From NCBI GenBank assembly GCA_903862465.1, contig CAIOYH010000105.1, positions 1-35,769 of the forward strand: a stretch of 35,769 bases of DNA, read 5' to 3'. The notes beneath the pieces were generated by a model. It was given only the letters and a program-made list of their open reading frames with translations. It did no database searches and was not told the DNA's origin. Source of the DNA: an uncultured bacterium. GTDB lineage: Bacteria; Bacteroidota; Bacteroidia; Bacteroidales; CAIWKO01. Within the stretch, counting starts at the first letter, position 1; each line of letters begins with the position of its first letter. Of this stretch, positions 1 to 35,769 are shown in pieces. Both the position numbers and the translations under genes were made by a program.

Positions 1-444
1 AAAACAATAATTGCATATCATAATTTCTGCCCGGAAGTAAACCTATTTGACAGCGAATATGGTTTTCAATATGCAAAAGGACTTGCGAGTGTCAAAGGAG
101 AATGGGATGACTTTAGGAAAAAACAGGAAGATAAATTTAAAAGTCATGAGTGCAGACATTTCTCAGAATGTCCTGAATTTAATAATGTAGCTTTTGACTT
201 TAAAAATAATTCAACAAAGATACAATCTGGAAGAAAAAGAATTGGTTTTTCTAAGCAATTAAGATTTGAAGTTTTTCAAAGAGATGATTTTAAATGTAAA
301 TATTGTGGTAGGACAGAAAAGGATGGGGTGAAATTGCACATTGATCACAAAGTACCCGTTGATGCTGGTGGAACTGATGAATTTAGTAATTTAATAACTA
401 GTTGTGAAGACTGTAATTTAGGAAAATCAAATAAAATCATTTGA
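1..444 (+). CDS. HNH endonuclease, 3' part (5' end outside window)
   Basis: The first frame is open from base 1 to a TGA at 442-444 (147 codons) with no need for a start inside the window, so this is the C-terminal part of a longer gene. The last ~60 residues form an HNH nuclease: FEVFQRDDFKCKYCGR supplies the first CxxC zinc knuckle, LHIDHKVPVDAGGTDEFSNL the catalytic His-Asp-His region, and CEDCN the second knuckle, with GKSNK close to the stop. HNH proteins of this kind cut DNA and occur as restriction enzymes, phage proteins or free-standing nucleases. The N-terminal domain that would tell which is mostly missing; the visible 80 residues before the nuclease were not recognised. Family certain, role unknown. 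Confidence 0.85.
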   Translation, partial: KTIIAYHNFCPEVNLFDSEYGFQYAKGLASVKGEWDDFRKKQEDKFKSHECRHFSECPEFNNVAFDFKNNSTKIQSGRKRIGFSKQLRFEVFQRDDFKCKYCGRTEKDGVKLHIDHKVPVDAGGTDEFSNLITSCEDCNLGKSNKII

Positions 445-472
445 GAATAATATTAATTAACAGCGGGTATCA

Positions 473-549
473 TGTTGTTTTTCCCCGTTCGGCGGAGGTT
501 CTACCTCCGTCGCCTCTATCTTTTTAGGCTCTACCTAAACCAAACAACA
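473..549 (-). repeat. Dispersed multi-hairpin element, copy 1, inside an 8-bp inverted repeat
   Basis: Read on the minus strand this has the same plan as copies at 10520-10630 and 13211-13266: a first GGTAGAGCC-like hairpin, AAAAAGATAG, CGAC, a second hairpin (GGAGGT AGA ACCTCC) and then CCGAACGGGG. The ends TGTTGTTT (473-480) and AAACAACA (542-549) are perfect inverted complements. The rest of the 445-647 gap is low-complexity (AACAATGTAACC-type words at 560-600) plus the mfd promoter. No transposase is attached. Confidence 0.6.
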
Positions 550-625
550 ATCCAACCATAAAACAATATAACAATGTAACCCTCCAACAATGTAACCAAT
601 TACCTCCAATTCCATCCAAAATTCA

Positions 626-633
626 TATCTTTG
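626..633 (+). promoter_or_regulatory. Bacteroidota-type -7 element for mfd
   Basis: TATCTTTG fits the Bacteroidota -7 consensus TAnnTTTG and lies 14 bases before the proposed mfd start. No clear -33 TTTG is seen. Transcription would start near 638-641, which leaves a very short leader. Confidence 0.5.
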
Positions 634-647
634 CAAAAATTTTCGGA

Positions 648-3600
648 TTGAAGCTCGACGAAGTCATAAAACAATTTCAGCAAATGCCAAGCTGCGCACA
701 GATAGCGTCCTTGGCATCCCTTAATAGCAATGCCCGCATGATGCTCAAAGGCTTGACCGGCTCTGCCAAGGCTTTTGCTATTGCTGCCGTGTATCGTCAG
801 TCGGTCAAAAACCAATTGGTGGTGATGCCCGACAAGGAGTCGGCGGCGTATCTCTGCAATGATATTGAGAATATCTTCGGCGAACAAGACGTGAAGTTTT
901 TCAAGAAAAGCGTCCTGTTTTTTCCTTCATCGTATAAACATCCAAAGAACTTCGAGAAGATTGACAACACCAATGTGCTGCTACGAACCGAGGTGCTCAA
1001 CAAGCTGCAAACCGGCAAAAAACACCTCATCATCGTTACCTATCCCGATGCACTGTTGGAGAAAGTGGTGTCGCAAAGCTTTTTTGAGAAGAACACCTTA
1101 CGCTTGAAGATGGGCGAGAAGATTTCTGTGGATGCTATCACCGAGATGCTGACCGACTTTCAGTTCGAGCGGGTTGATTTCGTGGTAGAACCCGGTCAGT
1201 TTGCCGTTCGCGGGGGGATTATAGATGTGTATTCTTATTCCAATGAGAATCCGTATCGTATCGAACTCTTTGGCGATGAGATAGAGTCCATACGCACCTT
1301 CGAGCCTTCGTCGCAGCTTTCTGTTGAGAAGCTTAACCATGTCAAAATCGTTCCCAACTCGCAGAACAGCGAAATCGTCTCCACAAAAGTCTCCTTGCCG
1401 GAATATCTTCGAAACGAAGTGGTGCTTTGGTTTGAAGATGCAGGCTTCACCTTCGAACATATTGATATGTTGTACCAAAAGGCGGCTGAATATCTTTCCT
1501 ATTCGAACGACAAAGGCATCAATCCCGAAGTGCACGAATTGTTTTTGAACAGCGAAGCCTTGCGCAAACAGGTGCTGAACTCCCCTTTGATTGAATTTGG
1601 AACACATTACGTTTTTCAAACTACCCATACCTTCACGTTCGACACCTCGCCTCAACCATCCTTCAACAAGAACTTCGACCTGCTGATTGCGCAGCTTGCC
1701 GAAAACACCCATCAAGGCTACACCAACTTCATCTTTTCTGATTCTAAAAGCCAATCGGAGCGCATCCGCAGTATTATTGATGATATATTGAAGACGCGCA
1801 AAGCGGCGCTGAAACCTGATTTCACCATAGTGAACACCCCCCTCCACGAAGGTTTCATGGATAAGGAACTAAAGCTATGCTGCTTCACCGACCATCAGAT
1901 TTTCGACCGCTATCATCGTTTCCGCTTGCGCGATAATTATAGCAGTCGTGAGGCGGCTACCCTCAAGGAAATCTATAATCTGCAGCCCGGGGATTATATC
2001 ACCCATATTGACCACGGCGTTGGGCGTTATGCGGGTTTGGAGAAGATAGAAGTGAACGGCAAGTTTCAGGAAGCTATTAAATTGGTCTATGACAATCAGG
2101 ATTTGCTCTATGTGAGCATCCATTCCTTGCATCGCGTGTCCAAATATGTGAGCAAAGAAGGCACCCCGCCCACCCTGAATCGTTTGGGTTCCAACGCATG
2201 GAACAAACTCAAATCCAAGACCAAAGATCGCGTAAAAGACATCGCCAAAGACCTTATCAAACTCTATGCTGAGCGCCGTGCGGCTCATGGTCATGCCTTT
2301 CCGCCCGACAATTATATGCAACACGAGTTGGAGGCGTCCTTCATCTATCAAGACACCCCCGACCAAATCAAATCCACCGCCGACGTGAAACGCGACATGG
2401 AAGCCGAGTTCCCCATGGACAGGCTCATTTGCGGCGACGTGGGCTTTGGCAAAACAGAAGTCGCCATCCGCGCTGCCTTCAAAGCCGTGAACGACGGCAA
2501 ACAGGTAGCTGTTTTGGTGCCTACCACCATATTGGCGTTTCAACATTTCAAAACCTTTAGCGACAGGCTCGCCGAACTGCCCGTCAAGGTATCCTATATC
2601 AACCGCTTTCGCTCGTCCAAACAGCAAAGCGAAATACTCAAAGAACTGAAAGAAGGCAAGATTGACATCCTCATCGGCACCCACCGTCTCATCAGCAAAG
2701 ACGTGCAGTACAAAGACCTCGGACTCCTTATTATTGATGAAGAGCAGAAGTTTGGTGTAGCCACCAAAGAACGTCTGCGCCATCTGAAGGTGAATGTGGA
2801 CACCCTCACCCTCACCGCCACACCCATCCCTCGCACCTTACAGTTTTCGCTGATGGGCGCCCGCGATTTGAGCATCATCGCCACCCCGCCACCCAACCGC
2901 TATCCCATACAGACCGAACTCCACGCCTTCAACGAGGTGAGCATCCGCGACGCTATCATGTACGAACTTTCTCGTGGCGGACAAGTTTTCTTTGTCCACA
3001 ACCGCATCCTCAACATCCACGACATCGCCACGCTCATCCAAAAACTTTGCCCGGGCACACGCGTCGGCATCGGTCACGGGCAGCTTGAAGGGCATGAGTT
3101 GGAAAAGATTATGCTCGATTTTATTGACGGACAATTCGACGTGCTCGTGTGCACCACCATCATCGAATCGGGTTTAGACATCCCCAACGTCAACACCATC
3201 ATCATCAATGAGGCGCAAAACTATGGCTTGAGCGATCTCCATCAACTCCGCGGACGTGTCGGACGCACCAACAAGAAAGCGTTTTGCTACTTACTTGCTC
3301 CGCCCATGTCCGTCTTGACCGACGATGCCCGCAAACGCCTCAAAACCATTGAAGAGTTTTCCGAACTCGGCAGCGGATTCAACATCGCCATGCGCGATTT
3401 AGACATACGCGGTGCCGGCAACATCTTGGGTGCCGAACAAAGCGGTTTCATCTCCGAGATAGGCTTCGAGATGTATCAGAAGATATTGGATGAGGCGCTC
3501 TTCGAACTCAAACAGCATGAGTTTAAAGATTTATACGCCAAGATCCAACCCGAAGTCATGAGTTATGTAAAAGATTGTCAGATTGAAACCGACTTGGAGG

Positions 3601-4019
3601 TGCTCATCCCCGATCGTTACGTATCCAACATCTCCGAACGTCTCGTGCTCTACAAAGAACTCGACAGCATCACCACCGAAGACCGCCTCATGGCATATCA
3701 AAACATGTTGATTGACCGTTTCGGACCCGTGCCTGCCCAAACCCAAGAACTTATGAATTCTCTGCGTCTGCGTTGGTTGGCAAACGGCTTGGGCATTGAA
3801 AAAATCGTCCTGAAAGACCACCACCTCAAATGTTATTTCGTCACCAATCCCGAATCAAGCTATTATCAATCCGACATCTTCAGCGCTATCCTCACATTCG
3901 TCAAGGAGCATCCCCGCTTCTGCACCCTCAAAGAATCTAACAACAAACTCATGATGGTCATCAGCAATGTCCGCCGTGTGTCCGATGGCTTGCAGGAATT
4001 GGGCAAGGTGAGGACTTAA
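648..4019 (+). CDS. mfd: Transcription-repair coupling factor Mfd
   Basis: Superfamily 2 translocase that removes RNA polymerase stalled at DNA lesions and recruits UvrA for nucleotide excision repair. The 1123-residue length is normal for the family. Visible parts are the N-terminal UvrB-like region (FAVRGGIIDVYSY), the CarD-like RNA polymerase-interacting region (LQPGDYITHIDHGVGRYAGL), the Walker A GDVGFGKT at residues 596-603, the DEEQ box at 697-700, LTATPIPRTL, and the RGRVGRT helicase motif VI, followed by the C-terminal TRCF domain. The start is a TTG: the N-terminus KLDEVIKQF from that codon matches the usual beginning of Mfd, whereas the next ATG would cut it off. The -7 promoter element is only 14 bases upstream, so the leader is very short. 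It stands alone on this strand. Family call is secure; the start is inferred. Confidence 0.96.
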   Translation: MKLDEVIKQFQQMPSCAQIASLASLNSNARMMLKGLTGSAKAFAIAAVYRQSVKNQLVVMPDKESAAYLCNDIENIFGEQDVKFFKKSVLFFPSSYKHPKNFEKIDNTNVLLRTEVLNKLQTGKKHLIIVTYPDALLEKVVSQSFFEKNTLRLKMGEKISVDAITEMLTDFQFERVDFVVEPGQFAVRGGIIDVYSYSNENPYRIELFGDEIESIRTFEPSSQLSVEKLNHVKIVPNSQNSEIVSTKVSLPEYLRNEVVLWFEDAGFTFEHIDMLYQKAAEYLSYSNDKGINPEVHELFLNSEALRKQVLNSPLIEFGTHYVFQTTHTFTFDTSPQPSFNKNFDLLIAQLAENTHQGYTNFIFSDSKSQSERIRSIIDDILKTRKAALKPDFTIVNTPLHEGFMDKELKLCCFTDHQIFDRYHRFRLRDNYSSREAATLKEIYNLQPGDYITHIDHGVGRYAGLEKIEVNGKFQEAIKLVYDNQDLLYVSIHSLHRVSKYVSKEGTPPTLNRLGSNAWNKLKSKTKDRVKDIAKDLIKLYAERRAAHGHAFPPDNYMQHELEASFIYQDTPDQIKSTADVKRDMEAEFPMDRLICGDVGFGKTEVAIRAAFKAVNDGKQVAVLVPTTILAFQHFKTFSDRLAELPVKVSYINRFRSSKQQSEILKELKEGKIDILIGTHRLISKDVQYKDLGLLIIDEEQKFGVATKERLRHLKVNVDTLTLTATPIPRTLQFSLMGARDLSIIATPPPNRYPIQTELHAFNEVSIRDAIMYELSRGGQVFFVHNRILNIHDIATLIQKLCPGTRVGIGHGQLEGHELEKIMLDFIDGQFDVLVCTTIIESGLDIPNVNTIIINEAQNYGLSDLHQLRGRVGRTNKKAFCYLLAPPMSVLTDDARKRLKTIEEFSELGSGFNIAMRDLDIRGAGNILGAEQSGFISEIGFEMYQKILDEALFELKQHEFKDLYAKIQPEVMSYVKDCQIETDLEVLIPDRYVSNISERLVLYKELDSITTEDRLMAYQNMLIDRFGPVPAQTQELMNSLRLRWLANGLGIEKIVLKDHHLKCYFVTNPESSYYQSDIFSAILTFVKEHPRFCTLKESNNKLMMVISNVRRVSDGLQELGKVRT

Positions 4020-4186
4020 AGCTCCAAATCCCAAAATACCAAAACCCAAATACCAAGGATACCCTCTACGAATTACGAATATGTGTATTACGAATTGGGA
4101 TAGGCTGTTCTTAGTGGTTCTTTGTGGTCTTAGTGTCTCAGTGGTTTTTTCTTGGAGCTTGGTATTTGGATCTTGGTATTTATATC
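4020..4186. repeat. Low-complexity gap with inverted CCAAATACC-type word repeats
   Basis: The gap between mfd and the next gene holds CCAAATCCC/CCAAATACC words (4020-4058) that recur in opposite orientation at 4152-4186, with TACGAATTACGAAT-type words between (4065-4100) and a TTAGTG-TCAGTGG stretch (4109-4148). The same CCAAATACC words return at 13655-13740. No gene, promoter or clear terminator is seen. Confidence 0.5.
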
Positions 4187-4621
4187 TTACTTTTTAATGA
4201 TTTCCCACGGTTCAACATCCCCTTCAATAATACGAAACAAAGGATTCGCTTCCCAGCTTTTCATTGACATCAATTTCTCGTATTTCCAAACATCGCGGGT
4301 ATGGAGCTTTCCTAGAAGATGCGCTATTTCGTAGTTCAATTGACCTTGTGTTAGTGGAAGGGTAGTGGGGGCAAAGTTCCAATTGATTTTGTCTTTATCG
4401 AAACGATAGTTGCGTACTTGTGCTTCTCCCCACACTACGCTTAGGTACTGATTCAGCGCATCCAACGGCTTTTCCGCAGCCTGAAATCTATGCAGTTGCG
4501 GATGATGTTTATAGCCGCGCGTGCTTCCTTCCAATACATGTTTTGCCAACAACGTCTCGCGCCACAAGGCAACAAGCCCTTTCGCGTCGAGATATTTAGG
4601 ATGTAGTGACCAGATTCTCAT
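4187..4621 (-). CDS. Pyrimidine dimer DNA glycosylase family protein
   Basis: 144 residues beginning MRIWSLHPKYLDAKGLVALW, followed by WRETLLAKHVLEG and a YKHHPQLHRF segment. This is the hallmark N-terminus of the Pyr_excise family (Pfam PF03013), related to phage T4 endonuclease V, which flips out and cleaves at cyclobutane pyrimidine dimers. The length fits a single-domain member. Many family members are annotated only by homology, and the N-terminal catalytic residue of T4 endonuclease V (Thr2) is Arg here if Met1 is removed, so activity should not be assumed. The gene stands alone on the minus strand, convergent with mfd, another DNA repair gene, though separate transcription is clear. 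Confidence 0.75.
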   Translation of the reverse strand: MRIWSLHPKYLDAKGLVALWRETLLAKHVLEGSTRGYKHHPQLHRFQAAEKPLDALNQYLSVVWGEAQVRNYRFDKDKINWNFAPTTLPLTQGQLNYEIAHLLGKLHTRDVWKYEKLMSMKSWEANPLFRIIEGDVEPWEIIKK

Positions 4622-4727
4622 GGATTCATTTTTCTTATTTCATTTCTTTTATTTGTTGAATTGCAATTAATAAAAACCTCCTGTCAAATTCCTAATTTCT
4701 TAAATCCCTAACAAAACATGTAATCAT

Positions 4728-5225
4728 TCAGTCCAAACCATCAAAAAAATTACCATCAAAAGGAATATCATCGTCAGGGTCTTTATCAAAAGGTCCAACT
4801 CCGGGAGGATTAAACAAACCCCAACGGTCAATGCAGTAATTCCATTTGTCGAAACCTGCCACCCAATCAATAAACAACAAGCGATATTCCTCCACCAAAT
4901 CTCTCACAATGTTGAAATACTCCACTTCTTTAAAACCAAACATTTTTAACGAATGATAATTCAAAATCAAATCATGTGCCGATTTACGTATTATGCTTGC
5001 CGCTTCCATTTTTATATCGTATAAACCTCCCGATACTGCACCTGCTACCTTAATATATAGCTGCGCAGCATCCACCATCATCCTCCCTTTAATGTCCTGA
5101 AGATGCAAATCATCCTCGGGAATCAGGTCGCCAATGCGATTTGCCACATCCGAAATCTCTCTTCCTTTCAGGAAGATGGGCAAGGTTTTATAATTGGGCA
5201 TGTCATTTTCATCATCTTCAAACAT
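4728..5225 (-). CDS. Hypothetical acidic protein, 165 aa
   Basis: Not recognised. The 165-residue product has no signal peptide or membrane segment. Residues ~20-130 look helical (IPEDDLHLQDIKGRMMVDAA, then a long amphipathic stretch to LVEEYRLLFIDWV), and the tail is strongly acidic and Asp/Pro-rich (PFDKDPDDDIPFDG). The N-terminus is acidic too. An all-helical bundle in the cytoplasm is the most that can be said. It is preceded by a good -7 promoter element (5272-5279) and lies 106 bases before the next minus-strand gene, so it may be a single-gene unit. Confidence 0.75.
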   Translation of the reverse strand: MFEDDENDMPNYKTLPIFLKGREISDVANRIGDLIPEDDLHLQDIKGRMMVDAAQLYIKVAGAVSGGLYDIKMEAASIIRKSAHDLILNYHSLKMFGFKEVEYFNIVRDLVEEYRLLFIDWVAGFDKWNYCIDRWGLFNPPGVGPFDKDPDDDIPFDGNFFDGLD

Positions 5226-5271
5226 AATATCAAAATTTAGTTACAAACATTATCTATGATTAAGTATAGGG

Positions 5272-5279
5272 CAAAAGTA
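5272..5279 (-). promoter_or_regulatory. Bacteroidota-type -7 element
   Basis: On the minus strand this reads TACTTTTG, an exact TAnnTTTG match, about 46 bases before the start of the 165-aa gene. No clear -33 TTTG is visible. Confidence 0.5.
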
Positions 5280-5346
5280 ATATATTTTTAATTCGTTCAG
5301 AAATATTTCTAAAAATATTGAACCGTCTCTTTAACGCTACCTTTAT

Positions 5347-5460
5347 GGCAAGTGCAAACTTTGAACTCTGAACCACGAACTATGAACTCTGAACTCTGAA
5401 CTTACACCAATCAACTCAATTAACTAATCAACCAAATTTCCCAATCAACTAATCACTTAA
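5347..5460. repeat. Stuttering low-complexity intergenic repeat
   Basis: The words TGAACTC, TGAACCAC and CGAACTA repeat at 5356-5402, followed by AATCAACT/AATTAACT/AATCAACC words to 5458. There is no long open frame. A similar AATCAACTCAATTAACC phrase closes the window at 35492-35512. Confidence 0.5.
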
Positions 5461-5478
5461 ATTTATTTGATTTTTCTC

Positions 5479-5507
5479 TTGCTATCTCATATTAATTTGT
5501 ATTTTTG
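5479..5507 (+). promoter_or_regulatory. Bacteroidota-type promoter for mutA
   Basis: TATTTTTG at 5500-5507 matches TAnnTTTG. A partial -33 (TTG at 5479-5481) is 18 bases upstream. Transcription would start near 5513, which decides the mutA start: the ATG at 5533 lies inside the transcript, whereas upstream in-frame codons do not. Confidence 0.5.
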
Positions 5508-5532
5508 CGGTGAATGTTTTACAGCTAATATT

Positions 5533-7407
5533 ATGAATAAAGATACAAATGACCAAACCCTGTTCTCTGAATTCCCGCCCATCAGCACCCAAGCTTGGGA
5601 ACAGAAAATAGCCGAAGATTTGAAAGGTGCTGATTATGAGAAAAAACTTATTTGGAACACCTACGAAGGCATAAAGGTGAAGCCTTACTATCGTGCCGAA
5701 GATAGTGAGGACTTTGCCTATCAGCAGGCTTTGCCCGGGCAATATCCTTTTGTTCGCGGCAACAAAGATGCGAACAATGTGTGGCAAATACGCGAAGAAA
5801 TTGTGGTGAAAGATGTCAGCAAAGCCAATCAACAAGCTTTGAAAGCCATCGCCCGAGGCGCCATGGCAATCAGTTTCAAGGTCAAAGAGCTTGCCTACCG
5901 TCAGGAGTTGGCGAAATTGCTCAAAGGCATCAATTTGGAAGAAATCAGCGTCCATTTCTTTTCATCACATTCCTATTCTATTTTAGCAAATTTGCTGATA
6001 GAATTTGTGGGCAAAGCAGGCTTCGATCCTCAGAAGGTGAAAGGTTCCTTCAATTTCGATTCCATCGCTTTTTATTTGTTTCATAGCTACTACTACAACA
6101 GCAAAGACGACAATTTTAACGAAGCCGCCACACTAATCAAATACATCAAAGCGCATTTGCCACATTTTAAAGTGTTGAATGTAAACGGCGTTCATTTCTA
6201 TAATGCGGGAGGCACGGCTGTCCAGGAATTAGCGTATGTCTTGGCTTCGGCGAATGAATATATGGTGCAGATGACCGAGCGCGGCTTGCCGATTGATGAT
6301 GTGTGTGCCGACATTCAACTCACCTTCGGCATCGGTTCCAACTATTTTATGGAAATAGCCAAGTTGCGCGCTGCACGTCTGTTGTGGGCGCGCATGGCAG
6401 AGCAACACAAACCCGAGAATCTCGATTCGCTGAAGGTGGAGATTCATGCCACGAGCGGCACTTGGAACAAATCCATCTACGATCCCTATGTGAATGTGTT
6501 GCGCCTTACCACCGAATGTATGTCGGCGGCTATCGGCGGCGCCAACGCCATGACCATATTGCCCTTCAATAATATCTATACCGATGCCGACGAATTCAGC
6601 GCACGCATTGCCAGCAATATCCAAATCATTTTGAAGGAAGAAGCCTATCTCGGTCAGGTGATTGACCCCGCAGCAGGTTCTTATTATATCGAATCATTGA
6701 CCGACGAAATCGCCCAACGTGCTTGGCAACAGTTTCAGCAGATAGAAGAGGAGGGAGGCATACTCGTCGAGATGGAAAACGGCAACCTCAAGCGCGACAT
6801 CGAAGCAGTGGCAGCCCAACGTAACCTCGACATCGCCATGCGCAAATCGCCCATACTTGGCACCAACATCTTCCCCAATTTGAACGAAAATATGCTGAAA
6901 GAAATCCGTTTCGTCCCCGTCAAAGATGAAAACGCCTATCTCAATATGTATCGCGGAGCCGAAGCATTTGAAGAAATCAGGTTGGCTACCGAGAAATTTG
7001 TGCACGCAGGAGGCAGTCGTCCAAAAGTGTTCTTAGCTTCCTATGGCAATTTAGGCATGCGCAAAGCTCGCGCCACCTTCGCCACCAACTTCTTTGGCTG
7101 TGCAGGCTACGAGATGATGGAAGAATATCTGTCAAAAGACGTTGATACTACCGTGAAACTCATCGTCAAATCCAAAGCCAACATCCTTGTGATTTGCAGC
7201 TCCGATGAAGAATACACTGAATATGCTCCCCTCCTAGCCTCCGCCATCAAGCTAGCCAACCCCAACATGCAGCTAGTCATTGCAGGCTATCCCAAAGACA
7301 GCCTCGACCAACTGAAAGCCGCCGGCATTGATGACTTCATCCACACCCGCCTCAACGTAGTTGACGCATTAACTAAATTTCAGAAATTAATTTTAGTCAA
7401 TCCGTAA
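5533..7407 (+). CDS. mutA: Methylmalonyl-CoA mutase small (beta) subunit
   Basis: Partner of the catalytic large subunit in the adenosylcobalamin enzyme that interconverts succinyl-CoA and methylmalonyl-CoA, the route to or from propionate. From the chosen ATG the protein has 624 residues, normal for MutA. It carries the TIM-barrel mutase fold (AKLRAARLLWARMAEQ; DPAAGSYYIESLTDEIA) and a C-terminal flavodoxin-like domain starting near SRPKVFLASYGNLGMRKARA. That domain lacks the DxHxxG cobalamin motif found in MutB, as expected for the non-catalytic subunit. An upstream in-frame codon extends the frame by 22 codons but precedes the promoter, so it was not used. mutB follows after 119 bases on the same strand, probably in one operon. 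Codons are rich in C at third positions. Confidence 0.93.
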   Translation: MNKDTNDQTLFSEFPPISTQAWEQKIAEDLKGADYEKKLIWNTYEGIKVKPYYRAEDSEDFAYQQALPGQYPFVRGNKDANNVWQIREEIVVKDVSKANQQALKAIARGAMAISFKVKELAYRQELAKLLKGINLEEISVHFFSSHSYSILANLLIEFVGKAGFDPQKVKGSFNFDSIAFYLFHSYYYNSKDDNFNEAATLIKYIKAHLPHFKVLNVNGVHFYNAGGTAVQELAYVLASANEYMVQMTERGLPIDDVCADIQLTFGIGSNYFMEIAKLRAARLLWARMAEQHKPENLDSLKVEIHATSGTWNKSIYDPYVNVLRLTTECMSAAIGGANAMTILPFNNIYTDADEFSARIASNIQIILKEEAYLGQVIDPAAGSYYIESLTDEIAQRAWQQFQQIEEEGGILVEMENGNLKRDIEAVAAQRNLDIAMRKSPILGTNIFPNLNENMLKEIRFVPVKDENAYLNMYRGAEAFEEIRLATEKFVHAGGSRPKVFLASYGNLGMRKARATFATNFFGCAGYEMMEEYLSKDVDTTVKLIVKSKANILVICSSDEEYTEYAPLLASAIKLANPNMQLVIAGYPKDSLDQLKAAGIDDFIHTRLNVVDALTKFQKLILVNP

Positions 7408-7515
7408 ATTCGTATATTCGTAATTAATTCGTAATTCGTAATTAGAACATTCGTAATTCGTAGTATAAATAGTAGATTCGTAATTCGTAGAGATAAAGTA
7501 AATTCGTAATATAAA
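7408..7515. repeat. ATTCGTAATTCGTA stutter between mutA and mutB
   Basis: The gap consists almost entirely of imperfect copies of ATTCGTA/ATTCGTAAT. The complement of the same word appears at 4065-4100. No terminator hairpin is seen, so co-transcription of mutA and mutB remains likely. Confidence 0.55.
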
Positions 7516-7526
7516 ACTTAATAACC

Positions 7527-9668
7527 ATGCGTCCCAATTTCCAAAACATATCTTACAAAGCTTCCCCAATTCGAAGCCCTAAGACCGACTCCCCCTCAAC
7601 TGCAATCCCTTTGCTCACACCTGAGCAGATTCCCTTGAAACCCGTTTACACCCACGACGACCTCGCGGGCATGGAACATCTCAACTATGCCGCAGGGCTC
7701 TCGCCATTTCTGCGTGGACCTTATGCCACCATGTATGTCATGCAACCTTGGACTGTTCGCCAATATGCAGGCTTCTCCACCGCCGAAGAATCCAATGCCT
7801 TCTATCGTCGCAATTTGGCAGCAGGGCAAAAAGGCTTATCCGTAGCTTTCGATTTGGCTACCCATCGCGGCTACGACTCCGACCACGAACGCGTCGTTGG
7901 CGATGTCGGCAAAGCAGGTGTTGCCATAGATTCTATCCTCGACATGAAGATACTCTTCGACAACATCCCCCTCGACAAAATGTCTGTCTCCATGACCATG
8001 AATGGCGCCGTATTGCCCGTATTGGCATTCTATATCGTTGCTGCCGAAGAGCAGGGCGTCCCCATGGAGAAACTCAGCGGCACCATCCAGAACGACATCC
8101 TCAAAGAATTCATGGTTCGCAACACCTATATATATCCCCCTTTGCCCTCCATGAAAATCATTGCCGACATCTTCGAGTTCAGCTCCAAAAACATGCCCAA
8201 ATTCAACTCCATCAGCATCAGCGGCTACCACATTCAAGAAGCCGGTGCCACCGCCGACATCGAGCTAGCCTACACCCTTGCCGACGGCTTAGAATATCTC
8301 CGCGCCGGTGTCAATGCAGGCATGGACATCGATTCCTTTGCCCCTCGGCTGTCCTTCTTTTGGGGCGTCGGCATGAACCATTTTATGGAAGTCGCCAAAC
8401 TCCGCGCTGCTCGTATGCTTTGGGCTAAGCTCGTCAACACCTTCAACCCCAAAAACCCCAAATCCTTAGCCCTCCGCACCCATTGCCAAACCTCCGGTTG
8501 GAGCCTCACCGAACAAGACCCCTTCAACAACATCGCCCGAACCTGCGTCGAAGCCCTCGGTGCTGCCCTCGGTCACACCCAATCCCTCCATACCAACGCC
8601 CTCGACGAAGCCATCGCCCTCCCAACCGACTTCTCCGCCCGCATCGCCCGCAATACCCAAATCTTCCTCCAAGAAGAAACCAACATCTGCAAAGTCGTTG
8701 ACCCTTGGGGCGGATCCTACTATGTCGAACACCTCACCAACGAATTGGCACACAAAGCTTGGACCCTCATTCAAGAAGTAGAAGCATTGGGTGGCATGGC
8801 AAAAGCCATCGAAACCGGCTTGCCCAAAATGCGCATCGAAGAAGCCGCTGCCCGCAAACAAGCCCGCATTGATTCCGGCAAGGACACCATCGTCGGCGTC
8901 AACAAATATCGCCTCCAAAAAGAAGCACCCATGGCTACCCTCGAGGTGGACAACACCGCCGTCCGCGAATCCCAAATCATCCGCCTCAACCAGCTCAAAG
9001 CAAACCGCAACAACCAAGAAATTCAAAACATACTCCAAACCATCACCCAAGCCTGCCAATCCGGCAAAGGAAACCTCCTCGAACTTGCCATTCAGGCTGC
9101 CCGTCATCGCGCCACATTAGGCGAAATATCCTCCGCTTGCGAAACCGTATTCGGACGCTACAAAGCTGTCATACGAACCATTTCAGGCGTTTACTCCTCC
9201 GAATCCCGCAACGACCAAACCTACAAAACTGCCTGCCAACTTGCCGACCAATTCGCTGCCCTCGATGGGCGCCGTCCCCGCATCATGATTGCCAAAATGG
9301 GACAAGACGGTCACGACCGCGGCGCCAAAGTCGTTGCCACAGGCTATGCCGACATCGGCTTCGACGTGGACATCGGTCCCCTCTTCCAAACCCCTGCCGA
9401 AGCTGCCAAACAAGCCGTTGAAAACGACGTCCATGTCCTCGGCGTATCCAGCTTAGCTGCCGGACACAAAACCCTCGTTCCACAAGTCATCCTCGAGCTG
9501 CACAAACTCGGCCGCCCCGACATCATGGTCATCGTCGGAGGCGTCATCCCCGCCCAAGACTACGACTACCTCTACAAAGCAGGCGCCCTCGCCATCTTCG
9601 GTCCCGGAACCAAAATCCCCGAAGCCGCCATCAAAATGCTCCAACTCATGATCGAAACCCGCAAATAA
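7527..9668 (+). CDS. mutB: Methylmalonyl-CoA mutase large (alpha, catalytic) subunit
   Basis: Catalytic, coenzyme B12-binding subunit of methylmalonyl-CoA mutase. 713 residues, the normal length. The substrate barrel shows [13 protein letters not shown] (Tyr80), [12 protein letters not shown] (Arg198) and [10 protein letters not shown] (His235), which correspond to the known active-site Tyr, Arg and His of the family. The C-terminal B12 domain has the intact DGHDRG motif at 594-599, where His596 is the lower cobalt ligand, followed by [14 protein letters not shown] and [10 protein letters not shown]. It follows mutA and ends at a strong terminator (9768-9798). No meaB-type chaperone or epimerase gene is nearby. 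The gene is very C-rich at third positions, which creates long open frames on the opposite strand that are not genes. Confidence 0.97.
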
Positions 9669-9767
9669 CAACATCCCAACAACCATTACAGATAGACACA
9701 CCCATCCGTCATTTCCTCTAATCCTGCAAATAATTTGGGCGCCAACCCGTGTGAAAAACGGGAACAT

Positions 9768-9798
9768 AAAAAAGGCTTGCTGATGGGCAAGCCTTTTT
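9768..9798 (+). terminator. Rho-independent terminator after mutB, usable from both sides
   Basis: Stem GGCTTGC (9774-9780) pairs with GCAAGCC (9787-9793) around a 6-base loop, with an A-tract before it and TTTTT after it. Because both tracts are present it can end transcripts of mutB and of the minus-strand relic at 9820-10031. A second small hairpin (CCCGT/ACGGG, 9746-9762) lies just upstream. Confidence 0.85.
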
Positions 9799-9819
9799 AA
9801 TTTATGCTAAAATATAAAT

Positions 9820-10031
9820 TTAGGTGTTGGGTTGGGGAGGGTTTTGTTCGGTTGGGGGAGGGACGATTTTGGCTAGTTTGATTGTGGCTTTGGCGGTGTG
9901 GTCATGTGACCTTGGAAGATGAGTTTTGCTGCAGCAAAGGTTTCTATAGCACTTAGGGCAGTGTTGTTTAACAGGAAGAAAGCGAGGATTCTGTAGGCAG
10001 CGTTGTAATGTGAAACTTGTGATTTTGTCAT
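9820..10031 (-). pseudogene. Decayed small gene (frame-shifted remnant)
   Basis: A minus-strand ATG at 10031 opens 52 codons (MTKSQVSHYNAAYRILAFFL..., stop 9873-9875) rich in Ala and Asn, resembling the start of a small repetitive helical protein family I have seen in Bacteroidota (from memory, unnamed). Past the last third, a different frame reads on as KATIKLAKIVPPPTEQ... to a TAA at 9820-9822, directly before the bidirectional terminator. The simplest reading is one gene broken by a frameshift near 9890-9910. It could also be a genuine 52-residue gene or chance. Confidence 0.4.
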
Positions 10032-10113
10032 GATAATTTGGTTTAAATGTTAATTTGTGTTAAAGTGATGTAATGAGCTGATTTAATTATTGTTAAGGGC
10101 TAAAAACGTAAAA

Positions 10114-10292
10114 GTGAACATTAAGAGAGCGAAAGTGAACATTCAGAGAGCGAAAGCGAACATTCAGAGATCGAAAGTGAACATTCAGAGAGCGAAAGTG
10201 AACATTCAGAGATCGAAAGTGAGGATTCAGAGATCGAAAGTGAATATTCAGAGAGTGAAAGTGAGGATTCAGAGAACGAAAGTGAGGATTCA
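10114..10292. repeat. 21-bp direct tandem array (8 full units)
   Basis: Units of exactly 21 bp start at 10114, 10135, 10156 and so on to 10261, with a decaying ninth unit at 10282. Each begins GTGAACATTC (or GTGAGGATTC) and ends with GCGAAA or TCGAAA. Changes are scattered single substitutions with no indels, so length is conserved while sequence drifts. Because 21 is a multiple of 3, several frames on both strands are free of stops, but none has a convincing start or composition. Fading copies and related words (TTCAAGGTGCATAATAG twice, 10290-10349) continue to about 10380. Bases 10380-10515 show nothing else recognisable. Confidence 0.85.
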
Positions 10293-10519
10293 AGGTGCAT
10301 AATAGCGGTTGAAGAGAGCGAAAGAGAACTTTCAAGGTGCATAATAGAATCTTCAAGATTCATGATAGAATGAGCAAGATTAAAAGGAGCATGATCGTTA
10401 TTCGTAACGAAATAGTTGACGAAGGAAGGATCAGGAAGGTTGGGGAAATGAAGAGCAGGAATATTTGTTTTGGTTAAAGAGTGTATGCAATACGCCCCTA
10501 CAAGCGGCGGAATCGGAAA

Positions 10520-10630
10520 TTAGGCAGAGCCTAAAAGTATAGAGGTGACAGAGGTGGAACCTCTGCCGAATGGGATTTATGCATAGCCTAAAAAGATATG
10601 AACGACTAAGGCATAGCCTTAGTTGAACGG
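10520..10630 (+). repeat. Dispersed multi-hairpin element, copies 2 and 3 in tandem
   Basis: Two modules follow one another. Module one has TTAGGC AGA GCCTAA, a spacer, CAGAGGT GGA ACCTCTG and CCGAATGGG. Module two has GCATAGCCTAAAAAGATATG, CGA, then CTAAGGC ATA GCCTTAG and TGAACGGGG. The scaffold is shared but the second hairpin has different arms that still pair. Confidence 0.65.
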
Positions 10631-10743
10631 GGAAGAAACCCCAACCCCTTGAAAAGGGGCTATAATAGGGCGGGATATAATTGAGAAGTTGGGCATTTTT
10701 GGGATGGGAAATCTGCCAGATTGATAGGATTTAGGCATAGCCT
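10631..10743 (+). repeat. ~115-bp dispersed repeat, copy 1
   Basis: Runs from GGAAGAAACCCC through GGGCGGGATATAATTGAG to TTAGGCATAGCCT. Counted by eye it matches 13109-13223 at about nine in ten positions with two single-base length differences. The two copies lie on either side of the secreted-protein gene in the same orientation. A short hairpin plus GCCGAACGGGG follows at 10731-10756. Confidence 0.75.
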
Positions 10744-10765
10744 TAGCCGAACGGGGACATAGCGA

Positions 10766-12940
10766 TTACATTTTTACAAATTTGACAAAGTTGGTTTGTT
10801 GGGAGGAATGTATTTTGAGGATGTATATTCCTTTTTTTAAGTTGGAGACGTCTAATACTTTTCTGGAGCCGTTGCAAAGGGAGGTTTGTAGGAGGCGACC
10901 GTTGATGTCGAGGATGTCTAGGGTAAGTATTGCGTTGGTTAGGTTGGTGGTGAAGGTTAGTTTGTCGGTGGTGGGGTTGGGATATATTGTGAATTGTGGC
11001 GTTGAGGCTGGGTTGTTTTTTTGTTGTTCATCTATGCCAAGGGCTAAGTCGTGACCATCTTGGGGATGGTGGGAGTTGAAGTAATCGCGTATTTGGGGAA
11101 CTATCTGAAGCATGTTATCAATATTGGAGAAGCCACCGCTTTTGCCAAAACCACTGTCGGCAACTATATAGGCAACATCATAAGAAATATACTGCATTGG
11201 TGCAAGGGTGAATGGACCAGTGATGCCAACGCCTCTTCTGTCGTAAGGCGGGTTTCCAATACTTGCCTCATTCCATTGAGTGGAATCGTTTGGATAACCC
11301 GGAAACATAAATTTTACAGGTCGGGTAGTGTCGCCTCCTGCTAATGGATGCCCCATGCCTCCATAACAAAAATGCTCTCCATCTTTCCAATGATTTGTCA
11401 TTATTAAGTAGTATTCAATGGCTAGATCAGGATCGGTTATGGCTTGTACGCCTCCTCCTGTATTATTAAAATAAGCAAAGGACGTCATAGTTTGGTTTAG
11501 CATAGTTACAGTTTGAACTGGCGGATTAGTGCCATATCCTATTGTTCCTTCATCAATAGAGTCTCCATTATAACAAAAATACGTTTGAAGCAAAGTATCA
11601 CACCCAATATAATCATCAGTTGGATTACCTATATCAATATCTGTAAACATTCCCATATATAATGAATCATAGATGCGGCTCGAGCGATTGTAGATTAGAT
11701 AATTCATAAAGATAGTTTTTTCGAGTAATGGGTCAGTATTATATGCATACGCCATAGCATGGACTTCAACACCTAAACGATTGCCGCCTGTTTCGGTGTG
11801 AGGATAAACAGAGTCGTTAAATATAAAATAAATAGCTTGGTCGCCTCTGATATCAGGGTAGTCACCATTTGCGGGATTATAGGAATTATCTCCATCAACA
11901 TCCACAAAAGGAGCCATCCAATAATTGGCTCCGATGGCGGGATTGGACTCGACGGGCCATTGGCTGATGGAAGTCGGTATGACATAACCCGGAATGTTCC
12001 AATTGGCAATATGGTAATCAATATCTGATTTATTGATTTTCCATACTTTGTTCCAATTTGTCACTTCTGAGGGATATAATGAGGCGTCCATTGCGGGTCC
12101 GGGGTAATAATCTCTGCCATTTCCATGGTATCTTTCGCCGGCTAATCTCAGCACACCATTTTGTTTTACTCCTAACCATAATGCGGAACAAAAGATGGTA
12201 TGTTTTCCACTATCTGCAGGGTATTCAAAACAGTCCTGAGTAGGAGTATCATACGGTTTAAAGAAATTAAGACCCCCCGTTATAATTTTTGCTTTAACTT
12301 GGTTGATGTTTAGAAACGCGCAACTATCTTGTAAGTGACCCTGTATAATTATATTATCAATACTTGATGTTCCTGAAGCATCTACTATACCATTATTAAC
12401 TGAAGAGTCACTAGACATTATCCATCTAATTCTAACTTTCGATTGATTATTACATTCTAAAGGCAGGTAGTAGTTGGTTGTTCCTGTAGGGAAAGTATCC
12501 GTTAAAGTATGTATTTTTCCGCCTGCCAAGTTAGTCCAAACTCCAGAAACGCCTACTTTATATTGTAACTTGAAATGTTTCGGACCAGTGCCGGAAGATT
12601 TCTGACGACTGCTAATACGTATATCTGTATAAAATATTGTCGAAAATGAAATAGAATAGTTTTTTACTGAGTCGAATCCGCCTGCCCATTCAGACGAGGT
12701 GAGACAATAATCACCAATTCCATCTATACCTTGATTATATGTAAATGAAGAGTGATAAGTCGAATCTCTTTGAACGACATCATCAGTATTGTAAGTATTT
12801 CCGAAAGTTTGGGAACTATCGTTATTTACATTAAAATTAAAACTTACCAAGGTAAAATACTGTTGACCGTTGGCTGTTTGAACTAAAAGCATGACGTTAA
12901 GCAACATCATTATGCTTAAAAAAAGTAAGAATCTTTTCAT
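10766..12940 (-). CDS. Secreted protein with type IX sorting domain
   Basis: 724 residues from the ATG at 12940; an in-frame upstream codon adds 18 residues but would bury the signal peptide. The N-terminus MKRFLLFLSIMMLLNVMLLV is a Sec signal ending near NGQQ. The middle has Bacteroidota extracellular features: an Asp-rich turn (VDVDGDNSYNPANGDYPDIR) and a large Tyr/Asn/Gly-rich beta region. The last ~80 residues (FTIYPNPTTDKLTF ... GIYILKI ... FVKFVKM) are a T9SS type A C-terminal sorting domain, which directs passage across the outer membrane and anchoring or release. No catalytic motif was recognised, so the substrate or role is unknown. A near-consensus -7 element lies 40 bases upstream. 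The gene sits between two copies of a dispersed repeat. Confidence 0.88.
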   Translation of the reverse strand: MKRFLLFLSIMMLLNVMLLVQTANGQQYFTLVSFNFNVNNDSSQTFGNTYNTDDVVQRDSTYHSSFTYNQGIDGIGDYCLTSSEWAGGFDSVKNYSISFSTIFYTDIRISSRQKSSGTGPKHFKLQYKVGVSGVWTNLAGGKIHTLTDTFPTGTTNYYLPLECNNQSKVRIRWIMSSDSSVNNGIVDASGTSSIDNIIIQGHLQDSCAFLNINQVKAKIITGGLNFFKPYDTPTQDCFEYPADSGKHTIFCSALWLGVKQNGVLRLAGERYHGNGRDYYPGPAMDASLYPSEVTNWNKVWKINKSDIDYHIANWNIPGYVIPTSISQWPVESNPAIGANYWMAPFVDVDGDNSYNPANGDYPDIRGDQAIYFIFNDSVYPHTETGGNRLGVEVHAMAYAYNTDPLLEKTIFMNYLIYNRSSRIYDSLYMGMFTDIDIGNPTDDYIGCDTLLQTYFCYNGDSIDEGTIGYGTNPPVQTVTMLNQTMTSFAYFNNTGGGVQAITDPDLAIEYYLIMTNHWKDGEHFCYGGMGHPLAGGDTTRPVKFMFPGYPNDSTQWNEASIGNPPYDRRGVGITGPFTLAPMQYISYDVAYIVADSGFGKSGGFSNIDNMLQIVPQIRDYFNSHHPQDGHDLALGIDEQQKNNPASTPQFTIYPNPTTDKLTFTTNLTNAILTLDILDINGRLLQTSLCNGSRKVLDVSNLKKGIYILKIHSSQQTNFVKFVKM

Positions 12941-12980
12941 ACCACTTGTATTTAATAAATGTATTATTGATTTGAGAGTG

Positions 12981-12988
12981 TAAAGGTA
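12981..12988 (-). promoter_or_regulatory. Possible -7 element for the secreted-protein gene
   Basis: Minus strand TACCTTTA differs from TAnnTTTG only in the last base and lies 41 bases before the ATG. No -33 match is evident. Confidence 0.35.
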
Positions 12989-13108
12989 ATACATTTTAGT
13001 GAGATAAGGTGAAAAAAAAAGTTATCGGTAGGTTTAAATCAGTTAACGGTAGGTTTTTGTGTAAAAAGGGGGTTTTGGTTGGATTTTTTTGTTGGGAAAT
13101 CTAGGAAG

Positions 13109-13223
13109 GGAAGAAACCCCAACCCCTTAAAAAGAGGCTATAATAGGGCGGGATATAATTGAGAAGTTGGGGCGTTTTTTTGGTTGGGAAATCTGTCAGA
13201 TTAATAGGATTTAGGCGGAGCCT
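13109..13223 (+). repeat. ~115-bp dispersed repeat, copy 2
   Basis: Second copy of the repeat at 10631-10743, same orientation, again opening GGAAGAAACCCC and ending in a TTAGGC...GCCT hairpin, here with GGA in the loop. It contains the self-complementary AATCTG T CAGATT (13190-13202), which is AATCTGCCAGATT in copy 1. Bases 12995-13108 before it hold a doubled GGTAGGTTT word and no gene. Confidence 0.75.
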
Positions 13224-13266
13224 AAAAAGATATGGGCGACAGAGGTGGAACCTCTGCCGAACGAGG
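13211..13266 (+). repeat. Dispersed multi-hairpin element, copy 4
   Basis: TTAGGC GGA GCCTAA, AAAGATATGGG, CGA, CAGAGGT GGA ACCTCTG, CCGAACGAGG. It overlaps the end of the 115-bp repeat, as copy 1 of that repeat also ends in the first hairpin, so the two repeat families are linked. Confidence 0.65.
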
Positions 13267-13294
13267 TTGTCTTGGGATACCTTTTACAATTGGT

Positions 13295-13495
13295 GATGCC
13301 CTACGGGCATCCTTTATTGAAGTTCTAGTTTTTTACAATACTTTATGCCCTACGGGCATGGGAGGGATAGGAATCGGCGAGGGTGTTAAGGATAAAAAAT
13401 ATAAGAAGTTTTTTTTACATTTAATAGGTCGCCCCTATGGGGTTTCTGTTTTCAGTATGATTTTTTTCTACAAACAGGTTGCCTCTATGAGGCAA
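13295..13495. repeat. Four hairpins with TAC/TAT loops
   Basis: GATGCCC TAC GGGCATC (13295-13311), ATGCCC TAC GGGCAT (13345-13359), CCCC TAT GGGG (13432-13442) and TTGCCTC TAT GAGGCAA (13479-13495). The stems differ but each pairs perfectly and each loop is TAC or TAT. T-rich tracts, often with TACA, stand before each. No protein-coding frame is convincing. Confidence 0.7.
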
Positions 13496-13550
13496 AAAGA
13501 AAAAAAGTTTGATTAAAAGTCCGGGGGATAGACATGGGGCACGCGCGCAA

Positions 13551-13636
13551 GGGATTGGAACGGAAATCCCACAGCGCCGCTTTTCAGGCGCGAGGAATTG
13601 GAGCGTAAAGCCCGACCCCCCGATTTTCTCGGGGGG
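13551..13636. repeat. GC-rich structured element with three stacked hairpins
   Basis: Hairpins are GGGATT/AATCCC (13551-13570), GCGCC/GGCGC (13574-13591) and CCCCCCGA/TCGGGGGG (13616-13636). The first hairpin and the stretch 13594-13613 share the plan ATTGGA-CG-AAA-CCC, so the element looks internally duplicated. It is far more GC-rich than its surroundings. An A-tract follows (13645-13652), so on neither strand does a T-tract follow the stem as a terminator would need. Confidence 0.55.
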
Positions 13637-13654
13637 ATGCGCCCAAAAAAAAGA

Positions 13655-13760
13655 ACCAAGCTCCAAATTCCAAGATCCAAATCCCAAATACCAAATACCC
13701 CGCCTTCGAAAAGCAGTCGGGCAGGCAAGATTCAAATCCCAAATATAAAATCAAAAATTT
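13655..13760. repeat. CCAAATCCC/CCAAATACC word repeat
   Basis: Stuttering words CCAAGCTCCAAATTCC, CCAAATCCC, CCAAATACC, again TTCAAATCCC at 13732, matching both arms of the words at 4020-4058 and 4152-4186. It ends just before the archaemetzincin stop. Confidence 0.5.
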
Positions 13761-13776
13761 ATGGACCTCCATCAAT

Positions 13777-14307
13777 TTACATCATCAACTTGCTCCTGCA
13801 GCTTGCACAGAAGCTCGCTGTCTTTTGGTCTATATCTTCCACATAACTACCCGAAATCATCACACAGTCGGGCACGTGGCAATGTATCAAATTATAGTTA
13901 TGACCTAGTTCATGGATGATTTCTTTGCTAAATCGTTCGATTAAAAGATCGTTATCGGCTGCTATGCCGTAGCGTTCGTTGCTCAAGCGAAAGAGGGAGG
14001 CAATGCCACTGCGCCCACCGAGATAGGCTTGCCCAAAAATATAGGTAAATATCGGAATGAATAAATCCACATTAAACAAACCGATGGTTTTGCAGGTGTC
14101 AGCGCTGAAATTCTTTTCCACCTCGAGCAAAATCCTGTTAGCATCATATTGGCGCCGCGCCGCATCATAAAAATCGCTCAAATCAAAATGCCCTTCCCGC
14201 AGGAAAACGTTACAAGTATATTGATGACGCACATTTTCCACTACCTTGGTCAGGAAATTGTTGTCAAAATACCCGAATGAAATTAATGTGATATCTTGCG
14301 GATTCAT
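13777..14307 (-). CDS. amzA: Archaemetzincin-type zinc metalloprotease
   Basis: 176 residues, the usual single-domain length. The zinc site is HELGHNYNLIHC at residues 132-143: His132, His136 and His142 are the metal ligands and Glu133 the base. The family's extra cysteine cluster is present downstream (HCHVPDCVM, then CASC near the C-terminus), so a second structural zinc is expected. In archaemetzincins position 8 of the motif is often Gly; here it is Asn (HExxHxxNxxH). No signal peptide, so it acts in the cytoplasm. Substrates of bacterial archaemetzincins are not established. It lies 57 bases downstream of the sigma-54 activator gene on the same strand, so it might be read through from it. 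Confidence 0.88.
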   Translation of the reverse strand: MNPQDITLISFGYFDNNFLTKVVENVRHQYTCNVFLREGHFDLSDFYDAARRQYDANRILLEVEKNFSADTCKTIGLFNVDLFIPIFTYIFGQAYLGGRSGIASLFRLSNERYGIAADNDLLIERFSKEIIHELGHNYNLIHCHVPDCVMISGSYVEDIDQKTASFCASCRSKLMM

Positions 14308-14364
14308 CTCATAAAGTATAACTATTATGAATCGTGATAAAGAGGTTAAGCAAAGTGCGGAATC

Positions 14365-15708
14365 CTAATTGTTAGTAGATTTTAAATTGTATTTCTTTAT
14401 TTTATTGTATAAGGTGACGCGGTCAACCCCAAGTGCTTTTGCGGAACGCGAGATGTTCCAATCATATTTGTGCAAAATTAGCGTGATATGACTCTTTTCT
14501 TGTTCGTCTAAGCTTTCGGCAGCGGTGCTTATGATGTTTTTCTCCAAGGGGAGGTCTTTCAGGGATATCTTTTTTCCATTGCCAATAACAATGGCGCGCT
14601 CAATCATGTTTTCAAGCTCACGAATGTTGCCCGGGAAATCGAATTCTTCTAAACGTTTGACGACAGAATCATCAATAGGAATGGGAGGTTTGTTCATGGA
14701 GGTGCAATATTTCTTGATAAAATATTCGGTGAGCAAGGGTATGTCGCCACTGCGCTCGCGCAAGGGTGGGACATGAATGTTCACTACGTTCAAGCGGTAG
14801 TATAAATCCTCACGGAAGGTGCCTTCGTCCACCATAAGCTTGAGATTGCGATTGGTGGCGCAAATAACACGGAAATCGGAACTTATTTCCTTGTTACCAC
14901 CTACACGCATGAAGGTCTTGCTTTCTAAAACGCGCAACAACTCCACTTGCATCTTGGGCGAAACAGTAGCGATTTCGTCCAAGAAAATGGTGCCGCTGTC
15001 AGCCATCTCAAAACGTCCTTTTCGGTTATACATGGCGCCTGTGAAAGCACCTTTTTCGTGCCCAAATAGTTCGCTTTCCAACAAACTCTCGGTGAGTGCG
15101 CCGCAATGAACACTAATCATAGGGAAATATTTGCGGGATGAATTTGAATGGATGGCTTTGGCAATAAGTTCTTTGCCTGTGCCGCTTTCCCCTGAGATGA
15201 TAACCGAAGAATTCGACTGCGCCACGCTCTGAACTTGATGGAGCACTTGGCGCATGGCATCGCTTTTGCCAATGATATCTTCCACATTTTGAAGGGTAAT
15301 CACTTTTTCCTTGAGTGTTTCATTTTCTTTGGTCAAAGAAATTTGTTTGGAAGCATTGCGAATCAGATGCGACAAATCATCGGGGTCGAACGGCTTGGTG
15401 ATATAATCGAAAGCGCCGTCTTTCAATGCTTGTACGGCGGTATCAACGGTTGCAAATGCGGTCATCACTATCACGATGGAATCGTTCTTCAGGGATTTTA
15501 TGCGTCTGAGCATTTCTAAACCGTCCATGCCGGGCATTTTGATGTCGGCAAGAATAATATCGTAATTTTCTGATTCAAGTTTTGCCAAAGCAGTCTTCGC
15601 GTCTTCAGCGCAATCAACCTTATAGCCATCTTCTATGAACCAACTGAACAAAGAATCTCTAACGGAATCTTCGTCGTCAACAATTAAAATTGAAATTTTC
15701 TTACTCAT
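14365..15708 (-). CDS. NtrC-family sigma-54-dependent response regulator
   Basis: 447 residues in three domains. The receiver (1-120) has acidic residues Asp11/Asp12 and the phospho-acceptor Asp55 (ILADIKMPG). The AAA+ domain has Walker A GESGTGKE (173-180), the sigma-54 contact loop GAFTGA (220-225) and Walker B IFLDEI (241-246). The C-terminus is a Fis-type helix-turn-helix (RSAKALGVDRVTLYNKIKKY). With GAFTGA intact it should drive sigma-54 promoters after phosphorylation. Its ATG overlaps the kinase stop codon (ATGA), so the two are translationally coupled. The likely target is the hybA/hybB operon upstream, which has a sigma-54-like promoter. Closest named type is AtoC/ZraR-like; a specific symbol is not justified. 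Confidence 0.94.
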   Translation of the reverse strand: MSKKISILIVDDEDSVRDSLFSWFIEDGYKVDCAEDAKTALAKLESENYDIILADIKMPGMDGLEMLRRIKSLKNDSIVIVMTAFATVDTAVQALKDGAFDYITKPFDPDDLSHLIRNASKQISLTKENETLKEKVITLQNVEDIIGKSDAMRQVLHQVQSVAQSNSSVIISGESGTGKELIAKAIHSNSSRKYFPMISVHCGALTESLLESELFGHEKGAFTGAMYNRKGRFEMADSGTIFLDEIATVSPKMQVELLRVLESKTFMRVGGNKEISSDFRVICATNRNLKLMVDEGTFREDLYYRLNVVNIHVPPLRERSGDIPLLTEYFIKKYCTSMNKPPIPIDDSVVKRLEEFDFPGNIRELENMIERAIVIGNGKKISLKDLPLEKNIISTAAESLDEQEKSHITLILHKYDWNISRSAKALGVDRVTLYNKIKKYNLKSTNN

Positions 15709-17378
15709 ACTATATCGTCTTTAATCTTTTTTAAAGGTAATGTTATAAGGATGTTGGTGCCTTTCGCAAGCTCGGATTTTACAGCGACTTTGCCGTTGTG
15801 GCTTTGGACAATGCCATGCACAATGGATAAGCCCAAACCTGTGCCTCTTGTATTATATTTAGTTGAAAAGAAAGGCTCGAAAATGTGCGGAATGTCTTCT
15901 TCGGCAATACCATTTCCATTATCAATGATTTCAATGGTGATGTGTTCCTCATCGGGATTGAATGTTTTGAAGATGATTTCGCCATTGTCGGCAACTGCTT
16001 CCGAAGCATTCACCAACACAGCAATGCAGGCTTGTTTGATTTGATTGGGACTGCAATAGACCATATCGTTGTCGGCTGCAAAATCCATAAGGAAAGTGAT
16101 TTTGCTTATCTTAAATGAATGGCTCATCAAATCAGCGGTATCCTGCAACACTTCGTGAATGTGTTTGTCTTCAAAGAAATTCTGATCTTTGCGAGAGAAG
16201 TCTAATAAGCCTTTCACGATATCACCGCAGCGTTTGGTTTCGTTTTCAATCATCTTCAGATGTTTCAAAACAGACTCTTTTTTAGTAGGTTCTAAGTCTT
16301 GAGTGAGGAGTTGTTTTTGAATCAATTTGGTATAAATCAAAATTCCGGAGAGGGGATTGTTGATTTCGTGAGCAACGGAAAGTGACAGTTTGCCGAGAGA
16401 AGCGATTTTTTCGATGTTTATAAGTTCGTTTTGGGCTTCACCTAATTCTTCCGATTTCTTACGGACTTTGTATTCGAGTTGCTGTGACCAATTTTGTAAC
16501 TCATTGTTAGCTGCTTGCAGATTGTCAAGCATATTGTTGAAAGCGATGGAAACCATCCGCATATCGTCCAATTGATTGGGGTTAATCTCCAAGCGCGTGT
16601 TGCGATCTCCTTTTGAAACGGCATAACTCGCATTTATCAAAGCATTCAAAGGATTCTTGATTTTCTTTCTTGTGAAGATGATGAGAAAACCCAAAAGTAA
16701 AAGCGTGGTGAAAGTGGCAAGAAAATAGAAATCGCGTGAGGATTTTTCCACCGTATTGTCAAGATCTTTAAGCGGGATTTTAATGACAAGTGAGCCGAGT
16801 ACTTTTTCGTTCTGTGCATGCGCATGACATGAACTTGTGTAACATGATTTCTCATTCATGATAGGGGAGTTGATGAGAAGATGTCGGTCGCCATTGTCAT
16901 TTTGGTTCATTTCACATTCACTGTTGATGTTGATGATTTTGTAGAAGTTGTCTTTCTCGGGCAACATAGATTTGATACTCGAATGACAATCTAAACAGTT
17001 AGGGTTGCTATGACCACTAGTGCCTGCCGCAAAGGAAGAATAGGCAAGATTTTCTTTGCTGTCGTAAAGATTCACTTCGTCAATACCCGACATTCTGTTG
17101 ATAATATCAAGCGTGTTTTGCAAAGCATCCCTATTGTTTTCGAGCATTGAATGGTGCAAGGCACTACCCACCAACAAAGCGGTGTTGGTACCCCGTTGGC
17201 GGATGATACTTTTCATATAATCTTCGTTCACCGACCTAAAGATTATACCAAATGACACAAATAAAAACACAGAAAGGATAATAATGATATAAACAACCCG
17301 TGCATATATCGAAGACTGTATCCTTAAATACTTTCTAAGCAGTTGACTGCCAAGAATATTTTTGTTTTTTAATGTCAT
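15705..17378 (-). CDS. Membrane histidine kinase with periplasmic c-type heme motifs
   Basis: 557 residues from the ATG at 17378 (an in-frame TTG lies 8 codons upstream). TM1 ~28-49, a periplasmic sensor ~50-215, TM2 ~217-236, HAMP ~237-290, a coiled coil, the phospho-acceptor motif VAHEINNP with His337, then a HATPase domain with NGNGIAEEDIPHIFEPFFST and GTGLGLSIVHG. The sensor holds NCLDCH (residues 128-132 CxxCH) and CYTSSCH (179-185, CX4CH), both attachment motifs for c-type heme. Heme-containing sensors of this layout are known from anaerobes, where they read redox state or small ligands; the ligand here is unknown. It overlaps its cognate regulator gene by four bases, and both follow the electron transfer genes after a 258-base gap. 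Confidence 0.93.
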   Translation of the reverse strand: MTLKNKNILGSQLLRKYLRIQSSIYARVVYIIIILSVFLFVSFGIIFRSVNEDYMKSIIRQRGTNTALLVGSALHHSMLENNRDALQNTLDIINRMSGIDEVNLYDSKENLAYSSFAAGTSGHSNPNCLDCHSSIKSMLPEKDNFYKIININSECEMNQNDNGDRHLLINSPIMNEKSCYTSSCHAHAQNEKVLGSLVIKIPLKDLDNTVEKSSRDFYFLATFTTLLLLGFLIIFTRKKIKNPLNALINASYAVSKGDRNTRLEINPNQLDDMRMVSIAFNNMLDNLQAANNELQNWSQQLEYKVRKKSEELGEAQNELINIEKIASLGKLSLSVAHEINNPLSGILIYTKLIQKQLLTQDLEPTKKESVLKHLKMIENETKRCGDIVKGLLDFSRKDQNFFEDKHIHEVLQDTADLMSHSFKISKITFLMDFAADNDMVYCSPNQIKQACIAVLVNASEAVADNGEIIFKTFNPDEEHITIEIIDNGNGIAEEDIPHIFEPFFSTKYNTRGTGLGLSIVHGIVQSHNGKVAVKSELAKGTNILITLPLKKIKDDIV

Positions 17379-17429
17379 TATTTTTACGTCATAAATAGAC
17401 AACGAAGTTACACAATAATTTTAGTATAT

Positions 17430-17444
17430 GTTGAATAATTCAAC
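17430..17444. promoter_or_regulatory. Inverted repeat upstream of the kinase gene
   Basis: GTTGAA TAA TTCAAC is a perfect 6-bp inverted repeat with 3-base spacer, 52 bases before the kinase ATG. It might be an operator or just a small hairpin in AT-rich DNA. The remaining gap to 17635 shows no clear promoter. Confidence 0.25.
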
Positions 17445-17635
17445 TATAAATAAATATTTATTTTATTTAAACAATGATGAACACCATAATATGCTGTTTT
17501 AGCAGTGATTTACGGGAGTTCTATAAATTGTTTTTCATCGTTGGATTTCGATTTTTAAAATGCTCATTTACTTGAGTAAACTGCGCTTTTAAAAACCTTG
17601 TCCGCCTTGAAAAATCTAATTTTTAGAACCCCTCT

Positions 17636-18355
17636 TTAGTCATTGAATTTGAGAAAACTTTCTTGAAAATCCATCCAAACGCCATTGGGTAGTTCAGAAA
17701 GGGGGTGGTCCATCAATTCGCCACCATCTTGCAGGATTGCTAAGGTGGCTTCCGGAGAATTTTTCTTATTAGAAATGGCAAGAAAATCTTTAAATCGAAG
17801 CATTTCAGTTTTTGACCAATTCGTGGCTTGTTCGGCAAGAAACAGATGTTGAGTTTCCTCTAACCACTTGTCAGGTTTTATTTTAAATACCCAACCTTTT
17901 CCATACGGATCGGAATTCAAAAGCTGAGGAGTTTCAATAATGTGTGAGTTGGTGCTCAGAATTGTTCCTGTAATTGGCGAAAATATTTTCAATTGCTTGT
18001 CGCCTCTGATAACTTCTGCAACGATATTTCCTTTGTGGATGGTTTCGTCTGAATTCTTAAGATAGTTTATGGTGACTTCACCTGTTGTGTGCAACAGAAA
18101 ATCGTCCAATCCCATCGAAACTGTACCTGATTTTTCCATAAATACCCATGTGTGGTTTTTGCTATGGAAAATACCTTGAGGTATCTTTAGAACATCAAAA
18201 GTTAGAATCCTCAAGGCTTTCTTGATTTTCTGTTTAATGCCTCCTTGTTTGTTCAACATGATCCAAAAAGGAATCAATACGAGGAAAAATGCGATGATTG
18301 CAATATATTCAAAACCTTTGGTGTCAAATATATTTTGATAATTAAAATTGTCCAT
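17636..18355 (-). CDS. Membrane-anchored GcvH-like (lipoyl-fold) protein 2
   Basis: 239 residues from the ATG at 18355; a GTG nine codons upstream is the other option. Residues 16-34 form a membrane anchor. Residues 61-164 align without gaps to glycine cleavage H protein: NHTWVFMEKSG, DDFLLHTTGEV, SPITG (126-130), LLNSDPYGKGWVFKIKPDKW. At the place of the lipoylated lysine there is Asp119, with a lysine one step later (Lys120, GDKQLKI). A C-terminal region of ~70 residues not found in GcvH carries RFKDFLA (187-193) and LQDGGEL (208-214), both shared with the paralogue at 20553-21317. It is not a normal glycine cleavage component, and no gcvP/T genes are near. It lies 47 bases after hybB. Fold confident, function unknown. 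Confidence 0.8.
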   Translation of the reverse strand: MDNFNYQNIFDTKGFEYIAIIAFFLVLIPFWIMLNKQGGIKQKIKKALRILTFDVLKIPQGIFHSKNHTWVFMEKSGTVSMGLDDFLLHTTGEVTINYLKNSDETIHKGNIVAEVIRGDKQLKIFSPITGTILSTNSHIIETPQLLNSDPYGKGWVFKIKPDKWLEETQHLFLAEQATNWSKTEMLRFKDFLAISNKKNSPEATLAILQDGGELMDHPLSELPNGVWMDFQESFLKFND

Positions 18356-18402
18356 ATTTATTTGTTTTGTGCTCCCCAACACCGTGTCGAGAAACTGATT
18401 AA

Positions 18403-19674
18403 TTATTTATTTTCTTTAGCCCATGACGGCGGTTCACTAAGGACCGGCATGCGTTTTATAATCCATCTGAATATCCAAATCTCCGTAAATATTACGGTCA
18501 ACGTTACAGCAAGCTCCATCCAAGTGGGGAAATATCGGATTGCTGCATCCCATCGGAAACCAATGACTGTAACGTTCAGTCTGTTTAAAATGATACCAAG
18601 CATCGTGATGATAGCCGCCACTTTAGCAAGGTTAATATTACTCTTTTTATAACTATAAACATAAAGTATCATCGGAAGTAGAACGAATCCAAGCATTTCC
18701 AATAAATACCAATAACCCATGGGAGTATCTAACAAATCCCAACGTTTTTGATGGATGAAGACCAAGAGTTGGAGAAAGAAATAGGCAAACATCGCACCTG
18801 CACATATTTTTGCCAAACCCAATACGATGCCTTTTTGACTTGTTTGATTCTTTTCGCTGATTTGCTTGAAAAATACTTTATGGCTGATAGCACCTTCAAA
18901 AATAACCATAGACAAACCTGCAAAAACACTAGAGACTAAGAATAGCACAGGTATAAATTCGGAATACCACAATGGATGGATTTTGTCTTTAGCCATCAGA
19001 TATAAGGCACCCAATCCGGATTGATGCAAGGTGGATAATGTAATCCCAAAAATCACAGCTGCTATTGTCATGCCGGATAGAATTTTTCTAGCGCGTTTGG
19101 CTCCAAGCCATTCGGCAATAGCAGGCGAAAACTCTATTAATTCAGCTATCATGTAAAGTAGGAAATGCCACGCCACTAGGAACAAGACAGAACTAGTTCC
19201 GAAACTGTTACCGATAATTGGATTGACGACATTCCACGGTCTGCCTAAATCTAGCAGTAAAGCCCCCGCATAAAAAACATAAGCAAGAAAACCGTTCAGC
19301 ACTGTGACGCGAACAATGGAATGATACTTTTCTCTATTAAGGATATACACCAAGAAAGTTATTACATAAGCACCTCCTGCAAAGGCAACTCCCGTAACAA
19401 CGTCAAAGCCTATCCACAAACCCCAAGGAACTTCTTGTGATAAGTTGGTTACAGAGCCGATGCCATAAATAAATCGAATGACTATCAAAACTATGCCTGT
19501 TAGTATAATAGGTATAGAAATGATGTTAAAGGGCGTGAATATTTTTCCTTTAGGTTTAAGTTCACTCAGAATAAATCTAAAAATAGATTGCTTGCTACTA
19601 TCTCTTGAAAGCGGTAAAGCTGTGTTATTCGGTTTCATTGTTTTCATGAGTTTGATTTTTTTTAGTGGCTTCAT
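18403..19674 (-). CDS. HybB/NrfD-type polytopic membrane subunit
   Basis: 423 residues, about ten membrane segments. Resembles E. coli HybB: IYGIGSVTNLSQEVPWGLWI, then FAGGAYVITFLVYILNREKY, LLDLGRPWN, STLHQSGLGALYL, PLWYSEFIPV, and FPTWMEL near the end. NrfD-superfamily proteins pass electrons between a periplasmic ferredoxin and the quinone pool, some with proton movement. The ATG at 19674 has an AGGA a few bases upstream and overlaps hybA by 50 bases; ATGs at 19647 and 19638 are alternatives. With the HybA-like protein it forms the membrane half of a hydrogenase-2 or PsrBC-like complex, but no large or small hydrogenase subunit is in the window. I use HybB as a resemblance, not a proven orthologue. 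Confidence 0.88.
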   Translation of the reverse strand: MKPLKKIKLMKTMKPNNTALPLSRDSSKQSIFRFILSELKPKGKIFTPFNIISIPIILTGIVLIVIRFIYGIGSVTNLSQEVPWGLWIGFDVVTGVAFAGGAYVITFLVYILNREKYHSIVRVTVLNGFLAYVFYAGALLLDLGRPWNVVNPIIGNSFGTSSVLFLVAWHFLLYMIAELIEFSPAIAEWLGAKRARKILSGMTIAAVIFGITLSTLHQSGLGALYLMAKDKIHPLWYSEFIPVLFLVSSVFAGLSMVIFEGAISHKVFFKQISEKNQTSQKGIVLGLAKICAGAMFAYFFLQLLVFIHQKRWDLLDTPMGYWYLLEMLGFVLLPMILYVYSYKKSNINLAKVAAIITMLGIILNRLNVTVIGFRWDAAIRYFPTWMELAVTLTVIFTEIWIFRWIIKRMPVLSEPPSWAKENK

Positions 19675-20491
19675 AAATTCCTAAAAGAATCGGTGGCAAC
19701 AAAACGAATATTGTTGGCACACTATACAAAAAACCTTTTGACAAAGCGGGATACGACTCGTTTTGAATTTTTGTGTTCAATCCCAACTCACTGAATGGAA
19801 CGGGGGAGATGTAAAGAAAACCTGTACCACCTGCTGTATGATCCCCATAAACTTCATCCACGTATGTATCGGGGTTTTCAACTATTCTTTTACGAGCCTC
19901 TGCCAACATTTCCCTACGACTTCCGAATTTAATAGCTTCAGCAGGACAATTTTCTGCACACACCGGAATGCCTCCCTTTGCCATTTTCTCATAACACATA
20001 GTGCATTTCTGAATCTTGGGGTTGGCGCTATGGTACTCAAATTTTGGAGCATCGAAAGGGCAAGAAACCATACAATAACGACACCCCATACATTTGTTTC
20101 CACTCCAAATAACAGGTCCTTGTTTCGTTTTATACATCGCCTGAGTCAAGCATGCAGATGCACAAGCAGGCTCATTGCAATGCATACACTGTGTTTTTAT
20201 AAAAACCTCTCCCTTTGAAGTTTTATAACAATTTACAACGGTTCGATGTTGATCATCCGTTTTTCTAACCACTCCTGCCTTTAATTCTCCTACAGGAGGG
20301 GGCAGTCCATGAGCTTCAGCACAAAGCGTTTCGCAAGTCTGACAACCCACACAACGTGTGGAATCATACAACATGCCACGAAATTCTCTATCGCTATCCT
20401 TTGATTTTCCGGCTTTAAGTATGTCAGGAGTGCATAAAGTTAGTCCGGCAATCCCTATCGTTTTTAAAAAGTCTCTTCTATCTAAACTCAT
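19625..20491 (-). CDS. HybA-like exported ferredoxin, four [4Fe-4S] clusters
   Basis: 288 residues. A Tat signal opens the protein (RRDFLK at 5-10, then a hydrophobic stretch). Sixteen cysteines lie in four sets: C47/50/53/57, C102/105/110/114, C134/137/140/144 and C163/166/178/182, the pattern of DMSO-reductase-type and HybA iron-sulfur subunits. A C-terminal membrane anchor (GFLYSVPTIFVLLPPILLGI, ~253-272) is the HybA trait. It should sit on the periplasmic face and pass electrons to or from the HybB-like protein, whose gene overlaps its 3' end. It follows the first GcvH-like gene by 61 bases. No catalytic molybdo- or nickel-subunit is present, so its electron donor is unknown. Confidence 0.92.
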   Translation of the reverse strand: MSLDRRDFLKTIGIAGLTLCTPDILKAGKSKDSDREFRGMLYDSTRCVGCQTCETLCAEAHGLPPPVGELKAGVVRKTDDQHRTVVNCYKTSKGEVFIKTQCMHCNEPACASACLTQAMYKTKQGPVIWSGNKCMGCRYCMVSCPFDAPKFEYHSANPKIQKCTMCYEKMAKGGIPVCAENCPAEAIKFGSRREMLAEARKRIVENPDTYVDEVYGDHTAGGTGFLYISPVPFSELGLNTKIQNESYPALSKGFLYSVPTIFVLLPPILLGIYEATKKNQTHENNETE

Positions 20492-20552
20492 AATATTAAA
20501 TATTAAGTAGTGTAAAAACTGAGTCTGTCTATGTGATATAGGCTAATTATTG

Positions 20553-21317
20553 CTATATAGCTCCATATATATCTTCGCTAGGATGAATACTCTCTTTCTT
20601 CACTAGTTTTCTATCTATTTTATAGTGACAATTAGAGTTGTTGATATATTTTGTTTGAAATTCTTCCCATACTTCAGGTCCGAAGTCTTCCAAAATATTA
20701 TCCTTAAGCTCGCCACCGTCTTGGAGTATTATGGGCGTCAATTCGGGGTTTCCAACAAATCTATTATTGGCAAGAAAGTCTTTGAAACGAGAGAATTCCT
20801 TCTTCAACCAAGCAGTATAGGGTTCTGCCATAATCAAGAATTGTAATTCTCGCGTCCAATTCGTAGGTTCGATGGTATAAATCCACCCATCTTGAAAGGG
20901 AGAGCTATTTATTGCGGAAGAATCCACAAGCAGCTCAATGTTTCTTGATTTAATTTTACCCGAGATTGGGGAGGAAATGTTCAATTGCTTGCCATTTTGC
21001 ATGATGGTTAGCGCCGGTTCTCCTTTTCTGACTTTTTCTCCGGGATTTTTCAAATTCACGCGATTTAGCGGTCCCGTGATGTGAAGCAGAAAATCATCTA
21101 TGCCGATTTTTACAACACCTGACTTTTCCATAAAAGCCCAAGTATGGGTTTTGTCAAAATAGATGCCTTTGGGAATTAACACGGAAGTTTCATTAAAAAC
21201 CCGTGTTGGAATTGTTGAAATTGTAGAAGTTTTAGATGCTGCTTTTCTACTGAATTTGACGATTGCATCCACTGTAAAAACTATTACAACAAATGCTAAT
21301 AAGATTAAGAATACCAT
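20553..21317 (-). CDS. Membrane-anchored GcvH-like (lipoyl-fold) protein 1
   Basis: 254 residues and first gene of the operon. Residues 2-19 are a membrane anchor, probably with the rest facing one side of the membrane. Residues ~51-154 are GcvH-like (THTWAFMEKSG, DDFLLHITG, SPISG at 116-120, DGWIYTIEPTNW). The lipoyl lysine position is Gly109 and the lysine is displaced to 110 (NGKQLNI), exactly as in the paralogue. The C-terminal extension shares RFKDFLA (177-183) and LQDGGEL (198-204) with the paralogue, then has a private ~30-residue tail. The two copies enclose hybA and hybB, which suggests a structural or carrier role for the electron transfer complex. A sigma-54-like promoter lies directly upstream. 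Confidence 0.8.
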   Translation of the reverse strand: MVFLILLAFVVIVFTVDAIVKFSRKAASKTSTISTIPTRVFNETSVLIPKGIYFDKTHTWAFMEKSGVVKIGIDDFLLHITGPLNRVNLKNPGEKVRKGEPALTIMQNGKQLNISSPISGKIKSRNIELLVDSSAINSSPFQDGWIYTIEPTNWTRELQFLIMAEPYTAWLKKEFSRFKDFLANNRFVGNPELTPIILQDGGELKDNILEDFGPEVWEEFQTKYINNSNCHYKIDRKLVKKESIHPSEDIYGAI

Positions 21318-21353
21318 GATTTCTGTTTTTTTAATTGTTCATTATGGTGCTTC

Positions 21354-21368
21354 TCAACTATAATGCCA
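21354..21368 (-). promoter_or_regulatory. Sigma-54-like promoter for the hyb-like operon
   Basis: Minus strand TGGCA, six bases, then TTGA. The sigma-54 consensus is TGGCAC-N5-TTGC, so the -24 block and spacing match and the -12 block differs in the last base. Transcription would start near 21342, about 25 bases before the first gene. The adjacent GAFTGA-bearing regulator makes a sigma-54 promoter expected. Confidence 0.5.
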
Positions 21369-21427
21369 ATTAAAAAATATGTTGTAACAAGCAGGTATTT
21401 AGTATATTAATACATTCGCTGATAAAC

Positions 21428-21452
21428 AATTAAACACTATAACTGTTTAATT
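21428..21452. promoter_or_regulatory. Inverted repeat, possible activator-binding site
   Basis: AATTAAACA and TGTTTAATT are perfect inverted 9-mers with a 7-base spacer, centred about 98 bases upstream of the inferred transcription start. Further half-site copies occur at 21513-21519 (TGTTTAA) and 21540-21548 (AATTAAACA). The rest of the 21318-21671 gap is AT-rich with no gene. Confidence 0.4.
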
Positions 21453-21671
21453 AATCAACACTATTCTTTTAATTAATGCCTATTATGCAGGAATACAGTA
21501 CGATATACTATATGTTTAAAAACTATACACATGTGTAGTAATTAAACACTTCTATAGTAACTCTCGTTAAAGTGTTGAGAAAACAACGCAATAATTGTAA
21601 ATAAACTTCGATTTATGCCATAAATTTAGAAAAGGCACAACAATCTTATGGTGTTATTCTGATTTAGGACT

Positions 21672-22490
21672 TCACTTTATTGCTATAGGTCCTTTTGGTA
21701 TTTTATCCGATTTCATCCCATGATATAAGAAATAAACACCCAACAAGATGAAAGGAATACTGAGCCATTGTCCCATATCAAGTGCCATACCCTTCTCGAA
21801 AGGCATCTGAACTTCCTTTACAAACTCTATCAGAAAGCGTGCGCAAAACATTATTATTAGAAATATGCCAACAAAAAACCCGGGACGTATCACGCCTTCT
21901 TGTTTTCGATACAAAAACAAAAGCAATGCCGTTATCAATAGGTAAGTGAAAGCTTCATAAAGTTCCGTTGGGTGGCGAGGCAATATGCCTGCATCTTTAT
22001 CTCCTTGATATACAAAGCCCCATGGCAAGGAAGTGACATGCCCATATATTTCAGAATTCATCAAGTTGCCAAAACGTACAAATGCTGCAACTATGGGTAT
22101 GGCAATAGCCACCCTATCAAACAACCACCATACGTTTACCTTGAACTGTCTGACATAAATAATAAGTACGATTACAATAGCTATGGCAGCCCCATGACTT
22201 GCTAATCCACCTTTCCACACCATGAATATTTCGGCAATATGATTTTTGTAATAACTCCATTCATAAAAAAAACAATGTCCTAATCGTGCACCAACTAAAA
22301 CGGCAAGGAAAAAATAAAACGTAAGCCAATCGAGCAGTTTAAACGAAACCTTTTCTTTCTTAAACACCCAAAACAATACGGAATATGCCAGAAAAAAACC
22401 CAGCGCAAACAACACACCATACCAACGCAACTCTATACTGCCTAAATGTAGTACGGGTGATGGATTCCAAAAAATCTGCAATAGCGTCAT
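21672..22490 (-). CDS. lgt: Prolipoprotein diacylglyceryl transferase
   Basis: Inner-membrane enzyme that moves a diacylglyceryl group from phosphatidylglycerol to the lipobox cysteine of prolipoproteins, the first step of lipoprotein maturation. 272 residues with about seven membrane segments, normal length. The Lgt signature is present as RFGNLMNSEIYG with the invariant Arg/Asn/Glu, and the HG-containing loop appears as GGLASHGA. PRHPTELYEA is the other conserved stretch. It is the last gene of a four-gene minus-strand run, six bases after the DUF192 gene. Confidence 0.96.
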   Translation of the reverse strand: MTLLQIFWNPSPVLHLGSIELRWYGVLFALGFFLAYSVLFWVFKKEKVSFKLLDWLTFYFFLAVLVGARLGHCFFYEWSYYKNHIAEIFMVWKGGLASHGAAIAIVIVLIIYVRQFKVNVWWLFDRVAIAIPIVAAFVRFGNLMNSEIYGHVTSLPWGFVYQGDKDAGILPRHPTELYEAFTYLLITALLLFLYRKQEGVIRPGFFVGIFLIIMFCARFLIEFVKEVQMPFEKGMALDMGQWLSIPFILLGVYFLYHGMKSDKIPKGPIAIK

Positions 22491-22496
22491 ACTAAA

Positions 22497-23030
22497 TTAT
22501 TTTGTGGTAAATGAAATGAAACTTCCGTTGACAATATGATATTTCTCTGTAAAACCTGCATTCACCTCCACCACATACATCGCATCCTTGCCCGATGGTA
22601 TGTTTACTTCTGAGAAAGGAACCGCATTTTTGGCAATGCTGACAATGGAGAACTTATCATCAACATAAATGATATCGAGGGGTAGGTGTGTATTTTTCAT
22701 CCAAAAGTTTAAAGGTTGCATCCCATCAAAAATAAATAACATGCCACAACTATCGGGCATTGTTTTTCGATACATCAATCCTTGCTCTCGGGTAGCATCT
22801 GTTTGAGCAATTTCGATGCTTATGGTCTTCAACACTTTCTGTTTTATCGAAAAAACCAATTCGCCATCCTTCCGAAACACGGGCTCCGCCATTTCTTCTG
22901 TTTTTGGTGCCACAACAGTTGCAGGGCTTTTATACGGGGCAGGTTTCATCACAATAACCAAAATAAAGGCAATGGAAATTATCAATACCAATGCAATAGC
23001 TATATACTGTCTGCTTTTGTTAGAGGGCAT
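22497..23030 (-). CDS. DUF192 domain protein, membrane-anchored
   Basis: 177 residues. An N-terminal hydrophobic segment (~9-28) acts as an anchor or signal, followed by a linker and a DUF192 domain (PF02643) from ~70: REQGLMYRKTMPDSCGMLFI, then LNFWMKNTHLPLDIIYVD and a GKDAMYVVEVNAGF segment near the end. The family has a small conserved beta fold of unknown function and is usually exported. The gene overlaps the preceding small membrane protein gene by 11 bases, and lgt starts 6 bases later, so they are co-translated. Confidence 0.88.
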   Translation of the reverse strand: MPSNKSRQYIAIALVLIISIAFILVIVMKPAPYKSPATVVAPKTEEMAEPVFRKDGELVFSIKQKVLKTISIEIAQTDATREQGLMYRKTMPDSCGMLFIFDGMQPLNFWMKNTHLPLDIIYVDDKFSIVSIAKNAVPFSEVNIPSGKDAMYVVEVNAGFTEKYHIVNGSFISFTTK

Positions 23031-23319
23031 CTTCCTTTATATAATAAATCATAAACACAATGGCATACACAAACGTCATGAACATAATGCCACGACCGCT
23101 TCTGTCAGCTTTCAAATTCACCAGATAATACCGCAAGGTCAATGCGTTGGGCACCAATCCCAAAATCATGATGGTGGTAAGTTTGAATATACGTCTCCCT
23201 GTCTCCGAATTCGGGAAGCTTACATTTATATAATATAAGATGCCGAAAACTACCAACGGCAACAACGTTCCGAGCAGTAAGCCCATGACGAACGAATCTT
23301 TCTTTAAAAATTTAAACAT
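23020..23319 (-). CDS. Small membrane protein, three predicted segments
   Basis: 99 residues with hydrophobic stretches at about 11-31, 45-60 and 78-94. The middle contains RRIFKLTTIMILGLVPNALT and a basic loop NLKADRSGRG. Not recognised by name, though similar short proteins occur beside surE/lpxB-type genes in Bacteroidota (recollection, not checked). Overlaps of 8 bases with surE and 11 with DUF192 place it firmly in the operon. Confidence 0.8.
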   Translation of the reverse strand: MFKFLKKDSFVMGLLLGTLLPLVVFGILYYINVSFPNSETGRRIFKLTTIMILGLVPNALTLRYYLVNLKADRSGRGIMFMTFVYAIVFMIYYIKEDAL

Positions 23320-24079
23320 CGAATTTCCATTTTTTTAGTTGCGGAATAGCTGTATGAGCAGTCAAATCATAATGAACAGGAACTATAGAAACATAATGAT
23401 TCTCTATAGCCCACACATCGGTATCCTTTCCCATATCCAGATTTTCAAACACACCCATCATCCAATAATAATCCCTACCATGCGGATCTTGGCGTTCGCT
23501 GAATTCTTCCTTCCAATACGCGTTTGCTTGTCGGCACACTTTTATGCCCTTCGTTTTCTTATCGTTTATCGGGAAGTTCACATTCAAACAAACATTTTCA
23601 GGCAAACCATTCTCCAGAATGTTTTGACAGATAGACTTAATATAAGGTCCTGTATGGCTAAAGTCTGCTTGGTGCGAATAATCGTTAAGCGAGAAACCCA
23701 CCGAAGGAATATGCCCCATCGCGCCTTCTATCACTGCCGACATCGTGCCCGAGTAAATGATATTCACCGAAGCATTCGATCCATGGTTGATGCCCGAAAC
23801 CAACAAATCAGGTTTACGATGCAGCACTTTGTCAACAGCCAATTTCACACAATCAACAGGGGTGCCCGAGCAAAAGTATTCTTTATAATGTTGATCTGAT
23901 TTGATTTTTTGTAAGCGTAGTGGAGCCGTCACCGTGATAGCGTGTCCCATCCCCGATTGTGGTTTGTCGGGGGCTACCACCACCACTTCCCCTAGCTCTC
24001 GCATCACCCCAATCAAATAGCGTATCCCGGGTGCCGAATAACTATCGTCGTTTGTTATGAGTATTAATGGTTTTTCCAT
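23312..24079 (-). CDS. surE: 5'/3'-nucleotidase SurE
   Basis: Metal-dependent phosphatase acting on nucleoside monophosphates. 255 residues from the ATG at 24079, typical length; an in-frame codon 20 residues upstream precedes the promoter and is not used. The metal site is LITNDDSYSAPGI (Asn10, Asp11, Asp12), with KPQSGMGHAIT and LLVSGINHGSNAS carrying the other conserved Ser and Asn. First gene of the surE, small membrane protein, DUF192, lgt run. A promoter is seen at 24094-24128. Confidence 0.95.
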   Translation of the reverse strand: MEKPLILITNDDSYSAPGIRYLIGVMRELGEVVVVAPDKPQSGMGHAITVTAPLRLQKIKSDQHYKEYFCSGTPVDCVKLAVDKVLHRKPDLLVSGINHGSNASVNIIYSGTMSAVIEGAMGHIPSVGFSLNDYSHQADFSHTGPYIKSICQNILENGLPENVCLNVNFPINDKKTKGIKVCRQANAYWKEEFSERQDPHGRDYYWMMGVFENLDMGKDTDVWAIENHYVSIVPVHYDLTAHTAIPQLKKWKFDV

Positions 24080-24093
24080 GCATCTTTTTTTTG

Positions 24094-24128
24094 CAATATT
24101 ACAAATTCTGAACGAGAATATCCCCAAA
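24094..24128 (-). promoter_or_regulatory. Promoter of the surE-lgt operon
   Basis: Minus strand TTTG (24128-24125), 23 bases, then TAATATTG (24101-24094). This matches the Bacteroidota -33/-7 pattern with one mismatch in the -7 element. The leader before surE is about 10 bases. Confidence 0.45.
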
Positions 24129-24329
24129 TTAGTGTTCAATCAAGAAAAAACATCTGATAATAGCTTCTGATTCCATGGGTTTTTGATGCCTTCCTAAAAA
24201 AATATTTTATTTCATATCTTCCAATTCAAAAATAATATCTACCTTTGTTAACCAAAATTTTAGCGATTCAATTTGATTAATATACATAATAAGTTATTAA
24301 AATGAGGAATATAACATAACTCAAACATA

Positions 24330-24500
24330 GTGCTCCTTTGTGAACACCCTTGTGTCCTTTGTGGAAAAAAATATAAAGAAGAAAATAACCACAGAGTTTC
24401 ACAGAGTTTAAACACAGAGTTTCACAGAGAATGCCTGTCCGACTTTCGGGCGGAAATCCTAAATTCTCAATTCTCAATTCTAAAATCTCAAATCTAAAAT
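24330..24500. repeat. CACAGAG and TCTCAATT word repeats in gap
   Basis: CACAGAGTTTCACAGAG words (24391-24430), a CCGA CTT TCGG hairpin (24440-24450) and TTCTCAATTC/TCTCAAATC words (24464-24498) fill the gap before the polysaccharide cluster. Bases 24140-24330 are AT-rich with nothing recognisable. Confidence 0.5.
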
Positions 24501-24506
24501 AAAAAC

Positions 24507-25388
24507 ATGGCAGAAAAAAGAAAACTATCCGTTATCATCCCTTCCTACAACGAAGCAGAGAACTTAAAAGTAATCTTGCCTCAGCTCATCGCTTTTTGCA
24601 AACAACACAATTGGAACATTATTATAGTAAACGACGGCTCCAATGATAACTCCAAAGAGATTTTAGAAGGTTTTGCTCATGAAGACAATTTTACCGCCAT
24701 CCACCACAAACTCAACAAAGGCTATGGTGGCGCTATCAAAAGCGGCATTCGTGCCTGCCAAACCGAATACCTCATCACCATTGACGCCGATGGACAACAC
24801 CGCCTGGAAGATATTGAAAACCTTTACCACTGCATCACCTCCAAAGATGCCGACATGATAGTTGGTTCGCGCAAAGGTATCAAATCGGCTTCCTTTTTAA
24901 GGGGAATAGGCAAAAGCATCATCCGTTTATTAGCAAAAATATTGATGACGGTTCCCATACATGATATCAACTCGGGCATGAAAATATATCGCACTGATTT
25001 AGCCATGAAGTATCTCAATTTAACCCCCAACACCATGTCTTTTAGTGATATCATCACCCTATGCTTTATCAACAATCGCCATCTCGTGCTGGAAGAACCC
25101 ATTCAGATAAACAATCGTTTGAAAGGTGAAAGCACCATCAGCATGGAAACAGCTTTTCAAACCGTGATGGAAATCATCAATATTGTGGTGTTGTTCAATC
25201 CAATGAAAATATTCTTACCCATCTCCCTACTCACTTTACTCATTACTCTTATTTGGGGAATACCTTTAATTGTAGAAGAACGTGGTGTTAGCGTTGGAAC
25301 ATTATTAGGCTTCATTTCCGCTATTCTATTCTTTTTTCTTGGACTCATAGCTGAACAACTTTCGCTTATTCGTAGAAATCAGCATTAA
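24507..25388 (+). CDS. Polyprenyl-phosphate-type GT2 glycosyltransferase
   Basis: 293 residues. GT-A fold of family GT2: LSVIIPSYNEAENL at the start, IIIVNDGSNDNS, and the metal-binding DADGQHRLED. YGGAIKSGIRA and NSGMKIYR are typical of the DPM1/ArnC-like branch that charges undecaprenyl phosphate with a sugar. Two C-terminal membrane helices (~230-250, 262-285) agree with that. It is the first gene of the plus-strand surface polysaccharide cluster and is less AT-rich than the genes after it. The donor sugar cannot be told. Confidence 0.88.
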   Translation: MAEKRKLSVIIPSYNEAENLKVILPQLIAFCKQHNWNIIIVNDGSNDNSKEILEGFAHEDNFTAIHHKLNKGYGGAIKSGIRACQTEYLITIDADGQHRLEDIENLYHCITSKDADMIVGSRKGIKSASFLRGIGKSIIRLLAKILMTVPIHDINSGMKIYRTDLAMKYLNLTPNTMSFSDIITLCFINNRHLVLEEPIQINNRLKGESTISMETAFQTVMEIINIVVLFNPMKIFLPISLLTLLITLIWGIPLIVEERGVSVGTLLGFISAILFFFLGLIAEQLSLIRRNQH

Positions 25389-25405
25389 AATAGTTAAATT
25401 AATTT

Positions 25406-26416
25406 ATGGATTCACCCATCTTATTAAGTTTTATTGTCCCTGCATATAATGTAGAGCACTGCATTGCTCGATGTTTAGATAGTATATTGAATCAGACAAT
25501 TAAAAACTTTGAAGTCATTGTGGTGAATGATGGATCAACAGATAATACGCAACATATAATAGAATCTTACGCTCAAAGGTTTCCTGATAGCCTCAAAGCC
25601 TATACCAAAGAAAATGGAGGACCCGGCGACACAAGGAATTATGGCATAAGCAAAGCTACCGGCAACTATATTGCTTTTGTAGATAGCGATGATTTTATAG
25701 AGCCGGACTATGCCCAGAAAGTTAATGATCTTATTGATGAACATAATCCTGACATGCTTGTCATAAGCTACAATAGAGTTTATACTAAAAAACAAAACAT
25801 TTTTGAAAGGGTTCATAAATTCAATAAATGGCATGTATATAACCAAGTAGTGAATATTGATGCTATGCCCGAGATGATTTGTAATATAGAAGGTGCTTCA
25901 TGGTTACGAATCATTAGAAGAGAAATGTTTGCAAAAAATGATTCTTTATTTTATTCTAATAAAAGCTTAGCCGAAGACCTTGAAGTTAGTTTAAAGTGGT
26001 ATCTTCATGCTGCTAAAATTATTGTGAGCAACGAAAAGATATATAACTATGTGATTACAACAGACTCATTAAATAGTATTAGGGACAATATTAATCAATT
26101 TATTGAAGTGATAGAGACCGTTTGCACTTATTATAAAAAGCATGGTAAATTTCATGACTGTTATGGCGAATTGGAATATATATTTGCCAAGCACATGATA
26201 ATTTCTAATATAATACGTTTTAAGGCATCAAAACATAAAAATAATTTTAAACAGTTTATGGAATTAAGAGCTGTATTACGTGACTACTTTCTTCAATATA
26301 TGAAAAATAAATATTTTAAAAACGATCCCTTCTATATACGTATGGCAATCAAAGCTTCTTATTATTTCCCGCGAGTGTTTTATCCATTATTTACGCCACT
26401 ATTAAAAAAGTTTTGA
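25406..26416 (+). CDS. GT2 glycosyltransferase
   Basis: 336 residues, cytoplasmic inverting GT-A enzyme. Starts LLSFIVPAYNVEHCIARCLD, with VIVVNDGSTDNT for nucleotide binding, GGPGDTRNYGI, and FVDSDDFIEPDY as the DxD site. LAEDLEVSLKWY gives the ED catalytic motif. A C-terminal extension of ~100 basic, aromatic-rich residues may rest on the membrane. Only one base separates it from the next gene. Typical O-antigen or capsule transferase; acceptor and donor unknown. Confidence 0.88.
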   Translation: MDSPILLSFIVPAYNVEHCIARCLDSILNQTIKNFEVIVVNDGSTDNTQHIIESYAQRFPDSLKAYTKENGGPGDTRNYGISKATGNYIAFVDSDDFIEPDYAQKVNDLIDEHNPDMLVISYNRVYTKKQNIFERVHKFNKWHVYNQVVNIDAMPEMICNIEGASWLRIIRREMFAKNDSLFYSNKSLAEDLEVSLKWYLHAAKIIVSNEKIYNYVITTDSLNSIRDNINQFIEVIETVCTYYKKHGKFHDCYGELEYIFAKHMIISNIIRFKASKHKNNFKQFMELRAVLRDYFLQYMKNKYFKNDPFYIRMAIKASYYFPRVFYPLFTPLLKKF

Positions 26417-26417
26417 C

Positions 26418-27278
26418 ATGGAAAACAAAATAGACATTTCTGTGATTATCCCTATGTATAATTCGGCTAAATACATTGAAGAAACCATAGCTTCCATTGT
26501 GTTGCAAGCACCACATCATCTCAAGTATGAAATTATCATTGTAGATGACGTTAGCAAAGATAATTCACGCGAAGTTGTCAAGAATTTAAACAACGAAAAC
26601 ATCCGACTCATCGAATTAGAGAAAAATGGAGGAACAGCTAATGCACGCAACACTGGAATAAGATTGGCGCGAGGCGAATGGATACAGTTTGTGGATAGCG
26701 ATGATAAAATTTGTAATGACCTATATGCTAAATTTGAAACCTTTCAAAAACCTGATATAAACTGCTATGTATTTTCTGTATTGGTAGAAAATTACGATCA
26801 CAATTTAATGAGAACCATCTCTAAGGTGAAAGACAAACGTGCCTTTGGATATTTCTACACCATTTGGAACAAGTTTATTAGAAAGGAGATTTGCATTGAT
26901 TTTGTTCATGTATCACGTCAAAATGAAGATGTATGTTTTATTTTTGACATGATGAATGCGCATGAATTGAAAATTGCTCTAATTCCCGATGCCTATTATA
27001 TCTATAATTGTAAAAATGAACAATCGAAGATGGCAAATTTCAAAAAGAATGAATATCGAAATATGTATGCCTATGTGTATAGCCAAATCAACAAAAGCGA
27101 TGATTTAACGAAAATGTTTTTCTTAGAAACATTTGTTGGTATAGTGTTTTCTAAAGGTATGCCATTTTTTATGAGTTTGGGAATAGGTATCAAAACTTTA
27201 TTCAGATTATTCAAATTTCTGCCTAAAGTGTATTCCAATGGGATTAGAAACTGTATTAGCAACACTAAAATAGGATAG
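26418..27278 (+). CDS. GT2 glycosyltransferase, tandem copy A
   Basis: 286 residues. GT2 motifs are ISVIIPMYNSAKYIEE, IIIVDDVSKDNS, NGGTANARNTGIRLARGEW, FVDSDDKI (DxD) and SRQNEDV (ED base). Most of its length is alignable with the next gene without gaps, with identical stretches such as ENIRLIEL and VKDKRAFG, so the two arose by tandem duplication. The C-terminal part diverges more. Confidence 0.88.
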   Translation: MENKIDISVIIPMYNSAKYIEETIASIVLQAPHHLKYEIIIVDDVSKDNSREVVKNLNNENIRLIELEKNGGTANARNTGIRLARGEWIQFVDSDDKICNDLYAKFETFQKPDINCYVFSVLVENYDHNLMRTISKVKDKRAFGYFYTIWNKFIRKEICIDFVHVSRQNEDVCFIFDMMNAHELKIALIPDAYYIYNCKNEQSKMANFKKNEYRNMYAYVYSQINKSDDLTKMFFLETFVGIVFSKGMPFFMSLGIGIKTLFRLFKFLPKVYSNGIRNCISNTKIG

Positions 27279-27319
27279 GGGCTTGCTATGAATTTAAATA
27301 GTTATTCGTTATTAAAAAG

Positions 27320-28183
27320 ATGGAAAATAAAATAGACATATCAGTGATTATTCCCATGTTTAATGTGGAAAAGTACATTGAGCATGCGATACAATCTATT
27401 GTTATGCAACAATCTCATGGATTGACTTACGAAATCATTATCGTAGACGATCTTAGTATAGATAATTCGCGCGAAGTCGTGAAGAATTTTAAGAATGAAA
27501 ACATTCGGCTTATTGAATTAGATCAAAATGGTGGTACTGCCAATGCCCGTAATGTTGGAATCAGAGCTGCACGTGGCGAATGGATACAATTTATGGATAG
27601 CGATGATGCCATTTGTAGTGACTTATATACAAAATTTGAAAAGTCCAAAAAATCGGACGCTAATGTGTATGTGTTTTCGCTTATCATCGAATTTCATGAT
27701 TACACTTTAAAACAATCGATAACTGAGGTTAAAGACAAACGTGCTTTTGGACATTTTGGTGGTATTTGGAATAAGTTTATCAGAAAGGATTTATGCTTAG
27801 ATTTTGGGGAGGTGTCTCGACAAAATGAGGATAATGTGTTCATTATTGATATGATGATAGCCCATGATTTAAAAATTGCTTTAATACCGGATGCCTATTA
27901 TCTGTATAACCGAAAAAATGATAATTCAAAAATGGCAAACTTCAATAAAAAAGAATTTCGCAATATGTTCTTCTATGTTTATAGAAAAATTCCTAAATGT
28001 GATGCTTTCACCAAGATGTATATACTCGAAATGTTTGTTGCAACGCTGTTCGACAAAGAGCGTCCTTTTTGGATGAGTGTGCTTATCGCTACTAAAACCT
28101 TGTTTCGATTACTGGTATATCTGCCTCAAACTTATTTAAATCAAAATAGGCATTTTGTGAAAAACACGATAATTACACCATGA
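27320..28183 (+). CDS. GT2 glycosyltransferase, tandem copy B
   Basis: 287 residues, paralogue of the preceding gene. Same opening MENKIDISVIIPM, IIIVDDLSIDNS, NGGTANARNVGIRAARGEW, FMDSDDAI (DxD) and SRQNEDN. The donor-binding half is conserved and differences concentrate after residue ~110, which hints at different acceptors. Its end overlaps the next gene's start by four bases. Confidence 0.88.
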   Translation: MENKIDISVIIPMFNVEKYIEHAIQSIVMQQSHGLTYEIIIVDDLSIDNSREVVKNFKNENIRLIELDQNGGTANARNVGIRAARGEWIQFMDSDDAICSDLYTKFEKSKKSDANVYVFSLIIEFHDYTLKQSITEVKDKRAFGHFGGIWNKFIRKDLCLDFGEVSRQNEDNVFIIDMMIAHDLKIALIPDAYYLYNRKNDNSKMANFNKKEFRNMFFYVYRKIPKCDAFTKMYILEMFVATLFDKERPFWMSVLIATKTLFRLLVYLPQTYLNQNRHFVKNTIITP

Positions 28184-29526
28184 CAATATTTTCTCTTAAA
28201 TTGGCATTAGAAAAGGTTTTGCCTTCCATGCTATGGAAGCCATTAAAAATGGTTCTTACAAAAATCTATCTTTCTTGCCTACCTTATCTTGGACCTTATT
28301 ATAACTTCGTAAGATGGAGATATAAAAGAATTGTGAAGATATTCCAACAAAAGAAAACACTAAAAGTTGTTTTTTTTATTATACATGAATCTATATGGAA
28401 ATATGAAGGCATATATACGTTGATGGAAAAAGATGAACGTTTCGACCCTGTATTAATTGTTTGTCCTTACACCGATTATGGTCAAGAAACAGTGCTGAGA
28501 GAGATGGAACAAACTTATGCTTCTTTCAAGCAAAAAGGCTATAAGGTTTTAAAGACATTTAATTGCGATGAAAATAAATGGCTTGATGTAAAAAAAGAAG
28601 TGAAGCCTGATTTGATTTTTTTTTCTAGCCCTTGGCAAATAACTAAAAATAAGTACTACATATTGAATTATTTGAATTACTTAACTTATTATGTGCCTTA
28701 TGGTATCTGTGCGGTTAATCAACAGCAAACACAATTTAACCAATTGTTTCATAATTTAGTTTGGGCTTCTTTTTACGAGACTCCTATACATAAATTAATG
28801 GCAAGAAAATACGCTGTAAATAAAGGAAAAAATGTATTTGTTTATGGATATCCTATGTGTGACATTTTTATAGATAAAAGCTATAAGCCAAAAGATGGGT
28901 GGAAAGTTAAAAATGCATCTGCTAAAAGAATTATTTGGGCACCACATCATTCCATTGAGGATAACCCAAATGAAATGAGATATTCAAATTTTTTGGTTTT
29001 ACATCAGTTTATGTATGACCTTATAAAGATATATTCAGGAAAAATCCAAATTGCTTTTAAACCTCATCCAATTTTAAAACCTAAACTTTATGAACATCCT
29101 GACTGGGGTAAAGAACGAACAGATAATTATTATTGTGCATGGCAAAACTGTGATTATGGACAATTGGAAGAGGGTTTATATGAAGATTTATTTCTAACTT
29201 CTGATGCCATGATATTAGATAGCATTTCATTTATATCAGAGTATTTATGTCTGAACAAGCCTATAATATTCGTGACGCGCGACGAAACCATTAATTCAGA
29301 ATTTAATGAATTTGGGGAATTGGCATTTAAAATGATGTATAAAGCCAATAATCAAAAAGATTTGATTAATTTTGTGGAAGAAACTATTTTTGCAGGGCAA
29401 GACCCTTTATTTAACGAGCGAAAGCTTTTTGTGGAAAAGCTACTTACACCTCCGAATAATATGTCGGCAAGCGAAAATATTATGTATCATATAAAAAAAG
29501 AATTATTGCATGAAGTTCATATTTGA
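28180..29526 (+). CDS. TagB/TagF-like CDP-glycerol glycerophosphotransferase family protein
   Basis: 448 residues. The C-terminal half has the family landmarks: IIWAPHHSIED, IAFKPHP, then SDAMILDSISFISEYLCLNKPIIFV, matching PF04464-type GT-B enzymes that transfer glycerol- or ribitol-phosphate from CDP-polyols. The N-terminal ~60 residues are basic and hydrophobic, a likely membrane-associated segment. Its presence suggests a phospho-linked decoration or backbone unit in this polysaccharide. The next gene overlaps by 17 bases. Substrate is inferred from the family only. Confidence 0.78.
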   Translation: MTIFSLKLALEKVLPSMLWKPLKMVLTKIYLSCLPYLGPYYNFVRWRYKRIVKIFQQKKTLKVVFFIIHESIWKYEGIYTLMEKDERFDPVLIVCPYTDYGQETVLREMEQTYASFKQKGYKVLKTFNCDENKWLDVKKEVKPDLIFFSSPWQITKNKYYILNYLNYLTYYVPYGICAVNQQQTQFNQLFHNLVWASFYETPIHKLMARKYAVNKGKNVFVYGYPMCDIFIDKSYKPKDGWKVKNASAKRIIWAPHHSIEDNPNEMRYSNFLVLHQFMYDLIKIYSGKIQIAFKPHPILKPKLYEHPDWGKERTDNYYCAWQNCDYGQLEEGLYEDLFLTSDAMILDSISFISEYLCLNKPIIFVTRDETINSEFNEFGELAFKMMYKANNQKDLINFVEETIFAGQDPLFNERKLFVEKLLTPPNNMSASENIMYHIKKELLHEVHI

Positions 29527-30106
29527 TTTAGATGGCACCGTGACAGCCCAGGAAACATTGCCATTGATAGCATCACATTTCAAGGTAGAAGAGAAAATTA
29601 ATGCTCTAACTAAAGAAACCATTAAGGGTAACATTCCGTTTATGGAAAGTTTTATTAGACGGGTACATATCTTAGGAAAATTGCCCGTTTCTGAAATAGC
29701 AGACTTGCTCATGCATGTTAAGTTTCATAATAAAGTCTTTGATTTTATTCAAATGCATCGCGACAACTGTATCATTGCTACAGGAAACTTAGATTGCTGG
29801 GTTGAAAAACTAGTAGCCAAAATTGGTTGCGAGTATTATACATCCATAAGTAAAACAAGTAATAATAAAGTTGTTTCTTTAACTCAAATATTAAATAAAG
29901 AAACAATAGTGAAGAAATATCAGGATTTGGGCGAGAAAGTTATCTATATTGGCGATGGCAATAATGATATGGAAGCTATGCGCATAGCAGATGTGTCCAT
30001 TGCAACTGGCTTAACTCACCTGCCTGCTAAAAGCATATTACCATTTTCAAATTATTTAATCTTTAATGAAAACGCATTATGTCGTCAACTAAATCAATTG
30101 TTTTAA
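29510..30106 (+). CDS. HAD-superfamily phosphatase (SerB-like)
   Basis: 198 residues. Motif I FDLDGTVT (nucleophile and acid Asp near residues 6 and 8), motif II as IATGNLD, and motif IV IYIGDGNNDMEAM. The insertion after motif I resembles phosphoserine phosphatase-type C1 caps. It probably dephosphorylates a precursor in making the polysaccharide donor. It overlaps the TagF-like gene at its start and the nucleotidyltransferase at its end (28 bases), so the three are tightly coupled. Confidence 0.85.
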   Translation: MKFIFDLDGTVTAQETLPLIASHFKVEEKINALTKETIKGNIPFMESFIRRVHILGKLPVSEIADLLMHVKFHNKVFDFIQMHRDNCIIATGNLDCWVEKLVAKIGCEYYTSISKTSNNKVVSLTQILNKETIVKKYQDLGEKVIYIGDGNNDMEAMRIADVSIATGLTHLPAKSILPFSNYLIFNENALCRQLNQLF

Positions 30107-30711
30107 GCTGCGCCGGTATTGGCTCTCGATTAGGTCTTGGACAAACAAAAGCCTTGATTGAAATTAATAAAAAACCTTTAATCTATTGGCAACTTCAATT
30201 GTTTAAAGAAGTGGAAGACATTCGCATTGTGATTGGTTATCAAGCAAACGATGTAGTTAGAGAAGTGCTTAAAACTCGAAAGGATGTAATATTTGTTTAC
30301 AATCATGATTATTTTAATACAAAAACTGGAGCAAGTTTTTATTTAGGTGCCAAAGATGCCAATGAATATGTGATTGAGTGGGATGGCGATTTGCTTGTAC
30401 ATCCTGACGATGTAAAATTAATTTTACAGACCGACGAAGAATATTTGTGTTATGCAGATATTTCATCGGATGAGGCAGTATATGTTAAAACTAATGCGCA
30501 TGGGGATGTAGAATCATTTTCTACTGAAGAAGGGAATTATGAATGGACTGGTCCTGCCTGTATCAAAAAATCAAAATTGCAATATACAACAGGTAATGTC
30601 TATTCTCAGTTTGAGCCATTTCTACCAATGAAAGGATTAAAGATTAGAGCATTTGATATTGATACCTATGAAGATTATAAAAGGGTTTCTGAATTTATTA
30701 AAACTTGGTAA
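30079..30711 (+). CDS. Nucleotidyltransferase (NTP_transferase/MobA-like)
   Basis: 210 residues. The N-terminus IVLSCAGIGSRLGLGQTKAL is the nucleotide-binding loop of sugar-phosphate and cytidylyl transferases (usual form AAGxGTRLxxxxPK, here CAGIGSRL...TK). VIEWDGDLLVHPDD holds the metal-binding Asp, and FDIDTYEDYKRV is the typical end. Candidates are LicC-like or other cytidylyltransferases making a CDP-activated donor for the TagF-like enzyme, or a sugar nucleotide maker. The choice is inference. It begins inside the HAD gene. Confidence 0.8.
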   Translation: MSSTKSIVLSCAGIGSRLGLGQTKALIEINKKPLIYWQLQLFKEVEDIRIVIGYQANDVVREVLKTRKDVIFVYNHDYFNTKTGASFYLGAKDANEYVIEWDGDLLVHPDDVKLILQTDEEYLCYADISSDEAVYVKTNAHGDVESFSTEEGNYEWTGPACIKKSKLQYTTGNVYSQFEPFLPMKGLKIRAFDIDTYEDYKRVSEFIKTW

Positions 30712-30713
30712 AT

Positions 30714-31352
30714 ATGTTAAAAAACGAATATTCATTATCTTTCTTTGCTAATTTAGCAAAGAATAATCCTGATGAAAAATCAGTAAAAATTACAAGTATT
30801 AGTGATTTCTCAGATAAAGACGCTGACTTTCTGTTATCTTTTTCAAATGCAGAGACGGAAATTTTAGACCTAGCAAGTGGCTCTGGTTTAATAATAAATA
30901 AAATTTTTGAAAAAGTAAAACACATTACTGCAATAGAGGCTTTTGAACAATTCTCACGATTTATTAAAAAAAACAAGAGCATAACTATAGTAAATCAAGA
31001 TATTATGCTATTTGATTCAAAATTTAAATTTGATTTAGTCACAATGTTTGGAGTAGTGCAATATTTTAATGAATCTGAGATAATAAGAATATATAATAAA
31101 TACCAAGAAAATCTTAAAGAAAAAGGTAAACTAATAATTAAAAATCAATTTGGCGTGAAAGAGGATGTCATTGTTAATGGTTACTCTGATGAATTGAAAA
31201 CAAATTATTATTCAGAATACCGTCATATTGATAAAGAAGTTAGATTGTTGGAATCCGTTGGTTTCAAGCATACTGAGATATTTGACATTTATCCACCTGA
31301 ATGCAATAGATGGGAAAATACGCATTTCTATGCAATTGTTGCCGGAAAATAG
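30714..31352 (+). CDS. Class I SAM-dependent methyltransferase
   Basis: 212 residues from the ATG at 30714, two bases after the previous stop; an in-frame TTG nine bases earlier is less likely. Motif I is EILDLASGSGLI, followed by ITAIEAFEQF as the acidic ribose-binding strand and KFDLVTMFGVVQYF as motif IV. No catalytic feature fixes the substrate. In this context it probably methylates a sugar or the growing glycan. Codons are very AT-rich. Confidence 0.82.
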   Translation: MLKNEYSLSFFANLAKNNPDEKSVKITSISDFSDKDADFLLSFSNAETEILDLASGSGLIINKIFEKVKHITAIEAFEQFSRFIKKNKSITIVNQDIMLFDSKFKFDLVTMFGVVQYFNESEIIRIYNKYQENLKEKGKLIIKNQFGVKEDVIVNGYSDELKTNYYSEYRHIDKEVRLLESVGFKHTEIFDIYPPECNRWENTHFYAIVAGK

Positions 31353-31370
31353 TGAAATAGCGATTTGTGA

Positions 31371-32831
31371 ATGGAGAAAAAGCTTTCATTAAAAGCCAAA
31401 ACAACCAAGGGTTTACTTTGGAATGTTGTTGACAAATTTGCTGTTCAAGGCACCGGCTTTCTCATAAGTCTGTTGCTTGCACGAATTTTGATGCCTTCCG
31501 ATTATGGACTTATTGGGATGCTTGCTATTTTTATGGTAGTTTCGCAAGTGTTGGTCGAAAGTGGTTTCTCTAGTGCTTTAATTCAAAAACATAACCCCAC
31601 CGAAGAAGATTATTCTACAATATTCTATTTTAATTTGTGTGTTTCGATTTTTTTCTATTTGGTTTTATTTTTCACCGCACCGCTAATTGCCTCTTTTTAT
31701 AAAACGCCTCAATTGACAATGATAACACGTGTGATTTCACTCAGTATTGTTATCAATGCACTTTCCTTGGTTCCGCAAACTAAGTTGACCATTCGCTTAG
31801 ATTTCAAAACTCAAGCAAAGGTTTCGTTGTTTTCGGTTTTTATCAGTGGAGGTATAGGTGTCTATGCTGCTTACAATGGTTTTGGTGTGTGGGCACTCAT
31901 TATTCAAATTTTGGCAGCCGCGTTTATAAAAACAGTCATGCTTTTCTATTATGATAAATGGATTCCCGATTTTGCTTTCAACATGGCTTCTTTTAAACAA
32001 TTGTTTCGATTTTCTTACAAATTAATGACAGCTTCTTTGGTTGGAACCATCATGACAAATATTTATTCCATTCTAATTGGGAAGTTTTTTTATGCTAAAG
32101 AATTAGGATTTTATACCAATGCCAAGCAGTATCCCGAATTGCTTTCAACTTCTATAACTTCAGTGTTGCTAGGTGTGACCTATCCTGTACTATCCTCTTT
32201 GAAAGATGATAGAGAAACCATGCTGTTGGTTTACGGTCGTTTGATGCGGGTTACTGTATTCTTTGTAATGCCTATATTAACTTTATTTGCATTGTTATCC
32301 GACCCTTTTATTCACCTTATCTTGACGGATAAATGGATGCCTATTGTTCCCCTAATGCAGTGGATATGTTTTGCGCGTCTCATTACCCCAATTAGTGCAT
32401 TAAATATGAATATTTTAAATGCTATTGGGCGTAGCGATTTGTTTTTAAAGGTTGATTTGTCGAAAGTTCCTATAGTGTTGATTGCTTTAGTCGTTACAGT
32501 GCCGTTTGGGCTGAAAGCCGTAGTGATAGGTCATTTCGTAACGTCTTTTATTGCTTTTTTTATCAATGCATATTATCCCGGCAAATTGTTTGGTTTTGGT
32601 GTCTTCAAACAATTGCGCGAAATGAAAACAGTGGCTCTTGCTACTATTTTAATGTCGGCAGGGGTTCTTGTTAGCACCTATTTCATATCGAATGATTTAT
32701 TGAAACTTATTGTGGGGGGATTAAGTGGAATTTGCATTTATCTGTTAGCAGCTTATATGCTGAAAATAGAAGAAGTAAAAGACTTGAAAGAAATCGTGCA
32801 AAATATTTTGGGTAAAAAAGAATCGCATTAG
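31371..32831 (+). CDS. Wzx-type oligosaccharide flippase
   Basis: 486 residues with about 12-14 membrane helices. Opens TTKGLLWNVVDKFAVQGTGF and continues LLARILMPSDYGLIGML, typical of the WzxC-like MOP/PST branch (PF13440). It moves lipid-linked repeat units from the cytoplasmic to the periplasmic face of the inner membrane. It marks the cluster as Wzx-dependent, but no Wzy polymerase or ligase is in the window. Last intact gene of the cluster. Confidence 0.9.
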   Translation: MEKKLSLKAKTTKGLLWNVVDKFAVQGTGFLISLLLARILMPSDYGLIGMLAIFMVVSQVLVESGFSSALIQKHNPTEEDYSTIFYFNLCVSIFFYLVLFFTAPLIASFYKTPQLTMITRVISLSIVINALSLVPQTKLTIRLDFKTQAKVSLFSVFISGGIGVYAAYNGFGVWALIIQILAAAFIKTVMLFYYDKWIPDFAFNMASFKQLFRFSYKLMTASLVGTIMTNIYSILIGKFFYAKELGFYTNAKQYPELLSTSITSVLLGVTYPVLSSLKDDRETMLLVYGRLMRVTVFFVMPILTLFALLSDPFIHLILTDKWMPIVPLMQWICFARLITPISALNMNILNAIGRSDLFLKVDLSKVPIVLIALVVTVPFGLKAVVIGHFVTSFIAFFINAYYPGKLFGFGVFKQLREMKTVALATILMSAGVLVSTYFISNDLLKLIVGGLSGICIYLLAAYMLKIEEVKDLKEIVQNILGKKESH

Positions 32832-32909
32832 TTGCAGGAATTCTATGTGTAATGTTATGGACCACATTCAATTATTTAAATAAGGTAAAAAATAAGCCAT
32901 GAATAAAAA

Positions 32910-33797
32910 ATGAAAAAAATATTTAATCTATTCATCCCCAAACCTTTTACATGGCAAACTTTTAAAAGAAGATGTTTTCTGATATTTTATTTTACGTTTA
33001 ATTTCCGATTGTTTTTATTGTTTTATAAGAAACTACCTGATAACCATTATAAAAAAAGGTTGAAAGAAAATCCAATCAATATTCTCAAAATTGTGGGCTA
33101 TTATTTATCTGAACAATTTACACTCCGCGAAAAAGCGGAAATCAATAAATATCACCATCGTTATATGTGTAGCAATTACTCAGATAGTTTTTTAAATACA
33201 CTTTGTGGGGCAGGTATCATTCTTTGGCAAAAATCATAAGAAATCAACAGCCATAGCATTCAAATAACTCCTTCTATCAGCAGATTTGCCTATATGGAAG
33301 GAGAGTTGGTGGTTGATTATAAGTTCAATCAGAAACGACTCTTTAGCATGGTGTTTACTATGATTCCAACTCATATTATAAAAGAAGCATGTGATTCCCT
33401 TTTTATTGGAGGTTCGCAGGGTGTAAAGAATAAAAGAGATGAATGGAAACTTGCCACAAAAACAAATAGCAGAATATCGCCCGACGAGATGCTGATTATT
33501 GCATTGCAGGCATGGGCATCCAAAAACAATATCTTACGCATCCTTGCGGTGGATGTTGAAAACCAAATTGCAAAATCGCTTAATGGGAATCGTCCTGATT
33601 ATTCCTTGACCTATGATACGCTATGGGCGAATAGCGGTGGCGATAAAAAACAAAACTATTATGTTTTGCCAAACCTGCCATTCATAAAAGACAGAAGCGA
33701 GAAAAATAACTACAGGTCACGTGATAAAAAACAAGATGCTTTGCGGCTCGAAATTTTTGAAGAAATAAAAAATAATTTGACCCAATTTTTAGTATAG
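32910..33797 (+). pseudogene. DUF535 (VirK/YbjX-like) gene with one in-frame stop
   Basis: A single reading frame of 296 codons, broken only by a TAA at 33237-33239. The first part (109 codons) starts MKKIFNLFIPKPFTW and ends ILWQKS. The frame continues directly after the stop as EINSHSIQITPSISRFAYME and carries the DUF535 core: LFIGGSQG, ILRILAVDVENQ, YSLTYDTLW and YYVLPNLPF. Total length fits intact family members. VirK-like proteins are linked to virulence and envelope functions in enterobacteria, but their biochemistry is unclear. It may be a recent nonsense mutation, a sequencing error or a read-through case. No other change is needed to restore the gene. Confidence 0.75.
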
Positions 33798-33824
33798 AGC
33801 TTCATCGTAATGCAAAACTTCGAT

Positions 33825-34086
33825 TACCAAGTTTCTTCAATGTAGTACGAAGTTTCTTCTATGTAGTACCAAGTTTCTTCAATGTAGTACCAAGTTTCTT
33901 CTATGTAGTACCAAGTTTCTTCAATGTAGTACCAAGTTTCTTCTATGTAGTACCAAGTTTTTTCAATGTAGTACCAAGTTTTTTCTATGTAGTACGAAGT
34001 TTTTTCAATGTAGTACCAAGTTTCTTCAATGTAGTACCAAGTTTCTTTTATGTAGTACGAAGTTTTTTTTATGTAGTACCAAGTTT
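33825..34086. repeat. 21-bp direct tandem array (12 full units), 42-bp higher order
   Basis: Twelve 21-bp units from 33825 plus a partial thirteenth at 34077. Each begins TACCAAGTTT (or TACGAAGTTT) and ends ATGTAG. One position alternates strictly A/T from unit 1 to unit 8, so the array appears to have grown by 42-bp dimers. Later units differ more. No spacers separate units, so it is not a CRISPR array. Confidence 0.9.
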
Positions 34087-34109
34087 GTCAAAAAGGAGAG
34101 CTTAGCCAT

Positions 34110-34169
34110 AAAAAATGCCTTGATTCTGATGCGATATAGCTGTGATAGCTATTTCAGAATCAAGGCATT
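34110..34169 (-). terminator. Long hairpin terminator for the 214-aa gene
   Basis: AATGCCTTGATTCTGA (34114-34129) is a perfect 16-bp inverted complement of 34154-34169. The loop holds a second stem, ATAGCT/AGCTAT (34136-34152). On the minus strand the stem is followed by a T-tract (34115-34110), as in a factor-independent terminator, 25 bases after the gene's stop. Confidence 0.75.
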
Positions 34170-34194
34170 GAAAGCTTGAAAAGCCCTGAGTAGC

Positions 34195-34839
34195 CTATTG
34201 TGGAATATAGGGAACGGGGGCACTCCAGTCGCTTTGTCCGGCAGCATTGCTCTTGGCAACGCGCATTAGTAATTCTTTTCCCTTCACGCAATCGAGGATC
34301 AGAAGTTTGCGACTATTGGTAGTTTCCAACACAGTTACCCAAACTAATGGGTCTTCGCCTGCCACGGCAATTTGTACGATGTTATTAACTTTTTCTCTTT
34401 TTGTTACTTCACCACCAGTTTTTTTTACCAAAAAGATTTTCGAACTCAACGTAAATCCGCCTTTAACAATACGGTCAATTACCGGAACAATTGGCAGTCC
34501 GTGAGGCGAAGGATCTGAGCTTAAGCCAAACCCGGAGAGTTTTAATTTTTCCGGCTTTCCTTTGTAGAGTCCGTTGGTGTAGAGTATTAATAAATCGAGA
34601 GATGCAAACAAATCGTGTGTAGAAGCATCGCGCACCACTACACCCACAATTTTTACATTCACTTGATCGGAATTAGCTTTGGTCACCTTGGGTTCGAAAA
34701 CCAGTTGGGTAACCACGGGAGTAGCGTATTCGGTAGCATGTTCGTAAATGCCATCCAACACACTAAACCCTCTTTTGATAACTTTTAGCGGCTCGTTTTT
34801 GGTGCAACCCATCGTAGCCACAGTAATTTTTGCTGCCAT
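34195..34839 (-). CDS. Hypothetical protein with fibronectin-III-like end
   Basis: 214 residues, no signal peptide or membrane segment. The C-terminus LMRVAKSNAAGQSDWSAPV looks like the last strands of a fibronectin type III domain, where NAAGQSxWSxPV is typical. The front (residues 1-120) is beta-rich with many Val/Thr and is not recognised. I have seen short cytoplasmic proteins with such ends in Bacteroidota, without known function. Own promoter (34940-34947) and own terminator mark it as a single-gene unit. Confidence 0.75.
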   Translation of the reverse strand: MAAKITVATMGCTKNEPLKVIKRGFSVLDGIYEHATEYATPVVTQLVFEPKVTKANSDQVNVKIVGVVVRDASTHDLFASLDLLILYTNGLYKGKPEKLKLSGFGLSSDPSPHGLPIVPVIDRIVKGGFTLSSKIFLVKKTGGEVTKREKVNNIVQIAVAGEDPLVWVTVLETTNSRKLLILDCVKGKELLMRVAKSNAAGQSDWSAPVPYIPQ

Positions 34840-34939
34840 TTTGTTTAGATTAGTTCATAATTAATTTGCTTTTGCTATATTCCGATTGATAAAAAATCTA
34901 ATGTAGCCGACTTGTTTTTTCTATATTTCAAGCCCGCGA

Positions 34940-34947
34940 CAAAAGTA
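34940..34947 (-). promoter_or_regulatory. Bacteroidota-type -7 element for the 214-aa gene
   Basis: Minus strand TACTTTTG matches TAnnTTTG, 101 bases upstream of the start, giving a leader of about 95 bases. No convincing -33 box. Confidence 0.45.
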
Positions 34948-35017
34948 GATTAAACAAATCTATTATAGACGAAAAGCAGTGCGGGTGTTTCGCACTATTG
35001 AAACTAATTTATTTTGA

Positions 35018-35275
35018 TTAATTTTTGGGCAGCCAAACCCAGATAACAGGATAATCGCCGGGTGGCGAATAGTGATATGATACCAATTTTCTATTATAAA
35101 TTATAAGAACGTTTGAAGGTTCTAAATTTTCCTTCATTAGCTTTAAGTTTTCGAATAAAGTTCTTTTGCTGATGGCGATATCAGTTGCAAATGTCTGCGG
35201 CGAGCCTGTTTTGCCATTGCTTATTTTAGCATTCATTGCGTTTACTACTTTCATTCTGTATTCAATTCCTTTCAT
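35018..35275 (-). CDS. Small helix-turn-helix-like protein, 85 aa
   Basis: 85 residues. The middle, SPQTFATDIAISKRTLFENL, fits a helix-turn-helix with recognition helix around SKRTLFENLKLM, and the tail (VLIIYNRKLVSYHYSPPGDY) looks like the wing of a winged-helix domain. Short stand-alone wHTH proteins of this plan are common in Bacteroidota. Probably DNA-binding; target unknown. Minus strand TAGTTTTA upstream (35306-35313) is a weak -7 candidate. Confidence 0.65.
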   Translation of the reverse strand: MKGIEYRMKVVNAMNAKISNGKTGSPQTFATDIAISKRTLFENLKLMKENLEPSNVLIIYNRKLVSYHYSPPGDYPVIWVWLPKN

Positions 35276-35394
35276 GATTCAGTGGTTTAATAAATAATTC
35301 GGTAAAACTACAGAAAAGTATTGAGAAACAAGGAATAAATAATTAAGATTTAAGAATTATGATTTTAGAGTTAAGAATGTACGACTCAACATAA

Positions 35395-35520
35395 TTAAAC
35401 AATTGGCTAATTTACCAATCAACTATCAATGACCATGAATGACTATCAATGACCAAGAATGACTAAGAATGACTATAAATGACCAATCGACTTAATCAAC
35501 TCAATTAACCAATTGACTTA
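35395..35520. repeat. AATGACC/AATGACT stutter repeat
   Basis: About seven copies of an 8-11-base word, AATGACC or AATGACTA(T/A), at 35428-35486, then AATCAACTCAATTAACC words to 35512. No gene in this 250-base gap. Confidence 0.55.
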
Positions 35521-35527
35521 ATTTCCC

Positions 35528-35769
35528 CTAATAGTTGTCCCAATGTGCTTGCTTCGATTGCTTCTTTATGTAGCATTGGAATTTTGATTTAGGAATATCT
35601 AAAAAATTGCTTACCCATGCAAGCGTTTTGTTATCAAGGTATCCGGCTTCTACTATTTCTTCTTTGATAGTTTCCAATCCATAGAATTGAACAATAACTT
35701 TAACATCCTTCAAATCGCCCATAGACAGGACCCGTTCGATGATAAGTCGCCTATTACGAACATCATCAA
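35528..35769 (-). CDS. DUF6922-like protein, 3' part (5' end outside window)
   Basis: The minus-strand frame is open from the right edge: upstream of a possible ATG at 35722 it continues as DDVRNRRLIIERVLS, joining MGDLKDVKVIVQFYGLETIK. The IIERVL-x-xGDL...FYG pattern is typical of small Bacteroidota proteins that, from memory, often sit beside AbiEii-type nucleotidyltransferase genes as putative antitoxins. So the ATG is internal and the gene is truncated by the window. About 79 residues are visible. The antitoxin role is inference, as the neighbouring gene is not in view. Confidence 0.65.
   Translation of the reverse strand, partial: DDVRNRRLIIERVLSMGDLKDVKVIVQFYGLETIKEEIVEAGYLDNKTLAWVSNFLDIPKSKFQCYIKKQSKQAHWDNY

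Follow-up and report, generated by a model that had tools for sequence, protein, structure and literature searches.

GcvH-like proteins lacking the lipoyl lysine, encoded in a conserved Bacteroidota operon with an apparent role in coupling redox chemistry to gene control

The relatives of the glycine cleavage H-protein (GcvH) and of the other proteins considered here have been described in several settings. The LbpA proteins keep the lipoyl lysine, mostly have two cysteines and are accompanied by a dedicated ligase and by hdr genes (PMC6067878), and in the lipoyl domain tested, moving the lipoyl lysine by one residue abolished lipoylation (PMC6270654). For HybB, the quinone-site and proton-path residues used for comparison are those given in PMC8076601, and CarG is a relative of the archaemetzincins which acts in transcriptional control (PMC3427221). 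The window, that is, the whole stretch of 35,769 nucleotides analysed, contains two GcvH-like paralogues, G1 and G2, whose features were already picked out by a sequence-only reading, although the regulatory and redox operon of seven genes around them went unnoticed there. This operon, on which no publication was found in a literature search, seems to couple quinone/heme redox chemistry with gene regulation in members of Bacteroidota. Its features are listed in Table 1.

Table 1. Features of the operon, with positions in the window
Feature	Position	Strand	Remarks
Sigma54-type promoter-like site TGGCATTATAGTTGAG	21353-21368	-	~50 bp ahead of G1 start
G1	20553-21317	-	254 aa; membrane helix (residues 2-27), GcvH-like domain (~46-174), QDGG domain (~158-230)
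G1 hairpin tip codons	20988-20993	-	Gly109 (canonical lipoyl-Lys position) and invariant Lys110
HybA/HmcB-like ferredoxin	19625-20491	-	Tat-exported, tail-anchored; 16 cluster Cys conserved
HybB/HmcC/NrfD-like quinone-interacting membrane subunit	18403-19674	-	NrfD family match
G2	17636-18382	-	248 aa; conserved N-terminal membrane segment, GcvH-like domain, C-terminal QDGG domain
G2 hairpin tip codons	17996-18001	-	Asp128 (canonical lipoyl-Lys position) and Lys129 (varies among homologues)
Sensor histidine kinase	15705-17402	-	HAMP; c-heme-type motifs CLDCH and CYTSSCH between two membrane helices
NtrC-family sigma54-dependent response regulator	14365-15708	-	Receiver, sigma54 interaction and Fis HTH
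Archaemetzincin (Peptidase_M54)	13777-14307	-	Seventh conserved cluster gene

Both paralogues match the Pfam family GCV_H (73.5 bits for G1 and 81.4 bits for G2, against a cut-off of 22.2), and their AlphaFold models, compared with the H-protein crystal structure 1htp, give Z scores of 20.3 over 131 residues and 18.1, respectively; on these models the GcvH fold is present in both. The likely start of G2 is Met10 (18355), and its Asp119 in the short numbering is Asp128 in the long numbering used here. A membrane anchor was proposed for each paralogue, and one N-terminal hydrophobic helix is indeed found in each, the topology being derived from hydrophobicity and flanking charges only. G2 is devoid of cysteine and G1 has a single one, in the tail. 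In most relatives of G1 there is a PstS-like domain on the periplasmic side, which has been lost from the G1 of the window. In addition, G1 and G2 share a C-terminal region of ~70 residues with RFKDFLA and LQDGGEL, just as described before, and the G-G of the QDGG region is invariant in both families. This region gave weak helical matches and nothing more in Pfam and no convincing match by sequence in the PDB, and the earlier suggestion that it is new is borne out to this extent: as set apart by sequence searches it is a real domain without a known family, a statement which does not extend to novelty of its fold. A canonical GcvH gene lies elsewhere in the same genome, and canonical GcvH is split from the G1/G2 family in a tree with an SH-aLRT of 99, computed from few alignment columns.

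Profile alignments to solved H-proteins place Gly109 of G1 and Asp128 of G2 opposite the lipoyl lysine. They are gap-free from the HxW landmark to P-V-S-G, save one position well ahead of the tip in one target, and a one-residue gap restoring the canonical lysine was searched for at the tip and found in none of them. The AlphaFold hairpins agree, with a strand at 101-107, a turn at N108-G109 and a strand at 110-116 in G1, and with 120-126, G127-D128 and 129-134 likewise in G2; by these boundaries Gly109 and Asp128 are in the turn, and Lys110 and Lys129 are therefore the first residues of the return strand, outside the turn. The claim that lysine comes one residue late in both proteins, with Gly and Asp at the lipoyl position, thus withstands alignment and structure prediction. 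Gly stands at position 109 in 83 of 84 G1 homologues, and lysine occupies the lipoyl position in 0 of 67 G2 homologues and in 2 of 55 distant family members, whereas it is present there in all canonical GcvH proteins compared, which come from 23 Bacteroidota loci, one of them in this genome. Because the non-lysine residue recurs across the homologues of both proteins against this background, the displaced lysine is neither chance nor a sequencing slip. The Glu three residues ahead of the canonical lysine, found in 23/23 canonical GcvH proteins, is not retained in the G1/G2 family. Lys110 is kept in all 84 G1 homologues, the later lysine of G2 is missing in 9 of 67 (replaced by R, G, A or N), and most distant relatives have R, N, H or G instead. 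Since the later lysine is lost in some G2 proteins and in most distant relatives, conventional lipoylation of G1 and G2 is unlikely. Of the two possibilities raised at the outset, continued use of the lysine in a shifted hairpin is disfavored by these losses and by the failure of the shifted lysine in PMC6270654, and the other agrees with the homologues: the fold looks repurposed without lipoate, and we infer that lipoate is absent in the cell as well.

The operon runs in the order G1, HybA, HybB, G2, putative heme histidine kinase, sigma54 regulator and archaemetzincin, and this order is kept in ~80 Bacteroidota loci and recurs in distant members of the phylum, only seven gene families being conserved around it. 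Conserved gene order may equally reflect shared function without physical contact. HybA has a Tat signal, a C-terminal anchor and all 16 cluster cysteines (four [4Fe-4S] sets) in 73/73 homologues. HybB keeps D58, D109 and S129 of the quinone site and most proton-path residues, including R89, Y99, E148 and H184 (E. coli numbering), while S105, E133 and S190 of the E. coli quinone site are changed to A, L and A. The c-heme-type motifs of the kinase are present in 76/76 homologues, which suggests that heme is attached. The archaemetzincin scores 148.6 bits against NF033823 (cut-off 145); in its motif HExxHxxGxxHC the Gly of most relatives is replaced by Asn in the window, and the Glu of HExxH is kept. 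Where G1, kinase and regulator are present, HybA, HybB and G2 are jointly present in 56 loci and jointly absent in 8, all of which retain the protease, and HybB is absent genome-wide from two genomes (G042 and G008). In other genomes the GcvH-like domain is fused to receiver domains beside HybA, HybB, a 13-heme cytochrome and a kinase. A plasmid search for members beyond Bacteroidota gave only GcvH-like matches with ~26-32% identity over about half of the query, mostly annotated as gcvH. A defence-system reading was dropped, there being no PADLOC match.

A sigma54-type element similar to that of the window is found upstream in 64 of 71 homologous loci against ~2.9 expected by shuffling, where the shuffles preserved base composition and not dinucleotides, and where the consensus had been altered at one place (C to Y) after two sites had been viewed. 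The enrichment is confined to the stretch directly ahead of the first gene; over the whole locus, a generic sigma54 consensus was no commoner than in shuffled sequence (15 against 15.4). Over the genome, the sigma54-type pattern occurs 43 times and the reversed pattern 16 times, with a strong imbalance between the strands. The rpoN gene is present in 19 of 20 genomes and was not found in this assembly, probably because of an assembly gap. The operon is probably self-regulating.

Other explanations have to be weighed. An unusual or relaxed ligase might still act on Lys110 of G1, perhaps not on G2, and the lipoylated protein would serve an HybAB-type complex as an LbpA-like electron or thiol shuttle. 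The complete conservation of Lys110, on the same hairpin and one residue off the canonical position, favors this, is not demanded of a plain scaffold and counts against a lipoate-free adaptor; the genome has one LplA/LipB-family enzyme (PF21948) elsewhere, its single PF03099 match reading like a putative biotin ligase, and LbpA proteins are a precedent for GcvH-like proteins with new lipoate-dependent redox roles and their own ligases (PMC6067878). However, a displaced lysine was not lipoylated in the domain tested (PMC6270654), R, N, H or G stands here in the distal family, the Glu ahead of the canonical lysine is gone, no lipoate ligase is conserved around the operon, and Lys110 persists in G1 where HybAB has been lost, so lipoylated G1 is quite improbable. 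That both proteins are decaying GcvH copies with membrane attachment as their sole remaining function would account for the lost attachment site, but this is hardly credible at all: each family has 22 invariant columns and a mean column identity of 54-62% across dozens of species, the operon and its promoter are conserved, and the canonical gene exists elsewhere in the genome.

More serious, albeit still unlikely, is the explanation that the cluster is mainly an energy-conserving Hmc/Hyb-like quinone:cytochrome oxidoreductase with GcvH-like structural subunits, whose expression the two-component genes merely control. The conserved HybA clusters and HybB proton path, the 13-heme cytochrome added in some relatives and the conserved membrane segment at the N-terminus of G2 fit such a complex. 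Nevertheless, no catalytic subunit, cytoplasmic or periplasmic, is among the conserved cluster genes, G1, kinase, regulator and protease persist in the loci that have lost the HybA-HybB-G2 block, and the receiver-GcvH fusions link the fold to signalling.

G1 and G2 are probably lipoate-free GcvH-like adaptors in a redox-sensing, autoregulated two-component module, as judged from the features above. Tethered by their N-terminal helices at the cytoplasmic face of the inner membrane, they would act as adaptor or transmission subunits. Electrons would pass between the quinone pool and the periplasm via HybA-HybB, with G2 as the cytoplasmic partner in contact with HybB, and G1 would contact and cooperate with the heme-containing kinase, in most relatives with the PstS-like domain across the membrane. 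The signal would then run from the kinase to the sigma54 regulator, which would activate its own operon, and the archaemetzincin may be an accessory or an output. A more tentative proposal, somewhat on the doubtful side, is that the GcvH-derived lipoate-free domain and its C-terminal partner domain form an undescribed signal-transmission module, which joins quinone-linked HybAB and a PstS-like sensor in the periplasm to a heme-containing histidine kinase and is also fused to response-regulator receivers. If the adaptor reading is true, it would plainly exemplify how a fold that carries a cofactor can become a signalling component without one, and would define a widespread redox-sensing system in mostly uncultivated Bacteroidota. 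Moreover, proteins of this type match GcvH profiles, so the label "glycine cleavage system protein H" is readily given to them and lipoate metabolism would be wrongly inferred.

Compared with GcvH (PF01597, TIGR00527), G1 and G2 have the same fold over ~128 residues, the same hairpin position and the P-V-S-G and W landmarks, but they lack lysine at the lipoyl position, have an extra membrane helix and QDGG domain, are not accompanied by conserved glycine-cleavage genes and stay below the GcvH equivalog cut-off of 115.85 bits (TIGR00527; 53.0 for G1 and 70.2 for G2). Their similarity to the GcvH-like proteins which NCBI models keep apart from GcvH, TIGR03077 "not_gcvH" and NF045810 GcvH-related protein (desulf), is weak and far under the cut-offs (28-52 bits against 144-150). 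LbpA of the Hdr-like sulfur oxidation is likewise a GcvH relative which works with a redox complex rather than in glycine cleavage (PMC6067878), yet G1 and G2 are without its lipoyl lysine, cysteine pair and dedicated ligase, and no hdr genes are among the seven conserved families. With HybA-HybB of [NiFe] hydrogenase 2 and HmcB-HmcC the operon shares the 16-Cys ferredoxin with Tat signal and C-terminal anchor and the NrfD-like quinone subunit; in contrast, no hydrogenase gene, HmcA, HmcE or HmcF is conserved beside them, and the HMM similarity, strong as it is, stays below the Hmc equivalog cut-offs (300 of 420 bits for the ferredoxin and 408 of 550 for the NrfD-like subunit), the partners here being GcvH-like. 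Finally, the archaemetzincin belongs to the same M54 family as CarG of Myxococcus, but unlike CarG it retains the HExxH Glu and belongs to a two-component operon.

The sequence-only reading had proposed that the two paralogues, here G1 and G2, of the lipoate-carrying glycine cleavage H-protein (GcvH) have the lipoyl lysine displaced by one residue, and this was borne out by ungapped profile alignments and by the hairpins of AlphaFold models. Against crystal-structure sequences, Gly109 of G1 and Asp128 of G2 (long numbering) lie opposite the lipoyl lysine, with no gap around the hairpin tip up to P-V-S-G. Invariant residues among G2 homologues begin at Met10, so the true start of G2 is probably 18355, which gives the Asp119 of that reading. 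The AlphaFold models, whose pLDDT averages about 82 and mostly exceeds 90 within the domain, superpose on H-proteins with Z of 20.3 (G1) and 18.1 (G2). The hairpin turns at N108-G109 in G1 and at G127-D128 in G2, and therefore in both proteins the lysine opens the return strand as its first residue and is not a turn residue.

At the canonical lipoyl position, Gly is found in 83 of 84 distinct G1 homologues, followed by Lys in all 84. In 67 G2 homologues the residues there are G 56, D 6, N 2, E 2 and S 1, Lys occurring in none, and those following are K 58, R 4, G 3, A 1 and N 1. Canonical GcvH from 23 loci, including the own genome's copy on contig C187, has Lys at this position in 23/23, then Thr, with Glu three residues earlier. 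Among 55 distant members the position is held by G, N, D and others (Lys in 2) and the next by K 17, R 17, N 7, G 7 and others. Therefore, the attachment lysine is absent from the family as a whole, and the position after it is often basic, a feature dispensable outside G1.

Both paralogues also keep E, W, R-x-K-D-F and Q-D-G-G in a C-terminal region of about 70 residues, whose profile, in 14 genomes, matched only GcvH-like proteins of this system. The region is a real domain shared by G1 and G2, as had been claimed, and is new as judged by sequence, Pfam giving no real match and a PDB sequence search none. The same reading had noted a membrane anchor on both proteins. In the majority of G1 homologues, with a length of about 575 aa, an apparently exported PstS/PBP_like_2-type domain lies N-terminal to the membrane helix. 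Short G1 proteins, the window's included, are nested among the long ones in a tree of few columns with weakly supported placement, so the window lineage probably lost this domain.

Features of the window and of homologous loci (L-numbers)
Feature	Position	Strand	Remark
G1	20553-21317	minus	strong GCV_H match
G2	17636-18382	minus	strong GCV_H match
Promoter element	21353-21368		TGGCATTATAGTTGAG
Archaemetzincin	13777-14307		motif Gly replaced by Asn (HELGHNYNLIHC)
742-aa protein	10766-12994		Por secretion (type IX) C-terminal sorting domain
Receiver-GcvH-like fusions	L158:14038-16045		two, ~270 and 390 aa
Receiver-GcvH-like fusions	L159:6786-8820		two, ~270 and 390 aa
Receiver-GcvH-like fusions	L166:8246-10302		two, ~270 and 390 aa
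Receiver-GcvH-like fusions	L171:7129-9151		two, ~270 and 390 aa
Divergent protein at G2 position	L158:4558-5283	minus	
Divergent protein at G2 position	L168:11084-11833	plus	
Divergent protein at G2 position	L170:11008-11766	plus	
Short G1, two adjacent tandem copies	L075:1126-2792		

A scan of public genomes gave 80 G1 loci, every one with a named phylum being Bacteroidota, around which seven families are conserved: G1, the ferredoxin HybA, the membrane subunit HybB, G2, a histidine kinase, a sigma54 regulator and an archaemetzincin (57/80 loci, several of those loci being incomplete). The 742-aa protein adjoins the operon outside this cluster. The Asn of the window's archaemetzincin recurs in only one of 57 relatives (HELGHNFNLIHC), and in L036, L064 and L087 two consecutive histidine kinase genes, not one, follow G2. 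Where G1, kinase and regulator occur together, 56 loci have the full set of HybA, HybB and G2 and 8 have none of the three, the protease being retained in 8/8 of the latter; a 77-residue HybA remnant in one of these (L104) favours loss over a primitive state, and HybB is absent genome-wide in two such genomes. This all-or-none pattern divides the cluster into a core of G1, kinase, regulator and protease and a HybA-HybB-G2 cassette that is detachable, and the gene content suggests that G2 is the partner of HybAB and G1 that of the kinase. All 16 HybA cluster cysteines are kept in 73/73 homologues, and compared with E. coli HybB (PMC8076601), HybB retains 3/6 residues of the quinone site and most of those in the proton path.

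Upstream of the first gene lies a TGGCAY-N5-TTGCW-like element, usually ending TTGAA, found with ≤2 mismatches at 64/71 loci against about 2.9 from composition shuffles, and with ≤1 mismatch at 9/18 distant loci against 0.2. Since this sigma54-type element precedes an operon containing a sigma54 regulator, autoregulation would be the natural reading. The gene rpoN was not found in the window genome's assembly (G000, 96% complete); it is present in all 19 further genomes examined, among them three congeneric ones, so an assembly gap is likely.

Clear members occur in about 50 of 395 genomes sampled from the phylum, with the same gene order in roughly ten of 20 distant loci retrieved; the system is patchy, since only two of 295 genomes sampled in the class have members. 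The very divergent proteins at the G2 position combine a cysteine cluster at the N-terminus (C-x-W...LC...C-x2-C) with a GcvH-like stretch whose tip is lysine-free and a DGG C-terminus; the two scanned had no Pfam match. In four loci the genes after HybA-HybB encode a 13-heme cytochrome, a kinase and the two receiver fusions, and these fusion proteins give the most direct evidence that the GcvH-like domain acts in phosphotransfer signalling.

The best-supported mechanism, and probably the correct one, is that G1 and G2 are lipoate-free adaptors in a redox-sensing two-component module; two c-heme-type motifs are present in 76/76 kinase homologues. No published description of the cluster was found in the mainly open-access literature searched. 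The main rival, in which GcvH-like proteins serve as structural subunits of a respiratory complex, is rather unlikely. Of the two alternatives offered earlier, a fold repurposed without lipoate is the better, and a lysine that still serves is less favoured. Lipoylation of Lys110, the displaced lysine of G1, is quite improbable; as a precedent from a lipoyl domain of another protein, a lysine shifted by one residue is reported to have received no modification (PMC6270654).
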